A DNA stretch of 64,000 bases from Bacteroidota bacterium (lineage in GTDB: Bacteria; Bacteroidota; Bacteroidia; Bacteroidales; JAAUTT01). This document shows positions 1 through 64,000 of the stretch, in pieces. The DNA lies in contig JAUZOO010000009.1 of assembly GCA_030706405.1 (NCBI GenBank), positions 62,001-126,000 on the forward strand, given 5' to 3'. The notes beneath the pieces are model-generated. The model ran no database searches. It was not told where the DNA came from and was given only the letters and a program-made list of their open reading frames with translations. Made by a program: the position numbers and the translations under genes. Numbering within the stretch: position 1 is the stretch's first letter; every line of letters begins with the position of its first letter.

Positions 1-715
1 CTGCAATGCTGATGCTGTTGCTACCATAACCTTCGGCAATGGTTTGGAAAGCTTTAAATTTTTTCATCTTGGCAAAATGATCCCTGCTGATGGTGTAATA
101 TTCGTCGGCGCCGCTGTCGAACAGCACCATTTCGTTCAGATTATTTCGGAAGGTAACCCAGATGTACGGGTTGCTTTGTTGGTCGAGCGTGAGCGGGGAG
201 GAGGGAACGTTGCGCAACGGTAGTTTATTGCGATCGTCGGTGATAGTTACTGTTTTGTCGAGGGCCGAAATACGGACGATAGATTTGCGAAACAGGTTGC
301 TGCCCAGAATACCATCGACATGAAAGCAGTCGGTAAAAAGATCTTCCTGAACCACTAATGCCGGAATATTCTTAAACGACACATCGCCCAAAGAGATGTC
401 GCCGATGATGACCGTCTGCGCCGAGTCCTTTCGGCCATTGGCATCGGTGAGTATTTTGGTGTCGTAGACCGAAGGGTTTATCTCGTTAAAAAGGTGCCGG
501 AAAATGGCTACCGGAGCTCCGGTATCGAGGATAAAACGGCGTTTTTTCCCGCCAACCTCGGCAGTTACAATAATTTTATTTTTAATAATTTCGTAAGGCA
601 GCTTAATCAAATATCCCGATTTGTTGGCCCCGCCCTGATTCAGGTTGATATTCTGGGCAACAACCTTTGTTTGGCTCAGACATAAAACAATAAGAAAATA
701 CAGAATTTTTCGCAT
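1..715 (-). CDS. Two-lobed retropepsin-like aspartyl protease (3' end outside window)
   Basis: Reading the minus strand from an ATG at 715 gives an open frame that runs off the window edge (238 codons seen). It begins with a signal peptide (hydrophobic residues about 3-20, ending VVA/Q), so the product is exported. Two aspartyl-protease motifs are visible: FILDTGAPVAIF near residue 62 and VLFDSGADE near residue 198. Each lobe therefore supplies one catalytic Asp, as in a single-chain pepsin-like or tandem-retropepsin arrangement. The segment FHVDGILGSNLF between them matches the conserved GxLG block of this fold. Substrate is unknown. The motifs are clear; the assignment as an active protease is family inference. 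Confidence 0.8.
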   Translation of the reverse strand, partial: MRKILYFLIVLCLSQTKVVAQNINLNQGGANKSGYLIKLPYEIIKNKIIVTAEVGGKKRRFILDTGAPVAIFRHLFNEINPSVYDTKILTDANGRKDSAQTVIIGDISLGDVSFKNIPALVVQEDLFTDCFHVDGILGSNLFRKSIVRISALDKTVTITDDRNKLPLRNVPSSPLTLDQQSNPYIWVTFRNNLNEMVLFDSGADEYYTISRDHFAKMKKFKAFQTIAEGYGSNSISIA

Positions 716-905
716 GGTCTTCCTAACGCTAATCATTCCCAAAAATAAGAAATTAAAAGTTTTAACCTTTCGCTTAAACCTATAAGACTGTTTCAAAAAT
801 CTTGTTAATTTAGGACATGGCTAAATGTCAATTTATAACGGACTATCGATTGCCGTGTAGCTTAACATTGATAGCAAATGTTTGTTCAATCTTAAAATTG
901 TAATT

Positions 906-1400
906 ATGAGACGAGATAAGGCTTTAACAAATGAAAGTTTTAATTTTTTGGTAGGTTCGCCCGAATTTCTCAATATTGTTTTAAACAATATTACCAGTTG
1001 TGTTCTTTTTCTCAACGATCAAATGGAACTGCAAGCCTATAACGATGCACTAAAAACAATTTTTTCCAATAAGCAGGACGAAGATCTGTTGTATCGGAGA
1101 TGCGGCGAGGTGATTGGCTGTGCCTATAGTATTGAAGAGGCTAAAGATTGTGGCAAAACGTCGTATTGCAATGGCTGTGAGTTGAGGGTTTCGGCTATCG
1201 AATCGTATTTAAGTGATAAACCGGTATTTAAAAATAATATTGTCCGTCCGTTTTATGATTATAACAATAATAAGGTTTTGAAACATCTGCAGTTTTCTAC
1301 CCGGTTGTTTCGTTTTGAAAAAGAAAAATACATTATGATGATCATAGACGATGTTACCTGTTTGAGAGATTTGTCGAACCCCGATTTAAGCGCAAATTAG
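906..1400 (+). CDS. Small PAS-domain protein with a five-cysteine motif
   Basis: A 164-residue soluble protein if it starts at the ATG at 906; a TTG at 882 would add eight residues. The fold reads as a single PAS domain (residues about 18-150): NNITSCVLFLNDQMELQAYNDAL is a typical PAS start and the C-terminal FEKEKYIMMIIDDVT a typical PAS end strand. Within it sits C66-x5-C72-x9-C82-x5-C88-x2-C91, a cysteine pattern found in a subfamily of bacterial sensor PAS domains and suggesting metal, Fe-S or redox sensing. No output domain is attached, so it must act on a partner or be a free sensor. No adjacent kinase is present. Function is inferred from motif only. Confidence 0.7.
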   Translation: MRRDKALTNESFNFLVGSPEFLNIVLNNITSCVLFLNDQMELQAYNDALKTIFSNKQDEDLLYRRCGEVIGCAYSIEEAKDCGKTSYCNGCELRVSAIESYLSDKPVFKNNIVRPFYDYNNNKVLKHLQFSTRLFRFEKEKYIMMIIDDVTCLRDLSNPDLSAN

Positions 1401-1408
1401 GACGGTGA

Positions 1409-2629
1409 TTAAAAATTCCATTTTAATCGTAAAAAAGTCATGTGAAAATAAGTCGTTTGACTGGTTATTAGCTGACCGGCAAATGACTGCGTTATTAATG
1501 AAAAATCAATGTTATCAGTAACGGAATAAACAAAGGTAGGCCCAACGAAGAAACCTTTCAGTTTAGGGAAATACATAACGGATAGGGAAGCGTTAAACAA
1601 CGGAGTGATGGGATAAGCAATCTGCGTCAGCACCGATACCGGGGTAAATGATAAGTTTTTGGGCGAGAGGTCAGCGTTATATAAACCTTCAAAACTGCTT
1701 ACATCCTGAAATTTGTTTTTGTTGTATAATACCTCAAATTGAAGCGACAACGAATTTTTAAAGACATATTCGCTGCCTACCGATATCGCCCATACTCCGC
1801 TCGTATCTTTAAAATTATTTTTAGGGTGGAAATACGAAGCTTCGCCCCTGAACGATGCTCCGCCTATGTGCCCCGACCATCCGGTGCCAGCCACGTAATC
1901 TTCCGCATTCATAATTCCTCCCAGAAATTGAATATCGAAACCCCATCTGTTGAACCGGTATAAGGCTGCCGAGGTGAGCTTGTGGCGGCTATTTTCCTTT
2001 GCGGCTAGTTCAACAACCGACGTTCCCGACGTATAATATTGCATCCGTACGGCATCGCTGCCGGGTCTTTCAACATAATCGAAATCAAAAAACGAATACG
2101 AGTTAAACAAATCATTAGGGTTCCAGGCGAAGCACTGTCCCCAGTTGATGCGCTGCCGGCCAACGGTAACCTGAAATTTACCCTGTGTGTAATCAATATT
2201 CAGTCGGTCTATTTTTGAATTAAACAGGTATGATTTCCCGGTGGATATATTCTTTGACAGATTGAGCAGTCCGTCGTCTCTGCTAATCATTTCGGTATAC
2301 CCCGGGATTGTTTTTACCGATTCGCCGGAGATGAAGCGGTTGCGGAGTTCAAAACTAAAATTCAGGTTGTTGGCTGTGTTGTGCCATTTAAAATTCAGAC
2401 GATTATGGATAAGATTATCCGACATCCAATCCTCATTAAACTTCTGGAACGAAAATGACTGCATATTGGTAACATAGCCGTTCAGCGACCAGTTTTTAGG
2501 GATTGAGTCTTGGGCTAAAGCCATAGTGGAAATAACAACCAATAAACAAAGAAAGTAGGTACACAATCGTATTGCACGCGTCGCAGACGCGTACCAGCCA
2601 AACCCGAATATGTTTAAAACATTTTTCAT
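1409..2629 (-). CDS. Outer-membrane beta-barrel protein, last gene of the ABC-export operon
   Basis: 406 residues. A hydrophobic stretch (about 22-40, ending ALAQ) is the signal peptide. The rest is rich in alternating aromatic/polar strands and ends in ...LKWNF, the terminal aromatic expected of an outer-membrane barrel. Its ATG overlaps the stop codon of the ABC ATPase gene (ATGA), which fixes the start and shows translational coupling. Sitting last in an operon of LolA-like protein, two permeases and ATPase, it may be the outer-membrane partner of that system. The family cannot be named from sequence alone. Oddity: about 20 residues precede the signal peptide, and part of them is encoded by a perfect inverted repeat. 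Confidence 0.75.
   Translation of the reverse strand: MKNVLNIFGFGWYASATRAIRLCTYFLCLLVVISTMALAQDSIPKNWSLNGYVTNMQSFSFQKFNEDWMSDNLIHNRLNFKWHNTANNLNFSFELRNRFISGESVKTIPGYTEMISRDDGLLNLSKNISTGKSYLFNSKIDRLNIDYTQGKFQVTVGRQRINWGQCFAWNPNDLFNSYSFFDFDYVERPGSDAVRMQYYTSGTSVVELAAKENSRHKLTSAALYRFNRWGFDIQFLGGIMNAEDYVAGTGWSGHIGGASFRGEASYFHPKNNFKDTSGVWAISVGSEYVFKNSLSLQFEVLYNKNKFQDVSSFEGLYNADLSPKNLSFTPVSVLTQIAYPITPLFNASLSVMYFPKLKGFFVGPTFVYSVTDNIDFSLITQSFAGQLITSQTTYFHMTFLRLKWNF
2576..2592. repeat. Inverted repeat ACGCGTC-GCA-GACGCGT inside a leader-peptide coding region
   Basis: Perfect 7-bp arms with a 3-bp loop. It encodes part of the unusual N-terminal extension (the SATR residues) of the outer-membrane protein, upstream of its signal-peptide core. 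A dispersed palindrome inserted in frame would explain the extension. Confidence 0.6.
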
Positions 2630-3309
2630 TTTCTGATGTCGGATACCACGGCGCCGTCCTCGATGGTGATGACGCGTCGGGCTTTGTTTACCACGCGTTG
2701 GTCGTGGGTGGAGAAGATGAAGGTGATATTCTCGTTCCGGTTTAATTTCTCCATGATGTCGAGCAGGTTTTCGGTCGATTTGGAATCGAGGTTGGCTGTA
2801 GGTTCGTCGGCCAGAATAAACTTGGGTTTCGATGCCAAAGCCCGTGCTACGGCTACGCGCTGCTGTTGGCCGCCGGAAAGTTTGTTGGGGCGGCTGTCTA
2901 TTCGGTCGGCAAGACCTACTGCTTCGAGCAGTTCTTTGGTCCGCTTATCGCGTTCGTTTTTGTTTTTGCCTTGCAGATGCATGATGAATTCTACGTTTTC
3001 TCTGGCCGTAAATACCGGAATGAGGTTATACGCCTGAAACACGAAGCCAATGTTTTTCATCCGAAAGTCGGTGCGCTGCCGTCCGCCAAGCTTGTTGATG
3101 GTTACGCCGTCGATAACCACATTGCCTTTGGTAGGATCGTCGAGGCCCCCGATGATGTTGAGCAACGTCGTTTTTCCCGAGCCCGAAGGTCCTACAATAG
3201 CCGCAAATTCTCCAACCTCAAAGCTGAGCGTGATGCCGTTTACAGCCCAAACCGGAACTGCTTCCTGATCGTAAACTTTGTGTAAATCGGTAATTTCGAT
3301 GATGTTCAT
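2626..3309 (-). CDS. ABC transporter ATP-binding protein, LolD/MacB type
   Basis: 227 residues, the usual length for stand-alone LolD/MacB-class ATPases. Walker A is GPSGSGKTT, the signature motif is LSGGQQQRVAVARAL, Walker B is FILADEPTANLD, and the switch His is in FSTHD. It lies 55 bp after the neighbouring permease gene and overlaps the outer-membrane protein gene by 4 bp. With two FtsX-like permeases it should power a type VII (mechanotransmission) ABC complex that moves lipoproteins or other envelope substrates rather than importing nutrients. Family assignment is secure; substrate is unknown. Confidence 0.93.
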   Translation of the reverse strand: MNIIEITDLHKVYDQEAVPVWAVNGITLSFEVGEFAAIVGPSGSGKTTLLNIIGGLDDPTKGNVVIDGVTINKLGGRQRTDFRMKNIGFVFQAYNLIPVFTARENVEFIMHLQGKNKNERDKRTKELLEAVGLADRIDSRPNKLSGGQQQRVAVARALASKPKFILADEPTANLDSKSTENLLDIMEKLNRNENITFIFSTHDQRVVNKARRVITIEDGAVVSDIRK

Positions 3310-3312
3310 GTT

Positions 3313-3360
3313 TTTTAGATTTTAGAACTAAGAGCCTAGAGCCAAGAACCAAGAGTTCGT
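3313..3360. repeat. Stuttered purine-rich intergenic repeat
   Basis: The 55-bp gap between permease and ATPase genes is mostly degenerate copies of a 7-8-bp word (AGAACTA, AGAGCCT, AGAGCCA, AGAACCA, AGAG). One of several such stuttered gaps in the window. Confidence 0.6.
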
Positions 3361-3364
3361 AATC

Positions 3365-4582
3365 TCATTCCGTTTGAATGGCTTGTGTCGGGTTTAGTCG
3401 TAGGGCTTTGTATGCCGGGTATAGCGCTGAAATGATTCCCATAAGAACGACCATCACCGAGGTGTAAACCATCGTAAAGGCATCGATTACCGGATATACG
3501 ATTGACGAATACCCAATCTCGGCATAAGCTTCTTTCCAAAAATAAAGGTCGATGCCGTTGCGTGCAAAGTATGTCGAAGCGCCATAGCCCAGCGCAATGC
3601 CCAGCGCTCCGCCGGTGAGCGACAGATAAACGGTTTCGAGCACAATCATGGTAAAAACTTTGATTTTATCCATCCCGATAGCCATGAGCATTCCCAGTTC
3701 GTGAACGCGTTCGAGCACCACCATCAGCATGGTGTTAATAATGCCAAAACACAGCGCAAGCATGATGATGATGATAAAGATGAACATATATTGTCCCATG
3801 GCACTGACCAGATATCCGGCTTCGGGACTAAGTTTTTGCCAGTCTTTTACATCGAGGCGCGGGAACATGGCAGAAATGGTATTCCGGGTTTTTTCGGATA
3901 GTTCGTTGTTGTCGAGAAGAACGGCAATTTCGTGTGCTTCGCCGGGGCCGAGACCTGTAAGTTTTACCAGGTCGGAGTTACGGACAAAGATGGTGGATTC
4001 GTCGAACATGAGGTTGTCGGTACGGAAAATGCCGGCCACGCGAAATGCCCCTGCCACAATGTTTTTGTTCACATCCTGAACGGTGATGACGACCTTATTC
4101 CGCAATCCTATTTTTAGTTTTGTGGCAAGCTTTTCGCCAATAACCACGGGGTTTTTACCTGTTTCTTCCAGAAATTTGCCGTTTATCAGTTTGGAGTTGA
4201 GGTCGGAAACTTTTATCCCGTCTGCGGGATCGATGCCGGTAATCTTAACGCCGGTACTGGTTTCGGCCGATGCAACCATCGAGTTGATGACGATGCGTTT
4301 TCCCGCAGCCATCACATGCGGCAGTTTTTTGATCTTTTTAAGAATGCTGTCGGCATTACTCATGCGGATGGTGAAATCGTTGTTGTCAACAAAACCGGGC
4401 TGATGGATTTGGATGTGCGATAACTCGGTGCGGATTATCACGCGGATACGGTCGTTGACCATGCCGTTGGTAAACGCAATGGTGAAAATACCTGCAAATG
4501 TGCCCAGCGCTACGGCCGTGATGATGACCGCGCTTCGTATTTTGTTACGCCATACATTTTGCCAGGCAAAAGAGGAGATCAT
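3365..4582 (-). CDS. ABC transporter permease, FtsX/MacB family
   Basis: 405 residues. It has one N-terminal membrane helix (about 15-38, SAVIITAVALGTFAGIFTIAF), a large MacB-type periplasmic domain (about 45-270), then three helices at about 275-300, 320-350 and 370-395. This is the MacB/LolC/LolE plan. The C-terminal core VLERVHELGMLMAIGM matches the conserved FtsX coupling region that docks on the ATPase. It pairs with the second permease and the ATPase. Two different permeases point to a LolCDE-like heterodimer rather than a MacB homodimer, but FtsX-family pairs have many roles. Confidence 0.9.
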   Translation of the reverse strand: MISSFAWQNVWRNKIRSAVIITAVALGTFAGIFTIAFTNGMVNDRIRVIIRTELSHIQIHQPGFVDNNDFTIRMSNADSILKKIKKLPHVMAAGKRIVINSMVASAETSTGVKITGIDPADGIKVSDLNSKLINGKFLEETGKNPVVIGEKLATKLKIGLRNKVVITVQDVNKNIVAGAFRVAGIFRTDNLMFDESTIFVRNSDLVKLTGLGPGEAHEIAVLLDNNELSEKTRNTISAMFPRLDVKDWQKLSPEAGYLVSAMGQYMFIFIIIIMLALCFGIINTMLMVVLERVHELGMLMAIGMDKIKVFTMIVLETVYLSLTGGALGIALGYGASTYFARNGIDLYFWKEAYAEIGYSSIVYPVIDAFTMVYTSVMVVLMGIISALYPAYKALRLNPTQAIQTE

Positions 4583-4594
4583 GGTGTGCTGTTT

Positions 4595-4695
4595 TAATTA
4601 CGAATTACTAATTACAGATTACTAATTACATTCGTCATTCGTCATTCGTCATTTGTAATTTGTAATTTGTAATTTGTCATTTGTAATTCTTTAAT
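4595..4695. repeat. Stuttered AT-rich repeat array between permease genes
   Basis: The gap is built of degenerate 7-9-bp words that change along its length: AATTACTAATTACAGATTAC, then three copies of ATTCGTC, then three of ATTTGTA, then ATTTGTC. It lies inside the operon and has no coding potential. Confidence 0.75.
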
Positions 4696-5911
4696 TCCTT
4701 AGCGCTTTAATAATTTTCAACCTGCTGATGATAAACACCGGGTATAGCCCGATAATCAGTGTGAAGATGAATACCGTTAGCGCCTGGTTATAAAATACCG
4801 ATGGCATTATGGAGAATGAGAGGTATGGGTCGAAACCCATTTCCAGCATCATTTCTCCGGCCTGTCCGGTCATTAGTATAGGATGAAACATAAAATACCA
4901 GATTACCGGTATGCTGGCTACAATACCGGCTATAACGCCCACCATGCCAATAAAAATCGTTTCGAACACAAGCACACTGGCCAGCTTGCTTTTCTGCATC
5001 CCAATGGCAACGAGCACTCCCATCTCTTTTTTTCGCTCTGCAACCATCATCATAATAGTGCCCAAAATGCCAAACCCGATGATAACGTACAAAATTCCTT
5101 TGGTGATGACGCCCTGCGCACGGTCGCTTTCAATCTGTTTCAGAAGTATGCGGTTCATCTCCTGCCAGTCCATCACCTCAAAATCTTTGCCCAGTGATTT
5201 TTTTAGGCTTTGAAACACCGGTGGCACGGCATCCTTATCCGTAACCATAATCACCACCGAGGTTAACCTGCCCGATGCAGAAAAAAGTTCCTGGCATTGG
5301 GCTACCAGCATGTAAACCACGGTGCGGTCGAGCTCGGGCGAAGGCTGTTTTACGATTCCCCGTACAGGGTATTTGCCCGCTGCGCTGCTGCCATGAAATC
5401 CCTGTCCGATAAGCACCAGCGTGTCGCCCACGTTCAGTTTCATGAAACCGGCCAGGCCGCTGCCAATCACCACGCCGTTGTCGTTTGGGCGGAGATAGTT
5501 TCCATAAATGATTTTTTTCGAAATGCGGGTAATGCTGTCCTCCTTCTGCGGGTCGATACCCAGTACCAGCACGCCTTTGGTGATTTCTTCGGACGAGGCC
5601 AGGGCAAAGTTCTCCAGTCGTGGGGTGAGCATCGTAACCCCTGACGTTTGCCGGATTGTCCGTTCGACTTCGGGCGTATAAACAAGCGTGTTATTGATGA
5701 CTTTATCGTCCCAATAGCCGGCTTTGTGAATTTGAATGTATCCCGAATAAAAATTGACCACCGTTTTGATGTACTGCTCGTACGATCCTTCCTGCATCGA
5801 CGTCATAAACGCCGACAACACCACCCCGAAAAATATCGAAGCCGTGGTAATCAGCGTGCGGCGTTTGTTTCGCCAGATATTTCGCCATGCAAGGGAGATA
5901 TGTTCGAACAT
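4691..5911 (-). CDS. ABC transporter permease, FtsX/MacB family (second subunit)
   Basis: 406 residues with the same plan as its neighbour: membrane helix at about 20-40 (TLITTASIFFGVVLSAFM), periplasmic MacB-like domain, and three helices in the last third, with the docking segment MVAERKKEMGVLVAIGMQKSKL. The two permeases are paralogues, not copies. It stands second in the operon, after the LolA-like gene and the GC-rich palindromic element. A heterodimeric permease next to a LolA-like periplasmic protein suggests lipoprotein or lipid trafficking in the envelope. This is inference from context. Confidence 0.9.
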   Translation of the reverse strand: MFEHISLAWRNIWRNKRRTLITTASIFFGVVLSAFMTSMQEGSYEQYIKTVVNFYSGYIQIHKAGYWDDKVINNTLVYTPEVERTIRQTSGVTMLTPRLENFALASSEEITKGVLVLGIDPQKEDSITRISKKIIYGNYLRPNDNGVVIGSGLAGFMKLNVGDTLVLIGQGFHGSSAAGKYPVRGIVKQPSPELDRTVVYMLVAQCQELFSASGRLTSVVIMVTDKDAVPPVFQSLKKSLGKDFEVMDWQEMNRILLKQIESDRAQGVITKGILYVIIGFGILGTIMMMVAERKKEMGVLVAIGMQKSKLASVLVFETIFIGMVGVIAGIVASIPVIWYFMFHPILMTGQAGEMMLEMGFDPYLSFSIMPSVFYNQALTVFIFTLIIGLYPVFIISRLKIIKALRN

Positions 5912-5933
5912 AGTGTTGAGTTATATAAATTTT

Positions 5934-6019
5934 ACCACCCCTAACCCCTCCTAAATTAGGAGGGGAACCTCGCTCCGAAGCCTAATCCCCTTCTTTCCAA
6001 GGAGGGGTAAGGGGTGGTT
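5934..6019. repeat. GC-rich double-hairpin palindromic element
   Basis: Outer arms ACCACCCCTAACCCCTCC (5934-5951) and GGAGGGGTAAGGGGTGGT (6001-6018) are inverted repeats with one mismatch. Inside lie CCCCTCCTAA/AGGAGGGG and a second CCCCTTC.../GGAGGGG stem. The C/G-run composition differs sharply from both flanking genes. It occupies the intergenic gap inside the ABC operon and has the look of a dispersed, MITE-like or REP-like element. Confidence 0.75.
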
Positions 6020-6043
6020 TTCCGCTCGGATGGATTTGTAATC

Positions 6044-6811
6044 CTATTTAATCGTCTTCATATTCTGTTGCGAGAAAAAACTTTCCGCTATAGGTTGGTT
6101 AAAAACCATTTGGTTAATTTCGAGTACCGTTTTGTTTCCTTTTTTGTTAGCCGGAACAATCTCCAGCAGGGTAGGAAGTTCGCGGTCGCCCATGCGCTTA
6201 ATCTGGGAGGCATTCATCGAATTTATGAGGGCCATATCCTCATCAAAATATTCGGCTTTCCACTGGTCGAGGCCTTTAACGGTAATCCAGGTGATGATTT
6301 TGCCCCAGGTTACGGCGGCATCGGGCAGCGGCGTTAGTTCGAGCTTGTAACATTCCATTCCGCGGACGGTTTCGCGGCCCAATAGTTTATGCGTGTAATC
6401 CACCACCAGCGACGATTCCTTCACCAGGTCGTCGTTGGTAAAGTCGGAGCCCATCCAGCTCTGCATCATCATCGAGGGCGGTATCTTAATCATCCGTTCG
6501 ATGGTTGGTACCCAGTTCCACATATCCTTATGGCGTTTGAGGAATACCTGGCCTTTTTCCCTGGCTGGGGCGGTGATGTAGATGAGCGAAAACTCCGTGC
6601 CTTTTGACCATGTTTTAAACGTGATGCTTTTGGTCCAGTCCGGACGGATTACCGAGAGCGTCATGGTGCCGCGGGCAGAGAGGCCCCGGGCTTTTTCGTC
6701 GGCTTTTTTAATGATTTCGGATGCTGTTAAATTTTGGGCGGGCACAGGAACACAGATGCTTCCGTACAGCAGTAAAAAGAGAAACCGTGTTATCATAATT
6801 TTGGGTCTCAT
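6044..6811 (-). CDS. Outer membrane lipoprotein-sorting protein (LolA-like fold), secreted
   Basis: 255 residues from the ATG at 6811; an upstream frame to 6907 exists, but the signal peptide (MITRFLFLLLYGSICVPVPAQ) argues for starts at 6811 or 6796. The mature part has the sequence style of the LolA-like outer-membrane lipoprotein-sorting family: ASEIIKKADEKARG at the N-terminus, a GTEFSLIYITAPAREKGQVFLK strand pair, MWNWVPTIERMIKIPP and a late LEIVPANKKGNKTVLEI. As first gene of the ABC operon it could be the periplasmic carrier that accepts hydrophobic cargo from the FtsX-type complex. Family is supported; cargo is unknown. Confidence 0.8.
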   Translation of the reverse strand: MRPKIMITRFLFLLLYGSICVPVPAQNLTASEIIKKADEKARGLSARGTMTLSVIRPDWTKSITFKTWSKGTEFSLIYITAPAREKGQVFLKRHKDMWNWVPTIERMIKIPPSMMMQSWMGSDFTNDDLVKESSLVVDYTHKLLGRETVRGMECYKLELTPLPDAAVTWGKIITWITVKGLDQWKAEYFDEDMALINSMNASQIKRMGDRELPTLLEIVPANKKGNKTVLEINQMVFNQPIAESFFSQQNMKTIK

Positions 6812-6840
6812 GGCTACAGAGGCTTTATATAAAGTTACGG

Positions 6841-6896
6841 AATAAACCGACAGAATTACAGAATTTAGGCGTTTTGTGCTGTAATTCCGGTTTATT
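6841..6896. repeat. Imperfect inverted repeat in divergent promoter region
   Basis: Left arm AATAAACCGACAGAATTACA(G) at 6841-6861 and right arm CTGTAATTCCGGTTTATT at 6879-6896 pair except for a 3-base ACA bulge. It lies between the divergently transcribed LolA-like and DUF6263-like genes, so it may be a regulatory dyad or a structured 5' leader. Confidence 0.55.
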
Positions 6897-6995
6897 TTGG
6901 TTGCCACGGAATATTTAATTCGTCTATTCCAAATAATTGTTTTATTTTCGGATGCACAAAAATCATAATTTGCAATTATTAAAATAACCTAAACC

Positions 6996-7901
6996 ATGAA
7001 AACAACATTAAAAACCCTTGCAGTACTTATTTCGTTATCGTTAATCAGCCTCGCCACACAAGCCCAGGTGCAGAAGGTATTACGCCTAAACCTTGCCAAA
7101 GGCGCACACTATGAAATGTCGATGCAATCGAACAACATCATCGATACCGAAATGAAAGGCCAGAAAATGAAGATGGATATGAAAATGGGCTTTGCCATAT
7201 CCTATCATGTTGACGATGTTCTCCCTAACAGCAATATGTTAGTTACGTATGGTTATAAATCCATGAAGATGGAAATGAACGGCATGGGCCAGGCAATGAC
7301 TTACGATTCGGATAAACCCGGGAAATCGGATTCCGCGTTTCGGGTACTTGCCGATTTGTTTAAAATGAAACTTAAAATGGAAGTTACCCCGTTGGGCAAA
7401 GTGGTAAAAGTTGAAGGTCTGGAAGAATATCAAAAGATACTTTCTCAAAGCCCTTTAGTTGCTAAATCCCTGAATATGTTCAACAGCGAAGACGCTTTTA
7501 AATCGAACTTTTCACAAACATTTAATTATTTCCCCGAAAATGCCGTTAAGGAAGGGGATAGCTGGAAAGCAGCCTATAAAATGCCCGAACTGATGAACCT
7601 TGACATGGCGTTTAATTTTAAGGTGATGAAAATAAATAAGGAAACCATCGACCTGAATCTTAACGGCGATGTAAACATGAATACCCCTATCGACCAAATG
7701 GGCGTTAGCATGAACATTAGCATGACCGGCACCCAGAAGGGTACTATGGAGATTGGGGCAGACGACGGAATGGTGCGTAACTCTCAAATATCGCAACAAT
7801 TTAATGCGCAAATCAAGTTTAAAAACCCACAATCGGGCGAAGAAATGGTTATCCCTATGGTGGTAAATTCGGTAAGCGACATCAAGACTTTTAAAATATA
7901 A
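6996..7901 (+). CDS. Secreted DUF6263-like protein of unknown function
   Basis: 301 residues with a clear signal peptide (MKTTLKTLAVLISLSLISLATQAQ). The mature part is methionine- and lysine-rich (MKGQKMKMDMKMGFAISYHV) and predicted to be mostly beta strands, with the regular GLEEYQKIL / FNYFPENAVKEGDSW blocks of Bacteroidota proteins labelled DUF6263. No catalytic motif is seen. It is a single-gene unit: divergent from the ABC operon and followed by a strong terminator. A periplasmic ligand- or lipid-binding role is possible, but nothing in the sequence proves it. Confidence 0.65.
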   Translation: MKTTLKTLAVLISLSLISLATQAQVQKVLRLNLAKGAHYEMSMQSNNIIDTEMKGQKMKMDMKMGFAISYHVDDVLPNSNMLVTYGYKSMKMEMNGMGQAMTYDSDKPGKSDSAFRVLADLFKMKLKMEVTPLGKVVKVEGLEEYQKILSQSPLVAKSLNMFNSEDAFKSNFSQTFNYFPENAVKEGDSWKAAYKMPELMNLDMAFNFKVMKINKETIDLNLNGDVNMNTPIDQMGVSMNISMTGTQKGTMEIGADDGMVRNSQISQQFNAQIKFKNPQSGEEMVIPMVVNSVSDIKTFKI

Positions 7902-7920
7902 ACGGTTTGTAGTATCATCA

Positions 7921-7959
7921 AAAAAGGTTTCGTCTTTCTAAAAGGCGAAACCTTTTTTT
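7921..7959 (+). terminator. Rho-independent terminator after the DUF6263-like gene
   Basis: AAAAAGGTTTCG and CGAAACCTTTTTTT form a stem followed by a T run. Confidence 0.85.
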
Positions 7960-8060
7960 GTTTACCTGTTTGCATAAAACAATAATACTTTTATTTTTAC
8001 ATTCACATTTAGGGGGGATGGTTAAGTTAATTTTGTATAACCCTAAAATTGTTATCAATC

Positions 8061-8540
8061 ATGAAGCAAAATCAAATTTCCGCAAACATTTCAAACGACA
8101 CCCTTACCAGGGCCATTTCGCTCATCGATGAGCTCGAATCGCTTTTCCCTTTTCTATTATCGTTAACACCCGACGAAAGACAGAGTGGGTTTAGACTTGG
8201 CGATGCAAACATGAGTTTTCTTACCAAAAGCAAGGACTACATTACGCTTAGCCCGCAGCACATGCCCCAGTTTGTTGACATCGTTGAAACTAACAACGAT
8301 ATTAACGTGGCCACCAACCTATTTACCGTCACCAAAAAACTGGGGATGCTCAGTTCCAAAATCGAAGATACCGCCACCCAGGCCGGTTTCGAAGCGTTGG
8401 CCTCCGTGCTGGCGTATTACAATTCGGTAAAGCTGGCTGCTAAGAACAACGTTCCCGGGGCTCAGTCCATTTACGACGACCTCAAAACCCGTTTCCCGGG
8501 GCGGTCGTCAGCCTCCGATAAAAAGGAAACGGTTAAATAA
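8061..8540 (+). CDS. Conserved hypothetical cytoplasmic protein, 159 aa
   Basis: It starts at the ATG at 8061; an in-frame TTG at 8049 is less likely. It has no signal peptide, membrane helix or catalytic motif. The sequence is helical, with TLTRAISLIDELESLFPFLLSLTPDERQ and a later ATQAGFEALASVLAYYNSVKLAAKNNVPGA, ending in a basic, polar tail. The region RLGDANMSFLTKSKDYITLSPQHMPQFVD suggests a small alpha-helical domain. It is flanked by terminators on both sides, so it is monocistronic. I do not recognise the family. Confidence 0.65.
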   Translation: MKQNQISANISNDTLTRAISLIDELESLFPFLLSLTPDERQSGFRLGDANMSFLTKSKDYITLSPQHMPQFVDIVETNNDINVATNLFTVTKKLGMLSSKIEDTATQAGFEALASVLAYYNSVKLAAKNNVPGAQSIYDDLKTRFPGRSSASDKKETVK

Positions 8541-8548
8541 CCTGTAAC

Positions 8549-8605
8549 AAAAACCGCAAAGCACACCTCTTACAACCATCCCCCGGCTTTGCGGTTTTTC
8601 TTTTT
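8549..8605 (+). terminator. Terminator after the 159-aa hypothetical gene
   Basis: AAAAACCGCAAAG pairs with CTTTGCGGTTTTT over a loop of about 25 bases, followed by CTTTTT. Confidence 0.75.
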
Positions 8606-8630
8606 CCTGTCACCAGCTCTTTTAGCCACT

Positions 8631-8855
8631 TTATACGTCGGGCCCACCCCGTTGAAGGGCGGGTTTGTTGTAGGAAACGGCCACAAGGCCCTGCTGAGCA
8701 TCAACGCCGGCCTCGTAAGCGGTAATCAGGTCGTCAGAAACGAACTTATGGATGCTTGAAACAACCTCCAGGCTCTTTTTGACAGGGGTTTGAACCTTCC
8801 GGACATCGAAGCCGATGTAACCACCGGCCTGATAGGTCTCAAAGAACAGCCTCAT
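8631..8855 (-). CDS. Orphan small protein, 74 aa
   Basis: ATG at 8855, stop at 8631; an upstream GTG at 8894 is in frame but would run through a hairpin. The protein (MRLFFETYQAGGYIGFDV... ending GLVAVSYNKPALQRGGPDV) has no signal peptide or known motif, but its composition is protein-like, with an alternating hydrophobic pattern and a central SLEVVSSIHKFVSDDLITAYEAGVD helix. It points opposite to both neighbours and lies at the edge of the accessory block. A real small gene is more likely than chance, but I do not recognise it. Confidence 0.45.
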   Translation of the reverse strand: MRLFFETYQAGGYIGFDVRKVQTPVKKSLEVVSSIHKFVSDDLITAYEAGVDAQQGLVAVSYNKPALQRGGPDV

Positions 8856-9147
8856 GGTTGTAACCTCCGACTTTTTTGTCACTCGAAGTGACAAAAAGGA
8901 TGTACGACCCCACTAACATAGCCGTTACAAACGTCCATTTGGCTCCCGGTACGGAATAAGCGTGTGTTCCGGTTACCAAATTTGTCGGTCGCTCGAATAA
9001 AATTTGGGTGGCGAGGGGTGTAGTGGGCGCGGAAATGGTTAAATTAGAGGCAGGTTTGAACAAAAGCTTAACAACTAAACAGACAACTAATGCAGGATAA
9101 TTGTAATAGGTTGTGATTGTAGAGATGGTGGCGATAATACTAAAAAA
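8856..9147. other. Non-coding, hairpin-rich gap before the cyclase-like gene
   Basis: Three structured segments are visible: TTTTTGTCACT/AGTGACAAAAA (11-bp perfect arms, about 8874-8898), GGTA-c-GGAA.../TTCC-ggt-TACC (about 8949-8980), and CCAAATTT/AAATTTGG (about 8976-9007). Just before the cyclase-like gene the string TAGAGATGGTGGCG (about 9120) recurs almost exactly at 10085 before the next gene. No convincing gene is seen here. Confidence 0.5.
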
Positions 9148-9948
9148 ATGGAATACGAACACAGGATAGTATGTTTTATCGATATTCTGGGATTTAAGAA
9201 TATCATTGCAAAGACAATTAATAGTGACAATGATGATGTTGAACATGAGATTGAAAAAATTAATAAACTTTTTCTGTTAGCAAGGGAAATATTAAACATT
9301 GATAAAGAGAATAGAATCTCAAAAACAAAAGTCATCACTCAATTCTCCGACTCAATTGTAATTTCATTTGTGGTAGATGAGCGTAGTGAAGTTTTTTTTA
9401 CTCTTTTAGAAATTTTGCACTTAATAATAAATTTTATTTACGAAGGAATTCTTGTGAGAGGGGGCATAGCCTATGGTAAATTAATTCACACAGACAAAAT
9501 ACTCTTTGGACCTGGCTTAAATGCCGCTTATGAAACAGAATCAAAAGCAGCATTGTACCCACGAGTAATTTTAGACAAAACAGTAGTTGAGATTGGAAAG
9601 CGTTTCCATGCGGAGGGAAGTAATTCAACATATGAAGAGGAATCAATTATGAATATAATTACAAAAGATACAGACGATATGTATTATATAGATTATATTC
9701 ATAAAGCCCAAAGTGAATTAGATGAACCAGATTTGGATATGCCCGAATATATTGAACGGCTAAGGCAGATTATAAAATCAAATCAGAATATCGACTCTCC
9801 CGACATTAAAGTCAAGACTGGATGGCTGATTAATAAATTCAATAATTTGATTGAATCGGCAACTAATGAGGCATTTATTGAAAGGTTGAGAAGAACAGAA
9901 AGTTATGAATTGGTGGACTATTATAGCAATTTAGAAAAAATAGAATAA
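9148..9948 (+). CDS. Class III nucleotide cyclase-like protein, stand-alone
   Basis: 266 residues, AT-rich compared with the flanking core genes. The motifs fit the class III adenylate/guanylate cyclase fold: FIDILGFKN with a metal-type Asp (D12), QFSDSIVIS with the second Asp (D68), VRGGIAYGKL (about 103-112) and FGPGLNAAYETE (about 120-131), the equivalent of the G-x-x-x-N-x-A block (N125). The Arg that usually follows the Asn is not obvious, so activity is uncertain. There is no sensor domain or membrane helix. Stand-alone cyclases of this size occur in anti-phage Pycsar-type loci, but no PycTM/PycTIR-like effector is adjacent. Structured repeats flank it downstream. Confidence 0.6.
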   Translation: MEYEHRIVCFIDILGFKNIIAKTINSDNDDVEHEIEKINKLFLLAREILNIDKENRISKTKVITQFSDSIVISFVVDERSEVFFTLLEILHLIINFIYEGILVRGGIAYGKLIHTDKILFGPGLNAAYETESKAALYPRVILDKTVVEIGKRFHAEGSNSTYEEESIMNIITKDTDDMYYIDYIHKAQSELDEPDLDMPEYIERLRQIIKSNQNIDSPDIKVKTGWLINKFNNLIESATNEAFIERLRRTESYELVDYYSNLEKIE

Positions 9949-9964
9949 AGTACTAGCCCCCTGA

Positions 9965-10082
9965 TTGCCGTAGCTTACCATCGGAGCGATGGACGAAGTT
10001 TTATTTCGTCCAGCTATTTTAGGAAGCTTTTGCTTCCAGTGCCGCATATCAAAGCATTCAAGAATATTTATACTGGCTGTAG
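9965..10082. repeat. Structured dispersed repeat, copy 1
   Basis: About 118 bp, matching copy 2 at 11756-11874 along its whole length (about 85% by eye). It contains consecutive hairpins: CCATCG-GAG-CGATGG, GGACGAA/TTCGTCC and GGAAGC-TTTT-GCTTCC. In the second stem the differences between copies keep pairing, through G-T pairs. This points to a constraint on structure rather than on sequence. Confidence 0.85.
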
Positions 10083-10152
10083 TTATAGAGATGTTGGCGG
10101 TCATTGTAAAAAGACAGTAGCAAACCATTGACAACAATAAAAACAGAATCCT

Positions 10153-10725
10153 ATGAGAAAAATAATTTCATTTATGCACATATCGCTCGACGGTTTTGTA
10201 GCAGGGCCGAACGGAGAAATGGACTGGATTAAAGTTGATGAAGAGATTTTTGATTATGTTGGTAAGCGGATAAACGAAACCGACACTGCACTGTATGGAC
10301 GAGTAACATATCAGATGATGGAAGATTACTGGCCTACCGCAGCAGATAAGCCTACCGCAACCAAGCACGATATTGAACACTCAAAGTGGTATAGCAAAGT
10401 TCACAAAGTTGTTTTATCAAAAACAATGAAAGACGTGGGTTTGACTAACACAACAATTATTAGCGATAACCTTTCGGACAGAATAAACGAAATAAAACAA
10501 CAGGCAGGCACAGACATCGCGCTTTTTGGAAGCCCAACAGCAACACATTCACTTATTCAACTAAACTTAATTGACGGCTACTGGCTATTTGTTAATCCAA
10601 TTATTCTTGGACAAGGCATTCCATTGTTTGTAGACATTAAAGACAAAATAAAACTAAACCTATTGACTACCCGACAATTTACTTGCGGGGTAACTGAACT
10701 GAATTACACTGTGGACAGGCAATAA
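10153..10725 (+). CDS. RibD C-terminal-domain / dihydrofolate-reductase-like protein
   Basis: 190 residues, the usual length of the YyaP/YwjB-type group. The N-terminus MRKIISFMHISLDGFVAGPNGEMDWI is the hallmark start (strand, then SLDGFVA). TALYGRVTYQMMEDYW follows, then KVVLSKTM, and the Rossmann-like segment IALFGSPTATHSLIQLNLIDGYWLFVNPIILGQGIPLF is typical of the nucleotide-binding part. Such proteins bind NAD(P)H, but most have no proven substrate. It is preceded by structured repeat copy 1 and followed 77 bp later by a VOC gene in the same direction. These are genes of the kind often carried on gene cassettes or transferred blocks. Confidence 0.85.
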   Translation: MRKIISFMHISLDGFVAGPNGEMDWIKVDEEIFDYVGKRINETDTALYGRVTYQMMEDYWPTAADKPTATKHDIEHSKWYSKVHKVVLSKTMKDVGLTNTTIISDNLSDRINEIKQQAGTDIALFGSPTATHSLIQLNLIDGYWLFVNPIILGQGIPLFVDIKDKIKLNLLTTRQFTCGVTELNYTVDRQ

Positions 10726-10802
10726 CAACGAACCGCCTCAACTTTAAGACCGGGGCATAGGCATAGATCTGATTAAATAAACCTTCAAAAAAAGATAAGG
10801 CT

Positions 10803-11285
10803 ATGACAAGAAAAAGTAAGTTGTTGGAAATGCACAATGTCGGTATCGTTGTTGAGTCCCTCGATAATGCAATTTCTTTTTTCGAAGAGATAGGGCTGAC
10901 GCTTGAAGGACGAATGGTGGTTGAAGGTGAATGGGCAGGGCGTGTAACGGGATTGGGTAATCAGTCCGTTGAGATTGCTATGATGGTTACTCCCGATGGA
11001 CACACCCGACTTGAACTTTCACGATATCTCACCCCTCATACTATAGCAGACCACAGGACTGCTCCGGTCAACTCTTTGGGCTATCTCCGTATCATGTTCA
11101 GGGTTGACAACCTTGACGAATTGCTACCCAGACTTGCGAAGCATGGTGCAGAACTTGTTGGAGAAGTGGTTCAGTTTGAGGGCATGTATCGGCTCTGCTA
11201 CATTCGTGGTACGGAAGGGCTTCTTATCGGATTAGCTGAACAACTTGGGAATAAAACGGCGACAGATATTTTAGAAAACTCTTGA
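10803..11285 (+). CDS. VOC-superfamily (glyoxalase/dioxygenase-like) protein
   Basis: 160 residues with the two-module betaalphabetabetabeta VOC pattern: MHNVGIVVESLDNAISFFEEIGLTLEGR, then a second module YLRIMFRVDNLDELLPRLAKHGAELVGEVVQFEGMYRLCYIRGTEGLLIGLAEQL. Candidate metal ligands are H in LEMHNVGIV, E in RLELSRY and a C-terminal acidic residue near GTEGLLIGL. The glyoxalase I, fosfomycin- and bleomycin-resistance families share this fold, and substrate cannot be predicted. It lies between the DHFR-like gene and a second, unrelated-looking VOC gene, all in one direction. Confidence 0.85.
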   Translation: MTRKSKLLEMHNVGIVVESLDNAISFFEEIGLTLEGRMVVEGEWAGRVTGLGNQSVEIAMMVTPDGHTRLELSRYLTPHTIADHRTAPVNSLGYLRIMFRVDNLDELLPRLAKHGAELVGEVVQFEGMYRLCYIRGTEGLLIGLAEQLGNKTATDILENS

Positions 11286-11347
11286 CAAAGAAAATTTTGC
11301 TTGGTTTCGCTTTCAAAATAATTATAACGACAAATAACAATACTAAA

Positions 11348-11725
11348 ATGAAAAAAGTAACAGGGATTGGGGGCGTTTTTTTCAAATGCAAGGACCCCCA
11401 AAAAATGACAGAATGGTATCAAAAACATCTTGGGTTAGATACAAACCCTTATGGGGCAACATTTGAGTGGTATGAAGGTTCGGACAACACAAAGAAAGGA
11501 CAAACGCAATGGACACCATTTTCCGAAACAACAGAATACTTTGAACCTTCAACAAAGGATTTTATGATAAATTACCGAGTTGAAAACTTAGAAGCGCTTG
11601 TTGAAGAATTTAAAAAAGACGGTGTAACCATTGTGGACAAAATTGAGACATACGACTATGGTAAATTTGTGCATATTCTTGATGCAGAAGGAAACAAAGT
11701 TCAATTGTGGGAACCTATTGACTAG
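11348..11725 (+). CDS. Small VOC-superfamily protein
   Basis: 125 residues from the ATG at 11348. An upstream frame to 11282 would overlap the previous gene and has no VOC homology. The sequence VTGIGGVFFKCKDPQKMTEWYQKHLGL is a typical VOC first module, and MINYRVENLEALVEEFKKDGVTIVDKIETYDYGKFVHILDAEGNKVQLWEP a typical second module, ending in the metal-binding-type Glu (LWEP). The missing first His (GIGGVFF) suggests it may not bind metal in the usual way. Structured repeat copy 2 follows within 35 bp. Confidence 0.85.
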   Translation: MKKVTGIGGVFFKCKDPQKMTEWYQKHLGLDTNPYGATFEWYEGSDNTKKGQTQWTPFSETTEYFEPSTKDFMINYRVENLEALVEEFKKDGVTIVDKIETYDYGKFVHILDAEGNKVQLWEPID

Positions 11726-11755
11726 ATAAAAGGATTGCAGAATAAGAGTCCCCGT

Positions 11756-11874
11756 TTGCCGTAGCTTACCATCGGAGCGATGGGCGAAGTTTTTACTTTG
11801 TCCGGCTATTTTAGGAAACTTTTGCTTCCATTGCCAGATGTTAAAGCATTCAAAAACATTTATACAGGCTGTAG
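11756..11874. repeat. Structured dispersed repeat, copy 2
   Basis: Second copy of the 9965-10082 repeat. It retains the CCATCG/CGATGG stem, a GGGCGAAG/CTTTGTCC stem with G-T pairs, and a weakened GGAA/TTCC stem. It ends in ACAGGC-TGTA-GCCTGT (about 11865-11880), a perfect hairpin decayed in copy 1. The two copies bracket the DHFR-like and two VOC genes. Confidence 0.85.
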
Positions 11875-11930
11875 CCTGTCATCAATACCAATACTGAAAA
11901 GAAAACACGACTTAATAAATTTGAGGTTAC

Positions 11931-13178
11931 ATGAGCTCTCAGAACAAAACCACGGAACAACTCGAAGATGAAATTGTCAAACTCAAAAAGTCTGAAGAAA
12001 ATTATAAAGAGATTGCACAGGCATTAAACCAGGAGCGTGACTTATACGATGATTTGGCCAACGCGCTGCCTTCGGGAATATACCGTTTGCGGGTTTTTCA
12101 TGGCTTATCTTTATTAGAAGATAAATGGTACAGTGTGGATGAGGCTCCTTATGTTGTCGAATTTGTAAATGATCGTTTCTGTGAAATCCTGAGTTTAGAT
12201 AAGCATCTTTTTAAAACAAACCCCGGCATTATTAACAATTTAATTTTCGAGGCCGATAAAGCCGAATTCGTCCGAAAAAATGTTGAAGCTAACTTACATA
12301 CAATTCCCTTTATATGGGAAGGCCGTTTCGTGGTTAAGGGCAAAATAATTTGGATTCATTTAGAATCAATTCCCCGGCTTCTGGAAAATAAAGATATTAT
12401 CTGGACGGGTACTTTAAATGATGTGAGCGAGCGCCGAGATGCAGAACAGGTGATTAAATTAAAAAACGAAGAGTTACAAAAGATAAACGCCGAGAAGGAT
12501 AAGTTTTTCAGCATCATTGCCCATGACTTAAAGAGTCCGTTTAGTTCAATTATTGGTTTCAGCAAAATTCTAGTAGAACAGGTAAACAAGAAAAATTTTG
12601 AAAATGTTGAGAAATTTTCCGAGATCATTCGAAGTTCATCCGAAAGGGCTATGAATTTACTTGTCAATCTTATGGAATGGTCGTTATCTCAAACGGGGCG
12701 GATGAATTTTAATCCTCAATATTTTGAGATGAACGATATTGTGAATGAAATTGTGAATTTGTTTACGAATATAGCAGTGCAAAAGTCGTTAATAATATCA
12801 ACATACATGCTCTCGGAAATGCCCGTTTGTGCCGACAAGGCGATGATAAATACAATTTTAAGGAACCTGGTCTCAAACGCTATTAAATTTACCGAACCCG
12901 GAGGAATGATAACCATTTTAGGTGAGGCTGACCAAAACAATGTGAAAATTTCAATTAGTGATACAGGCGTAGGAATGTCTCAACCAACAATTGAAAAATT
13001 ATTCCAAATCGGCACAAATCAATCTACACCAGGTACCCAAAATGAAATAGGAACAGGGCTTGGCCTGATATTATGCAAAGAATTTATCAAAAAGCACCAT
13101 GGTGAGATATGGGTTGAAAGCGAAATTGGCAAAGGCTCTGTATTTTATTTTACGATTCCTTATTTTTATGCCGAATAG
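11931..13178 (+). CDS. PAS-domain sensor histidine kinase, cytoplasmic
   Basis: 415 residues. An N-terminal coiled coil (about 5-40) leads into a PAS domain (about 45-170, with GRFVVKGKIIWIHLESIP and a WTGTLNDVSERR end), then HisKA with the phospho-acceptor in SIIAHDLKSPF (H198), then HATPase_c with N box NLVSNAIKFT, G1 DTGVGM and G2 GTGLGL. There are no membrane helices, so it senses a cytoplasmic or redox signal. It heads a row of signalling genes: two NarL-type regulators, a lone receiver and a chemoreceptor follow, although a gap of about 350 bp separates it from the first of these. Confidence 0.93.
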   Translation: MSSQNKTTEQLEDEIVKLKKSEENYKEIAQALNQERDLYDDLANALPSGIYRLRVFHGLSLLEDKWYSVDEAPYVVEFVNDRFCEILSLDKHLFKTNPGIINNLIFEADKAEFVRKNVEANLHTIPFIWEGRFVVKGKIIWIHLESIPRLLENKDIIWTGTLNDVSERRDAEQVIKLKNEELQKINAEKDKFFSIIAHDLKSPFSSIIGFSKILVEQVNKKNFENVEKFSEIIRSSSERAMNLLVNLMEWSLSQTGRMNFNPQYFEMNDIVNEIVNLFTNIAVQKSLIISTYMLSEMPVCADKAMINTILRNLVSNAIKFTEPGGMITILGEADQNNVKISISDTGVGMSQPTIEKLFQIGTNQSTPGTQNEIGTGLGLILCKEFIKKHHGEIWVESEIGKGSVFYFTIPYFYAE

Positions 13179-13525
13179 CAATCGAAATACCTTCTATCTT
13201 AAATATCTACATTTGTTATCCGCCATTAAGTAAGTTCGTTAAAGAGCACCGTTTTTGGAATAATTTTAATCCGGAAATATCGTACATGTATAATGAATGA
13301 AGTGACGTTAATCAAAATCGGAATGGATTTAGTATTCTTTGAGTTAATATTACACGCCGTTTGGCCTGACATTTGATGGATTTGCTATAGTTCTATTTCT
13401 ATTTCTATTTCAACTCTTGAGGATTTATCGCATACAACTAATACAATTATTAACACAATGCCTGGTGGATATTTATAAATTCACAGGTTAGGATTTTAGT
13501 TGTTATAATTGAACAAAAATTAGAT
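13179..13525. other. Gap of about 350 bp, probable promoter region for the response-regulator genes
   Basis: No convincing ORF. A short microsatellite of three TTCTAT-type units occurs near 13391-13410. TTGTTATAATTGA near 13498 resembles a weak Bacteroidota -7 element upstream of the regulator gene. Nothing else is seen. Confidence 0.4.
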
Positions 13526-14158
13526 ATGAGCAGGATAAAGCTTTCAATAGTTGATGAACATACCATTCTTCGCGAAGGATTATGTTGTTTATTAAATGTT
13601 ACCAATAATTTAAAAGTTGTTTCAGATTTTTCAAACGGAATAGATTTTATAAATTCGTTACACAAAATTATGCCAGATATAGCAATAATTGATATTGCCA
13701 TGCCGGGCATGGATGGTATACAAACCATAAAAAAAGCCAGAGAAATTGTACCTGAGCTTAAAATATTAGTTTTATCCTCACATACCGAAAAACAAAATTA
13801 TGTTCAGTTACATAACCTTAAAGTTAACGGGTATGTGCTTAAGGATTCGAACTTCGAAGAGCTTAAACATGCTATAGCCGAAATTGTCAAAGGGCGTAAA
13901 TTTTTTTCGCAACAATTATTGTTAAATCAATTAAGTCTTTCTCAGGAGAAACAATCGGAAATATTAACTGAGCTCGAAAATCGGATATTGTTATATATAA
14001 GCCAGGGATATTCTACTCAGGAAATTGCCGGAAAGTTATGCTTAAGCGTAGGAACAATAGAACGTTACAGATCGAAATTGTTGTTGCAAACAGGGATGTC
14101 AAACTCCATTAGTTTAGTTGTTTATGCTTTAAAAAATAATTTGATACAAACAGAATAA
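13526..14158 (+). CDS. NarL/LuxR-type response regulator
   Basis: 210 residues. The receiver domain (about 5-120) has phospho-acceptor D56 in IAIIDIAMPGMDG, and the switch residues S/T in VLSSHTE and K in YVLKD. One acidic-pocket position is altered: the DE of VDEHTILREG stands where DD is usual. The C-terminal LuxR HTH (about 145-205) reads TELENRILLYISQGYSTQEIAGKLCLSVGTIERYRSKLL. It is similar in layout to the next gene and probably a paralogue. A likely partner is the PAS kinase upstream; this is inferred from proximity. Confidence 0.92.
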   Translation: MSRIKLSIVDEHTILREGLCCLLNVTNNLKVVSDFSNGIDFINSLHKIMPDIAIIDIAMPGMDGIQTIKKAREIVPELKILVLSSHTEKQNYVQLHNLKVNGYVLKDSNFEELKHAIAEIVKGRKFFSQQLLLNQLSLSQEKQSEILTELENRILLYISQGYSTQEIAGKLCLSVGTIERYRSKLLLQTGMSNSISLVVYALKNNLIQTE

Positions 14159-14295
14159 TAGGGAATCCCTACGTATAAGCCTTAAATAATTCCCCAAAAT
14201 ACCCGATAAAAGCCACAAAACAACCCGATAACTTTAGGGCTCTTTAAAAATAGAAGAAAGCTGTGCAACTTTTATTTTTTTACCCTTTTTAAAGA

Positions 14296-14925
14296 ATGAT
14301 AAAAATAGCAATTGTAGACGATCATGCTCTTTTACGAGATGCTTTAAAAGTCATGCTTGAATCGTTAGGTAATGTTGAAATACTATTTGAAGCATCTGAT
14401 GGAAAAGATTTTCTCAACCTGTTGGAGGTATTTACCCCCGATGTTTCCATTGTTGACATAAACATGCCAATAATGGATGGCATTGCGGCAAGCATTACTG
14501 CCAAACAAAAGTTACCGGAAATGAAAGTTGTTATTTTATCGATGATTGAAGAAGAACAAAAAATTCGTGATTTATGGAACTCAAATATCGACGGCTATGT
14601 ACTAAAAACCACTCGCTTTGAAGAACTTGCATATGCGATTAAAACCGTGTTAAAAGGCGAACGTTATTTCTCTCAGCAATTATTGTTGAAGTTCATTAAC
14701 AACAATATAATTAAATATTCAGTGCTATTTACCGATCGCGAAAAAACAATTCTTCAGTATTTGAGTGAAGGATTATCAACCTCCGAAATAGCCGACAGAC
14801 TTTTTTTGAGTACACGTACGGTTGAGAAATATCGGTCGGATATGCTTTTACGCACAGGTCTGCCGAACTCTGTAAGCCTTGTTGTATTTGCCATTAAGCA
14901 TGGTATAATTAATGTCCGTTTGTGA
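14296..14925 (+). CDS. NarL/LuxR-type response regulator (second)
   Basis: 209 residues. The receiver has D54 in SIVDINMPIMDG, acidic pair VDDHALLRD, S in VVILSMIEE and K in YVLKT. The LuxR HTH near residues 140-205 reads FTDREKTILQYLSEGLSTSEIADRLFLSTRTVEKYRSDMLLRTG. Its protein shares length and the segments KVVILS/KILVLSS and FSQQLLLK/FSQQLLLN with the upstream regulator, so the two likely arose by tandem duplication and then diverged. It lies 138 bp downstream. Confidence 0.92.
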   Translation: MIKIAIVDDHALLRDALKVMLESLGNVEILFEASDGKDFLNLLEVFTPDVSIVDINMPIMDGIAASITAKQKLPEMKVVILSMIEEEQKIRDLWNSNIDGYVLKTTRFEELAYAIKTVLKGERYFSQQLLLKFINNNIIKYSVLFTDREKTILQYLSEGLSTSEIADRLFLSTRTVEKYRSDMLLRTGLPNSVSLVVFAIKHGIINVRL

Positions 14926-14962
14926 AATTACGGACCTATTTATTATTGTAGTAATTTAAAAT

Positions 14963-15379
14963 ATGAGTAATAGAATTAAAATATTAATTATTGAGCCCGA
15001 CCTTTCTTTTTGCTTGGTATTGGAAGATTTCATAAAGAAAAATAGTTATATTGAAATCGGAGAAGTCCGGAAGACGGACTTGGGAAATGAAGGGATGTCT
15101 CTTTTAACAACTAACCATTATGATTATGTTTTTATATCGGACGAGTTGCTTGATTTTAAAGGAGCTACAATTATCGAGTATATAAACCGGTATTATTTTC
15201 GGCATAAATTACAGATTGTAGCTCTTACGAATAACGCAGAGTTGCCAAACCTTATAAAGCTAATTGAAGCAGGGGCTACTTCTTTTATTGATAAACGTAA
15301 GCTAACCCTTCAACGGATAGATCGGTTATTTAACCCGGTTTATAACGCGGATAGCTCATTAACTAACTATAGATTTTAA
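14963..15379 (+). CDS. Stand-alone, divergent receiver-domain protein
   Basis: 138 residues, receiver fold only. ILIIEPDLSFC replaces the usual double-acid start with E11 and D13, the phospho-acceptor position is D60 in YVFISDELLDFKGA, T is kept in VALTNN and K in FIDKRK. The MPxMDG loop after D60 is replaced by LLDFKG, so phosphorylation or its readout may differ. A single-domain receiver lying 12 bp before a chemoreceptor gene could be a CheY-like or scaffold protein for that receptor. That link is inference. Confidence 0.75.
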   Translation: MSNRIKILIIEPDLSFCLVLEDFIKKNSYIEIGEVRKTDLGNEGMSLLTTNHYDYVFISDELLDFKGATIIEYINRYYFRHKLQIVALTNNAELPNLIKLIEAGATSFIDKRKLTLQRIDRLFNPVYNADSSLTNYRF

Positions 15380-15391
15380 CCAAAAAACATT

Positions 15392-17281
15392 ATGAATTTT
15401 AAAAATTTACGGACCAGAGAAAAGCTAACGCTTGGTTTTGGAGTTTTGCTGGCATTGACTTTCCTTATTGCCATTATTGGGGTTGTGAATATGAAAAAAA
15501 TAAACAACCGCACGGATTCGATTGTAGCTATCGAAAGCAGTCAGAAAGAATTTATCCTTTCGCGGGTATATATGAGCACGTATATACGGCTAAAAAACGA
15601 CAGTCTGGCCGACGAAGCTTTAAAACATATCAACGAATCCTTGTTATTAATCGAAGATGTAGCCAAAGAAATTGATCAGGAAAAAGACAGGGCTCTGATT
15701 GATGAGTATATTAAAGAACTTAATGTTTACAAGGATCTTATTGCTCAAAATAAACAAGCTGTCAATAGTCAGAATGAAAGTATTGCAATCCGGAGGAAAT
15801 TGCGCGACCAGATTTATGAGGAGGGGAATAAAGCCGGAATTCAGGAGACACACCCCGTATTTTCGTACTTTAGTCTGGTGCGCTTAAATACAGCTAATAT
15901 TATGCTGTTTAACGATTCGTCTTATTATTCTAAGGTTCAGGTCGACCTGAAAAATATGACAGCTTTGTTAAATTCGGGCAAAGCGGGTGCAATGAAGGAT
16001 GCGGTAGTTCAATATTCAAAGGCTATTGATAATTTTTATAAAGCCTATCTAAATTCCGATGAACTTATACAAAAGCAAACCGCCTCGGGCCGAAAAATAA
16101 CGGCACTTTCTGATAATCTCGTCAAACAAAGTGTTGGTTTTATTGATACTACAACTGATAATGCAATTACTTTTCTTATTCTTATAACGTTATTGAGTTT
16201 GGCTTTAGGCTTTATAACTGCTTATATTATAACCCGCTACTTTACTATAATGTTGAAGAAAGCAGCAACATTGGCCGAAACTTATGCAAAAGGAGACCTT
16301 ACGTATAAATTTAGCAGTGCCAACCTTGAATTGAAAGATGAGATTGGCGATTTGGCCCGGTCTATGAAAAATATGGGCGACAAAATTAAAGAAGTTATTT
16401 GTGGAATCAATAATGGGGCCGCAAACCTTAGCGATGCCAGCGAACATATTAGTTCTGCCACTCAGGAGATTTCGAAAGGGGCAAATGAGCAGGCCGCAGC
16501 AGTTGAAGAAATTTCATCGTCAATGGAAGAAATGTCGGCAGCTATTTTACAGAACTCTGAAAATGCACAGAAAACCGGGGTGTTGGCACAAAACTCAGCC
16601 AATGATATGGATACTATGGCGGCTACCGGGCAGAAAAGCCTACATTCGGTAAAAGAAATTATTTCAAAAATTAATATTATCAACGAAATAGCATTTCAAA
16701 CCAATATACTGGCTCTAAATGCAGCTGTTGAGGCTGCCCGCGCTGGGGAACAAGGTAGAGGATTTGCCGTGGTTGCTGCCGAAGTCCGCAAACTGGCAGA
16801 ACGTTCACGAAATGCTGCAAACGAGATTATAGGATTGTCGAGAGAAAGCCTACAGGTAACCGAAGAGGCAGAGCAACTGATGAGCGATCTGGTTCCGAAA
16901 ATTTCTTCTACCGCGTCGTTCGTTAAAGAAATTGTGTCCTCAAGTGAGGAGCAGAATAGCGGAGCTTCGCAGGTTAATAATGCAATCCAGCAATTAAACC
17001 ATATCACTCAAGAGAATGCATCCTCGTCGGAAGAACTTGCTACCAGTGCCGAAGAACTCGCAAACCAAGCCTTTCTGCTGAAAGAGATGATTGCGTATTT
17101 TAAAGTTGACGAAGAAAAACTTATTTCAGGTTCACTGGCCTCTGCTAAGAAGTTTGAATACATATCTCAATTGCCTGATAAAGTTACCCGAAAACAAGAG
17201 AAATCGTCGTTGGCTGAAAGCAAAGGGTTTAAGCTTAAGCTTAAATCGAATGTAACGGATGAGCAGTTTGAGCATTTTTGA
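15392..17281 (+). CDS. Methyl-accepting chemotaxis protein
   Basis: 629 residues. TM1 is at about 13-33, with a periplasmic four-helix-bundle-like sensor (about 35-255) and TM2 at about 257-283. A HAMP domain (about 284-337, ending [12 protein letters not shown]) and the cytoplasmic coiled coil follow, and the conserved hairpin tip is [20 protein letters not shown] (around residue 433). Glu/Gln-rich methylation-type heptads flank the tip. No cheA, cheW, cheR or cheB is in the window. The receptor may serve a chemosensory array encoded elsewhere or a non-motility pathway. Confidence 0.93.
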
Positions 17282-17343
17282 TTTTAATTTTATGGTGGGT
17301 TGTTTTGAAGTGTTAGTGTTGTAAAACTTGTAAAATATTAAAA

Positions 17344-17853
17344 ATGAGATCAAAATTTATAGCAACCATTGTATTATTGGGATTTATAGCAACTAGCTAT
17401 GGCCAGCAAAGTTCTTGCTGGGAAAAATGGAACTGGTTAATCGGCGAATGGAAAGGTGAAGGTTCGGGAAAGCCGGGGCAGGGCGGTGGAACTTTTTCTT
17501 TTGCGTACAAACTCGATAAAAAAATTATCGAAAGAGTGAGCCATTCGGAATATCCGACAACCGGAAATAAACCGCTAATTGTACACGATGACTTAATGGT
17601 TGTTTATTTAGACTTTAAGGGAAATCCTTCAAAAGCAATTTATTTTGACAACGAAGGACACACGATCAATTATACGATTTCCTATTCAGACCAATCAATT
17701 GTGATGACCAGCGATAAAGTGCCGAATGTTCCCATTTTTCGGTTAACATATACATTACTTGACAATGAAACCGTTAATACGAAATTTGAAATATCGCAAG
17801 ACGCTGAAAATTTTAAAACCTATATTGAAGGTAAAAGTAAAAAAATGAAATAG
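17344..17853 (+). CDS. Secreted small beta-barrel-like protein (DUF1579/nitrobindin-like)
   Basis: 169 residues with signal peptide MRSKFIATIVLLGFIATSYGQ. The mature part begins WEKWNWLIGEWKGEGSGKPGQGGGTFSF, the pattern that opens DUF1579 and THAP4/nitrobindin-like 10-stranded barrels (FLxGxWxGxG). It continues with regular beta strands up to TKFEISQDAENFKTYIEGKSKK. The fold assignment rests on this opening motif and the length. Ligand is unknown. It is a single gene followed by a terminator. Confidence 0.65.
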   Translation: MRSKFIATIVLLGFIATSYGQQSSCWEKWNWLIGEWKGEGSGKPGQGGGTFSFAYKLDKKIIERVSHSEYPTTGNKPLIVHDDLMVVYLDFKGNPSKAIYFDNEGHTINYTISYSDQSIVMTSDKVPNVPIFRLTYTLLDNETVNTKFEISQDAENFKTYIEGKSKKMK

Positions 17854-17872
17854 CCCCCGGATTTTCCATAAG

Positions 17873-17920
17873 ATGATGAAGGTTTTGTTCTTTACGGGCA
17901 AAACCTTCGTCGTTTTTATC
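17873..17920 (+). terminator. Terminator after the secreted barrel-like gene
   Basis: GATGAAGGTTTTG pairs with CAAAACCTTCGTC, followed by GTTTTTATC. Confidence 0.75.
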
Positions 17921-17995
17921 ATCAGCAAACCCAACTTTCCATCTCGATAGTTTCTTCAAATTGCAGTATATTCGCACTCTGAAAAAGCTCAACCT

Positions 17996-19033
17996 ATGCA
18001 TAAATCCATTTTATTAGATACGCTTTCGGGAAAACCAACCCAATGTCCGCCGGTATGGTATATGCGCCAGGCCGGACGAGTTTTGCCATCATACCGAGCC
18101 ATAAAAAAAGACCATACGCTATGGCAGATGATGAACGATCCCGAAATCGGAGCCCGGGTTACCTTGTTGCCCGTTAACGACCTCGGTGTGGATGCCGCAA
18201 TCCTGTTCTCCGATATTTTGATGGTTCCATATGCCATGGGCATGGGCTTCGAATTTACCGATAATGGCCCGGTGTTCAGCCAGCCGCTCATGTGCAGCGA
18301 TAATCCGTTAGCGCAACTCCATCCCGACCCTTCGAAACTGAACTTTATTTATGACATCGTCGATAAGGTTAAAACCGAAAAACCTGCAAATATTCCGCTC
18401 ATTGGTTTTTGCGGGGCTCCGCTCACCGTTCTGTGCTACATGATTCAGGGACTTGGCCGAAAAGCCGATTTTCCCGATGCTATTCGTTTCCTATATGAAC
18501 ACAAGCAGGTTGCCCGTAAACTCATCGACGCAGTGGCCGAACTATCGATCGAATATATCAAAGGTCAGATAAATCATGGGGTAGATGTGTTTCAGCTTTT
18601 TGAAACCCATGCAGGCTTGATTCCCATCGATTTATACAACGAGCTTTTTATGCCGGCGGTTAAAAAGATGGCTGCCGTTGTGAAAGAAAACCATGTGCCT
18701 CTCATCTATTTCCCGCGTGGTTTTGGTATGGGCATCAGAAATATATCTCCTGAAGTGTGTGACTTCCTGAGCGTCGATTGGCAAACACCTCTTGATGTGG
18801 CCCGCGAGATTGTCCAGCCATCCATCGGCTTGCAGGGAAACCTCGACCCGCGGCTTCTGTATGCCAATAAAGCCGAAATCGAGAAACAACTTCAATCGTA
18901 CATTTCTTTCGGACAAAAACATCAAAACTGGATTTTTAACCTTGGACACGGCTTCCTGCCAGACACGTCGTTTGAAAATGCCAGGTTCATAACCGACTGG
19001 GTTAAGAACGCCGATTGGGGACGAGAAATATAG
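17996..19033 (+). CDS. hemE: Uroporphyrinogen decarboxylase
   Basis: 345 residues, normal length. It converts uroporphyrinogen III to coproporphyrinogen III in heme biosynthesis. Hallmarks: PPVWYMRQAGRVLPSYR near the N-terminus, ILFSDILMVPYAMGMGFEF with the catalytic Asp region, GFCGAPLTVLCYMIQG, FETHAGLIP, and GLQGNLDPRLLY followed by NLGHGFLPDT near the C-terminus. No other heme genes are adjacent, so it stands alone here, preceded by a terminator and a divergent-free gap. Confidence 0.97.
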   Translation: MHKSILLDTLSGKPTQCPPVWYMRQAGRVLPSYRAIKKDHTLWQMMNDPEIGARVTLLPVNDLGVDAAILFSDILMVPYAMGMGFEFTDNGPVFSQPLMCSDNPLAQLHPDPSKLNFIYDIVDKVKTEKPANIPLIGFCGAPLTVLCYMIQGLGRKADFPDAIRFLYEHKQVARKLIDAVAELSIEYIKGQINHGVDVFQLFETHAGLIPIDLYNELFMPAVKKMAAVVKENHVPLIYFPRGFGMGIRNISPEVCDFLSVDWQTPLDVAREIVQPSIGLQGNLDPRLLYANKAEIEKQLQSYISFGQKHQNWIFNLGHGFLPDTSFENARFITDWVKNADWGREI

Positions 19034-19090
19034 TATTAAGTACAGCGTATTTTTGTCTCATTACTTAGTACTCAGTACTCAAATCTTCCT
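19034..19090. repeat. Stuttered intergenic repeat (TTAGTACTCAGTACT type)
   Basis: The gap between hemE and the deacylase gene holds degenerate words TATTAAGTAC, CATTACTTAGTACTCAGTAC, TCAAAT. Its word differs from those of the other stuttered gaps. Confidence 0.5.
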
Positions 19091-19096
19091 ATATAC

Positions 19097-19564
19097 ATGT
19101 CGAAGACAAATGCGATACGGATTTTGGAGGCGAAGAAGATAACTTTTTCGTTTCTGGAATACGAATATGACGAGGATAACCTTAATGCCGTTGAGGCTGC
19201 CCGAAAGATTGGAGCAGAGGTGGAATCGGTGTTCAAAACGCTGGTAACCCATGGAAACAAAACTGGCATCAATGTTTTCTGCATTCCTGCCAATTTCGAA
19301 CTCGACCTCAAAAAAGCCGCTAAAGCCAGCGGTAATAAAAGCCTCGAAATGGTTAAGGTTAAAGAACTTTTCGACCTTACCGGTTATATCCGTGGAGGCT
19401 GTTCGCCTATTGGTATGAAAAAAGATTATCCTATTTATATTGATGAAATAGCGCTGCTTTTTCCCGAAATATACGTTAGTGCCGGGATGCGCGGGGTACA
19501 GATAAAAATTGCCCCGCAGGATTTGCAAAAAGCTACCGGGGCTATGTTTGTAGGGATAACGTAA
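19097..19564 (+). CDS. ybaK: Aminoacyl-tRNA deacylase, YbaK/EbsC family
   Basis: 155 residues, typical of free-standing YbaK. These enzymes hydrolyse mischarged Cys-tRNA(Pro). Seen: TNAIRILEAKKITFSFLEYEYDE start, ESVFKTLVTHGNK with the conserved KTL, IPANFELDLKKAAKASGNKSLEMV with the conserved Lys, and the GYIRGGCSPIGMKK block that lines the active site. The C-terminal YVSAGMRGVQIKIAPQDLQKATGA is also family-typical. It probably forms a short unit with hemE, from which it is separated by a stuttered repeat. Confidence 0.93.
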   Translation: MSKTNAIRILEAKKITFSFLEYEYDEDNLNAVEAARKIGAEVESVFKTLVTHGNKTGINVFCIPANFELDLKKAAKASGNKSLEMVKVKELFDLTGYIRGGCSPIGMKKDYPIYIDEIALLFPEIYVSAGMRGVQIKIAPQDLQKATGAMFVGIT

Positions 19565-19804
19565 CTGATGTTTCTCGGCATTTTCTGTTGGAAAAAATTA
19601 GTATTCGAAGCATACTTTAAGCAAAAGCTTTGTAGTTAATTTCTTTATCCTTTACTTCTTTCCATTATATTTTGTTATTGCAAACATTCAAATCAAAATA
19701 ACTTTTTTTGATTTGACGGCTTAAGCCAACATTAATTTGTCATAACTTTTGAATTTTAGGATGTTTTGGTTTAAATTAGTTATTTAATCCCAAAAAACGA
19801 TATT

Positions 19805-20233
19805 ATGATTTCAACAAGCCACTTACACCCAATATTGGTACATTTCCCAATAGCATTAATTATTTTAGGATTCATTGCCGAAATTGTTTCAATCTTTTTC
19901 AAAAAAGAAGTTTGTTTGTCTAAAATGGGGTTTTACCTGCTGATAATTGGTACTGTTTCGGCATTTTTAGCCTTATTTACGGGAGCACTTTTTACATCCG
20001 AAATGTCGGGTGCGGCAGGAGAAATACAAGAAACTCATGAGCTGTTTGCGTGGATAAGTATAGGTTTATTACTTGTCACATCAGTTCTTCGGGTTATCCT
20101 TTTAAGAAAAGGTAATGAGCAATTTAATTTAAAATGGGCAGCTTTTGTGGTATATGGCTTGGCAACCATTTCTGTCAGTATTACAGGTTTTTACGGAGGA
20201 ACTTTAGTCTATAATTATATGATGCCACTTTAA
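19805..20233 (+). CDS. DUF2231-type four-helix membrane protein
   Basis: 142 residues with four hydrophobic helices (about 10-30, 40-65, 78-100, 110-135). The start HLHPILVHFPIALIILG contains the conserved HPxxVHFPIAL motif of DUF2231, whose His residues could bind heme or metal. Other DUF2231 genes often sit near redox carriers, and this one is 22 bp upstream of an exported rubrerythrin, suggesting a joint redox or peroxide-defence role at the membrane. The function is not established. Confidence 0.8.
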   Translation: MISTSHLHPILVHFPIALIILGFIAEIVSIFFKKEVCLSKMGFYLLIIGTVSAFLALFTGALFTSEMSGAAGEIQETHELFAWISIGLLLVTSVLRVILLRKGNEQFNLKWAAFVVYGLATISVSITGFYGGTLVYNYMMPL

Positions 20234-20255
20234 CTTTAACTTAACTGTCAAAGCT

Positions 20256-20867
20256 ATGAAAAACATTTTCGTATTTGCATTGGTAAGCTTAATCGCTCTT
20301 AGTGGTTGTAAACAGTCCAAACCCGAAAAAACAATTGAAAACCTTAAAGCAGGAATTAAAGGAGAAACAACTGCAAGTGTCAAGTATGCTGCTTTTGCCC
20401 AGAAAGCAAGGGCAGAAGGTAGTGAAGCTATTGCTAAACTTTTTGAAGCCGCCTCAAAAGCCGAATCCATCCATGCTGCAAATCACAAGAAAGTATTAGA
20501 AGAGTTAGGCGAAAAAATGGAAGATTTTAAACCGGAATTTGACGTAAAAACAACTGCAGAGAACCTTCAGACCGCCATTGATGGAGAAACTTATGAGGTT
20601 TCAACAATGTATCCCAGATTTCTTGCCGATGCAAAGGCAGAGAAGGTTGATAAAGCGGTAAAATCATTTACGTGGGCTTTTGATACAGAAAAAAAACATC
20701 AGCGGTTTTATACTAAAGCATTGGAAGCATTAAAAACAAATACTCAAAATACCTTACCAACGGGATATGCGATATGCCCTGTTTGTGGAAATACCTATGA
20801 CCTGGCAAATGTTGATTCAAAATGTGCATTTTGTCAAACGAAAAAAGAAAAATTTGTTAACATTTAA
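20256..20867 (+). CDS. Rubrerythrin with a lipoprotein signal peptide
   Basis: 203 residues. Signal peptide MKNIFVFALVSLIALSG-C with lipobox cysteine C18 predicts an envelope lipoprotein, whereas most rubrerythrins are cytoplasmic. The ferritin-like domain has the two E-x-x-H-type helices (GETTASVKYAAFAQKA, AESIHAANHKKVLEEL, DGETYEVSTMYPRFLADA, DTEKKHQRFYTKAL). A C-terminal rubredoxin-like domain carries CPVCGNTYD and CAFC. It would reduce peroxide using an electron donor reached through the membrane, perhaps via the DUF2231 protein encoded just upstream. Localisation is inferred from sequence. Confidence 0.9.
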   Translation: MKNIFVFALVSLIALSGCKQSKPEKTIENLKAGIKGETTASVKYAAFAQKARAEGSEAIAKLFEAASKAESIHAANHKKVLEELGEKMEDFKPEFDVKTTAENLQTAIDGETYEVSTMYPRFLADAKAEKVDKAVKSFTWAFDTEKKHQRFYTKALEALKTNTQNTLPTGYAICPVCGNTYDLANVDSKCAFCQTKKEKFVNI

Positions 20868-20896
20868 AAATAGGGGGCCAAAGCCCCTTATTTTTT
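20866..20896 (+). terminator. Terminator after the rubrerythrin gene
   Basis: TAGGGG and CCCCTTA stem followed by TTTTTT. Confidence 0.75.
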
Positions 20897-20958
20897 GAGA
20901 TAACCTAAGGAATAAAATAGATCACAGATGAATAAAAGATATAAACTAATCATACAGG

Positions 20959-21453
20959 ATGGATCCAAGAATTGAAACACTTTCCGAAAAAAGACTAATT
21001 GGTAAACGCCTTCGCATGACGATTGCTAATGATAAAACATTCGATTTGTGGCGAAGTTTTATGCCGGAACGGAAAGAGATAAAAAACAGTCTGTCAACCG
21101 ATTTATTTTGTGTGCAGGTGTTTGATGCTTCGCTCGATTTTAAGGGTTTCAATCCGGATACCGAATTCGAAAAATGGGCTGCTATCGAAGTCTCGGATAT
21201 TAATTATGTTCCGGATAATATGGAAACCTATACATTAGCCGGCGGACTTTATGCCGTTTTTCTCTACAAAGACATGGCAAGTAATTTCGGGGAAACATTT
21301 CGTTATATATTCGGTACGTGGCTACCCCAATCAATTTATGATTTGGACAAACGGCCTCACTTCGAGATCCTGGGGGATAAATACAAAAACAATGACCCGG
21401 AATCGGAAGAAGAGGTGTGGATACCTATTAAACCGAAAAATCCCAACAAGTGA
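20959..21453 (+). CDS. GyrI-like (AraC effector-binding-type) small-molecule-binding protein
   Basis: 164 residues, single domain. The start IETLSEKRLIGKRLRMTIANDKTFDLWRSFMPERKEI and the central EKWAAIEVSDINYVPDNMETYTLAGGLYAVFLYKD, then FRYIFGTWLPQSIYDLDKRPHFEILGDKYKNNDPESEEEVWIPIK, match the GyrI-like domain. The C-terminal Glu that contacts ligands lies in the EEEVWIPI segment. Such proteins bind amphipathic compounds, and some hydrolyse them. It lacks a DNA-binding part. Monocistronic, with a terminator behind it. Confidence 0.85.
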   Translation: MDPRIETLSEKRLIGKRLRMTIANDKTFDLWRSFMPERKEIKNSLSTDLFCVQVFDASLDFKGFNPDTEFEKWAAIEVSDINYVPDNMETYTLAGGLYAVFLYKDMASNFGETFRYIFGTWLPQSIYDLDKRPHFEILGDKYKNNDPESEEEVWIPIKPKNPNK

Positions 21454-21486
21454 TAAAATATTCACTTTACATATGAATTTTAAAAA

Positions 21487-21527
21487 GAAAAGCCGGTGCA
21501 ATGATTTTATTACACCGGCTTTTATAA
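21487..21527. terminator. Bidirectional terminator between the GyrI-like and GH51 genes
   Basis: AAAAGCCGGTG and CACCGGCTTTT form a stem with A and T runs on both sides, serving the convergent genes. Confidence 0.85.
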
Positions 21528-21541
21528 TTTTTGAGGAAATA

Positions 21542-23542
21542 CTAAAGTTTTTTACAGGGAATCCGGAAAAGATTAATCGAACTGCCTTCTACTTTGACTG
21601 AAAGTCTATTGCTTTTAAACGGCAGGTTTTTTTCTATTGGAACAATCGTTTTCGGATTATCCAACGTATTGAAATTCGTCAGTTTGTCCGACGAAAGGGT
21701 TTGGCAATAGACCGACTTTTTAGCAACAGAAGCACCTTCGATTATAATCTCAAACGGCTGAGGTTTGGCCGAAACGTTGATTAGCTTCACAATCACTTCG
21801 TTTGTCTTTTTGTCAATGTTGGCGCTGGCGTAAAGACTGTCTTTTCCGGCCAGTATTTCGTTGTTGAGCAACACCGGCACCACGTTGGTTCCCTTATTGT
21901 TGGCAAAGAGTTTTTGCACATAATAGTTGGGCGTAGCTATCGAACGAAGGTTGTCGAACCAAATTAGGTTAGGGCGCCACTGCCAGGCTTCTTCATGAGC
22001 AAAAAGCGGGGCATACGAGGCCATGTTAACTACTTCGGCATTGCGTTCCAAGCCAGTCATAAAAGCAGCTTCCGAAAGGGCTGCATCCCAGTTGTTCATC
22101 ACCTCACCGTTTTTATCATTTTTGTTGGCTTTGGTTGAGTGCGATGCATATTCACCGGCAAATACTTTAGGCCCTTTACGGTCGTAATTATCATAGCGCT
22201 GGGCATTTTTCAGAAACCAGTCGGGGCTTTTATAATAATGTTCGTCTACAAAATCGGTATTAAGTTTTTTGAGTTCGGGCCAAAGATAGTTGAACTGTTT
22301 GCCATCGGGCGAAGGGCCAGCACTGGTAATGAGTTTAATATCGGGATATTTATCTTTAATAGCCTTCTGGAAAATTTTGAGGCGCTCGATGTATTGTTCG
22401 TCCCACTGTTCGTTACCAACACCGAGCATTTTAAGATTAAATGGAGCCGGATGCCCCATTTCAGCGCGGAGCTTGCCCCATTTTGTGGAGGTTGTACCGT
22501 TTGCAAATTCGATAAGGTCGAGCGCGTCCTGCACATACGGGTCGAGTTCGCTGAGTTGAGCTACTTCGCCAGTGTTGTACTGGCAGGCCATTCCGCAGTT
22601 GATGATGGGCAACGGTTCTGCTCCAATATCTTCGGACAATTGAAAATATTCGAAAAAGCCGAGTCCGTACGATTGAAAATAGTCGGGTGTTGAATGTGCC
22701 GGAAATTCAGTATTCCAGCGGTTAATGATGAGTTTGCGGTCTTCAATATTACCTACTGTCTTTTTCCATTGGTAGCGGGTAGCCAGTTCGTGCCCTTCCA
22801 CGATACATCCGCCAGGGAAACGGATAAAGCCGGGTTTGAGATCGGCAAGTAACTGAACGAGGTCGGAACGAAGTCCATTGGGTCGGTTTTTCCAAGTATC
22901 TTGTGGAAAGAGTGAGATCATATCCAAGTCGAGCGTTCCCTTTCCTTCCAAAAGGATATTGAGCCTGGCCTTGGCGTCGGTTCCGGAACTTTTAAACGAA
23001 GCGGTATATTTTGCCCATTTATCGGTAAACCCCGACAGGGAAGCTTCGCCAATCTTTTCGCCATTGCTATTAACCAGTTCCACGCGAATTTTGACGTTTC
23101 CCTCGCCAAACGTACGAACCATCACCGAGAAATTATACGATTTATCCTTGGTAATACCCATACCTCGAAACCCTTCGTTGGTAAGGCCGTAAGCACCAGT
23201 TTCTGCATTGGCTGACACTCTTGCAAAACGTGGATTATTAGAGTTCTCATCGTTACGGTTTTCAATCAGGATTTTGCCAGAGGCATTGCCTTGTCTTGTT
23301 TCTTTCCAGCCCATCATGGGTTTCAGAAATTCGAACGAGCGGTTTTTGACGAGTTCAGCATAGAGCCCGCCGTCGGCAGCAAAGTTGATGTCTTCGAAAA
23401 AGATACCCCACATAGCAGGGTTTACCTCACAAATAGGTTTGTTGGCCTGTATTGTAATTTTTGTAACAGGTTGGGCTTTAACAGGTCCATGGGGTGTAAG
23501 CACAGCTGCCAATAGCAGTGCCATAAAAAAAGGTTTCTTCAT
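21542..23542 (-). CDS. Secreted alpha-L-arabinofuranosidase, glycoside hydrolase family 51
   Basis: 666 residues with signal peptide (about 1-24, ending VKA/Q). After an N-terminal KPICEVNPAMWGIFFEDINFAADGGLYAELVKNRSFEF block comes a carbohydrate-binding-like beta domain (about 75-190). The GH51 barrel follows with the acid/base Glu in LGVGNEQW and the nucleophile Glu in VFAGEYASHS, then a C-terminal beta domain. It releases arabinose from arabinan or arabinoxylan side chains outside the cytoplasm. This fits the pectin-derived uronate genes about 20 kb away, although no arabinose-use genes are adjacent. Confidence 0.94.
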   Translation of the reverse strand: MKKPFFMALLLAAVLTPHGPVKAQPVTKITIQANKPICEVNPAMWGIFFEDINFAADGGLYAELVKNRSFEFLKPMMGWKETRQGNASGKILIENRNDENSNNPRFARVSANAETGAYGLTNEGFRGMGITKDKSYNFSVMVRTFGEGNVKIRVELVNSNGEKIGEASLSGFTDKWAKYTASFKSSGTDAKARLNILLEGKGTLDLDMISLFPQDTWKNRPNGLRSDLVQLLADLKPGFIRFPGGCIVEGHELATRYQWKKTVGNIEDRKLIINRWNTEFPAHSTPDYFQSYGLGFFEYFQLSEDIGAEPLPIINCGMACQYNTGEVAQLSELDPYVQDALDLIEFANGTTSTKWGKLRAEMGHPAPFNLKMLGVGNEQWDEQYIERLKIFQKAIKDKYPDIKLITSAGPSPDGKQFNYLWPELKKLNTDFVDEHYYKSPDWFLKNAQRYDNYDRKGPKVFAGEYASHSTKANKNDKNGEVMNNWDAALSEAAFMTGLERNAEVVNMASYAPLFAHEEAWQWRPNLIWFDNLRSIATPNYYVQKLFANNKGTNVVPVLLNNEILAGKDSLYASANIDKKTNEVIVKLINVSAKPQPFEIIIEGASVAKKSVYCQTLSSDKLTNFNTLDNPKTIVPIEKNLPFKSNRLSVKVEGSSINLFRIPCKKL

Positions 23543-23605
23543 AATAATAAAAGTAGTTAATTAAGTTTGTTAAGCTTCAATAGCGTGATGCTTCTCAGGC
23601 GGTGG

Positions 23606-23613
23606 CAAATATA
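23606..23613 (-). promoter_or_regulatory. Probable GH51 promoter -7 element
   Basis: On the minus strand this reads TATATTTG, preceded by a T run. It is a perfect match to the Bacteroidota TAnnTTTG element and shares a 17-base string with the fucR promoter. Confidence 0.6.
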
Positions 23614-23729
23614 AAAAAATAAGTGTACATTTAACACATTTTAAAGTATCCAATCATTTGTATCATAATATGCTATATATTTTCTTCAAAATGAGCTATA
23701 ACGAGTATTCTGTAATACTTTAAAAACTC

Positions 23730-23745
23730 TACCTAAATTTAGGTA
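23730..23745. promoter_or_regulatory. 16-bp perfect palindrome upstream of cysK
   Basis: TACCTAAATTTAGGTA is fully self-complementary and lies 80 bp upstream of the cysK start, in the divergent gap with the GH51 gene. It is a candidate operator for a dimeric regulator. Confidence 0.5.
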
Positions 23746-23825
23746 TATAAAATACCGCATTAACGGGATTTTAATGGCTCTGAATAAGTTGCAACTTTGT
23801 AATGTCAATTTAAAACATCAAAGCC

Positions 23826-24791
23826 ATGACTAAAATAGCAAAGAACTTAACTGATCTGATTGGTAACACTCCATTGTTAGAGTTATCAAATTTCAATAGG
23901 GACAACGAATTAGAAGCCACGATTATAGGCAAACTGGAATACTTCAACCCTGCATCAAGCGTTAAAGACAGGATCGGCTACGCCATGATTAAAGATGCCG
24001 AAGAAAAGGGTCTTATTAACAAAGATACAGTGATTATCGAACCCACCAGCGGAAATACGGGCATTGCGCTTGCATTTGTTGCGGCAGCCAAAGGGTATAA
24101 GTTAATTATTGCCTTGCCCGAAACGTTTAGTGTTGAACGTCGTAACCTGCTTAAAGCTCTTGGAGCCAAGCTGGTGCTTACCCCAGGTGCCGAAGGGATG
24201 AAAGGTGCCATCCGCAAGGCCGAAGAACTTGCCGCCCAGATCCCGAATTCATTCATTCCGCAACAGTTTAAAAATCCGGCTAATCCCGAAATTCACCGTA
24301 AAACCACAGCTGAAGAGATTTGGCGCGATACCGGTGGCGATGTGGATATCTTTGTTGCCGGCGTAGGTACGGGAGGTACTATAACCGGTGTTGGCGAGGT
24401 TCTGAAAAGCAAAAAACCGGGTGTAAAAATTGTGGCTGTTGAGCCAAACGATTCCCCGGTTTTATCGGGTGGTAATCCCGGTCCTCATAAAATACAAGGC
24501 ATCGGACCTGGTTTTATCCCGGATGTTGTTAATAAATCCGTTATTGATGAAGTTATCAGGGTGAAAAACGACGATGCTTTTGAAACCTCTCGCAGACTTG
24601 CCCGCACCGAGGGCTTACTGGTAGGAATTTCGTCAGGAGCAGCCGCCTATGCAGCTCTCGAACTTGCCAAACGTCCCGAAAATAAAGGCAAAAAAATTGT
24701 AGTTATCTTCCCCGATACCGGCGAACGTTATCTTTCAACTGTTCTCTATCAGTTTGAAGAAGAACCAGCTGTTTCAGCTGCAACACTTTAA
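23826..24791 (+). CDS. cysK: Cysteine synthase A (O-acetylserine sulfhydrylase)
   Basis: 321 residues. This PLP enzyme makes cysteine from O-acetylserine and sulfide. The PLP-binding Lys is K47 in [11 protein letters not shown], the substrate loop is [12 protein letters not shown], the phosphate-binding glycine loop is [16 protein letters not shown], and [10 protein letters not shown] is the late cofactor-binding segment. Monocistronic, with its own terminator. A 16-bp palindrome upstream may be the site of a sulfur or cysteine regulator. Confidence 0.96.
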
Positions 24792-24827
24792 ATTTTAATT
24801 TTTTAAAACTGGTCAATAATTTGATTT

Positions 24828-24860
24828 AAAATCCCAATGCAGCAATGTGTTGGGATTTTT
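24828..24860 (+). terminator. Terminator after cysK
   Basis: AAATCCCAA pairs with TTGGGATTTTT. Confidence 0.8.
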
Positions 24861-24977
24861 ACATTTGGATAATATTGAGCTAAGATAGCGGCAATAATTA
24901 ATTAAAGAAGTTTTCACGTCTATTTAAGGTTCTGGAAATCTTTCTACTATACTTTTGATGCAAACCAGTTAAACCTT

Positions 24978-25904
24978 ATGAAAATGGGGAAAATATCTGC
25001 TCTTATGCTTACTTTATTCATCCTGTTTTTATTGTTCATTTTTAAATCTGCTGGGGCAAAAGAAATAGTCCCCAAAAAAAGTCTGGATGAACTAAAGATT
25101 TTATCGTGGAATATTTATATGCTTCCTCACTGCTCCCTTTTTCATGGGAATGGTAAAAGGGCCAGAGATATTGCTGAAATCCTTTTACATAGCGAATACG
25201 ATATTATTGTTTTTCAGGAAGCTTTTGATTATCGGGCGCGACGGATTTTACGCAAGCAGCTTCGCGAGACTTTTCCCTATTTTTATGGTCCGGCAAATGA
25301 GTCGTTTTTTTCATTTAAGACAAACAGCGGATTGTGGATTGTAAGCAGAATCCCGTTGGTACATATCAAAGAAATAGAATATCAAAACCGGATTGGAATC
25401 GATGCCATGGCCCGTAAAGGAGCTGTAATGTTCGAAGGAAACTGGAATGGCAATGCTTTTCAATTAGTGTCAACTCATTTGCAGGCCGATAGTCCCGATG
25501 ATGTTCGGCATAAGCAGTGCGACGAAATTTATGATCGTCTGCTGAAATGTTTTTACAAACCCAATGTTCCCCAAATTGTTTGTGGCGACTTTAATATTGA
25601 AGAAGATGATGTTACGAATTATCAGTATATGCTTCATGTTCTTGATGCTGAAAATGGAGCTATTGAGGGAAATATTCTTAGTACGTATGATGAGATTGAC
25701 AATAGTTTGGCCCGCAAACCTAATGGCAAAAAGCGGTTGATTGATTATGTGCTGGTACGGAACAGTAAAATAATCAGGGAAATTAAACGAAAAATATCAG
25801 TTATCAGGAAAAGTGAAAAAGAAGATTTGTCCGATCATTATGGAATGGAGGCTGTCTTAAGCTTTTCAAAAGTTGCAAATGGTTATGCAATCGTAAGTAA
25901 ATGA
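24978..25904 (+). CDS. Exported endonuclease/exonuclease/phosphatase-fold phosphodiesterase, sphingomyelinase-like
   Basis: 308 residues with an N-terminal hydrophobic segment (about 8-25) that is a signal peptide or anchor. The EEP-fold active site is complete: N in LSWNIYMLP, E in VFQEAF, H in STHLQAD, D and N in CGDFNIEEDD, and a final SDHYGM His. The spacing and the SGLWIVSRIPL segment are closest to bacterial neutral sphingomyelinase-type enzymes. Many Bacteroidota make sphingolipids, so host or self lipid turnover are both possible. Substrate is inferred. Confidence 0.8.
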   Translation: MKMGKISALMLTLFILFLLFIFKSAGAKEIVPKKSLDELKILSWNIYMLPHCSLFHGNGKRARDIAEILLHSEYDIIVFQEAFDYRARRILRKQLRETFPYFYGPANESFFSFKTNSGLWIVSRIPLVHIKEIEYQNRIGIDAMARKGAVMFEGNWNGNAFQLVSTHLQADSPDDVRHKQCDEIYDRLLKCFYKPNVPQIVCGDFNIEEDDVTNYQYMLHVLDAENGAIEGNILSTYDEIDNSLARKPNGKKRLIDYVLVRNSKIIREIKRKISVIRKSEKEDLSDHYGMEAVLSFSKVANGYAIVSK

Positions 25905-25933
25905 AGTGAGTGTTATAGGAAACATCGTAGAAA

Positions 25934-25966
25934 AAAGAAGGTTGGGAAATCCCCAACCTTCTCGTA
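25934..25966. terminator. Bidirectional terminator between phosphodiesterase and fucI
   Basis: GAAGGTTGGG-AAAT-CCCCAACCTTC with an A run before and TC-rich tail after; serves the convergent genes. Confidence 0.85.
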
Positions 25967-25986
25967 TTTAGTAGTTAGTGATAAAA

Positions 25987-27771
25987 TTATTTATACAATG
26001 GGCCGTAAGTCTGGCAAGCCCTGTAATCGGAACCTTCGGCTTCCATTCCGAATGCTCCCCATGCGCTGGGGCGGAAAATGTTGCTTTCGTCCACATTGTG
26101 CATACAAACCGGGATACGTAGCATCGAAGCCAACGTAATAAGGTCGGCACCAATGTGCCCGTAGCTGATAGCTCCGTGGTTAGCCCCCCAGTTAGCCATT
26201 ACCGAATATGTGTCGGCAAAAGCTCCCTTACCGGTGAGCTTTGGAGCAAACCAAGTGGTTGGCCAGGTTTCGTTGGTACGCTTGTCGAGGATGTCGTGTA
26301 CGTTTTTAGGAACATCAACGCTGTAGCCTTCGGCAATTTGGAGTACCGGGCCAAGACCTTTTACCAGGTTGATACGGCTCATGGTGCAAGGCATTCCGCC
26401 TTTGGTGATAAATTTGGACGAATAGCCACCTCCGCGGAAATAACCACGATCACCAGGGTACCAGGTAGTAGCATCGAGGCATTTTTTAGCTTCGTCTTCT
26501 GTAATTTTCCAGAAAGGCTTCATTACCGGTTTGCCATCTTTGCTTTGTTGTCCGGAACCGTCGAGTGTTGCCGAGCCTGAGTTGATGAGGTGGATAAGGC
26601 CGTTTTCTGCACCGTTGGCAGGTTTCCATCCGGTAACCCGTTCAATAGCTTCGGGGCTCCAGTAGGTACGAACGTCGGCGAATATTTGTGCGGTATCGGT
26701 AAGCAGGTGACCGAATAACATGGCTACCCCGTTAAGCGAATCATTTTCAGTGGCTACAACAAACGCCTGGCGAATGCCGTTCCAGTCGAACGATGAGTTC
26801 AGCATAGCCTCGGCAAAGTCGCCGTTAGGCATATGGTCTGTCCACTGGCGTTGACCCTGGAAACCGGAAAGAATGGCATTGTGACCGAGAGCTTCTTCAC
26901 CAAAGCCCATTTCTTTGAGTTTTGGGTTGCCAATCATTAAATCGCGGATAATGATGGTCATTTTAACCACATATTCCCATATCTCGTCTAATTTTTTACG
27001 ATCGAGTTGTTTTTTAGGCTCGTTTAAGTCAGCACCTTCTTTGCAATTGGCTTTGGTCCACGCGATGGCTTTATCGAATTCAGCCTTGTCATAAATGCCT
27101 TCGTTTGCACGACGGATAATTTCCGACATGTCCACATATTCGTTGCGCATTCCAAGATAAGTCTGGAAGAAATCGGCATCAACAATCGAACCGGCAATAC
27201 CCATGGAGGTTGAACCAACCGAGAGGTATGATTTTCCGCGCATGGTTGCAACAGCTAAACCTGCTTTTGCAAAACGCAACAATTTTTCTTTTACATCGGC
27301 TGGGATAGAGGTGTCGGTGGCATCCTGTACATTTTTACCATAGATGCTGAATGCCGGCAATCCTTTTTGGTTGTGGCCTGCCAAAGCAGCAGCCAGATAT
27401 ACCGCGCCCGGACGTTCGGTTCCGTTGAAACCCCAAACGGCTTTAATGGTGTGTGGGTTCATATCGATGGTTTCACTGCCATAGCACCAACAAGGAGTAA
27501 CCGTGATGGTAACTTGTACGCCTTCGCGCTCGAATTTTTCGGCACAAGCAGCAGCTTCGGCTACGCGGCCAATGGTTGTGTCGGCAATTACGCATTCCAC
27601 GGTTTCTCCGCTCGGATGGCGCAGTTCCTTGGCAATTAAATCGGCAAGGCTTTTAGCCATTCCCATAGTCTGATTTTCGAGCGATTCGCGAACACCGCCC
27701 ATGCGGCCGTCGATGGTAGGGCGGATACCAATCTTTGGTAATGCACCTTTTAACCTGTTAGTATTTGACAT
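25987..27771 (-). CDS. fucI: L-fucose isomerase
   Basis: 594 residues, usual length. It interconverts L-fucose and L-fuculose. The N-terminus [36 protein letters not shown], the [38 protein letters not shown] block, and the C-terminal [34 protein letters not shown] are diagnostic. The [16 protein letters not shown] end is conserved too. It lies 96 bp downstream of a FucR-type GntR regulator on the same strand. Fuculose kinase, aldolase and permease genes are not in the window. Confidence 0.96.
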
Positions 27772-27867
27772 AATGGTTTAAATAATTTGATTTTTAGTTA
27801 TTGGATGAAAAATAATAGCTTGAGAGTTTATAGTTTAATGTATGACAAAGTTTAAAACAAGTTGATG

Positions 27868-28863
27868 TTATAGCGACCCTCGCCTGATTAGATGCGTTGG
27901 GATAAATTCTTGTACTTTTTGTTTAGTACAAATAAATTGGGCCGCTTTGGTGCCCATTTCGGTAAAATCGGTCGATATAACGGTTATTCCGTTCTCGATG
28001 ATTTCATACATGGGGTTGTCATTATAAGCAATAAGGCCAATTTCGGCACCTACTTTTAGATTTTTCTCACGGCATAGCTTAACTACATCCACTACGTCTT
28101 TTTGACGGATGATAAAATAGGCTGTTCCTAGCTTAAATTCTTTGGATTGAATGGTTTTAGCAATTTCAAAATGAAGGTTGTTGTCCTTACAGAATTTCTT
28201 GAAATATTTAATGGTGATCCGCGGATGCTCTGATTCGTCGGGGAAGTAGAGCACAAAATTTTGATATTTCTTTAATAAATCGAGGCCGGAAACCAAACAA
28301 TTATATACCGATTTTCCAAAGTCCTGGCATACATAAGCATAATTACCTTTTTCGAAATCGCCGAGGTCAAGAATTAAAAGTTTGGAGGAATCAATTTTTT
28401 TAAGGACGTCGTGAAATATCTCGGTATGGAAGTTCATAACCACATAGTAGTTATAACGTCCTATACTGTCGAACATTACCGCTTCAAAAACACGTTCGTT
28501 GTAAAAATGAAAAACCAAATCGACTTTATAGTTTTTGGGAAGATTCTTTACGAAAGCATTGTAAAGCACATCTTTAAAAGGACTATAAACATCGAGCATT
28601 AACAATATCTTGGTAAGCGATTCTATTACATGATACCCTTTAGCCGGTGTAGAATCGACCAGTCCACGTTGTTTTAATTCCTGGTAAGCTTTAAAAACGG
28701 TATCGCGCGAGAGGTTATGCTCCTTGCTGATTTCGTTAACCGAAGGCAAGGCATCGCCCGGTTTAAATAGCCCCTGATTAATGGCATTGCTTAGCGCGTC
28801 AACCAAATTTTGAACCTTGGTAGATGAATTGGTAAGGTTTAGCTGAAGTTTAACGTCGCTCAA
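27868..28863 (-). CDS. GntR-family transcriptional regulator with LacI-type sensor domain, FucR-like
   Basis: 331 residues. The N-terminal GntR winged helix (about 15-80) reads LSNAINQGLFKPGDALPSVNEISKEHNLSRDTVFKAYQELKQRGLVDS. The rest is a periplasmic-binding-like effector domain (about 85-325). This fusion, next to fucI, matches the fucose repressor described in Bacteroides (FucR). The only sensible start is a TTG at 28863: no ATG lies between the upstream stop and the HTH. A perfect direct repeat overlaps the expected transcription start, pointing to autoregulation. Confidence 0.88.
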   Translation of the reverse strand: MSDVKLQLNLTNSSTKVQNLVDALSNAINQGLFKPGDALPSVNEISKEHNLSRDTVFKAYQELKQRGLVDSTPAKGYHVIESLTKILLMLDVYSPFKDVLYNAFVKNLPKNYKVDLVFHFYNERVFEAVMFDSIGRYNYYVVMNFHTEIFHDVLKKIDSSKLLILDLGDFEKGNYAYVCQDFGKSVYNCLVSGLDLLKKYQNFVLYFPDESEHPRITIKYFKKFCKDNNLHFEIAKTIQSKEFKLGTAYFIIRQKDVVDVVKLCREKNLKVGAEIGLIAYNDNPMYEIIENGITVISTDFTEMGTKAAQFICTKQKVQEFIPTHLIRRGSL

Positions 28864-28905
28864 TTTATTGTAGTTTAAAGATATAAGCAGTTATTTGTAA
28901 ACGTG

Positions 28906-28934
28906 CTGTCCTGTACTGTCCTGATGCAAATATA
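28906..28934 (-). promoter_or_regulatory. fucR promoter with a direct-repeat operator
   Basis: The minus strand reads TATATTTG (28934-28927), a perfect Bacteroidota -7 element. Immediately downstream lie two direct copies of CTGTCCTG (plus strand, 28906-28913 and 28916-28923) separated by TA, covering the expected start site. This is a likely operator for the regulator encoded just downstream. Confidence 0.6.
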
Positions 28935-29067
28935 AAAAAATATTTATTGGGTATATTGGTTAGGATAATTTATTTGAGCGTGTCTTTTTTATAGGTATTT
29001 TAACCTATATTTATAACTAATAGGTTTGGTAACTTATAAATATTATATATAGCTATAATAACCTATA

Positions 29068-29075
29068 TAATTTTG
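29068..29075 (+). promoter_or_regulatory. Probable satD promoter -7 element
   Basis: TAATTTTG, a perfect match to TAnnTTTG, 26 bp before the start codon, in an AT-rich stretch (28940-29100) with repeated AACCTATAT-type words. No clear -33 TTG at the right spacing. Confidence 0.45.
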
Positions 29076-29100
29076 TATATTAGCCCTGTAAAAAAATACT

Positions 29101-29739
29101 ATGACAGTTTATTCGGTTATAACCGGCGATATTATAAGTTCTTCGAAGCTGAGTAACTCCCAGAGAATGGAACTTTTAAGTCAAATGAAACGGCTTTTTG
29201 ACGACTTGACCAACCAAAACAAGGATTTAAAGTTTGAGATTTTTCGCGGCGATAGTTTTCAGGGCGTTTTTGAGGATATTTCTCTATGTTTACCCACTGT
29301 CTTGATGATTAAAACCGGCTTAAAGAAGAGTAATATTCTTAAAAAAGGTGTAGACGTTCGCATTGCAATCGGAATTGGTGAGATAACCCTTTTTTCGGAT
29401 AAAATACGGGAGTCTGATGGCGAAGCTTTTCGACACTCAGGGCAATTGCTCGATAAAATGAAATATACAAACCAAACCATTGCTGTTAAAACTCCATGGG
29501 AAGCGGTGGATGATGAACTGGAAGTATTATGCATTGCGCTCGATGCCATAACCGGGAGATGGTCGCCACAAATGGCGGAGGTCGTTTATGAGGTACTTAC
29601 CGGCATGAAACAGGTACAAATTGCCGATAAACTGGGAATTAAGCAACCATCGGTAAACCAACGTTTAAAACTTTCAAACTGGACGGCTGTAAACCGGATT
29701 TTACAACGTTTTCAGAAATTACTCACAACCAAAATTTAA
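29101..29739 (+). CDS. SatD-family protein with C-terminal HTH
   Basis: 212 residues. The N-terminal part (VITGDIISSSKLSN, FEIFRGDSFQGVF, VRIAIGIGEI, GEAFRHSGQLLDKM) is the SatD-family domain. The C-terminal 50 residues form a helix-turn-helix (GMKQVQIADKLGIKQPSVNQRLKLSNW), so a DNA-binding role is likely. SatD is named after the Streptococcus mutans acid-tolerance locus. In Bacteroidota it is commonly followed by a DUF3307 membrane protein, as here (5-bp gap). Biochemical function is unknown. Confidence 0.85.
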   Translation: MTVYSVITGDIISSSKLSNSQRMELLSQMKRLFDDLTNQNKDLKFEIFRGDSFQGVFEDISLCLPTVLMIKTGLKKSNILKKGVDVRIAIGIGEITLFSDKIRESDGEAFRHSGQLLDKMKYTNQTIAVKTPWEAVDDELEVLCIALDAITGRWSPQMAEVVYEVLTGMKQVQIADKLGIKQPSVNQRLKLSNWTAVNRILQRFQKLLTTKI

Positions 29740-29744
29740 CGGTT

Positions 29745-30494
29745 ATGCAAACTGCTTTTACAACAGACCAAAGTATTATTCTGGTGCGATTGATATTATT
29801 TCATTTACTTAATGATTTTCTCATTCAGCCCAATTCATGGGTCGAGCATCGTAATAACCACCATGTTCGTTCGTCGCGGCTTTATTGGCATGGCGTTTTG
29901 GCCGGATTGGTTGCTTTTATAGCTATTGGTAGCTTTAGGGCGTGGCCCGTTTTCATCGTGGTATCGATAACGCATATTGCTGCCGACCTTTGGAAGTCGC
30001 ATCAAATCCATAAACCCAACACCCTGCTTTATTTTCTTTCTGATCAGATTTTTCATATAGTAGTGCTTATAGCCTGTTGGTTGGTGTGGATTTCGGGTTT
30101 GAGAATCTTTCATGTTGTTGTATGTCAGTTGTATAATAACTTTAATATATGGCTTCTTCTGCTTGGGTACGCTATTTGTATTTTCCCATTGGGATATATT
30201 GTCAACTTAAGTACTGAAAGGTGGAGAAAACAATTTACCAAGGAAGATAATAGTCTCAGGGAAGCCGGCAAGTGGATTGGCATTATCGAGCGGTCGCTGG
30301 TATTCTCGTTAGTGCTTGCCGGACAGTTTCAGGCCGTTGGACTTGTCATTACGGCTAAGTCTATTCTTCGGTTTTCGGATGCGGAGACCCGGAAACATTC
30401 CGAATATGTTTTAATTGGTTCACTTTTAAGTTTTACCCTTGCCATTTTAACCGGCTTTATTGTAAAATGTTTTTTGACCTCAGTTTCGTTCTAA
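29745..30494 (+). CDS. DUF3307 integral membrane protein
   Basis: 249 residues with about six hydrophobic helices (about 10-28, 47-68, 75-90, 105-125, 135-155, 180-200 and a C-terminal one). The start LVRLILFHLLNDFLIQPNSWVEHR, with H, D and Q residues in the first helix, and WHGVLAGLVAF match DUF3307. It lies 5 bp after the SatD gene and must be co-transcribed with it. The conserved polar residues in helices suggest transport or an enzyme of the membrane, but no activity is known. Confidence 0.85.
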   Translation: MQTAFTTDQSIILVRLILFHLLNDFLIQPNSWVEHRNNHHVRSSRLYWHGVLAGLVAFIAIGSFRAWPVFIVVSITHIAADLWKSHQIHKPNTLLYFLSDQIFHIVVLIACWLVWISGLRIFHVVVCQLYNNFNIWLLLLGYAICIFPLGYIVNLSTERWRKQFTKEDNSLREAGKWIGIIERSLVFSLVLAGQFQAVGLVITAKSILRFSDAETRKHSEYVLIGSLLSFTLAILTGFIVKCFLTSVSF

Positions 30495-30548
30495 AACTTT
30501 ACTTTTGCGACTGATTAAGATAGACGGTATAAACCTTGATTTTAAACC

Positions 30549-31511
30549 TTGAAAACAGAATTGAATAAATATCCTTGGGAACACAACCGCCGTTACAACA
30601 ACTATACCGAGTATTTTCGTAAAACTTTTGGCGAGCGGGTTCAGAAAGTAACCATTGATGCCGGTTTTACCTGTCCAAACCGCGACGGTTCCAAGGGTGT
30701 TGGAGGTTGTACCTATTGTAATAACGACGGGTTTAATCCTTCGTATTGTCAGCCGCACAAGAGCATCACCCAACAAATATCCGAAGGCGTTGAATTTCAT
30801 GCTAATCGTTATCGGAAAGCAGGAAAGTTTCTGGCATATTTTCAAGCGTATTCCAATACTTATGGATCGTTGGAAATGTTGAAAGAGTTTTATGCTGAAG
30901 CGTTACAATTTCCGGAAGTTATCGGTTTGGTAATTGGTACCCGTCCGGATTGTATTGATAATGAAAAACTTGATTTTTTTCAGGAGCTATCCGAAAAGCA
31001 TTACGTGATTATCGAATACGGTGTTGAATCGTGCTACAACCATACATTAGAACGCATTAACCGTTGTCATTCCTTTGAGGATAGTGTAGCTGCGATTGAA
31101 GCTACGGTAAGGCGAGGCATTAAAACCGGTGCTCATTTCATCTTTGGGCTCCCGGGCGAAAGCCGTGAAGATATGCTCGCCGAGGTAGATTTAATTAATA
31201 AGCTACCGCTCAACAATATCAAGTTTCATCAATTGCAAATACTTAAAAATACGGCCATGGCTCGCGAATATGAAGCCAATCCTGGTGCTTTTAAGTTTTT
31301 TGAAATGGAAGAATATCTCGCGTTTTTCACGTCCGTGCTCGAACGTTTAAACCCGGCTTTTGTAGTAGAGCGGTTTGCTGCCGAAGTTCCTCCGCGTTAT
31401 CTTGCCGGCCCGGGTTGGGGACTGATCCGTAATTTTCAGCTTCTGCAAATGCTCGAAAAACGTTTGGAAGCTTTGGACACTTGGCAGGGAAAGTTGTTTT
31501 TGGAAAAGTGA
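30549..31511 (+). CDS. Radical SAM protein, YhcC/TIGR01212 family
   Basis: 320 residues from a TTG at 30549, the only start before the conserved N-terminus (WEHNRRYNNYTEYFRKTFGERVQKVTIDAGFTCPNRDGS). The cluster cysteines are in TCPNRDGSKGVGGCTYC, a spacing longer than the usual CxxxCxxC and typical of this family. Further blocks are YFQAYSNTYG, LVIGTRPDCID, IEYGVESCYNHTLERINRCH and HFIFGLPGE. The chemical reaction of this family is not established. Downstream gap of about 200 bp. Confidence 0.93.
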   Translation: MKTELNKYPWEHNRRYNNYTEYFRKTFGERVQKVTIDAGFTCPNRDGSKGVGGCTYCNNDGFNPSYCQPHKSITQQISEGVEFHANRYRKAGKFLAYFQAYSNTYGSLEMLKEFYAEALQFPEVIGLVIGTRPDCIDNEKLDFFQELSEKHYVIIEYGVESCYNHTLERINRCHSFEDSVAAIEATVRRGIKTGAHFIFGLPGESREDMLAEVDLINKLPLNNIKFHQLQILKNTAMAREYEANPGAFKFFEMEEYLAFFTSVLERLNPAFVVERFAAEVPPRYLAGPGWGLIRNFQLLQMLEKRLEALDTWQGKLFLEK

Positions 31512-31619
31512 AAATTATTCATCTCACGCAGGGACGTTTTCATAACTAATTATACAGCATTAATAAATAAAGTGCGTTAGTTCGAAACTTTATGAGAGAA
31601 AGATTTGTTTTGGTTGTCT

Positions 31620-31712
31620 ATTAAGAATAATTCTAAATAGTGGATGCCAGATACCACTTATCAAACGGGGCGGATCCGAAAAGCCATATGAGTAGGATTA
31701 AATTGAGAAGCC
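31620..31712 (+). repeat. Conserved leader of the first cupredoxin gene
   Basis: About 93 bp almost identical to 32164-32257 upstream of the second gene. Both contain a GTGG/CCAC hairpin followed by ATCAAACGGGGCG and the string ATGAGTAGGATTAAATT. This 5' region has been conserved at least as well as the coding sequence, so it may be functional. Confidence 0.75.
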
Positions 31713-32099
31713 ATGCCAACCAGAAGAATTGGGATTACATTAATTGTACTGCTGATAGGGGTTGTATTAGCATTTCCAACCTGTAAAAAAGATACTGTTC
31801 AACCTACCTACAACACTACACTGGACACAACCACGCATTCTACTACATCTACCACCAATCAGATTGCCATATCGGGAATGGCATTTTCTCCTTCCTCTAC
31901 CACTGTTAATGTTGGTACTACTGTAACCTGGACAAACAATGATAACATTACCCACACTGTAACCAGTAATAGTAGCACATTTGACAGCGGAGACCTTACT
32001 TATGGTAAAACTTTCTCATTTACGTTCACTACAGCCGGCACCTATATGTATTACTGTAAATATCACAGTAGTATGACTGGTTCTGTAATTGTAAAATAA
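31713..32099 (+). CDS. Cupredoxin (amicyanin/plastocyanin-like) lipoprotein, copy 1
   Basis: 128 residues. The N-terminal hydrophobic segment ends at C24 followed by KKD, typical of Bacteroidota lipoproteins. A Thr/Ser-rich linker (about 28-50) leads to a single cupredoxin domain with type 1 copper ligands H81 (ITHTV), C115, H118 and M121 in CKYHSSM. The C-x2-H-x2-M spacing is that of amicyanin. It should carry electrons at the cell envelope. A diverged paralogue follows, so the pair arose by tandem duplication. Confidence 0.88.
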   Translation: MPTRRIGITLIVLLIGVVLAFPTCKKDTVQPTYNTTLDTTTHSTTSTTNQIAISGMAFSPSSTTVNVGTTVTWTNNDNITHTVTSNSSTFDSGDLTYGKTFSFTFTTAGTYMYYCKYHSSMTGSVIVK

Positions 32100-32163
32100 C
32101 CTGATGACGTTTGTTTTTCAGGGTATAGAAGAGATTATTTGATGAAAGATTATTGAGTTGTAT

Positions 32164-32257
32164 TGGTTAAGATTAATTCTAAAAGTGGATGCCAGAAACC
32201 ACAAATCAAACGGGGCGAATCCGAAAAGCCAGATGAGTAGGATTAAATTTTGATGCC
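32164..32257 (+). repeat. Conserved leader of the second cupredoxin gene
   Basis: Second copy of the 31620-31712 leader, with the GTGG/CCAC hairpin and the following conserved strings intact. Confidence 0.75.
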
Positions 32258-32629
32258 ATGCATACCAGAAAAATTGGGATTACTTTAGTCGTATTGCTAA
32301 TAGGGGTTGTATTTGCATTACCAAACTGTAAAAAAGATACTGTTCAACCTACCTATAACAATCCAGTGGATACTACGTCCACTACTAACCAGATTGTCAT
32401 ATCAGAAATGGCTTTCAATCCTTCGTCAACCACTGTTAGTGTTGGCACTACTGTAACATGGGCAAATAGAGATAGCCTGGCACATACAGTAACCAGTAGT
32501 AATAATACCTTTGATAGCGGAAATATAACTTATGGTAGTTCCTATTCATATACCTTCACTACTGAAGGTACCTATACGTATTATTGTAAAAATCATAGCT
32601 ATATGACTGGGACTGTGATTGTGAAATAA
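32258..32629 (+). CDS. Cupredoxin lipoprotein, copy 2
   Basis: 123 residues, same plan as copy 1: lipoprotein-type N-terminus ending at C24 with KKD, a shorter Thr/Ser linker, and copper ligands H76, C110, H113 and M116 (CKNHSYM). The signal peptide and leader DNA are more alike between the copies than the linker is. It probably acts with copy 1 as an envelope electron carrier. No partner oxidase or reductase is adjacent. Confidence 0.88.
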   Translation: MHTRKIGITLVVLLIGVVFALPNCKKDTVQPTYNNPVDTTSTTNQIVISEMAFNPSSTTVSVGTTVTWANRDSLAHTVTSSNNTFDSGNITYGSSYSYTFTTEGTYTYYCKNHSYMTGTVIVK

Positions 32630-32654
32630 TGGATTGCGAATGACGAAATAAATA

Positions 32655-32745
32655 AGAGATTTAAAACGCAAGGACGCAGAGATACAAAAAAAGGATATTG
32701 AATATCATTACTTTGTAGCTTGGTGCCTTTGCGTTTTTGTTTTAG
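32655..32745. repeat. GCAAGGACGCAGAG-type stutter with complementary end (possible terminator)
   Basis: AAAACGCAAGGACGCAGAG at about 32663 pairs at distance with CCTTTGCGTTTTTG at about 32728. This gives a long-loop hairpin ending in T-rich sequence between the convergent cupredoxin and flavin-protein genes. Confidence 0.5.
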
Positions 32746-32751
32746 CTTAAA

Positions 32752-33177
32752 TCACCCAAAGGTGATGTATTCCTTCGGTTTAAGGTTTACTTCCCAGTTC
32801 CAGTAATTAGCTTTTCCTTTGGCTATCCTGAAAATAATAAGCGCAGGACTGTCGAAATCAATTCCCATCATCTTTAAAAAAGGCCGATCCACCAAACATT
32901 TTTTCTTTAGTTCGATATCGGTTACAAATTCGGCTTTACCCGCTACCCGTAAAGTTTCACCTGCATTTGGTCCCGGCTTGTAAAAACAGACCTCAATATT
33001 CGGATTATTGCGGATTTGATTCACCATCTCTTTAACTTCTCCGGTTTGGAAATAGAAACCGGTTTCGTCGGCAAACCAAAAGCCCAGAGCCCTCACTCGG
33101 GGTTGTTCGTCTTCGGCTGTTGCCAGAAAACAAATGGGATTTTCGTTTGCAAAACGGATTGCATCTTGAATGTTCAT
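32752..33177 (-). CDS. Pyridoxamine 5'-phosphate oxidase-family flavin protein
   Basis: 141 residues, the small split-barrel type. NIQDAIRFANENPICFLATAEDEQPRVRALGFWFADETGFYFQTGEVKEMVNQIRNNPNIEVCFYKPG is the typical FMN-binding sequence of this family, with CFLAT strand, R-x-R and a helix carrying K/R. The LRVAGKAEFVTD strand follows. Many such proteins are F420- or FMN-binding reductases of unknown substrate. It lies 28 bp downstream of the ferredoxin-nitroreductase gene on the same strand and may share electrons with it. Confidence 0.88.
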   Translation of the reverse strand: MNIQDAIRFANENPICFLATAEDEQPRVRALGFWFADETGFYFQTGEVKEMVNQIRNNPNIEVCFYKPGPNAGETLRVAGKAEFVTDIELKKKCLVDRPFLKMMGIDFDSPALIIFRIAKGKANYWNWEVNLKPKEYITFG

Positions 33178-33205
33178 GATTTATTGTTTTTTAGGTTGAT
33201 GTCTT

Positions 33206-34027
33206 TTAAATCCAAGTGATGTCGGCGTTCTTGCGGTCGGGTGTTTTGTAGTATTTATACGCCGGAATACCAAGCATTAATACGCTATGCACAGCCATGG
33301 AATCATCAATTCCGATGAGTTTTTTCAGCTCCGGTGAATTTTGCAAAGCGATATTAAGAAAGCCAGCCCAACAACCGCCCAAACCGTAGGCAGGGAGCAA
33401 CAATTCCAAATGGGCCGTGGCAATTACCGCATCTTTTTGTCCAATGGAATAATCGGCCGGAGTGCAGCAAATGGCGAGGTGCGGAGCATTACGGCAAATG
33501 CGGTCGTTACCTTTTTCCCATTCGCTGATTAAGCCTCTGAATCCGTAGCGTGCGGCAAGTTCTGTGTTACTTGTCATTACAGCCCGCATCCAGTCTATGG
33601 TTCCTTTAGCCAATTGCTGGACTACGTCGGAATCGTAAACAATGGTCCATTGGTTCGACTGATGGTTATGACCTGTTGGCGAATATCGTACAATATCCAT
33701 AATTTCTTGCAAAATAGCTTTATTCACGGGTTGTGACCGGTAATTACGAATGGAACGGCGTTTGCGGAAGTAGCTGTTTAAAGCGACAGCAGAAACGGTT
33801 TCCGTGTTACCTTCAGAAGAGACAATGGCTTTGTCCGACAGTTCGTGGATTAAGGCGTTCTCCGGGCAAACCGATTCACAATGAAAGCATTGAACGCAAT
33901 TCTTTTCTCTTCCGGCGATAGCTTCCGGTATTTTATCCTGGCAGGTACCAATAATTCCTACCGGACAGGCTTTGGAACAAATTCCGCACTTCTTGCATTG
34001 CTCTTCGTTAATGGTTATAAAGCTCAT
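33206..34027 (-). CDS. Ferredoxin-nitroreductase fusion
   Basis: 273 residues. The N-terminal 2x[4Fe-4S] ferredoxin domain has CKKCGICSKACPVG and CVQCFHCESVCPENA, and joins a nitroreductase domain (about 88-260) with the FMN-binding RKRRSIRNYRSQPV and GHNHQSNQWTIVY blocks and GLGGCWAGFL. Such fusions are common in anaerobes. They probably let ferredoxin electrons reduce nitro or quinone substrates. It pairs with the PNPOx-family gene downstream. Confidence 0.94.
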   Translation of the reverse strand: MSFITINEEQCKKCGICSKACPVGIIGTCQDKIPEAIAGREKNCVQCFHCESVCPENALIHELSDKAIVSSEGNTETVSAVALNSYFRKRRSIRNYRSQPVNKAILQEIMDIVRYSPTGHNHQSNQWTIVYDSDVVQQLAKGTIDWMRAVMTSNTELAARYGFRGLISEWEKGNDRICRNAPHLAICCTPADYSIGQKDAVIATAHLELLLPAYGLGGCWAGFLNIALQNSPELKKLIGIDDSMAVHSVLMLGIPAYKYYKTPDRKNADITWI

Positions 34028-34211
34028 TATATATGATTTACATTAAATTGTACATTCGTTTAAACTGAAAAACAATAGTACGTAAAAATGGACAAATGGG
34101 ATTCTTCTTTTCGGTGGATGCCGGATTAAGGCCGGTAAATCATCGATACTCGTCCATTTTTTGAAAAATGCATTACTTTTGGTTGGGCCGAAACCAACAA
34201 TCGTTACAAAG

Positions 34212-37067
34212 ATGGATGCTTTTCTTAAAACTGTTGCCGAATACCTGTATCAAACGTATAAATCTGATATTCAGAATTTATGTTTAGTATTTCCTAACCG
34301 GAGGGCCGGAGTCTTTTTTAGTCGTCATCTGGCGCAGATGATTGATAAGCCCCTGTGGATGCCGCAGGTGCGTACCATTGCCGAACTGATGAAAGACCTG
34401 AGCGGTTGTCAGGTGGCCGATCCTTTAAGCCTTGTTTTTGAACTTTATCAGGTATACAAGCAGGAAAAAAAATCCGACGAAACGTTCGACGAGTTTTACT
34501 ATTGGGGCGAAATGCTCCTGAACGATTTCGACGATATTGATAAATACCTCGTTGAGCCGCACCAGATTTTCCAGAACCTGGCCGACCTCCGCGAAATTGA
34601 AAAGGAGTTTACCCTTCCGGAAGAGCAAATCCGCATCATCCGTGAGTTTTGGGTAAACATCAAACTTCATGAAGCCAGCGCGCTAAAGGACGATTTTATC
34701 AGCGTCTGGAATATCCTCAACAATATTTATAACCGTTACCGCGATGAACTTAGAGGAAAAGGTCTTGCCTACGAAGGCATGATGTGCCGCGATGTTTGCG
34801 ATAAGATACGCCAAACCGGCGATGTTGAAACTCCTTTTGAACGTTTCGCGATTATCGGTTTTAATGCGCTCAACGAATGCGAAAAACAGTTTTTTAAGCA
34901 TTTACAGCGCAACAATAAAGCCGATTTCTTCTGGGATTATGACGATTATTATGTGGACAATACCTGGCACGAAGCGGGGCATTTCATCCGCGATAACCGC
35001 CTGATGTTTCCCCAGCCGCCGATATTTACCAATCATAAATCGCTCACTGCACCGAAAAATATCGAGGTTATTTCCGTCCCATCCGATGTTGGGCAGGCCA
35101 AAATGATTTCGAACATCTTGGAACGCTGGAATTGCCGCGAGATCGAGCTCACCGGAACGGCCGTGGTACTTTGCGACGAACAATTGTTGGTGCCGGTACT
35201 CTCGTCACTTCCCGGATACGTTAACGATGTGAATGTCACGCTTGGTTACCCCTTACGTTATACGCCGGTTTACAGCTTTTTTGAAGCGCTCATCGCCATG
35301 CACCGCAATATTCGCCAAAGTGGCGATGGCGTTGCTCGTTTTTATCATCGCGATGTCACTTCGTTACTCAATCATCCTTATATACAGATGATTTGTGGTG
35401 CAGAGGCAAACGAACTTCTCGATTATATCATCCGGTTTAACCGCATTTTTTTGGTTAATAGCGAGCTGTCAAAACATGATTATTTTTCGAAGTTGTTTCG
35501 GGTTTTCCCGACATCGACGGGCTTTATCGATTATCTGGTCGAGATTGGTTCGCTAACGGCGCGGTTACTCGGCGAAAGTCAGGATAAACCGGCAGACTCC
35601 GATTTTCATCGCGAATACTGGTTTTCGTTCATCACTACCCTAAACCGTCTCAAGGATATTCTTGATAAGAACAAGATTTTACTTGAACGCCCCACGCTGA
35701 TAAAGGTTCTACGGAAAATGACCAGCGCGATAACCATTCCGTTTAAGGGTGAGCCGTTGGCCGGGTTGCAGGTGATGGGCGTGCTCGAAACGCGAAACCT
35801 CGATTTCACCAATGTCATCATGCTCTCCGTAAACGAAGGCGTATTGCCCAAGAGCGAGGCTTCCATGTCGTTTATTCCCTACAATTTGCGCAAAGGCTTT
35901 GGGCTGCCAACCATCGAACATCAGGATGCGGTGTATGCTTATTATTTCTACCGGATGTTACAACGCGCCGAGAATGTCGCTTTGCTATATAATTCGCAGG
36001 GCGGAAGCCGTTCGGGCGAGATGAGTCGTTTCCTGTATCAGCTTAAATATGAACCAGCTTTTGAGGTTAAAGAACGGGGACTGAATTTTCAGGTGTCGCT
36101 CTCGGACGAAAAAGAAATAACCATAAACAAAACCGATGAGGTGATGCAATCGCTTGCCCGGTTTACCTCTGAAAACGCCAAGCCACGGTATTTTACGCCT
36201 ACCGCGTTAAATGCTTACCTGGCATGCAGCCTTCGGTTTTATTTTCGGTATGTGGCCCAAATTCTCGAGAAAGAAGAGGTGACGGAAGACATCGAAGGTT
36301 CGATGTTTGGAAAGCTGTTGCACTATGCCATGGAGCAGTTATATCTGCCCTTTCTGAATAAGACTATGGAATTGGCTGATTTCGAGGCTTTAATTGCCGA
36401 TAAGGATTTTATCGAAACGTGTATCCTGAAAGCTTTTGCCGTCGAATTCTTTAAAAAGGAAAACGAGACGCCACAGTTGCACGGCAAGAGTTTGGTTGTG
36501 AGGGAGGTGTTGCGTAAATATATTGTTCAGATACTCGAAGTTGACAAGAAACTATCGCCGTTAACCCCGCTCGAATTTGAGCAAACGTATAAAACTGCAG
36601 TAGCTATAGATGTTTCAGGTAAAAATATGGAAGTACAACTGGGCGGGCAGATTGACCGTATCGACAAAACCGGCGACACCTTCCGGGTTATTGACTATAA
36701 AACCGGTAAGGTCGATCGCAGATTCGACGATATTCCGTTGCTTTTTGAGCCTGGAGGAAAGAAACAAAACAAGGAAGCGCTTCAGATTCTGATGTATGCT
36801 TATGTTCTGGGCGAAGACAATAATCATAAGCATTTATCCATTGTGTCGGGGTTGTACGGAATGCGCGAAATCTTCGATCCTAAATTTGACTTCAGGCTTC
36901 GGCAGGGAAAGGAAATGGTCGAAAATTTTGCTCAGGTAAAAACTCCTTACCTCGATGGATTAAAACAACTTCTTGCGGAGATTTACGACCCCACCGTTCC
37001 ATTTACTAAAACTGCCGATAAAAAAGCTTGTGAGTATTGCGATTATAAGGCGATTTGTCACCGGTAG
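34212..37067 (+). CDS. AddB-like PD-(D/E)XK nuclease with Fe-S cluster cysteines
   Basis: 951 residues from the ATG at 34212; the frame is open from a TTG at 34161. The N-terminus (SDIQNLCLVFPNRRAGVFFSRHLAQ) is the inactive helicase-like region of AddB-type proteins. The C-terminal RecB-type nuclease has GSMFGKLLHYAMEQLY, GGQIDRIDKTGDTFRVIDYKTGK and the four-Cys arrangement (ACSLRFYFRY; CEYCDYKAIC) that holds a [4Fe-4S] cluster. With an AddA helicase, not in the window, it would process DNA ends for recombination. Confidence 0.88.
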   Translation: MDAFLKTVAEYLYQTYKSDIQNLCLVFPNRRAGVFFSRHLAQMIDKPLWMPQVRTIAELMKDLSGCQVADPLSLVFELYQVYKQEKKSDETFDEFYYWGEMLLNDFDDIDKYLVEPHQIFQNLADLREIEKEFTLPEEQIRIIREFWVNIKLHEASALKDDFISVWNILNNIYNRYRDELRGKGLAYEGMMCRDVCDKIRQTGDVETPFERFAIIGFNALNECEKQFFKHLQRNNKADFFWDYDDYYVDNTWHEAGHFIRDNRLMFPQPPIFTNHKSLTAPKNIEVISVPSDVGQAKMISNILERWNCREIELTGTAVVLCDEQLLVPVLSSLPGYVNDVNVTLGYPLRYTPVYSFFEALIAMHRNIRQSGDGVARFYHRDVTSLLNHPYIQMICGAEANELLDYIIRFNRIFLVNSELSKHDYFSKLFRVFPTSTGFIDYLVEIGSLTARLLGESQDKPADSDFHREYWFSFITTLNRLKDILDKNKILLERPTLIKVLRKMTSAITIPFKGEPLAGLQVMGVLETRNLDFTNVIMLSVNEGVLPKSEASMSFIPYNLRKGFGLPTIEHQDAVYAYYFYRMLQRAENVALLYNSQGGSRSGEMSRFLYQLKYEPAFEVKERGLNFQVSLSDEKEITINKTDEVMQSLARFTSENAKPRYFTPTALNAYLACSLRFYFRYVAQILEKEEVTEDIEGSMFGKLLHYAMEQLYLPFLNKTMELADFEALIADKDFIETCILKAFAVEFFKKENETPQLHGKSLVVREVLRKYIVQILEVDKKLSPLTPLEFEQTYKTAVAIDVSGKNMEVQLGGQIDRIDKTGDTFRVIDYKTGKVDRRFDDIPLLFEPGGKKQNKEALQILMYAYVLGEDNNHKHLSIVSGLYGMREIFDPKFDFRLRQGKEMVENFAQVKTPYLDGLKQLLAEIYDPTVPFTKTADKKACEYCDYKAICHR

Positions 37068-37069
37068 GT

Positions 37070-37759
37070 TTATTCGTCTCCCCAGTCCTGTAACAACTCG
37101 GGGCGCAACCGTTTTGTACGTTCGAGCGATTGCTCAAATTTCCATTTGTCAATGGCAGCATCGTTGCCACTAAGGAGGATGTCCGGCACTTTCCATCCAT
37201 TAAATTCTGCCGGACGGCTATACACGGGCGGTGCAAGCAGGTTATCCTGAAATGAATCGGTGAGGGCAGAGGTTTCGTCGCCTAAAGCGCCGGGGAGCAG
37301 ACGTACTACACTGTCGGTAATCACAGCTGCAGCAAGCTCGCCGCCACTGAGCACATAGTCGCCAATGGAAATTTCGAGCGTAACCAGGTGATCGCGTACG
37401 CGCTGGTCAATGCCTTTGTAATGTCCGCAAAGGATGATAAGGTTATTTAGTGTCGATAGATAGTTCGACTTACCTTGGTTAAGCATCTGCCCGTCTGGCG
37501 AAGTATAAATAATTTCGTCGTACTTGCGTTGTGATTTGAGGTGCTCGATGGCATTAAAAAGGGGCTCGATGGTCATCACCATGCCGGCATCGCCGCTAAA
37601 AGCGTAATCATCTACACGTTTGTGCTTGTCGTTCGAATAGTCTCGCAGGTTATGCAGTTCAATTTCAACAATTCCTTTTTCTTTGGCTCGCTTTATAATG
37701 GAATGGTTAAACGGACTTTGCAAAAGTTCCGGAAGCACTGTGATGATATCGATGCGCAT
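37070..37759 (-). CDS. trmD: tRNA (guanine37-N1)-methyltransferase
   Basis: 229 residues. TrmD is a SPOUT methyltransferase that makes m1G37 and prevents frameshifting. Diagnostic segments: [83 protein letters not shown], and [24 protein letters not shown]. It ends 2 bp from the convergent nuclease gene, so the two mRNA 3' ends must overlap. Confidence 0.97.
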
Positions 37760-37784
37760 GGTATTTCGTTTATTTTTAGTGCGG

Positions 37785-37815
37785 CAAAGGTAGTGACTTG
37801 CCTTTCAAGTTGCAA
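37785..37815 (-). promoter_or_regulatory. trmD promoter
   Basis: On the minus strand TTG (37815-37813), 20 bases, then TACCTTTG (37792-37785). This matches the Bacteroidota consensus exactly, 25 bp before the ATG. Confidence 0.7.
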
Positions 37816-37879
37816 AATAAACTCTTATGCTCGGGCAAGCCATAAAAATGATATTTTTGTCTGAAATAGATTTTTGCCG

Positions 37880-38830
37880 ATGGTTACCAAGATTGCGCTC
37901 ATATTATCCATTCTCTTACAGTTTATTGCTGCTATTGCTGCTATCCGGCTCACGAAAGTGACCAAATATAACGTGTCGTGGATACTCATATCCGCAGGGT
38001 TTCTCATCATGGCCATGAACCGGCTTTTTGAGCTCATCCCGGTACTTTACGAGCGTTTCCCGATCGATGTGAACGATATTTTTATCTGGATGGGATTTCT
38101 TACTTCGTTATGTTTTATGGTCTCGTTACTGATTATCCGTAAGATATTTACGTTTATTAACAAGATGGAACAGTCGCGGCGCGAGGCGGAAAAACGTCTT
38201 CTTAACATTGTGATACAGACCGAGGAACGCGAGCGTAAACGTTTTGCATCCGACCTGCACGACGGGCTTGGACCCTTGCTTTCAACGGTTAAAATGTCGG
38301 TATCAACGCTTCAATTGATGGATAATGACCCGGCTCGTAAGGAGATTATCGAAAATACGGCGCACGTGGTTAACGAATCGATTAAGAGTATCAAGGAAAT
38401 ATCGAACAACCTTAGCCCGCATATTCTTAATAATTTTGGGCTTGCCAGTGCTATCAAGGAGTTTGCCCACAAAATTGACCAGAAAGTTATCCATATCAAC
38501 TTCGAGTCCAATGCTTATAACAAACGCTTTGACGAAAATATTGAAGTTGTTGTATATCGTGTTGTTTGTGAGCTGATAAACAATACAATGAAGCATGCTA
38601 AGGCAAGAAATATCGATATAAACCTATCGTACCAACATAAAGCTATTATCTTGTCGTATTCCGACGATGGCATTGGTTTTGATGCAAGTGCGCTTACGTC
38701 CGATAATCCGGCTTCGTCCGGAATGGGGCTGTCGAACATGCTTTCGCGGATCAATTCCATAAAGGGTAAAATGGACGTGGAAAGTTCGGCTGAAAATGGT
38801 ACCAAAGTATTGATTCGAGTAAAAATTTAA
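37880..38830 (+). CDS. Membrane sensor histidine kinase, NarX/UhpB (HisKA_3) type
   Basis: 316 residues from the ATG at 37880. Three membrane helices (about 3-22, 33-50, 66-90) make a compact sensor with no large periplasmic domain. HisKA_3 has the acceptor H127 in SDLHDGLGPLLSTV. HATPase_c follows, with NNTMKHAKARNIDI, SYSDDGIGFD and SSGMGLSNM. Its partner is the NarL-type regulator 34 bp downstream. Likely senses a membrane or redox state. Confidence 0.94.
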   Translation: MVTKIALILSILLQFIAAIAAIRLTKVTKYNVSWILISAGFLIMAMNRLFELIPVLYERFPIDVNDIFIWMGFLTSLCFMVSLLIIRKIFTFINKMEQSRREAEKRLLNIVIQTEERERKRFASDLHDGLGPLLSTVKMSVSTLQLMDNDPARKEIIENTAHVVNESIKSIKEISNNLSPHILNNFGLASAIKEFAHKIDQKVIHINFESNAYNKRFDENIEVVVYRVVCELINNTMKHAKARNIDINLSYQHKAIILSYSDDGIGFDASALTSDNPASSGMGLSNMLSRINSIKGKMDVESSAENGTKVLIRVKI

Positions 38831-38864
38831 TTAATTTCGGGCGTCGAACTCAAATCATACCTGC

Positions 38865-39509
38865 ATGTCTTTAATTAATGTAATCGTAGTTGACGACCAT
38901 AACCTTTTCCGCAACGGGCTCAAGTTATTGCTTAACAATGCCGGAAATTTTAACGTAATTGCCGAAGCCTCTAACGGCCGGGAGTTTATCGAGCTTTTGG
39001 CACATCATTCCCCCGATGTTGTGCTGATGGATATTAATATGCCCGAGATGGATGGTATTGAGGCGACAACAAAAGCTATGGCACTGAAACCCGGGTTGAA
39101 GATCATCTGTCTTTCGATGTATGGCGAAGAAGAATATTATTACAAGATGATTGAGGCTGGCGTGGCGGGATTTCTGTTGAAGAACTCCGATATTAATGAG
39201 GTGAAGAACGCGATAACAGCCGTTTACGAAGGCGGAAAATATTTCTCGCAGGAACTACTTTACAGCGTGGTAAAAAATATTAAGACCACGCAAACGAACC
39301 AGGAAGTAATTGAAAACCTGTCTGACCGCGAGGTGGAAGTACTCAAACAAATTTGTATAGGTCTTTCCAATCAAGAAATTGCCGAAAACCTGAACATCAG
39401 CAAACGCACTGTTGATAAGCATCGTGCCAACCTTTTGGATAAAACCAATTCCAAAAACACTGCCTATCTTGTGATGTACGCCATTAAGAACAAGTTAATT
39501 GATATTTAG
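38865..39509 (+). CDS. NarL/LuxR-type response regulator, partner of the HisKA_3 kinase
   Basis: 214 residues. The receiver has acidic pair VVDDHNLFRNG, D56 in VVLMDINMPEMDG, S in CLSMYGEE and K in FLLKNSD. The LuxR HTH (about 150-210) is LSDREVEVLKQICIGLSNQEIAENLNISKRTVDKHRANLLDKT. It lies 34 bp after the kinase gene, so the two form a two-component pair. Promoter palindromes of the Hdr-like operon lie downstream within 150 bp. Control of that operon by this pair is an attractive but unproven idea. Confidence 0.95.
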   Translation: MSLINVIVVDDHNLFRNGLKLLLNNAGNFNVIAEASNGREFIELLAHHSPDVVLMDINMPEMDGIEATTKAMALKPGLKIICLSMYGEEEYYYKMIEAGVAGFLLKNSDINEVKNAITAVYEGGKYFSQELLYSVVKNIKTTQTNQEVIENLSDREVEVLKQICIGLSNQEIAENLNISKRTVDKHRANLLDKTNSKNTAYLVMYAIKNKLIDI

Positions 39510-39511
39510 AA

Positions 39512-39560
39512 GTTTGGCTCTTAATCTCCTAATTCCTTAGTTTCTTAATTACTTTAATTG
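39512..39560. repeat. Stuttered TTAAT/CTTAATT intergenic repeat
   Basis: CTCTTAATCTCCTAATTCC, TTAGTTTCTTAATTACTTTAATT: degenerate copies of a 9-10-bp word after the response-regulator gene. Confidence 0.5.
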
Positions 39561-39582
39561 GTAGTATAAATACCACCTTACA

Positions 39583-39657
39583 AATACGTACTCGTATTTA
39601 CCGTTTTACGCTTACTCTTTTAAGGTTCCATTAGTCTAAATTTGTTGACAGTTGTAC
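39583..39657 (+). promoter_or_regulatory. Hdr-operon promoter region with palindromes
   Basis: TAAATTTG at 39637-39644 is a perfect -7 element, 26 bp before the ATG at 39670. Nearby lie AAATACG-TACT-CGTATTT (39583-39600, perfect arms) and TTGTACAA (39650-39657), both candidate regulator sites. No clear -33 TTG is present, which suits a promoter that needs an activator. Confidence 0.5.
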
Positions 39658-39669
39658 AAATTATTGTCA

Positions 39670-40380
39670 ATGGGCCAAATTATTGATAGACTTAAACAAG
39701 ATATTCGTTTTGAAGAGGGAATGAACGCCTGCATCAACTGCGGGACGTGTACTGCCATTTGCCCGGCTGCTGAATTTTATAATTACGACCCCCGCCAGGT
39801 GGTTGTTGACGTGCAAAGCAATAACGAAGAAAAAATTATCGAACTTTTAAAGGGCGAAACCATCTGGTACTGCGGCGAGTGCATGAGTTGCAAGACCCGT
39901 TGTCCGCGCAGCAACACACCCGGATTGATTATCATGGCCTTGCGGGCACTTTCACAGGAACTTGGTTATTTCACCGAATCGGAAAAAGGCCGCCAGCAGT
40001 TAGTTTTAAAGCGAACCGTTGGCGAATGGTCGCTCAAGCACGGCTATTGCATGTACCCCGAAGCGCTGACTACCCACAACTTTCCGGAACAAGGCCCCAT
40101 CTGGGATTGGGAACACGGTAACTTACATGCTGTGATGGAACGCCTCGGCGCTAATTTTCAGGGCGAAGGTCCCGGTATTCTTCGCAAAATTCCGCAGGAA
40201 TCACTCGACGAGCTTTATAAAATTTTTGAGGTCACCGGCGGCCTCGACCGTTTTGAGAATATCGAAAAATGTTCGCAGAAAAAAGCCGAAGAATTTGGCA
40301 TGAGCTTCGATGAAACCATCAACAACGAGTATTTCGACCACATTTTTGTTCAAAATAACGGCGAGCATTTCAAAGAATAG
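39670..40380 (+). CDS. hdrC: Heterodisulfide reductase subunit C-like iron-sulfur protein
   Basis: 236 residues from the ATG at 39670; a TTG at 39652 is in frame. Two [4Fe-4S] motifs: C21-x2-C24-x2-C27-x3-C31 (CINCGTCTAICP) and C68-x2-C71-x2-C74-x3-C78 (CGECMSCKTRCP). The rest (GLIIMALRALSQELGYF, a long helical C-terminal arm) is typical of HdrC. It should pass electrons between an HdrA-like flavoprotein and the HdrB catalytic subunit encoded 5 bp downstream. First gene of a five-gene operon. Confidence 0.9.
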   Translation: MGQIIDRLKQDIRFEEGMNACINCGTCTAICPAAEFYNYDPRQVVVDVQSNNEEKIIELLKGETIWYCGECMSCKTRCPRSNTPGLIIMALRALSQELGYFTESEKGRQQLVLKRTVGEWSLKHGYCMYPEALTTHNFPEQGPIWDWEHGNLHAVMERLGANFQGEGPGILRKIPQESLDELYKIFEVTGGLDRFENIEKCSQKKAEEFGMSFDETINNEYFDHIFVQNNGEHFKE

Positions 40381-40385
40381 AAACT

Positions 40386-41456
40386 ATGAAGATTGAAGGC
40401 AAAAAACGTCTTTGGCAGGACTATCAAAAAGAAATTGCTACCGACAATTATTTTTACGCACGCAGTTGCATCCGTCAGAATTTCTTTCCGGCATCGGAAA
40501 AGACGTTTCTGCGTGTAATGCGCGAAGAACTTAACAAGGACGTTTACGAAGATCCGCGTCACACCACTTGCTCCGGCATCGTTTATCATTCCGACTTGGT
40601 TACCATGGATACCACCATGACCGTCATTGCACGCCAGTTCTCGCTGATGACCGAGTCGGGTCGCAAAAATTACGTTCCTTCCTGCATCACTTCGTTCGGA
40701 CTTTATACCGAAGTCCTCGAAATGTGGGAGCACTTCCCTGAACTGGAAACCAAAGCGCGCGAAATGCTCTGGAAAGCTACCGGCCGGGAGTTCGAAAAGC
40801 CCGAAAACGTGGCTCATGCCAGCGACATCATCTATAAATTTCGTAACGAGATAGCTTCGCGTGGAAAATTTCGACTGGTCAATCATCGTACCGGTCAGCC
40901 TTTACGCGGTGTAGAGCACATTGGTTGTCATTACTCCAAAATGTTTCCGCACAAAGGCGTAGGCGGAGCCGAATATCCTTACGTTTTGGTGGGGATGATC
41001 GAAGCCTTTGGCGGCGAAGTGGTCGATTATCCTGAACGCCGGCATTGCTGCGGTTTTGGGTTTCGTCAGTATGTGGTGAAGGCCAATCGTGGTTTTTCCA
41101 TATCCAGTTCGCGTAAAAAATTTGAATCGATGGCACCATACAAACCGGATTTTATCCTTACCAATTGTCCCGGATGCCCGTACTTCCTCGATCGTTGGCA
41201 GTATGCCATCAGCGAGATGGAAGGCGTGACTTATGGCGAAAACGGGTATGGCATTCCGGTGCTTACGTATGAGGAACTTGCCGGTTTAGTACTCGGTTAT
41301 GATCCTTGGGATTTGGGGCTTCAAACGCACCAGGTTTCGGTAGAGCCATTGCTCGAAAAAATGGGGATTCCGTATAATCCGGCTACCAAATATCTTGGTG
41401 CACAAGGGCAAGACTTGGGTCGGCCGGAAAAACCATCGGTGCTTAAAGTATATTGA
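40386..41456 (+). CDS. hdrB: Heterodisulfide reductase subunit B-like protein (CCG domains)
   Basis: 356 residues. The C-terminal CCG domain is complete: C181 (HIGCHYSKMF), C221-C222 (HCCGFGF), C261 and C264 (NCPGCPYF), enough for one noncubane [4Fe-4S] centre. The N-terminal CCG domain is reduced: C28 (ARSCIRQNF), C62 (TTCSG in place of CCG) and C100 (SCITSF in place of CxxC). Methanogen HdrB uses two such centres to cut the CoM-S-S-CoB disulfide, so this enzyme probably has one full site and a different substrate or electron path. Confidence 0.88.
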   Translation: MKIEGKKRLWQDYQKEIATDNYFYARSCIRQNFFPASEKTFLRVMREELNKDVYEDPRHTTCSGIVYHSDLVTMDTTMTVIARQFSLMTESGRKNYVPSCITSFGLYTEVLEMWEHFPELETKAREMLWKATGREFEKPENVAHASDIIYKFRNEIASRGKFRLVNHRTGQPLRGVEHIGCHYSKMFPHKGVGGAEYPYVLVGMIEAFGGEVVDYPERRHCCGFGFRQYVVKANRGFSISSSRKKFESMAPYKPDFILTNCPGCPYFLDRWQYAISEMEGVTYGENGYGIPVLTYEELAGLVLGYDPWDLGLQTHQVSVEPLLEKMGIPYNPATKYLGAQGQDLGRPEKPSVLKVY

Positions 41457-41568
41457 TTAAGTGATTAGGATATTAAATAATTAAGTGACGGAGTAACGGA
41501 GTAACGAGGTTTTTCAACCTTCTTTAACTTCCCATAACTCCCTCTAACTTCAGAAACTTCTTATTAAA
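41457..41568. repeat. Stuttered intergenic repeats, including an ACTTC-rich leader
   Basis: First part: ATTAAGTGATTAGGATATTA, ATAATTAAGTGACGGAGTAA, CGGAGTAACGAGG. Second part (41518-41563): AACTTC words at 9-12-bp steps up to the hdrA start. The second part closely resembles the leader before the LarA-like gene at 54776-54822. Confidence 0.65.
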
Positions 41569-41571
41569 AAT

Positions 41572-42582
41572 ATGAAACACGTTGTAGTTATCGGCGGAGG
41601 AGTGGCAGGCATGGAGGCTTCGGCAAAGCTTTCGGAAATGGGCGTTGCTGTTTCTATTGTCGAAAAGGCCGATAAGCTTGGCGGTAAGCTCAATCGTTGG
41701 GACAGGCTTTTTCCAAATAGTCGTCCGGCTTCCGATTTACTGGCAAAACTTCAATCCGGAATGGGCAAGGATATTCGCAAGTATGTAAATGCTGAGGTTA
41801 GCTCTGTTCGTCAAAGTCTCAAGCAGTTTGATATTGCCCTTTCCAACGGCGAAGATTTTAAGGCCGATGCCATCCTGATTTCGACCGGATTTGATGTGTT
41901 CGACGCTCATCGCAAGGAAGAATATGGCTATGGAATTTATGACAATGTGATTACTTCGGCCGATTTGGAAAAGACGTTCCGTAAAGGCGAGACTTTAAAG
42001 ACGGCTTCTGGCAAGAAACCACAACGAGTTGGAATTATTCATTGCGTTGGTTCGCGCGACGAAAAGGCCGGCAATAATTATTGCTCCAAAGTTTGCTGCA
42101 TCACGGCAGTAAAGCAGGCCATCGAAATAAAAGAACAAAATCCGGAAGCTGAAGTTTTCTGCTTCTACATGGATTTGCGTATGTACGATCGCCATTTCGA
42201 AACTATCTATAAAGAAGCTCAGGTAAAGCACGGCATACAGTTTATCCGTGGCCGTTTGTCCGAAGCTTTTGAAAATGCTGATGGCTCGGTAATGCTCAAG
42301 GCCGAAGATACCCTTTTGGGAAAACCTTTAAAGATTAATGTGGATATGGTTGTGCTGATGGCCGGCATGGTGCCGTCGTCGGGAAACCGGGTAAAAGAAC
42401 AGCTAAACCTGACCGTTGCCGAGGATGGATTCTTTAACGTTGCCGATGCTCATTATGAATCGTCGGGCACTAATGTTCCCGGGGTTTTCGTAGCCGGAGC
42501 CTGTACAGGGCCCAAAACCATGGAAAATACCATCAACGAAGCCCGTTCGGCGGCTTTGGCGATTAAAGAATATTTGAGATAA
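41572..42582 (+). CDS. hdrA: Heterodisulfide reductase subunit A-like flavoprotein (short, QmoA-like)
   Basis: 336 residues. The N-terminal FAD-binding Rossmann motif is VVVIGGGVAGMEASAKLSEMG, with VSIVEKADKLGGKLNRW after it. The HdrA cysteine block is IIHCVGSRDEKAGNNYCSKVCCITAVKQA, and the FAD C-terminal motif is GVFVAGACTGPKTMENTINEARSAA. The extra ferredoxin domains of methanogen HdrA are absent, so it resembles QmoA of sulfate reducers in size. It lies between the HdrB gene and a second HdrC gene, all on one strand. Likely the flavin centre of the complex. Confidence 0.88.
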   Translation: MKHVVVIGGGVAGMEASAKLSEMGVAVSIVEKADKLGGKLNRWDRLFPNSRPASDLLAKLQSGMGKDIRKYVNAEVSSVRQSLKQFDIALSNGEDFKADAILISTGFDVFDAHRKEEYGYGIYDNVITSADLEKTFRKGETLKTASGKKPQRVGIIHCVGSRDEKAGNNYCSKVCCITAVKQAIEIKEQNPEAEVFCFYMDLRMYDRHFETIYKEAQVKHGIQFIRGRLSEAFENADGSVMLKAEDTLLGKPLKINVDMVVLMAGMVPSSGNRVKEQLNLTVAEDGFFNVADAHYESSGTNVPGVFVAGACTGPKTMENTINEARSAALAIKEYLR

Positions 42583-42606
42583 CTTCTTCTAACCTCCACA
42601 GAATTG

Positions 42607-42966
42607 ATGAACAACTTTGGATATACCATAACCCGCGACCGGCAAATTGATTTTGACAAACTGCCCAGGGATATTTATCGCGAGCTGTGTCAAAAGGAGC
42701 CTTCGGTTAAGGCTTGCATCAGCTGCGGGACATGCGGTGCGACTTGTAGTGCGGCTCAGTTTACCGATTTCAGTCTGCGCAAATACATCCTGTTGCTTCG
42801 CCGCGGAGATCATAAAGAAGTTGCACAAAATATTGATAAATGTATGTTTTGCGGAAAATGCCAGTTGGCTTGTCCGATGGGAGTAAATACGCGGAACGTA
42901 ATTCACAGTATTCAACAGATAATAACGTCAAACCTCATAACCTTAAACGAGAATGCTGGTATTTGA
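42607..42966 (+). CDS. Small HdrC-like 2x[4Fe-4S] protein
   Basis: 119 residues from the ATG at 42607. Motifs C37-x2-C40-x2-C43-x3-C47 (CISCGTCGATCS) and C79-x2-C82-x2-C85-x3-C89 (CMFCGKCQLACP). It overlaps the next gene by 14 bp. It is a second HdrC homologue, shorter than the first, and probably the wire between the soluble HdrA/B part and the membrane subunit that follows. Confidence 0.88.
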   Translation: MNNFGYTITRDRQIDFDKLPRDIYRELCQKEPSVKACISCGTCGATCSAAQFTDFSLRKYILLLRRGDHKEVAQNIDKCMFCGKCQLACPMGVNTRNVIHSIQQIITSNLITLNENAGI

Positions 42967-44794
42967 TTGGTTTGTACTTCCTTTTACGCTTGGCCTCGTT
43001 TACCTGGTAGTTACACTGCTGGTGAAATATTTTAGGTGGGTAAAGAATTTACCTGTCGATGAATTCGCCAAAGTGAAAAAGGGCGTGTTGTCGACTAAGA
43101 CATTTTCGGCCATCCGCGAAGTCTTTCTTGAAAGTCTTCTGCACCGTAAAATTTTTAAGGTAAATCCCTTGTTGGGATATATGCACACAAGCTTGGCCTT
43201 TGGCTGGTTTCTGCTCATCTTAATTGGTAACTGGGAAAGTCGTATCTTTTATCACGGACACGTTAGCCCGCCGTATGTGCCTATTTTCTTCCGCTTTTTC
43301 AATCCTCATCCCGTTGGATTTAAGTTGGAGGCGATGTTTTCGTTCCTGATGGATTTAACGCTTTTGGTTGTGTTGAGCGGCGTTACGCTTGCTTGGCTTA
43401 AACGTATGCGTTCCCGTTTCTTTGGAATGAAAAAAACAACCGTTTTACATATGGGCGACCGGTTTGCGCTGGCTTCGTTGTGGTTTATTTTCCCGATGCG
43501 GTTTCTGGCCGAGAGCTTTACCTCCGGCGCTTATGGCGGTGGGCATTTTCTGACTGCCAATTCGGGAGCTTTCTTTGCTGGTTTTCTTCCTGTTGAATCG
43601 TTGGTATACCCTGCCTGGTGGGCGTATTCGCTGGCTCTGGGAACCTTCTTCGTAGCCTTGCCCATGTCGCGTTACATGCACATTCCTACAGAAATCGTGT
43701 TGATATTTCTTCGCAAATACGGTGTTTCTGAACAAAGCATTTTTACATCGTATACCCAGGTTGAAATCAATTCCTGCTCACGTTGCGGAATCTGTATCGA
43801 CCCTTGTCAGCTGGCTTCATCGGCAAATATCAGGGGCGTGCAGAGTGTTTACCATCTTCAGTCTATCCGTAACTGTGCCGTAGATAACGACAAATCGCTC
43901 AACTGCCTGATGTGTGGTCGTTGTGACAATGTTTGCCCGGTAGGTATCGATATTGCTTCTATCCGTAAGGCTAACCGTAAACAACAGGCCGCACAGAAAG
44001 AAAACGTGTACCGGTATGTTCCGGAAGGAAATGCTGCGAAAGCCGATGTCATCTTCTTTGCCGGATGTATGACGCATCTGCAACCATCGGTTAAAAAGGC
44101 GATGACCGGACTGTTAAAACATGCCGGCATTAGTTACTGGTTTATGGACGAATCCGGAAGCGTTTGCTGCGGTCGTCCGCTGATGCTAGCGGGAAAAGAA
44201 GCTCAGGCCCGCGAACTGATGGCCAACAACAAGGCCAAGATAGTAGCCAGTGGCGCCAAATTGTTTGTAACGTCGTGCCCGATATGTTACAAGGTTTTTA
44301 AAGAAGAATATGGCTTGAACATTGAAGTGATGCACCATAGCGAATACCTGTTGCAACTGGTGGAATCGAAAAAGATTTTGGTGAATCGTCAGGATGTAAA
44401 GGCGGTTTATCACGATCCTTGCGAACTTGGACGTGGTGCCGGGATTTACGCCCAGCCACGGCAACTGCTAAAGAGTGTGGTGTCGCTGCAACCGGTATCG
44501 CAGGACAAAGAAAATGCGCTTTGTTGTGGCGGAAGTCTTGCTAATATTAAGATTTCGAATCCGGAACGAAAAATGATTACGGCTGATGCGGTGTCCGTTT
44601 TAACCGCTAATAACCCGGATGTGCTGGTTACCGGTTGTCCCATGTGTAAACGCACCTTTGCACAGGCTTCGTCGGTACGGGTGTTGGATATTGCCGAGGT
44701 GCTTTCGGGAGCACTGGTTCTAAAACAGCCAACGGCTTTGATAAAAGTTAAAAATGAAGAAAGATTGGCTATACAGCCGGTGCTAATTCGTTGA
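42953..44794 (+). CDS. Membrane-anchored HdrE-HdrD-like fusion protein
   Basis: 613 residues. The N-terminal half is membrane-bound (helices about 5-25, 75-98, 125-150, 175-195, 220-250) with conserved His residues such as those in YMHTSLAFGW and SRYMHIP, typical of a NarI/HdrE-type cytochrome b. Then come two [4Fe-4S] motifs (CSRCGICIDPC; CLMCGRCDNVCPVG) and two CCG domains (FFAGCM...VCCGRP...SCPICY; HDPCELG...LCCGGS...GCPMCKRTF), as in HdrD/DsrK. It should link the complex to the quinone pool. Last gene of the operon. Confidence 0.9.
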   Translation: MLVFDWFVLPFTLGLVYLVVTLLVKYFRWVKNLPVDEFAKVKKGVLSTKTFSAIREVFLESLLHRKIFKVNPLLGYMHTSLAFGWFLLILIGNWESRIFYHGHVSPPYVPIFFRFFNPHPVGFKLEAMFSFLMDLTLLVVLSGVTLAWLKRMRSRFFGMKKTTVLHMGDRFALASLWFIFPMRFLAESFTSGAYGGGHFLTANSGAFFAGFLPVESLVYPAWWAYSLALGTFFVALPMSRYMHIPTEIVLIFLRKYGVSEQSIFTSYTQVEINSCSRCGICIDPCQLASSANIRGVQSVYHLQSIRNCAVDNDKSLNCLMCGRCDNVCPVGIDIASIRKANRKQQAAQKENVYRYVPEGNAAKADVIFFAGCMTHLQPSVKKAMTGLLKHAGISYWFMDESGSVCCGRPLMLAGKEAQARELMANNKAKIVASGAKLFVTSCPICYKVFKEEYGLNIEVMHHSEYLLQLVESKKILVNRQDVKAVYHDPCELGRGAGIYAQPRQLLKSVVSLQPVSQDKENALCCGGSLANIKISNPERKMITADAVSVLTANNPDVLVTGCPMCKRTFAQASSVRVLDIAEVLSGALVLKQPTALIKVKNEERLAIQPVLIR

Positions 44795-44819
44795 GAATAT
44801 ATTTATTTTAAAAGGTTTA

Positions 44820-44846
44820 AGGAAGTCGGGTTATGCCCGGCTTCCT
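44820..44846 (+). terminator. Hairpin downstream of the Hdr-like operon
   Basis: AGGAAG-t-CGGG and CCCG-g-CTTCCT form a stem with a short loop. The T run is weak, so termination may be partial. Confidence 0.5.
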
Positions 44847-44939
44847 GTTGAATGGCTTTTAATAATTTTCCAGAACAAGGTATAGAAAGAACCTTCTGAC
44901 AAAATACTCAGGTTTATACCCCGTTCAGGTTTTTCGCCG

Positions 44940-45210
44940 CGCGATCTCCCGCGGGAAATTTCCTGCCCTGATTTCCAAACATGAGATTTCCCTCGGGAGA
45001 TTTGCTGCCTGAGTTTTTAAATGGCAATTTTCCACGAGAAATCGTGCGCCTGAGTTTTTAGAAACCATATTTCCCACGGGAAATGTGTCGCCTTGGTTTT
45101 TAGAAGGTAATTTCCCCGGGGAAATCCCGTGCCTGAAGTTTTAGACGCCATTTCTCCCGCGAGAGATTGAACGTCTGACTTTTTAGACGGCAAATTTCCT
45201 GCGGGAGAAA
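44940..45210. repeat. Array of seven helically phased palindromes
   Basis: Seven units of about 42 bp, each with a palindrome of consensus ATTTCCC-NC-GGGAAAT. Centres fall at about 44951, 44993, 45034, 45076, 45117, 45159 and 45201. The steps are 42, 41, 42, 41, 42 and 42 bp, mean 41.7, or four turns of B-DNA. The spacers share GCCTGAGTTTTTAGA, more loosely. Units differ in sequence yet keep the pairing. Confidence 0.85.
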
Positions 45211-45260
45211 CCTCGCCCGGATTCCCGAATAGCATTTTGGCGCACGTTAATCCGCTGTTA

Positions 45261-45292
45261 AATAAAAAAGCCGGACAATTGCCCGGCTTCTC
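45261..45292 (-). terminator. Terminator of the uxaE-uxaC operon
   Basis: On the minus strand GCCGGGCAATTGTCCGGC is followed by TTTTTTATTT, 20 bp after the uxaC stop. Confidence 0.8.
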
Positions 45293-45311
45293 TGTATATA
45301 CAGTTGTACAA

Positions 45312-46715
45312 TTAGAATTTGAAATAATTCTTAGCGTTGTAATAGCTGATATTTTCCACCATCTGCTCAACAAATTTGATTTCCGAAGCCGGAATTTCGC
45401 CGTTTTCAACATCTTTGGCCAACAGGTTACAAAGGATGCGGCGGAAATAATCGTGACGAGGGTAGGAGAGGAAGCTACGCGAGTCGGTGAGCATACCCAC
45501 AAAACGGCTAAGCAAACCAAGGGTCGAGAGCGCGTTCATTTGTTTTTCCATACCATCTTTCTGGTCGAGGAACCACCATCCCGAGCCAAACTGCATTTTG
45601 CCGGCTACCGAACCGTCGTTGTAGCTGTAAGCGAGGGTTACAAGTAATTCGTTATCGCGCGGGTTGAGGTTGTAAACGATCGATTTGGCAAGTTTGTCTT
45701 CGAGGGCCAGGCGGTCGAAGAATTTCGACATCGGGCGTGCAACTTCGAAGTCGCCGATAGCATCGTAACCGGTATCGGGACCAAGTTTGCGGAACATCTT
45801 GGTGTTGTTGTTACGGATAGCACCGATGTGGAATTGCTGAGTCCAACCTTTTTCGGCATCCATTACCGAGAAGTGATAAAGCATGGCGCTTTTGAATTTC
45901 AGGATTTCTTCCTGATCGAGTTTGCGGCCACCGCGGATTTTAAGGAAAATAATTTTGATTTCGCTGTCTTTGTATTCTTCGGCATAGAAGGTTTCCAAAC
46001 CGTGGTCGGAGAGGCGGCAACCCATCGATTCGAAGAAATTTTGACGTTTTTTCAGGGCGTCGAGCAATTCTTCAAAAGAGTTGATGCTCATTCCGGCAGC
46101 TTTTTCGAGCAAGGCGATGTATTCGTTGTAGCTTTCGGGGCTTTCAACGGCCATAGCCTTGTCGGGACGCCAAGTTGGGAAGACTTTGGTTGAGAGTCCG
46201 GCATCCTTAATTTGTTTGTGATATTCGAGCGAATCGGCCGGATCGTCGGTGGTACAAACCACTTCAACGTTCATCTTTTTGAGGATGCCTTGTACGCTGT
46301 ATTCGGGAGTTTGAAGTTTAGCGGTTACTTCGTCGTAAATTTCTTTGGCGGTGGTGGGGTTCAGCACTTTTTTAACACCAAACGGACGGAGAAGTTCCAG
46401 ATGGGTCCAGTGATAAAGCGGGTTACGCATGGTGTAAGGCACGGTTTCTGCCCATTTCTGGAACTTGGTAAAATCGTCGGCCTTTCCGGTGATGAACTCT
46501 TCGTCGATACCGTTGGCACGCATCGCACGCCATTTATAATGGTCGCCTTCGAGCCATATTTCGGTTAAGTTTTTGAACTGGCGGTTTTCGGCAATAAATT
46601 TGGGGTTGAGGTGACAGTGATAGTCGATAATGGGCAGGTCTTTAGCATGCTCATGATAAAGTTTCTGCGCAGTCTCAGTTTGTAGAATGAAGTTTTCGTC
46701 TAAAAAATTTTTCAT
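45312..46715 (-). CDS. uxaC: Uronate isomerase (glucuronate/galacturonate isomerase)
   Basis: 467 residues, close to 470 in E. coli. It turns D-glucuronate into D-fructuronate and D-galacturonate into D-tagaturonate. N-terminal motif DLPIIDYHCHLNPKFIAENR contains the metal-type His pair; VVCTTDDPADSLEYHKQI, WTQQFHIGAIRNNNTKMF and LGLLSRFVGMLTDSRSFLSYPRHDYFRRILCNLLA are family signatures. Second gene of a leftward uxaE-uxaC unit that faces the other uronate genes. Confidence 0.97.
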   Translation of the reverse strand: MKNFLDENFILQTETAQKLYHEHAKDLPIIDYHCHLNPKFIAENRQFKNLTEIWLEGDHYKWRAMRANGIDEEFITGKADDFTKFQKWAETVPYTMRNPLYHWTHLELLRPFGVKKVLNPTTAKEIYDEVTAKLQTPEYSVQGILKKMNVEVVCTTDDPADSLEYHKQIKDAGLSTKVFPTWRPDKAMAVESPESYNEYIALLEKAAGMSINSFEELLDALKKRQNFFESMGCRLSDHGLETFYAEEYKDSEIKIIFLKIRGGRKLDQEEILKFKSAMLYHFSVMDAEKGWTQQFHIGAIRNNNTKMFRKLGPDTGYDAIGDFEVARPMSKFFDRLALEDKLAKSIVYNLNPRDNELLVTLAYSYNDGSVAGKMQFGSGWWFLDQKDGMEKQMNALSTLGLLSRFVGMLTDSRSFLSYPRHDYFRRILCNLLAKDVENGEIPASEIKFVEQMVENISYYNAKNYFKF

Positions 46716-46744
46716 CGTAGATTATGTTTAGAAAATTGTTATTG

Positions 46745-46800
46745 TAATAGGCCGTGGCCGATAGTCCATGGTTTATGAACTATCGACTATGGTCTAACAG
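46745..46800. repeat. Stuttered GATAGTCCATGG-type intergenic repeat
   Basis: CCGATAGTCCATGGTTTATG, AACTATCGACTATGGTCTAA, CAGACTATT: degenerate, partly self-complementary 8-9-bp words in the uxaE-uxaC gap. Confidence 0.55.
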
Positions 46801-46801
46801 A

Positions 46802-48055
46802 CTATTCAAGTACAAATAAACGTTTGATGTGACGTTCGTAGATGTTGTCGGCCACGCATTTTCCAACGATTTCTTTGTTTGCCTTGAGAGCATCGGTATA
46901 TTCAACGCCATATTCTGATGCTACTTTGTAACCCACGTGGATTAACTGGCGGAAGCTTGGGTTATAGCGCGGGTTCGACTGTTCGTGTTGAAGCGTTTGG
47001 GCAAATTCTTCGCTGGTCCATTTGGTTATCGATTCGGGAGTTGGCAAGAGGTCGGCTTTGATGTCGATTACGGTAGCATAAGGGCCGCAAAGCTCTGGCT
47101 GACGACGGTAAGCCATGCTGTAAATGGCTTTGGCCAGGTCAAGGGCGTCTTCGCCGGCAAGCGAAAGGCCGATAACTTCTTCGAGCCAAGTAGTACCGGC
47201 AGTTTTTACGTGAATGCCTTTGTTATATTTCTTAATTAATTTGCCCATGATGGGGTAAATCGAGAATTTGTCGCTACCCGAGTGTACGCTGAGTTTGAGT
47301 TCTTCGGGCAGGTGGAAGTTTTTAACGGCATAGTCGATAACCAGCATGTCTTCTTCAAATTCTTTTTCGAACTGCTGAACATCGCCAACATAATCCACGC
47401 CTTTATTAAAACGGCCGGTGAATTTAGGTGCAATGGTTTGCGCAGGAACTTTCAAGTCGGCGAGCGATTTCAAGATGAACAACATATCTAACGGCGATTG
47501 CGGTTCGTCTACTTCGTCCATCGATACTTCGGTAATGAAGTTGCCTACACCTTTTTTAGAAGCAATGTGCTGATAAATTTTAGATGCTTCGGTTGTGGCA
47601 AACAAAAATTTAGCGGCAAACTTGCGGATGTATTCTTCGGTAATCGTGAATGGATGTTGAATGCCAGGAATGGTTAACGACCCCACGAATGATTTATGGG
47701 CGACAACAAATTTTTCAATTTCAGTATCGGAAGCGGCTTTGCCAATGTAGTCGGCAACGTCGAGGGTAAAGAAGTTGCTGCTGTCAATAAACTTATCCAC
47801 ATTGCTGAGGTTGATGTGGTCTGCATCAACAAAGTACGAACCTTTAAACCCAAGAGCCTTAACGGCATTGTCAGCTTCTACGCGGGTATCTGCCGGTTCG
47901 GAGTGTACAATGGTATGCTCGCGGTTCGATTTGTTCCAAACCGGGGAAATGTCAATTCCCAGTTCGTTTTTAGCTTTGATGATAGCACCAAGTTGAGCTT
48001 CTCCTTCGTGCGAGAAGCGATCGCCAATTCCAAAAGAATATTTCTCTAGTTTCAT
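46802..48055 (-). CDS. uxaE: Tagaturonate/fructuronate epimerase
   Basis: 417 residues. The UxaE family, first shown in Thermotoga maritima, interconverts D-tagaturonate and D-fructuronate and so joins the two hexuronate branches. Seen: KYSFGIGDRFSHEGEAQLGAII at the start, FKGSYFVDADHINLSNVDKFI, KLSVHSGSDKFSIYPIMGKLIKKYNKGIHVKTAGTTWLEEVIGL with an HSGSDK block likely to bind substrate or metal, and RQLIHVGYKVASEYG near the end. First gene of the leftward unit and divergent from the LacI-type regulator. Confidence 0.93.
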   Translation of the reverse strand: MKLEKYSFGIGDRFSHEGEAQLGAIIKAKNELGIDISPVWNKSNREHTIVHSEPADTRVEADNAVKALGFKGSYFVDADHINLSNVDKFIDSSNFFTLDVADYIGKAASDTEIEKFVVAHKSFVGSLTIPGIQHPFTITEEYIRKFAAKFLFATTEASKIYQHIASKKGVGNFITEVSMDEVDEPQSPLDMLFILKSLADLKVPAQTIAPKFTGRFNKGVDYVGDVQQFEKEFEEDMLVIDYAVKNFHLPEELKLSVHSGSDKFSIYPIMGKLIKKYNKGIHVKTAGTTWLEEVIGLSLAGEDALDLAKAIYSMAYRRQPELCGPYATVIDIKADLLPTPESITKWTSEEFAQTLQHEQSNPRYNPSFRQLIHVGYKVASEYGVEYTDALKANKEIVGKCVADNIYERHIKRLFVLE

Positions 48056-48248
48056 AAAAAAAATGTTAATGGTTTATAAGGGTTGAAGTTGAAAGCATAG
48101 TAAATGTATAGAATTTAACCGAATCTTTCGCCCCAATTCCCGTATGCACTTTGTTTCGTTTGTGAAAAAAGCGGAAGGGTTTTGAGCTTTGTCTGTTAAA
48201 ATACATAAAATAAGGCATTTGAAGTTTGTTAAAACGCCCGAAAAAAAA

Positions 48249-48266
48249 TTCGTGTTCGCACACGAA
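48249..48266. promoter_or_regulatory. Operator 1, palindrome TTCGTGT-TCGC-ACACGAA
   Basis: Perfect 7-bp arms around a TCGC centre, about 55-70 bp upstream of the predicted start of regulator transcription. Shares its 14-bp core CGTGTTCGCACACG with operator 2. Confidence 0.75.
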
Positions 48267-48279
48267 AATAATTTAATTT

Positions 48280-48312
48280 TTGCTTTTAGAAAATAAAATA
48301 TTTATAATTTTG
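48280..48312 (+). promoter_or_regulatory. Promoter of the LacI-type regulator and the uxaB arm
   Basis: TTG (48280-48282), 22 bases, TAATTTTG (48305-48312). It lies between the two operators. Confidence 0.65.
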
Positions 48313-48325
48313 CAATGTCATTTTA

Positions 48326-48341
48326 CCGTGTTCGCACACGG
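48326..48341. promoter_or_regulatory. Operator 2, palindrome CCGTGT-TCGC-ACACGG
   Basis: Perfect 6-bp arms around TCGC, centred 76 bp from operator 1 and just downstream of the expected transcription start, where a bound repressor would block RNA polymerase. Confidence 0.75.
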
Positions 48342-48363
48342 AATTAAATAAAAAACTTCTGCT

Positions 48364-49428
48364 ATCGAACCACTAAATAAAATACGGATTAAAGATATAG
48401 CCCAAATGGCTGGGGTTTCGGCTGGTACTGTAGACCGGGTTATTCACAATCGTGGGCAGGTTTCGGAAGATAATCGCCAGCTGATTCTGAAAATTATCGA
48501 CGAATTAAATTATAAGCCAAACCTTCTGGCTCGTTCATTGGCAACAAAGCGTAGTTATCATATTGTAACGCTGTTGCCTGAAACTCACCTGAGCAAAGGG
48601 TATTGGGAAGCTCCTTTAAAGGGAATTCAAAAAGCAGCCAAGGAAATTGCCGATTATAACGTGGTGGTAACCTCTTTGAGTTTCGATCAGTTTAAGGTTG
48701 AAACATTTAGGGATAGCATTAAAACAATTATCGATCTTAACCCTGATGCCGTTTTGCTCACCCCGGTTTTTAAAGGCGAAACCATTGAATTGGCCGGTAT
48801 TCTTAATGTCAAATCTATACCTTATATATTCATCGATTCCAACATCGAAGGGTTAGGTAATCTTTCTTATTTCGGACAACATTCATACCAGAGTGGTTAT
48901 ATGGCCGCCCGTTTACTCGAAATGGGATTGCCTGAAAATTCGACTATTGCTATACTGAAACCTTCGGGCGATATTTCTAACCAGATGGTGAGTCGCGAAA
49001 GCGGTTTTAACGCTTTTTTTGAGCGCGAAGGCCTTAAACGTCGGTATGCCTTTAAATATATAGCTTACGATTTGGATAACGAGGTTGAACGAGAAAAGCA
49101 ACTCGCTGAATTTTTTAACCAGAATGCTCCGGTAGCTGCGGCTCTGGTCTTTAACTCGAGGGTTTACGAAATCGCTTCTTTTCTCGAAAAATACAGGATT
49201 GAAAATGTAAGGCTTGTAGGCTATGACCTTATGCGCGAAAACGCCGAATATCTTCGTAAAGGTATTGTGACATTTCTGTTGGCTCAACGACCTGAAGAAC
49301 AGGGATACTATGGGGTAATGACCTTGTTTAATTACCTCGTGCTGAAACAGGATGTAATTAAGGTTCAGTATGTTCCCATTGACATTCTGACTCGCGAAAA
49401 TCTAGACTATTATTTGAATTTTAAATAG
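48364..49428 (+). CDS. LacI-family transcriptional regulator of hexuronate genes
   Basis: About 350 residues. The LacI HTH reads IRIKDIAQMAGVSAGTVDRVIHNRGQVSEDN and the effector domain starts with KRSYHIVTLLPE. The first ATG (48406) falls inside HTH helix 1, between AQ and AGVS. In the frame back to the stop at 48349 there is no ATG, GTG or TTG, so the real start must be a rare codon; ATC at 48364, ATA at 48382 and ATT at 48388 are candidates. The coordinate given uses ATC. It lies between the two uronate arms and next to two LacI-type operators, so it likely represses both. Confidence 0.85.
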   Translation: MEPLNKIRIKDIAQMAGVSAGTVDRVIHNRGQVSEDNRQLILKIIDELNYKPNLLARSLATKRSYHIVTLLPETHLSKGYWEAPLKGIQKAAKEIADYNVVVTSLSFDQFKVETFRDSIKTIIDLNPDAVLLTPVFKGETIELAGILNVKSIPYIFIDSNIEGLGNLSYFGQHSYQSGYMAARLLEMGLPENSTIAILKPSGDISNQMVSRESGFNAFFEREGLKRRYAFKYIAYDLDNEVEREKQLAEFFNQNAPVAAALVFNSRVYEIASFLEKYRIENVRLVGYDLMRENAEYLRKGIVTFLLAQRPEEQGYYGVMTLFNYLVLKQDVIKVQYVPIDILTRENLDYYLNFK

Positions 49429-49455
49429 ATACATAATTAATTAGTTGTTATAATC

Positions 49456-50925
49456 ATGAAATTGAATAAAGAAGTTGTAATGGATTATCAGGCTTATCCT
49501 GAACGTATAATCCAATTTGGAGAAGGTAATTTTTTACGTGCATTTGTTGACTGGATGGTTCACGAAATGAACGAAAAAGCTGATTTTAACACCAGCGCAG
49601 TTTTGGTTCAGCCTATCGATAAGGGTATGGTTGACATGATTAACGAACAGGATGGCCTTTATACTTTAGTATTAAAAGGTTTAAAGAACGGTATGGCTAC
49701 CAAAGAAACCCAGTTGATTCAGTCGGTTTCACGTGGCCTTAACCCTTATGCCGATTTTGCAGGCTACCTGAAATTAGCCGAAAATCCTAACATGCGTTTT
49801 ATCGTATCGAATACGACCGAAGCCGGTATCGCTTTCAGCGCCGACGATAAGGTCGATATGACTCCTCCCAAAACTTACCCCGGTAAACTTACCGTATTGC
49901 TTTATCACCGTTTTAAAACGTTCAACGGCGACAAAAACAAAGGTTTCATCATCCTTCCTTGCGAGTTGATCGACCGTAACGGTGACAACCTCAAGAAATG
50001 CGTATTCCAGTATGTTGACCTTTGGAACCTCGGTGCTGATTTCCGTGCTTGGTTAGAAGAATCCAATGTATTCTGCAATACCTTGGTTGACCGTATCGTT
50101 CCTGGTTACCCACGCGACGAAGCTAAAGAAATTGAAGCTCAGGTTGGATACGAAGATAAAATCATCGTAGAAGGCGAACCTTTCCATCTCTGGGTAATTG
50201 AAGGTCCGGCCTGGATTGAAAACGAAATTCCTGCCAAGAAAGCAGATCTTAATGTCTTATTCGTTAACGATATGACTCCTTATCGTACCCGTAAAGTACG
50301 GATTTTGAATGGAGCTCACACCGTTTTAGCTCCGGTAGCTATTCTTTCGGGTATCGACTATGTACGCGAAGGCGTTGAACATCCGATTGTTGGTAAATTC
50401 CTCAGCCAAACACTGAACCAGGAAATTATCCCAACCCTCGACCTTCCCAAAGAAGAACTCGTTGCTTTTGCTGACAGCGTAAACGAACGTTTCGGTAACC
50501 CGTTCATCAAACATGCGTTAATGAGCATTTCGCTTAACGCCGTGTCTAAATACAAAGCTCGTGTGTTGACTTCACTTACCACTTATTTCGATCGTCAGGG
50601 TAAACTTCCTAAAAAACTTACGTTTGCTTTGGCTGCACTCATCGCTTTCTATCGTGGTAAAAACGGCGACAAAACCATCGAATTGAACGACGAAGCCGAA
50701 ATTCTTTCATTGTTCAGCAACCTTTGGGCTGGTTACGATAATAAATCGATTACTTCGGAAAAATTGGTTGAATCATTCCTGAAAGATCAGTCTATCTGGG
50801 CGCAGGATCTCACTGCTATTCCTGGTTTGGTTTCAAAAGTTACTTCGCACCTCGACAATATCCTTGCAGATGGTATGCTGACTTCGGTTACCAACATGGT
50901 AAGCGCTAAAGAATCTGTTAAATAA
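49456..50925 (+). CDS. uxaB: Tagaturonate reductase (altronate oxidoreductase)
   Basis: 489 residues, near the 483 of E. coli UxaB. It reduces D-tagaturonate to D-altronate with NADH. The mannitol-dehydrogenase-family start is YPERIIQFGEGNFLRAFVDWMVHEMN. The catalytic region is TRKVRILNGAHTVLAPVAILSGIDYVREG with the conserved K-x5-N-x2-H pattern (KVRILNGAH). The C-terminal helical domain has NPFIKHALMSISLNAVSKYKARVLTSL. It starts 27 bp after the regulator gene, so transcription from the regulator promoter may continue into it. Confidence 0.96.
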   Translation: MKLNKEVVMDYQAYPERIIQFGEGNFLRAFVDWMVHEMNEKADFNTSAVLVQPIDKGMVDMINEQDGLYTLVLKGLKNGMATKETQLIQSVSRGLNPYADFAGYLKLAENPNMRFIVSNTTEAGIAFSADDKVDMTPPKTYPGKLTVLLYHRFKTFNGDKNKGFIILPCELIDRNGDNLKKCVFQYVDLWNLGADFRAWLEESNVFCNTLVDRIVPGYPRDEAKEIEAQVGYEDKIIVEGEPFHLWVIEGPAWIENEIPAKKADLNVLFVNDMTPYRTRKVRILNGAHTVLAPVAILSGIDYVREGVEHPIVGKFLSQTLNQEIIPTLDLPKEELVAFADSVNERFGNPFIKHALMSISLNAVSKYKARVLTSLTTYFDRQGKLPKKLTFALAALIAFYRGKNGDKTIELNDEAEILSLFSNLWAGYDNKSITSEKLVESFLKDQSIWAQDLTAIPGLVSKVTSHLDNILADGMLTSVTNMVSAKESVK

Positions 50926-50952
50926 GTAGGTTTCAATAATAAGTTTAATTCA

Positions 50953-50996
50953 GGGCAGGTGGGCAAAATAGCCTGTTTGCCCTGTTTTATATACAC
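50953..50996 (+). terminator. Hairpin between uxaB and uxaA
   Basis: CAGGGCA and TGCCCTG arms followed by TTTTATA. It may reduce or attenuate read-through into uxaA rather than end the operon. Confidence 0.55.
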
Positions 50997-51002
50997 TAAA
51001 GA

Positions 51003-52490
51003 ATGAACAACGTAATTCGTATTAACGAAAGAGATAATGTTGCTGTGGCCCTTACCGACCTGGCAAAAGACGATTCTGTTGCGGTTGGCGGTCTTACCAT
51101 TGCCTTGAGAAATGACATTGCCCGCGGACATAAATTTGCCTTAACGGATATTGTTAACGGACAGGATATTATTAAATATGGTTATCCCATCGGGCATACC
51201 ATTGCCGATGTGAAAAGCGGTGAAATTGTTAAGGAAACCAACCTGAAAACCAACCTCGACGGTGTACTTGACTACACCTATGAGCCTAAACTTGAAGATG
51301 TTGTATTCCCGCAACGTAATCTTACGTTTCAAGGTTACCGTCGTAAAAACGGCGATGCTGGTATTCGTAACGAAATCTGGATTGTACCTACCGTTGGCTG
51401 TGTAAACGGTGTTGGCGAAACCATGCTCCAGGCTTTTAAAGCCGAGGTAGGTAAGCTCGAAGTGGATGGCATTGAGATTTTTAAGCATAACTATGGCTGT
51501 TCTCAGCTTGGCGACGATCATGAAAATACCATGAAAATCCTCCGCGATATCGTCCTGCATCCCAATGCTGGTGGGGTTTTGGTATTAGGTCTTGGCTGCG
51601 AAAACAACCAACCCGATAAATTCCGTGAATTCCTTGGCGATTTTGATGAAGACCGGATTAAATTCCTGGTAACCCAGAAAGTTGACGATGAGCACGAAGA
51701 AGGATTGAAAATCCTTCGCGACCTTTACGCTAAAGCTAGTCAGGATAAACGCGAACCTATCTCTATTTCTGAACTGAAAGTAGGCTTAAAATGTGGAGGT
51801 TCCGACGGTTTGTCGGGTATTACAGCTAATCCGTTGTTAGGCGTTTTCTCCGATTTTCTTATCAGTCAGGGTGGAACCAGCGTGCTTACCGAAGTGCCTG
51901 AAATGTTCGGTGCCGAAACTATTTTGATGAACCGTGCTGAAAGCCGCGACGTATTTGACAAAACCGTTCACTTGATTAATGACTTCAAAGATTACTTTAT
52001 CAAGAATGAACAACCGATTTACGAAAATCCGTCGCCTGGAAATAAGGCCGGTGGTATTTCCACACTCGAAGAAAAATCGCTCGGATGTACCCAGAAATGT
52101 GGAAAAGCCATTGTTCGAGACGTGCTCATGTACGGCGATCGCATCTCTACCAAAGGCTTAAACCTGCTTAGTGCTCCCGGAAACGACCTGGTTGCCGCTA
52201 CTACGCTAGGTTCTGCTGGTTGTCAGATAGTACTTTTCACCACAGGTCGCGGAACTCCATTTGGAAGTTTCGTTCCAACTATGAAGATTTCGACCAACAG
52301 TCAGCTTTATAAAACCAAACCTCACTGGATTGATTTTAATGCTGGTGTAATTGTGGAAGGCCGGGATATTAATGATGTATGCGAAGATTTTATTCAATAC
52401 ATTATTGATGTTGCCAGTGGAAAAAAAGTTAACAACGAAGTAAAAGGTTACCGGGAAATTGCTATATTTAAAACCGGCGTAACTTTATAA
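51003..52490 (+). CDS. uxaA: Altronate dehydratase
   Basis: 495 residues. It dehydrates D-altronate to 2-keto-3-deoxygluconate (KDG). The N-terminal SAF domain (about 1-95) has IARGHKFALTDIVNGQDIIKYGYPIGHTIADV. The C-terminal UxaA/GarD domain has GDAGIRNEIWIVPTVGCVNG, the likely metal/substrate Cys and His residues in FKHNYGCSQLGDDHENT, GLGCENNQP, GLKCGGSDGLSGITANPLLG and CTQKCGKAIV. Both domains are in one chain, as in E. coli. It follows uxaB after a hairpin. Confidence 0.96.
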   Translation: MNNVIRINERDNVAVALTDLAKDDSVAVGGLTIALRNDIARGHKFALTDIVNGQDIIKYGYPIGHTIADVKSGEIVKETNLKTNLDGVLDYTYEPKLEDVVFPQRNLTFQGYRRKNGDAGIRNEIWIVPTVGCVNGVGETMLQAFKAEVGKLEVDGIEIFKHNYGCSQLGDDHENTMKILRDIVLHPNAGGVLVLGLGCENNQPDKFREFLGDFDEDRIKFLVTQKVDDEHEEGLKILRDLYAKASQDKREPISISELKVGLKCGGSDGLSGITANPLLGVFSDFLISQGGTSVLTEVPEMFGAETILMNRAESRDVFDKTVHLINDFKDYFIKNEQPIYENPSPGNKAGGISTLEEKSLGCTQKCGKAIVRDVLMYGDRISTKGLNLLSAPGNDLVAATTLGSAGCQIVLFTTGRGTPFGSFVPTMKISTNSQLYKTKPHWIDFNAGVIVEGRDINDVCEDFIQYIIDVASGKKVNNEVKGYREIAIFKTGVTL

Positions 52491-52552
52491 TAAAGTCGCG
52501 CAATCGGTTGTTCTTTGATCGTTTGGAAATACTCATATTTGAGGGTATATCT

Positions 52553-52590
52553 TCATTCCTGCCTGGTTTCGGGCAGGAATTTTATTTTTG
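52553..52590 (+). terminator. Terminator after uxaA
   Basis: ATTCCTGCC pairs with GGGCAGGAAT, then TTTATTTTT. It separates the uxaB-uxaA part from the SDR-kdgK-larA-like part. Confidence 0.8.
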
Positions 52591-52685
52591 ATGTTGTCCA
52601 TTCTGACTAACATTTTAAGCTTTCTCTTTTCTCAATTGTTTAAACATTACAAATTGATATTTACCACTTAACAACTCCTTTTTTT

Positions 52686-53534
52686 ATGAAACTCTCATTC
52701 GATGATCTCAAAGGTAAGGTTTGTGTCCTTACCGGAGGTGCCGGTGTAATCGGAACTTCCATTGCCAGGGCATTGGCCTCGGCTGGTATTTCAACAGCTA
52801 TTGTTGACCTCAATAAAGAGGCGGCCGAAAAACTTGCCGCCGAAATTGAACAAACGTATAAGGTGAAGACCATTGGTGTCGCTGCCAGTGTTCTCGACAA
52901 AGAATCATTAATTGCCGCCAAGGCTGAGATTAACCAAAAGCTTGGCAAAATTAACATCCTGATTAATGGTGCCGGAGGTAACTCGCCAGCAGCCACCACC
53001 AAGGTGGAAGAGATGGATAAAAATAGTCTCAACGACCTTGAGAGTACTTTCTATGGCCTGGGAATGGAAGGCTTTCAGAAAGTTTATGATTTAAACTTTA
53101 AAGGAACGTTGCTCCCAACGATGGTGTTTACCATGGACATGCTCGAAGCTGGTAAAGGTTCCGTACTCAACATTTCTTCGATGAATTCTTATCGTCCGTT
53201 GACTAAAATTCCGGCATATTCGGCCGCGAAAGCTTCAATTAACAATTTTACCCAATGGTTGTCCGTTCACTTGGCTAAAACCGGAATTCGAGTTAATGCC
53301 ATAGCTCCGGGTTTCTTCCTTACTAACCAAAACCGCTTTTTACTTACCGACGAAAAAACTGGTGAAGCCACTGCTCGTGGACGCAAAATTATTTCAAATA
53401 CGCCCATGGGTAAATACGGCGAACCCGAAGACCTTAATGGAGCTGTACTTTACCTTTTGTCCGATATTTCCAGCTTTGTAACCGGCATCATTATCCCTAT
53501 AGATGGTGGCTACAGTGCATATGGTGGAGTTTAA
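52686..53534 (+). CDS. SDR-family oxidoreductase, probable D-mannonate oxidoreductase
   Basis: 282 residues, classical SDR: cofactor motif TGGAGVIGTSIARALASAG, the NNAG-equivalent LINGAGGN, catalytic Ser in NISSMNSY and Y-x3-K in YSAAKASINNF. The inserted loop ATTKVEEMDKNSLNDLESTFYGLGMEGFQKVYDLNFKGT and the length resemble the SDR-type D-mannonate oxidoreductases (UxuB type) of Bacillus rather than KduD (about 250 residues). In this cluster it would reduce fructuronate to mannonate, the glucuronate branch. The substrate is inferred from context. Confidence 0.8.
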   Translation: MKLSFDDLKGKVCVLTGGAGVIGTSIARALASAGISTAIVDLNKEAAEKLAAEIEQTYKVKTIGVAASVLDKESLIAAKAEINQKLGKINILINGAGGNSPAATTKVEEMDKNSLNDLESTFYGLGMEGFQKVYDLNFKGTLLPTMVFTMDMLEAGKGSVLNISSMNSYRPLTKIPAYSAAKASINNFTQWLSVHLAKTGIRVNAIAPGFFLTNQNRFLLTDEKTGEATARGRKIISNTPMGKYGEPEDLNGAVLYLLSDISSFVTGIIIPIDGGYSAYGGV

Positions 53535-53547
53535 TATTTTAGTTACA

Positions 53548-53571
53548 GGGTTCAGGTTGCAACTTGAACCC
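53548..53571 (+). repeat. 24-bp near-perfect palindrome after the SDR gene
   Basis: GGGTTCA-G-GTTGCAAC-T-TGAACCC: outer and inner arms pair with one mismatched position per side. It could act as a weak terminator or processing site between SDR and kdgK. Confidence 0.6.
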
Positions 53572-53618
53572 TAAACCTCTCAACTATTCCTCAAATCAAA
53601 AACTCAAAATATTTTATC

Positions 53619-54698
53619 ATGAAAATAGAACTCAAAAAAGATTTTACTTGGTCGTTAGTAGTGCCTACCAGCATGGGGGTGCGTATTACTCCGGCTAATG
53701 GCCAGCCGGTACATAGTAGTGATAACTTTTTTATGCAGGCAACCAGTGCCGAAACCAATGTGGCGAGTATTCCGTCGTATCTTGGTCTTTCTGTTAAAGT
53801 GTTGACAACTTTTGTAAAAGATAGTCCTATTGCTCAGTTGATTAAAAATAACCTTGCGGGTAGGCACATGGCTTCCGAAGGAAAAGAAGTCCCACAGGGC
53901 GGCCCGTGGGGATATCGTCATCAGTTTAACATTGCCGACAGTGGTTATGGGTCGCGTGGTCCTCGCGTACAGAATGATCGTGCTGGCGAGGTTGGCCGTA
54001 CCCTTAATGTAAAGGATTTTGATCTTGATCGTATTTTCGGTAAGGAAGGGGTTCAGATTGTACATCTTTCCGGACTTATTGGCGCTCTTTCGCCCGAAAC
54101 CAGTACCTTCTGTCTTGAGCTTGCTCGTGCTGCCAAAAAATATGGAACGCGCATCTCGTTCGATCTCAATTACCGGGCATCTTTTTGGAAAGGCCGTGAA
54201 AAAGAATTGCACGATATTTTTACAGAGATAGCCAGTATTTCCGATATTCTTGTTGGTAACGAAGAAGACTTTCAGCTTTGTCTGGGTATTGAAGGTCCTG
54301 AAGCCGGAGGTAAAGATATTGCTGCTAAAATCGAAAGTTTTAAGGTAATGATCGGTCGTGTTAAAAAGGCGTTTCCTAATGCATCGGTTTTTGCAACCAC
54401 TTTGCGTGAGGTAAATAATTCAAATTCACATCTTTGGGGTGCTATCATGCTCGAAGGCGAAAACTGGTATATTGAAGAACCCCGCGAAATCCATGTACTC
54501 GACCGTATTGGCGGTGGTGACGGATTTGTGGGAGGTTTGCTCCATGCTATATTAAAAGGTTGGGCTCCCGAAAAATGGGTTCAATTCGGCTGGGCCAGCG
54601 GTGCTCTTGCTACAACATTTCTTACCGATTATGCCCAACCTGCTGATGAAGAACAGGTATGGAGTATATGGGAAGGTAATGCTCGTGTGAAAAGATAA
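53619..54698 (+). CDS. kdgK: 2-keto-3-deoxygluconate kinase, PfkB family
   Basis: 359 residues. It phosphorylates KDG to KDPG, the common product of both uronate branches. Typical elements: TLNVKDFDLDRIFGKEGVQIVHLSGLIGALSPETS, GTRISFDLNYRASFWKGREKEL, SDILVGNEEDFQLCLG, and the C-terminal PfkB signature DRIGGGDGFVGGLLHAILKGW with the catalytic Asp in GGGDGF. It is longer than E. coli KdgK (309) but matches the form found in Bacteroidota uronate clusters. The KDPG aldolase gene is not in the window. Confidence 0.9.
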   Translation: MKIELKKDFTWSLVVPTSMGVRITPANGQPVHSSDNFFMQATSAETNVASIPSYLGLSVKVLTTFVKDSPIAQLIKNNLAGRHMASEGKEVPQGGPWGYRHQFNIADSGYGSRGPRVQNDRAGEVGRTLNVKDFDLDRIFGKEGVQIVHLSGLIGALSPETSTFCLELARAAKKYGTRISFDLNYRASFWKGREKELHDIFTEIASISDILVGNEEDFQLCLGIEGPEAGGKDIAAKIESFKVMIGRVKKAFPNASVFATTLREVNNSNSHLWGAIMLEGENWYIEEPREIHVLDRIGGGDGFVGGLLHAILKGWAPEKWVQFGWASGALATTFLTDYAQPADEEQVWSIWEGNARVKR

Positions 54699-54730
54699 TT
54701 TTTTTGGAAGTTACAGACGTAACTGAATAT

Positions 54731-54822
54731 AGAGGAAGTTAAAGGAATAAATTTTATTCCTAACTTCCTCCAACTTTCTTTAACTTCACATAACTTCCTC
54801 TGACTTCTAAAAACTTCAAAAT
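54731..54822. repeat. Long hairpin and ACTTC-stutter before the LarA-like gene
   Basis: GAGGAAGTTA-aa-GGAATAAA and TTTATTCC-TAACTTCCTC (54731-54769) form a stem of about 18 bp. It is followed by AACTTC words at 9-12-bp steps up to the start codon. This second part closely matches 41518-41563 in front of hdrA. Confidence 0.7.
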
Positions 54823-56091
54823 ATGCTATACTTTTCACGTGGATCAAAAACAGATGTCCTTACTCCTGATGACATGAGGCAAGGACTTTATGTAGCCTTT
54901 GAAAGACTTGGAGCCCGAAAAAAGGTGTTGGCTTTGCCTCCCGATTTTACTCGTTTCCATTCGTTTGCCGGCGTACTTACCGAAATGTCATGGGAATATT
55001 ATGGGGAACATTTGACCGATATACTTCCTGCGTTAGGAACCCATTCGCCTATGACGGGTACACAGATTTCCAAGATGTTTGGTAAAACTCCTCCCGAACT
55101 TTTTCGTCCTCACGACTGGCGCAATGACATCGTCACCCTTGGCGAAGTTCCGGCATCATTCGTAAAAGAACAATCCGAAGGACGGGTAGAATATCCTTGG
55201 CCAGCCCAGGTAAATAGACTTCTTGTAAACGGCGGATTCGATCTTATACTTTCTATCGGACAGGTTGTTCCACACGAGGTGATTGGAATGGCCAACTACA
55301 ATAAGAATATATTTGTAGGAACGGGTGGGGTAGAAGGCATCAACAAAAGTCATTTTATTGGTGCTGCTTATGGCATGGAACGCATCATGGGGCGTGCCGA
55401 TAATCCTGTGCGCCGGGTACTTAATTATGCTTCCGACCATTTTGCAAAAGATATGCCTATCGTTTATGTACAGACTGTGGTAGGAAAGAACGAGCAGGGG
55501 AAACTTGTCGTTCGGGGGATGTTTATTGGCGATGATTTTGAGTGTTTTGACTTAGCCTCTTCACTTTCGCTCGAAGTGAATTTTGAGATGCTCGACAAGC
55601 CTTTGAAAAAAGTAGTTGTTTATCTCGATCCTTCAGAATTTAAGAGTACATGGCTTGGTAACAAAAGCATTTATCGTACTCGTATGGCCATCGACGATGA
55701 CGGTGAGCTGATTGTTCTGGCTCCAGGTTTAAAAGAATTTGGAGAAGATAAGCAAATTGACGCCCTCATTCGTAAATACGGATATGTGACTACGCCCGAA
55801 GTGCTTGATTTTGTGGATAAAAATGACGATCTGAAAAATAACCTCAGCGCCGCGGCTCACCTTATCCATGGCTCCTCCGAGGGACGGTTTAAAATTACCT
55901 ACTGTCCCGGAACACTTACCGAGCAGGAAATCCGGAGCGTGAACTTTAATTACGCACCGCTCGATACCATGATGAAGAAATATGACCCCGAAAAGCTTAA
56001 AGATGGCTTTAATATGGTTGACGGGGAGGAAATATTTTATATTTCCAATCCTGCACTTGGCTTATGGGCATATCGGGAACGATTTAAGTAG
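54823..56091 (+). CDS. LarA-superfamily (nickel-pincer) hydroxyacid epimerase, possibly mannonate/gluconate 2-epimerase
   Basis: 422 residues. The LarA catalytic pattern is kept: H74 (LGTHSPMT, like His108 of Lactobacillus LarA), H151 (VVPHEV), K161 (NYNKNIF, exactly 10 after that His, as Lys184 that binds the NPN cofactor) and H177 (NKSHF, exactly 16 after the Lys, as His200). PPDFTRFHS near 39-47 is the D-x-T-R substrate motif with a changed first part. It lies last in a hexuronate operon. D-gluconate 2-epimerases are known in this superfamily, so mannonate/gluconate exchange is a reasonable guess. Cofactor genes larB, larC and larE are not in the window. Confidence 0.8.
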   Translation: MLYFSRGSKTDVLTPDDMRQGLYVAFERLGARKKVLALPPDFTRFHSFAGVLTEMSWEYYGEHLTDILPALGTHSPMTGTQISKMFGKTPPELFRPHDWRNDIVTLGEVPASFVKEQSEGRVEYPWPAQVNRLLVNGGFDLILSIGQVVPHEVIGMANYNKNIFVGTGGVEGINKSHFIGAAYGMERIMGRADNPVRRVLNYASDHFAKDMPIVYVQTVVGKNEQGKLVVRGMFIGDDFECFDLASSLSLEVNFEMLDKPLKKVVVYLDPSEFKSTWLGNKSIYRTRMAIDDDGELIVLAPGLKEFGEDKQIDALIRKYGYVTTPEVLDFVDKNDDLKNNLSAAAHLIHGSSEGRFKITYCPGTLTEQEIRSVNFNYAPLDTMMKKYDPEKLKDGFNMVDGEEIFYISNPALGLWAYRERFK

Positions 56092-56106
56092 AAAATACAA
56101 TTTTGA

Positions 56107-56155
56107 GGAAGAAGCCCGTCAAGACAGTTCTGTTTTTTCGGGCTTCTTTATTTTT
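56107..56155 (+). terminator. Terminator of the uronate operon
   Basis: GAAGCCCG and CGGGCTTC stem followed by TTTATTTTT. Confidence 0.85.
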
Positions 56156-56221
56156 ATAAAATTGATAATCAAATTGTTAATATTTGTAATTTTGATTATG
56201 AGCGTCTTATGTCAAAAGTTC

Positions 56222-56252
56222 TTGATATTATTGATTAAGAGAGTTACTTTTG
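56222..56252 (+). promoter_or_regulatory. guaB promoter
   Basis: TTG (56222-56224), 20 bases, TACTTTTG (56245-56252): a full Bacteroidota consensus 30 bp before the start codon. A second, weaker match (TAATTTTG) lies at 56187-56194. Confidence 0.7.
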
Positions 56253-56281
56253 CCCAATTTTTAACATCAAATTTTTAGGAT

Positions 56282-57778
56282 ATGGCTCTATTTATGAATG
56301 ACGTTTCCAGGACCTTTAGCGAATACCTGCTGATTCCGGATTTAACCACTAAAGATTGTATTCCGACCAATGTGAACCTTCAGGCTCCGGTTGTAAAATT
56401 TAAAAAAGGTGAAAAATCCGCAGTTGAGTTGAATATTCCGTTCGTTTCGGCCATTATGCAATCGGTTTCCGATCATAATTTGGCTATTGCGTTGGCCCGC
56501 AATGGAGGTTTATCATTTATTTTTGGGTCTCAAGCTATAGATAGCCAGGTTGATATGGTTAAAAGGGTGAAGAAGTATAAATCTGGTTTTGTTATCAGTG
56601 ATTCAAACCTCACCCCCGAAAATACTCTGGAAGATGTTGTTCGTTTAAAGAATCAAACAGGGCATTCAACTATTGGAATAACCGAAAATGGTACTTCCAA
56701 CAGTAAATTGCTTGGAATTGTTACCAGCCGCGATTACCGTACTGATAAAGATAGTCTCGATAAAAAGATTAAGGATTTTATGACTCCTTTTGCCAGCCTT
56801 ATAACCGGCAAACTTGGCATAACACTTAACGAAGCCAACGATATTATCTGGGATCATAAACTCAATTGCCTCCCAATTATTGACGAGAACCAGCGGTTGC
56901 AATATTTTGTTTTTCGCAAAGATTATGATGATCACAAGGAAAATCCTTATGAAGTTTCCGATTCGAATAAAAAACTGTTGGTTGGCGCAGGTATCAATAC
57001 CCGCGACTATAAAGAACGCATCCCGGCCCTTGTAGAAGCCGGTGCCGACGTGTTGTGCATCGACTCGTCCGACGGTTTTTCGGAATGGCAGATGGAGACC
57101 ATCAAGTATGTTCGCGAAACCTATGGGGATAAGGTGAAAATTGGAGCCGGAAATGTTGTTGATAAAGACGGATTTCTGTATTTGGTAGAAGCTGGTGCCG
57201 ATTTTATTAAAGTTGGTATTGGTGGTGGGTCGATCTGTATTACCCGCGAACAAAAAGGTATCGGACGTGGCCAGGCTTCAGCCATTGTTGAAGTTGCCAA
57301 AGCCCGCGACGATTACTTTAACGAAACCGGAATTTATATCCCAATATGCAGCGATGGTGGTATTGTTCAAGATTACCACATGGTACTGGCCTTGGCTATG
57401 GGCGCCGATTTTCTGATGATGGGCCGCTACTTTGCACGTTTCGACGAAAGTCCTACCCGGAAATTAAAAATTGGTAACAACTACGTTAAAGAGTACTGGG
57501 GCGAGGGTTCAAACCGTGCCCGTAACTGGCAGCGTTATGACATGGGCGGCAGCGACAGCCTTAAATTTGAAGAAGGTGTTGACAGCTATGTTCCTTATGC
57601 CGGTAAAATGAAAGATAACCTTGATCTTACCATTGGAAAAATAAAATCGACAATGTGCAGCTGTGGTTCACTTAATCTTCCGGATTTAAGGCAGAGGGCT
57701 AAAATTACCCTTGTATCTTCTACCAGTATTATCGAAGGTGGCGCACACGATGTTATTCTTAAAGATACGGTTAACTAA
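56282..57778 (+). CDS. guaB: Inosine-5'-monophosphate dehydrogenase
   Basis: 498 residues. It oxidises IMP to XMP, the committing step of guanine-nucleotide synthesis. The catalytic Cys is C319 in [52 protein letters not shown] is the N-terminal barrel, two CBS domains lie at about 100-220, and [31 protein letters not shown] closes the IMP-binding site. The [11 protein letters not shown] in place of the common IDTAHG is a variant seen in a subset of bacterial enzymes. It has its own promoter. Confidence 0.93.
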
Positions 57779-57784
57779 TTAACT

Positions 57785-59677
57785 ATGAAGTTTCTATATT
57801 TTACCCCGATTTTAGTCTTATCATTATTTTCTCTTATGGCAAATAATAACGAAGGAAGCGCTCAAACTATTGAGCGCTCTTCTATTGATACTAAATATAC
57901 CTGGAAATTGGAAGATATTTATGCTTCTGATGACGATTGGCAGAAAGCCAAGGAAAAGGTAAAGTCTCAGATCGATAATTTCGATACTTTTAAGGGAAAG
58001 CTCGGTTCTTCGGCAAAAATATTGCTCGAATACCTCAATTTTTCGTCTAATTTCGATAAAGAGCTCACCCGTATTCATTCTTATGCTTCCATGAAATCGG
58101 ATCAGGATATTCGTGAGTCGAAGTACTTGGCAATGAAACAGGAGCTTACACAGCTAATGCCGGTTGTTGGCGCTAAAGTTGCTTTTGCTGAGCCTGAAAT
58201 TTTGGAGATGGGTAAAGAAAAAATAGACCAGTTTATCGCACAGGAACTTGGATTGGCTCAATACAAACACTATCTGTATGATTTGTTGCGAAATAAAGAA
58301 CATACCCTTTCCGAGAAAGAGGAAAAGATTTTGGCACAAGCCTCATCGGTAATGGGGAGTCCTCATTCTATATTTAACATATTTACCAATGCCGAGCTGC
58401 CCTATCCGCAAGTGAAACTTTCAGATGGAAAGACCGTTACGATAAATCAGGCGGGGTTTGCTAAATATCGTACGCTGACGGATAAAGACGACCGCGAAAA
58501 AGTGTTTAAATCGTTTTACAACGCTCTTGGCGGTTTTCAGCGAACACTGGCTGAGCAGTTGTTTTCAAATGTCAATGCTGATATCTTTGCGGCTCGTGCG
58601 CGTAACTTTAATTCTTCGCTCGAATGTGCGCTGAACCGTTATAATATCCCGGTAAGTGTTTATCATTCTCTAATTGATAATGTTAATAAGAACCTTCCTA
58701 CTTTTCATCGTTATCTGGCTTTGCGCAAACGGATGCTCGGTCTTGATACTTTGAAATATTCGGATATGTACATCCCTGTTGTAAAGGATATTAAGTTGGA
58801 ATATAAGTTTGAAGAAGCCAAAGGGTTAATATTAACAGCTATGAAACCGCTGGGCTCGGAATATCAGGAAACTCTTAACCGTGCTTTTAATGAGCGCTGG
58901 CTCGATGTTTATCCAACAGCAGGGAAACGTTCCGGAGCATATTCTAACGGTTCGGTTTACGATATTCATCCATATATATTATTGAATTATAATAATATGT
59001 ATAACGATGTTAGTACAACAGCTCATGAGCTGGGACATACGCTGCATAGTTTTCTTTCGAATAAGAATCAGCCTTACCCAACGTCGAATTATTCCATTTT
59101 TGTAGCCGAAGTGGCTTCCACTTTTAACGAGGCTTTGCTCGATAATTATATGGTAAAAAGTATTTCGGACGATAATGTAAAGCTTTCGCTGTTAATGAAC
59201 CGTCTGGATAATTTTAAGGCTACGCTTTTCCGTCAGACTCAGTTTGCCGAGTTTGAACTTGCTATACACGAAAAGGCCGAAGCTGGCGAAGCCCTTAACA
59301 GTGAAGCCTTATGCAAGATTTATGGTGATATTCTCAGAAAATATTATGGAGCCGACAAAGGTGTTTGCAAGGTAGATGCCCTCTATTCATTGGAATGGTC
59401 GTATGTGCCTCATTTTTATTATAATTTCTATGTTTATCAGTACGCCACTTCGTTTACTGCATCGGCAGCTCTTGCTGAAAAAGTTCTTTCGAATGAAAAG
59501 GGGAGTGTCGATAAATATCTGAAGTTTTTATCTTCCGGATGCTCCGATTACCCTATCGAACTGCTTAAAAATGCCGGAGTAGATATGACTTCCAACGAGC
59601 CATTTGACAAAGCAATTCGCTCAATGAACAAAATTATGGACGAGATTGAAACTATTTTAAAGAAACAAGGAAAATAG
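57785..59677 (+). CDS. pepF: Oligoendopeptidase F (M3B), exported
   Basis: 630 residues. N-terminal hydrophobic segment (about 3-22, ending SAQ) predicts export, unlike cytoplasmic PepF of Firmicutes. The zinc site is H414-E-L-G-H418 in TTAHELGHTLHS, with the downstream Glu in FVAEVASTFNEALL. The N-terminal oligoendopeptidase F domain (WKLEDIYASDDDWQKAKEKV) is typical. It should cut short peptides in the periplasm. It starts 6 bp after guaB and probably shares its transcript. A perfect bidirectional terminator follows. Confidence 0.94.
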   Translation: MKFLYFTPILVLSLFSLMANNNEGSAQTIERSSIDTKYTWKLEDIYASDDDWQKAKEKVKSQIDNFDTFKGKLGSSAKILLEYLNFSSNFDKELTRIHSYASMKSDQDIRESKYLAMKQELTQLMPVVGAKVAFAEPEILEMGKEKIDQFIAQELGLAQYKHYLYDLLRNKEHTLSEKEEKILAQASSVMGSPHSIFNIFTNAELPYPQVKLSDGKTVTINQAGFAKYRTLTDKDDREKVFKSFYNALGGFQRTLAEQLFSNVNADIFAARARNFNSSLECALNRYNIPVSVYHSLIDNVNKNLPTFHRYLALRKRMLGLDTLKYSDMYIPVVKDIKLEYKFEEAKGLILTAMKPLGSEYQETLNRAFNERWLDVYPTAGKRSGAYSNGSVYDIHPYILLNYNNMYNDVSTTAHELGHTLHSFLSNKNQPYPTSNYSIFVAEVASTFNEALLDNYMVKSISDDNVKLSLLMNRLDNFKATLFRQTQFAEFELAIHEKAEAGEALNSEALCKIYGDILRKYYGADKGVCKVDALYSLEWSYVPHFYYNFYVYQYATSFTASAALAEKVLSNEKGSVDKYLKFLSSGCSDYPIELLKNAGVDMTSNEPFDKAIRSMNKIMDEIETILKKQGK

Positions 59678-59709
59678 TTTCAATACATTTTTTCGTAATT
59701 GCATCAAAA

Positions 59710-59742
59710 TAAAAAAGTCCGGTTTTGCCGGACTTTTTTATT
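59710..59742. terminator. Bidirectional terminator between pepF and the OmpA/PD40 gene
   Basis: AAAAAAGTCCGG-TTTTG-CCGGACTTTTTT, symmetrical, for convergent genes. Confidence 0.92.
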
Positions 59743-59755
59743 AGAAATTATGATT

Positions 59756-61828
59756 TTATTTCCCGATAATTTTGAATTCCACACGGCGGTTTTTCTTGCG
59801 TCCTGCTTCAGTTTTATTGGGGGCAACTGGTTGTTTGGAGCCGTAACCTTTAAAGGTAAGCCGGCTACGCTCGATACCATGAGCAGCAATGTAGTCTACA
59901 ACTGATTTGGCACGGGCTGCCGAAAGTTTGGTGTTGGCAACCGGCGAACCTACATTATCTGTATGTCCAGATATTTCAATTTTAACCGTTTTGGTTTCTT
60001 CCAAAAATTTGACCACTTTGTCTAATTCGGTCCCGGATTGTGGAGTTAAGGTCGACTTATTAAGGTCAAAATAGATGTTGTTTAGTACCACTTTAGCACC
60101 AACTTCAACCTTACTTAGCTTAAAGTCACGGGAGTATTCTTTACCCATGGCAATTGAGGGAACGTCAATATTTTCGAGTGAAAACATGTAATCATTGGCC
60201 CTTATTTCAGACCCATATTTTTTTACACATGGGAGAGTAACTCTATAATTTCCGGTTGAATCGCTTAATACTGAACTTATAACAATATTTCGGTCAAGGT
60301 CAATAATGTCTAACTTGGCCTTTACTGGTTTTAATGTTTTGGAGTCAAGGATAGAGCCAAGCATGTGGACGGTGGTGTCGATTTTTAAAGGGGTAGGTAT
60401 GCGGGCAAAGAGGTCGCTTATAGGTTTATCCGCGTAAGCAGTTGTAGATTCTTCGGTAGTTACCATAAGTTGTTTCTCGTTACCCAGAAAAATCGCTTTA
60501 TAAATATCGTATCCCCCTTGTGTATCTTCACGTTTGGTTGAGAAATATGCTATTTTTTCATTGTTTAAGGGTTTGAAAAATAGCTCATCATCGGGAGTAT
60601 TGATTGGAAACCCTAGATTTTCTGGCTGCTTCCAATGTCCGGAAATATCTGATTCTGCACGAAATACATCAAACCCTCCCATGGTGTTGTGTCCTTTTGA
60701 ACTAAAGTAAAGAGTTTTGCCATCGGGAGTTATGAATACCGACTCTTCGTCGTACGGAGTATTGATTACTGCCCCGAGATTCTCGGCTTTTTCCCATTTT
60801 CCTTTTTTATTTTTATGACAAACATAAATGTCCTTGCCACCTTGACTATCGTCTTTGTTACTGCTAATGAAATAAGCGGTATTCCCGTCGGCTGTCAGGC
60901 TGATAGAAGTTTCTGCCATTTTTGAGTTAAATCGTTTGCTCAGTTCTTCCGGTACTTTCCATTTACCTTTCTTTAATGTCGATACCAATATATCGCCATT
61001 ATGAGAATCACCTTTGTACAAATAGCAAGTTTTTCCGTCCGTCTCTATCCAAAGAAGGTCTTCGTTATGTTTGGAGTAAAAGCCTTTATCGGTGACTAAC
61101 CGGGCTTTTTCAAACTCAGTTCCGCTAATTTTTGAAACATAAATATCTTCGTTGTAAAGATTTGTCTCTTTTTCTGGTTTAGCCTTTGAAGAGGCAGGTC
61201 TGCGTGATGATAAATATGCAACGGAATCTTTGAATATAAGTAAATTATAATCATCGAAGGTTGAGTTGAGCATCTCTCCGGCATTATTAATAACAACGCG
61301 TTTGGGATGATTTACCAAATCTTTTCCCGAGAGGCATTCATTCTTTAGTTTTGATATCTGCTCTAGAATCTGTTTTTTTTGACGGTCTTTTAACGAATTT
61401 AAATAGGCATCGTATCTGGCAATTGCACTGTCAAATTCTAAGCTATACTGGAAAGCTCTGCCCGACTGAAATAGGATGTCTTTTGAGATTCTTGGTTGTT
61501 TGTAATATGCATTGTTGAGGTATTTTGCAGCTTTGCCCTTATAGTCAGAGCGTAGATAACTGAGTCCGATTTTGTAGTTCAGGGCTGCGTCCGTAGGGTT
61601 GTAGTCGTAGGCTTTTAAATAGTGTCTAATAGCTTCGGGTATTCCGCCAATTCCCAATTTCACGGCTTTGTCTCCAGCTTTAATTTCTTTAGAAGCCTCG
61701 CGGTATCCTTCGGATTTTATGTTGAATGTTTTCGGAATTTTTATTTCACTTTGAGCAGTTATTAATGCCGGAAATATTATCTGTGTAAAGAAGGTTAAAG
61801 CTAATATTTTGATTGATAGTTGTTTCAT
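59756..61828 (-). CDS. TPR/PD40-propeller/OmpA-domain protein, PorE-like architecture
   Basis: 690 residues with a signal peptide (about 1-26). Domains in order: TPR-like helices (about 35-155), a PD40-type beta propeller (about 195-450, with DSQGGKDIYVCHK, GKTLYFSSKGHNTMGGFDVF, DTQGGYDIYK repeats), a carboxypeptidase-regulatory-like beta domain (about 495-560) and a C-terminal OmpA domain (about 575-690) with the peptidoglycan-binding HTDNVGSPVANTKLSAARA. The same domain order is known from PorE of the type IX secretion system, although many Bacteroidota have paralogues with other roles. The following TPR gene lies upstream on the same strand. Confidence 0.88.
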   Translation of the reverse strand: MKQLSIKILALTFFTQIIFPALITAQSEIKIPKTFNIKSEGYREASKEIKAGDKAVKLGIGGIPEAIRHYLKAYDYNPTDAALNYKIGLSYLRSDYKGKAAKYLNNAYYKQPRISKDILFQSGRAFQYSLEFDSAIARYDAYLNSLKDRQKKQILEQISKLKNECLSGKDLVNHPKRVVINNAGEMLNSTFDDYNLLIFKDSVAYLSSRRPASSKAKPEKETNLYNEDIYVSKISGTEFEKARLVTDKGFYSKHNEDLLWIETDGKTCYLYKGDSHNGDILVSTLKKGKWKVPEELSKRFNSKMAETSISLTADGNTAYFISSNKDDSQGGKDIYVCHKNKKGKWEKAENLGAVINTPYDEESVFITPDGKTLYFSSKGHNTMGGFDVFRAESDISGHWKQPENLGFPINTPDDELFFKPLNNEKIAYFSTKREDTQGGYDIYKAIFLGNEKQLMVTTEESTTAYADKPISDLFARIPTPLKIDTTVHMLGSILDSKTLKPVKAKLDIIDLDRNIVISSVLSDSTGNYRVTLPCVKKYGSEIRANDYMFSLENIDVPSIAMGKEYSRDFKLSKVEVGAKVVLNNIYFDLNKSTLTPQSGTELDKVVKFLEETKTVKIEISGHTDNVGSPVANTKLSAARAKSVVDYIAAHGIERSRLTFKGYGSKQPVAPNKTEAGRKKNRRVEFKIIGK

Positions 61829-61853
61829 TCTTCTGGATTTTGTTTTTCAATTA

Positions 61854-62900
61854 TTACTTGCAGTCAATAAGAAATTTGGAAGCTTCTTTTATGCCTAATT
61901 TTTCAGCCATTTTCCAATCGGCACAGGCTCCGGTAAGATCTCCCTGATATTCTTTGGCACACCCGCGGTTAAGATAAGCTGATCCAAAATCGTCATTTTG
62001 GACAATTATTTTGTTCAGGGTTTCTATGGCAGATTTATAGTCTTTAGAGTTGATCTGGGCAGCTGCAAGGTTGTTACGGGCAATTAGGGAACCGGAACGG
62101 ACTGTAATTGCTTTGTTGAAATCTTCATAAGCTCCGTTGTTATCTCCTGATAGATATTTGGCTTTCCCCCGGTTATTATAAGCCTCGTAATAGGCAGGGT
62201 TTAACTCTAAAGCGTTAGAAAAATTGGCAATTGCTCCCTTTAAATCGGCAGTTTCTAATTTTATAATTCCTAAACTGTTAAAAGCCAATGCAAATTTAGG
62301 TTGAAGTTCAATTGCTTTTTCAAAATCGGCAATGGCGCCTTGGTTGTTGTTTGTTTTGAATTTAGAATATCCCCTGTCATGAAAAGCATAAGCAAAGTCA
62401 GGTTTTTTTTCAATAGCTAAGGAGAAATCGGCAATAGCATCTGTATATTTTTTTTTCGAGAGTTGGATAATCCCTTTGTAATAATAGACCATCGGTTCGG
62501 TATAGCCATTATAAATGGCTTGGGTGAAATTTTGGAAGGCATCGTCGTAACGTAGTCTGAGAAATGCTATATATCCCTTGTTAAATAAGGCTTCACCGTC
62601 GTTAGGATTAAGCGAAAGTGCTTTCTGAAAATCGGCTAAAGCATTTAGAGTATCGTTTTGTTGAAATTTTATCTTTCCTCGTTGAATATAAGCATAATAT
62701 AAATTGGGGTCTAACTCAATACATCCGGTTAAAATACTAAAGGCTTCTGAATATTGTTTACTCTGAATAAGGGTTATAGCCTGGTTGTAATAATAAACCG
62801 CTTTGTTGTCAAAGGTGATTGGTAAATTGCTGGTGCCCTGCGAATAAATTAAGGTTGTTGGTAAATAGAGCATTGCAATAGCTAAAAAAAATTGTTTCAT
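61854..62900 (-). CDS. Exported TPR-repeat protein
   Basis: 348 residues from the ATG at 62900. The signal peptide (MKQFFLAIAMLYLPTTLIYSQ) leads into about eight tetratricopeptide repeats (units such as YAYIQRGKIKFQQNDTLNALADFQKALSLNP and AYYEAYNNRGKAKYLSGDNNGAYEDFNKAI). It ends GACADWKMAEKLGIKEASKFLIDC. It is a periplasmic or outer-membrane-facing scaffold, 25 bp upstream of the PorE-like gene and probably co-transcribed. Confidence 0.9.
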   Translation of the reverse strand: MKQFFLAIAMLYLPTTLIYSQGTSNLPITFDNKAVYYYNQAITLIQSKQYSEAFSILTGCIELDPNLYYAYIQRGKIKFQQNDTLNALADFQKALSLNPNDGEALFNKGYIAFLRLRYDDAFQNFTQAIYNGYTEPMVYYYKGIIQLSKKKYTDAIADFSLAIEKKPDFAYAFHDRGYSKFKTNNNQGAIADFEKAIELQPKFALAFNSLGIIKLETADLKGAIANFSNALELNPAYYEAYNNRGKAKYLSGDNNGAYEDFNKAITVRSGSLIARNNLAAAQINSKDYKSAIETLNKIIVQNDDFGSAYLNRGCAKEYQGDLTGACADWKMAEKLGIKEASKFLIDCK

Positions 62901-62990
62901 GAACAAGGTTATTAACGTTTTTTACTGATATTTGAAGAGCGTTTTCTGCGTATATATCTTAATATGCTGAAAAACTAAAAGTATAAAAAA

Positions 62991-62998
62991 CAAATATA
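62991..62998 (-). promoter_or_regulatory. Probable promoter -7 of the TPR/PorE-like operon
   Basis: Minus strand reads TATATTTG, with a T run just after it; about 90 bp before the TPR start codon. Confidence 0.5.
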
Positions 62999-63061
62999 TT
63001 AAGCGAAAGAGTTCTTCATTTATTTTTTCGTATATTTAATAATAAATTTTAATATTCTTCA

Positions 63062-63409
63062 ATGGTAACGGACTTGACCTACCTTAAGAGTTCGGCTGAT
63101 AATAATCCGGAATTGATTAAGGAGATGATAGCGATTTTTATTGAGCAGGTAGAAGGGTATATTCGGGAAATTCAGAAACTTCTCAATGATAAAAACTATG
63201 TTGCATTGGGCAGATTAGCACATAAAGCAAAATCGTCCATTGCTATTGTGGGGATGAACGAACTTGCTGCAGACCTTAAAAAGTTGGAAATACTCACCAA
63301 TGAAGGTTTGGAAGAAACGATATACCCGATTATTGTTGAACGGTTTAGAGTTGAATGTCAACTGGCAATTTGTGAACTTCAAAAATATATTTTAACGTTG
63401 GAGGTATAA
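63062..63409 (+). CDS. Stand-alone Hpt (histidine phosphotransfer) protein
   Basis: 115 residues, a four-helix Hpt domain. The phospho-accepting His is H54 in LGRLAHKAKSSIAIVGMNELAADLKKLE, the classic AHxxKssxxxxG context. It has no other domain and no hybrid kinase beside it, so it must relay phosphate between a kinase and regulator encoded elsewhere. It lies 35 bp upstream of a STAS-domain gene, an uncommon pairing. Confidence 0.9.
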   Translation: MVTDLTYLKSSADNNPELIKEMIAIFIEQVEGYIREIQKLLNDKNYVALGRLAHKAKSSIAIVGMNELAADLKKLEILTNEGLEETIYPIIVERFRVECQLAICELQKYILTLEV

Positions 63410-63444
63410 TTTTTCCAACTTTTTTAAACCTAAATTTAAACGCC

Positions 63445-63789
63445 ATGATGAGGATTGAGCAAATTAACGGGTGTTATGTTGTTACTTTTAACGATATAAG
63501 CAAGTTTAATGCATTGATAACGGATATGGTTAAAGAGCAGCTAAATTCTCTTTTCAGTAAGCCGGATGTTAAACTGATATTAAACCTTAAAGGGGTTAAA
63601 TATATTGATAGTACAGGTTTTGGAGTTTTTCTTTCGGTCATGAAAACGGCCCGTCTAAGTAAAGGAGAATTTAAAATTTGTGGTATCGAAAATGACGCTA
63701 TGGTGTTGTTTAAAATACTTCAATTAAACAACGTTTTTGAGATTTATGATAATTTGGAGGTTTGTCTCAATAGCTTTGCCAACAAGTAA
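63445..63789 (+). CDS. STAS-domain anti-sigma factor antagonist-like protein
   Basis: 114 residues, SpoIIAA-like. The phosphorylatable Ser is S56 in LKGVKYIDSTGFGVFLSVMKTARLS, in the conserved D-S-T/S-G context. Such proteins are switched by serine kinases and PP2C phosphatases; neither is in the window. Two adjacent ATGs (63445, 63448) could start it. Its location next to an Hpt gene suggests crosstalk between two phospho-signalling types. Confidence 0.9.
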   Translation: MMRIEQINGCYVVTFNDISKFNALITDMVKEQLNSLFSKPDVKLILNLKGVKYIDSTGFGVFLSVMKTARLSKGEFKICGIENDAMVLFKILQLNNVFEIYDNLEVCLNSFANK

Positions 63790-63822
63790 AAAGGCGGATA
63801 ATTTATCCGCCTTTTTACTTGT
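63788..63822 (+). terminator. Terminator after the STAS gene
   Basis: AAAAAGGCGGATAA and TTATCCGCCTTTTT stem with T run; it works in both directions and also serves the CBM48 gene. Confidence 0.88.
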
Positions 63823-63837
63823 TGTATGTCGGTAGAG

Positions 63838-64000
63838 CTATACAGTTATTACAGAATTGTATTGGCCAATTCCGTTGGGAGAATGTTTGTCTGCTTCCGG
63901 GTCATTTATCCAAATACTATTGTTTATTAAATATTTAAATTCGTATTCTTGTCCGCAATTCAGCGAAAATGTTTGAGTAAAACTTCCACTTTTTAGCTTT
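63838..64000 (-). CDS. CBM48/AMPK-type glycogen-binding domain protein (5' part outside window)
   Basis: Only the last 54 codons are inside the window. The translation ends FKYLINNSIWINDPEADKHS-PNGIGQYNSVITV, matching the C-terminal strand of the E-set/CBM48 domains found in starch-branching enzymes and AMPK beta (Y-x3-N/D-W-x2-D-P-x-A). As the stop follows the domain at once, it may be a small single-domain glycogen-binding protein. The rest of the gene lies beyond base 64000. Confidence 0.75.
   Translation of the reverse strand, partial: KLKSGSFTQTFSLNCGQEYEFKYLINNSIWINDPEADKHSPNGIGQYNSVITV

Follow-up and report, generated by a model that had tools for sequence, protein, structure and literature searches.

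Seven palindromes spaced 41–42 bp apart in the window (the whole 64,000-nucleotide stretch of DNA analysed here, G000:C21:62001-126000 of a 4.93-Mb assembly) belong to a family of tandem arrays that, in this genome and elsewhere in the phylum, stand upstream of most examined genes encoding DUF6261 (PF19775), a domain family of unknown function. The link between these arrays and DUF6261 is well supported. As to its working, we give slightly less than an even chance to an undescribed two-part module, made up of a DUF6261 gene and its upstream 41–42-bp array, in which DUF6261 would dock on the DNA and of which the window array would be an orphan member. Literature searches, mostly of open papers, brought up no description of DUF6261-linked arrays. 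If true, the reading would provide a lead to the function of DUF6261 and a protein–array pair with a fixed period and an unfixed sequence; among bacterial systems that bind DNA, recognition of spacing and symmetry in place of letters would be unusual.

The window array and its neighbours

The initial annotation had described seven palindromes at 41–42 bp, and this is confirmed: each palindrome is 16 bp long, and the spacing from start to start is 42, 41, 42, 41, 42 and 42 bp. The features are as follows.

42953..44794, plus strand: the Hdr operon's final gene, which runs towards the array
44930..45235, plus strand (that on which the spacer is GCCTGAGTTTTTAGA): orphan tandem array of seven palindrome units of 41–42 bp, with degenerate edges
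44944..44959, no strand: palindrome 1, ATCTCCCGCGGGAAAT; read from the sequence and found by consensus search
44986..45001, no strand: palindrome 2, ATTTCCCTCGGGAGAT; read from the sequence and found by consensus search
45007..45021, plus strand: one copy of the shared spacer, GCCTGAGTTTTTAAA, which recurs every ~41–42 bp
45027..45042, no strand: palindrome 3, ATTTTCCACGAGAAAT; read from the sequence and found by consensus search
45069..45084, no strand: palindrome 4, ATTTCCCACGGGAAAT, with perfect 6-bp arms and a 4-nt centre; from the sequence, consensus search and arm comparison
45110..45125, no strand: palindrome 5, ATTTCCCCGGGGAAAT, perfect; from the sequence, consensus search and arm comparison
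45152..45167, no strand: palindrome 6, TTCTCCCGCGAGAGAT; read from the sequence
45194..45209, no strand: palindrome 7, ATTTCCTGCGGGAGAA; read from the sequence and found by consensus search
45312..46715, minus strand: gene converging on the array, which we take to be uxaC-like

A typical unit of the array proceeds from the 16-bp palindrome (6-bp arms around a 4-nt centre) through about five variable bases to the spacer GCCTGAGTTTTTAGA and a further 4–5 bases. By eye, the shared spacer is itself a weak dyad, CTGA-GTTT-TTAG, located about 21 bp, or two helical turns, from the palindrome centres. Tandem Repeats Finder reported the array with periods of 41, 42 and 83, a repeat search of the window returned five 42-nt copies spaced 41, 42, 41 and 42 apart, and the palindrome consensus, with at most two mismatches, matched 14 times in the window with both strands pooled, where 3.6 matches are expected and none of 100 shuffles reached that count. 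The window array fits the class feature of tandem units of 40–44 bp with dyads. It scores below the criterion for arrays of a single lag (at least 52 of 84) because its spacing alternates, and for the same reason was left out of the list of consensus dyads discussed below. No DUF6261 gene is found directly downstream, where hdr and uxaC-like genes are the neighbours, and the array is therefore classed as an orphan; its spacer and palindrome both recur in the DUF6261-linked C1 array. Elsewhere in the window, at 28990-29069, 29-bp units form a short, A+T-rich tandem array that is unrelated to the palindromes.

The array had been placed at the end of the Hdr operon, which is correct as to position, since hdr ends at 44794 and the opposite-strand gene ends at 45312, whereas a role tied to that operon is unsupported. 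Other arrays of the family are found in gaps flanked by divergent or by tandem genes, so the Hdr operon is not the point. The idea of a regulator dedicated to Hdr or uxaC was rejected: the seven orphan arrays of the genome occupy two convergent, two divergent and three tandem gaps, with the C15:442k array assigned to a divergent gap by reading the sequence, as the automatic choice of open reading frame had taken one on the opposite strand. In G001, a genome of the same genus with no DUF6261 match, the orthologues of hdr (68% identical across 441 aligned residues) and of the uxaC-like gene (75% identical as protein) converge likewise with no array between them, and in G003 and G004, where hdr is not the neighbour of the uxaC-like gene, no array is found behind the latter. 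A terminator scan around the window array found none. Near 45266-45290 on the minus strand a G+C-rich hairpin followed by T's can be made out by eye.

Sister arrays and DUF6261 genes

Searches of the genome by DNA, hairpin model and spacer patterns, together with inspection upstream of its DUF6261 genes, found 12 arrays of 41–42-bp period, five linked to DUF6261 and seven, including that of the window, orphans. Nine carry a GCCTGA-type spacer: the window array and those at C19:138.7k, C15:442k, C6:47.4k, C16:306.9k, C15:240.8k, C6:31.7k and, in reverse, C1:357.8k and C6:9.8k. The spacer is only loosely shared, as the initial annotation had noted within the window array, the form common to all nine being GCCTGAnTTTTTAGAAG. 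Their palindromes vary and include ATTTCC/GGAAAT, ATCCCG/CGGGAT (with a 3-nt centre), ATCCCA/TGGGAT, CTCCAC/GTGGAG and TTACAC-like arms. Similarity between arrays of this genome is confined to the arrays themselves, the exceptions being the C1 and C6 DUF6261 genes and a distinct repeat of 169 bp; in one pair the arrays are 86% alike over 119 bp, or about three units, and the flanks are not shared. The 169-bp repeat (93% identity) occurs at G000:C6:31741-31909 and 32586-32754 (L166), about 850 bp apart, starts inside the last GCCTGA unit of an array, and has hairpins such as GTCCCGTACGGGAC and GTGCCGTAGGCAC close by; it may be another repeat family travelling with array pieces. In both the C1 and the C6 DUF6261-linked arrays (L011 and L166), the GCCTGA strand is opposite to the DUF6261 coding strand.

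The genes adjoining the C1 and C6:31.7k arrays were both identified by Pfam as DUF6261. The genome has five such genes, each with an array directly upstream at lags of 41–42 (z of 9.8 to 20.0 against dinucleotide shuffles), and the upstream arrays of the three remaining genes are of other sequences. Beyond this genome, DUF6261 is present in 14 of the 149 genomes of an order-wide sample and in 11 of the 395 of a phylum-wide one. Of the 73 matches listed for the order sample, loci were available for 32, and all of these but L187, whose frame was not found, were scored, giving 31. When lags of 20–80 were compared over the 500 bp upstream, the best was 41–43, with z at least 6.7, in 27 of these 31 loci (the own-genome five included; the exceptions are L181, L183, L192 and L184), and none of the 30 regions downstream gave z above 3.0. 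Further loci were taken from the best 30 of 93 matches listed, 26 of which have at least 250 bp upstream, and from outside the order, where the 16 loci are all the DUF6261 matches in the phylum sample. A score of at least 52 of 84 at a lag of 40–44 is found in 53 of 73 DUF6261 upstream regions. Downstream the count is 4 of 76, and among background windows, which were drawn from loci that weak matches had brought in, it is 2 of 275; one of the two positive background windows is itself an own-genome array. The remaining 20 of the 73 upstream regions have no array by this criterion. A best lag of exactly 41 or 42 occurs upstream in 54 of 73 cases, downstream in 6 of 76 and in the background in 14 of 275; outside the order it occurs in 14 of 16 upstream regions, several of them low-scoring. 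An annotated DUF6261 gene of Prevotella nigrescens (NZ_CP082843) likewise has an upstream array, with lag 41 and a score of 70. The start codons that delimit the upstream regions were set by script and are doubtful for L238 and L233.

Two loci beside DUF6261, L202 and L206, have strong upstream arrays with best lags of 25 and 48, outside the 41–42 rule, and on the downstream side of these genes the arrays have lag 41. A search for viral relatives of DUF6261 found none; the phage-labelled record MT837725, whose upstream region is outside the scored set, encodes DUF6261.

In the reverse direction, from array to gene, the search pattern consisted of two GCCTGAnnTTTT motifs one unit apart, which matched 44 stretches on genome contigs and one on a viral contig, many of them coding repeats or chance. 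Among 16 source genomes chosen, DUF6261 occurs in four, with 9, 33, 44 and 7 matches (L110, L122, L128 and L129), namely those of Tannerellaceae Roe453_bin14, Pc512_bin80 and Pc512_bin25 and of Prevotellaceae Pc512_bin97. The other 12 gave no DUF6261 match, and four of them (L116, L118, L125 and L130) carry GCCTGA arrays at lags of 40–43 with short open frames alongside; these may be unrelated repeats or a hint of other partners. The reverse test is thus suggestive and not clean, such arrays occurring without a DUF6261 match. Two narrower searches were null: the hairpin model R1, of class 1 palindromes, brought up no array when run on 40 relatives, the 12 loci inspected resembling chance matches, and a two-spacer pattern run over 393 genomes of the order matched the own genome only. 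The former says little because palindromes differ from array to array, and the latter misses genomes with 7 to 18 DUF6261 matches because the spacers differ.

Paired arms and a narrow period

It had been claimed that the palindrome arms vary in sequence yet stay paired. Within class 1 alone (17 units of four arrays, six of the units from the window) no covariation is seen and the arms vary mostly on one side, so the arms were compared over nine own-genome arrays, where the claim does hold. In the 51 units of these arrays, hand-picked with irregular ones included, 4.80 of 6 arm positions pair, as against a mean of 2.87 of 6 (sd 0.17, maximum 3.45 in 2000 re-deals) when the 3′ arms are re-dealt with the arms held fixed, and a mean of 3.47 of 6 (highest 3.78) in shuffled units that could be picked as freely as the real ones. 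Pairing of the own-genome arms survives double changes. Across a broader set, the dyad of the consensus unit reaches p<0.05 in 16 of 52 arrays, where 2.6 are expected, and is not significant on its own in the other 36; dyad symmetry by this test is common, not universal.

Four turns of B-DNA at 10.4–10.5 bp amount to 41.6–42.0 bp. In 53 DUF6261-linked arrays, whose lengths are rough (eight rows gave 0 units), the lag is 41 in 24 arrays, 42 in 23, 43 in three, 40 in two and 44 in one. The units themselves are far more divergent, with a median similarity between arrays of 0.43 after the best rotation and strand, and the correlation between protein identity and unit similarity is weak (Spearman 0.107, as high in none of 500 permutations). 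The DUF6261 proteins of L189 and L196, for example, are 87% identical, and their units are only 0.41 alike, so that any binding by DUF6261 could not be strictly sequence-specific. The earlier suggestion that helical phase is kept, as opposed to units being copied, fits these figures, as 47 of the 53 arrays have a lag of 41 or 42 and their units are mostly unrelated; so narrow a period at such divergence would argue for selection, with inherited unit length a partial alternative that could explain some of it. Free drift of the spacing and loss of pairing, which had been named as grounds for abandoning this suggestion, were both checked for, and neither was seen.

Proposed docking on DNA and the alternatives

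By eye DUF6261 looks helical, many members having a C-terminal stretch that is basic, and its profile gives weak matches to solved structures, mostly of helical proteins. No DNA-binding family, solved structure or recombinase was recognised in the DUF6261 proteins tried. Pfam returned DUF6261 only for the two proteins submitted, with no Nop chain among 28 PDB matches up to E=1, and four proteins gave only weak matches in three other libraries, with no good match to a toxin, defence or phage family (the best being ZorA3 at 5.8e-5 and DNA polymerase IV at 1.8e-4, the latter far under its cut-off).

The most likely working lies at the DNA level: DUF6261, which is probably a helical dimer or oligomer, would settle on the dyads that precede its gene, and their recurrence every four turns, perhaps every two, would keep them along a single side of the helix. 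The protein would thereby form an ordered nucleoprotein row, regulating the gene that encodes it and also covering the orphan sites, while the letters of the dyads would be free to turn over provided that symmetry and phase persist. Autoregulation, nucleoid organisation and spread of the array are candidate purposes. Plasmid centromeres offer a parallel, having iterated, phased ParB or ParR sites beside the gene of the binding protein, much as the phased arrays lie beside the gene of a presumed one, DUF6261; unlike plasmid centromeres, the DUF6261 loci show no recognisable ParA- or ParM-like partner in their flanking frames (12 loci, by eye), and there are up to 44 DUF6261 matches per genome. 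More ambitiously, and with odds that fall well short of even, DUF6261 and its arrays may constitute a new nucleoprotein system in the phylum, in which a small helical protein would read symmetry and four-turn phasing as letters change freely, reach tens of copies in some genomes and seed orphan arrays.

Alternatively, the units may be transcribed into hairpins that act with DUF6261, in a module resembling type III toxin–antitoxin systems or another RNA–protein pairing, with the orphans as extra RNA copies; we regard this as unlikely, though deserving of serious weight. In type III systems (ToxIN, CptIN), tandem repeats lie directly upstream of one gene, as do the DUF6261 arrays with their locus-specific units. 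The present family differs from them in its orphan arrays, seven in this genome having no adjoining DUF6261, in having no convincing toxin or defence match (two proteins in Pfam, four in the three other libraries), and in showing no wobble bias on the gene strand. On that strand the stems of 30 DUF6261-linked arrays contain 28 G-U and 25 A-C mismatches, which argues against RNA there, as a functional RNA should favour G-U. On the spacer strand of the own-genome units the counts are 23 G-U and 13 A-C, a tally with no significance test that leans to RNA; combined with the reverse test, it slightly lowers the docking reading and the more ambitious one and slightly raises that of RNA. As RNA, the window array is predicted to fold more stably than its shuffled versions (z of -7.5 on the plus strand and -4.5 on the minus), a strength that follows from the units being inverted repeats and that any such set would display, and its Rfam matches all fall far below gathering scores, so that known Rfam RNAs were rejected. 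The motif TAnnTTTG, which we take to be the -7 element of this phylum, occurs in 16 of 53 cases in the interval from the array to the start codon (4.2 expected in shuffles, the array ends being rough), and a promoter there would tell against an RNA array. Taken together, the sequence evidence on DNA versus RNA leans both ways with none of it decisive, and by analogy the likeness to TIGR stem-loop arrays and to type III toxin–antitoxin loci keeps RNA readings alive.

Less likely again, and in our view distinctly improbable, is that the arrays are selfish repeats of the REP/BIME kind, in which a dispersing palindrome is mobilised by DUF6261 or an unseen enzyme. REP/BIME elements and RAYT genes, grouped as REPtrons, are short intergenic palindrome arrays beside a dedicated gene with copies elsewhere, as described in PMC3733652, and the DUF6261 arrays are alike in this respect. 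Units are shared without flanks, as in the pair of arrays described above; the distribution is patchy, with up to 44 DUF6261 matches per genome; the orthologous site in G001 is free of an array; and neighbour genes are varied by eye, those of 12 DUF6261 genes showing no evident common theme. The DUF6261–array module does appear to have been gained and to have spread. Against mobilisation of this kind, the Y1 transposase PF01797 is unmatched in the own genome at E<=0.01, where it is matched in 6 of 14 control genomes, and on this ground the REP/RAYT system proper was rejected. DUF6261 gave no recombinase match either, and the units differ from array to array while the period stays at 41–42, which is not the behaviour of one repeat family. 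No GTAG/CGTC tag of the REP/RAYT type is conserved, by eye, in the own-genome units.

It is very unlikely that the arrays are neutral tandem repeats, decaying after slippage, in which inherited unit length alone keeps the period. The edges of the window array are indeed degenerate, and near-identical units (76 to 83 of 84 positions) in 20 of the 53 arrays look like recent homogenisation. Neutral decay would leave unexplained the arms that stay paired through double changes, a period of 41–42 that outlasts sequence similarity where insertions and deletions should have spread it, and the tie of the arrays to one gene family. Guide-RNA arrays, whether CRISPR or the TIGR arrays of Tas (Nop-domain) proteins, were rejected and retain next to no credence: TIGR loci do, as described in PMC12045711, place a multi-unit array beside one gene, with repeats that agree within a locus and differ from one locus to the next and with stem-loop versions that also contain variable palindromes, and the window units do vary over some five bases next to the palindrome, but the near-identical units of 20 of the 53 arrays mean that variable spacers of the CRISPR or TIGR kind are absent there, Nop is unmatched by sequence, and the lag is 41–42, not the 36 nt of processed tigRNAs.

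Genomes with tens of DUF6261 copies would be a natural test bed for array spread and partner co-evolution, and a phased 41–42-bp palindrome array in such a genome would be a reason to check for DUF6261. The expansion is extreme in G395 (L128) and G394 (L122), with 44 matches in 3.1 Mb and 33 in 2.1 Mb, respectively. By eye, several of their arrays have a common backbone like CGGCAAGCTTTCC with differing palindromes. In Prevotellaceae Pc512_bin97 (L129), which has 7 DUF6261 matches, GCCTGATTTTTTGAAAAGCCC repeats every 21 bp, half the usual unit, near position 5250.
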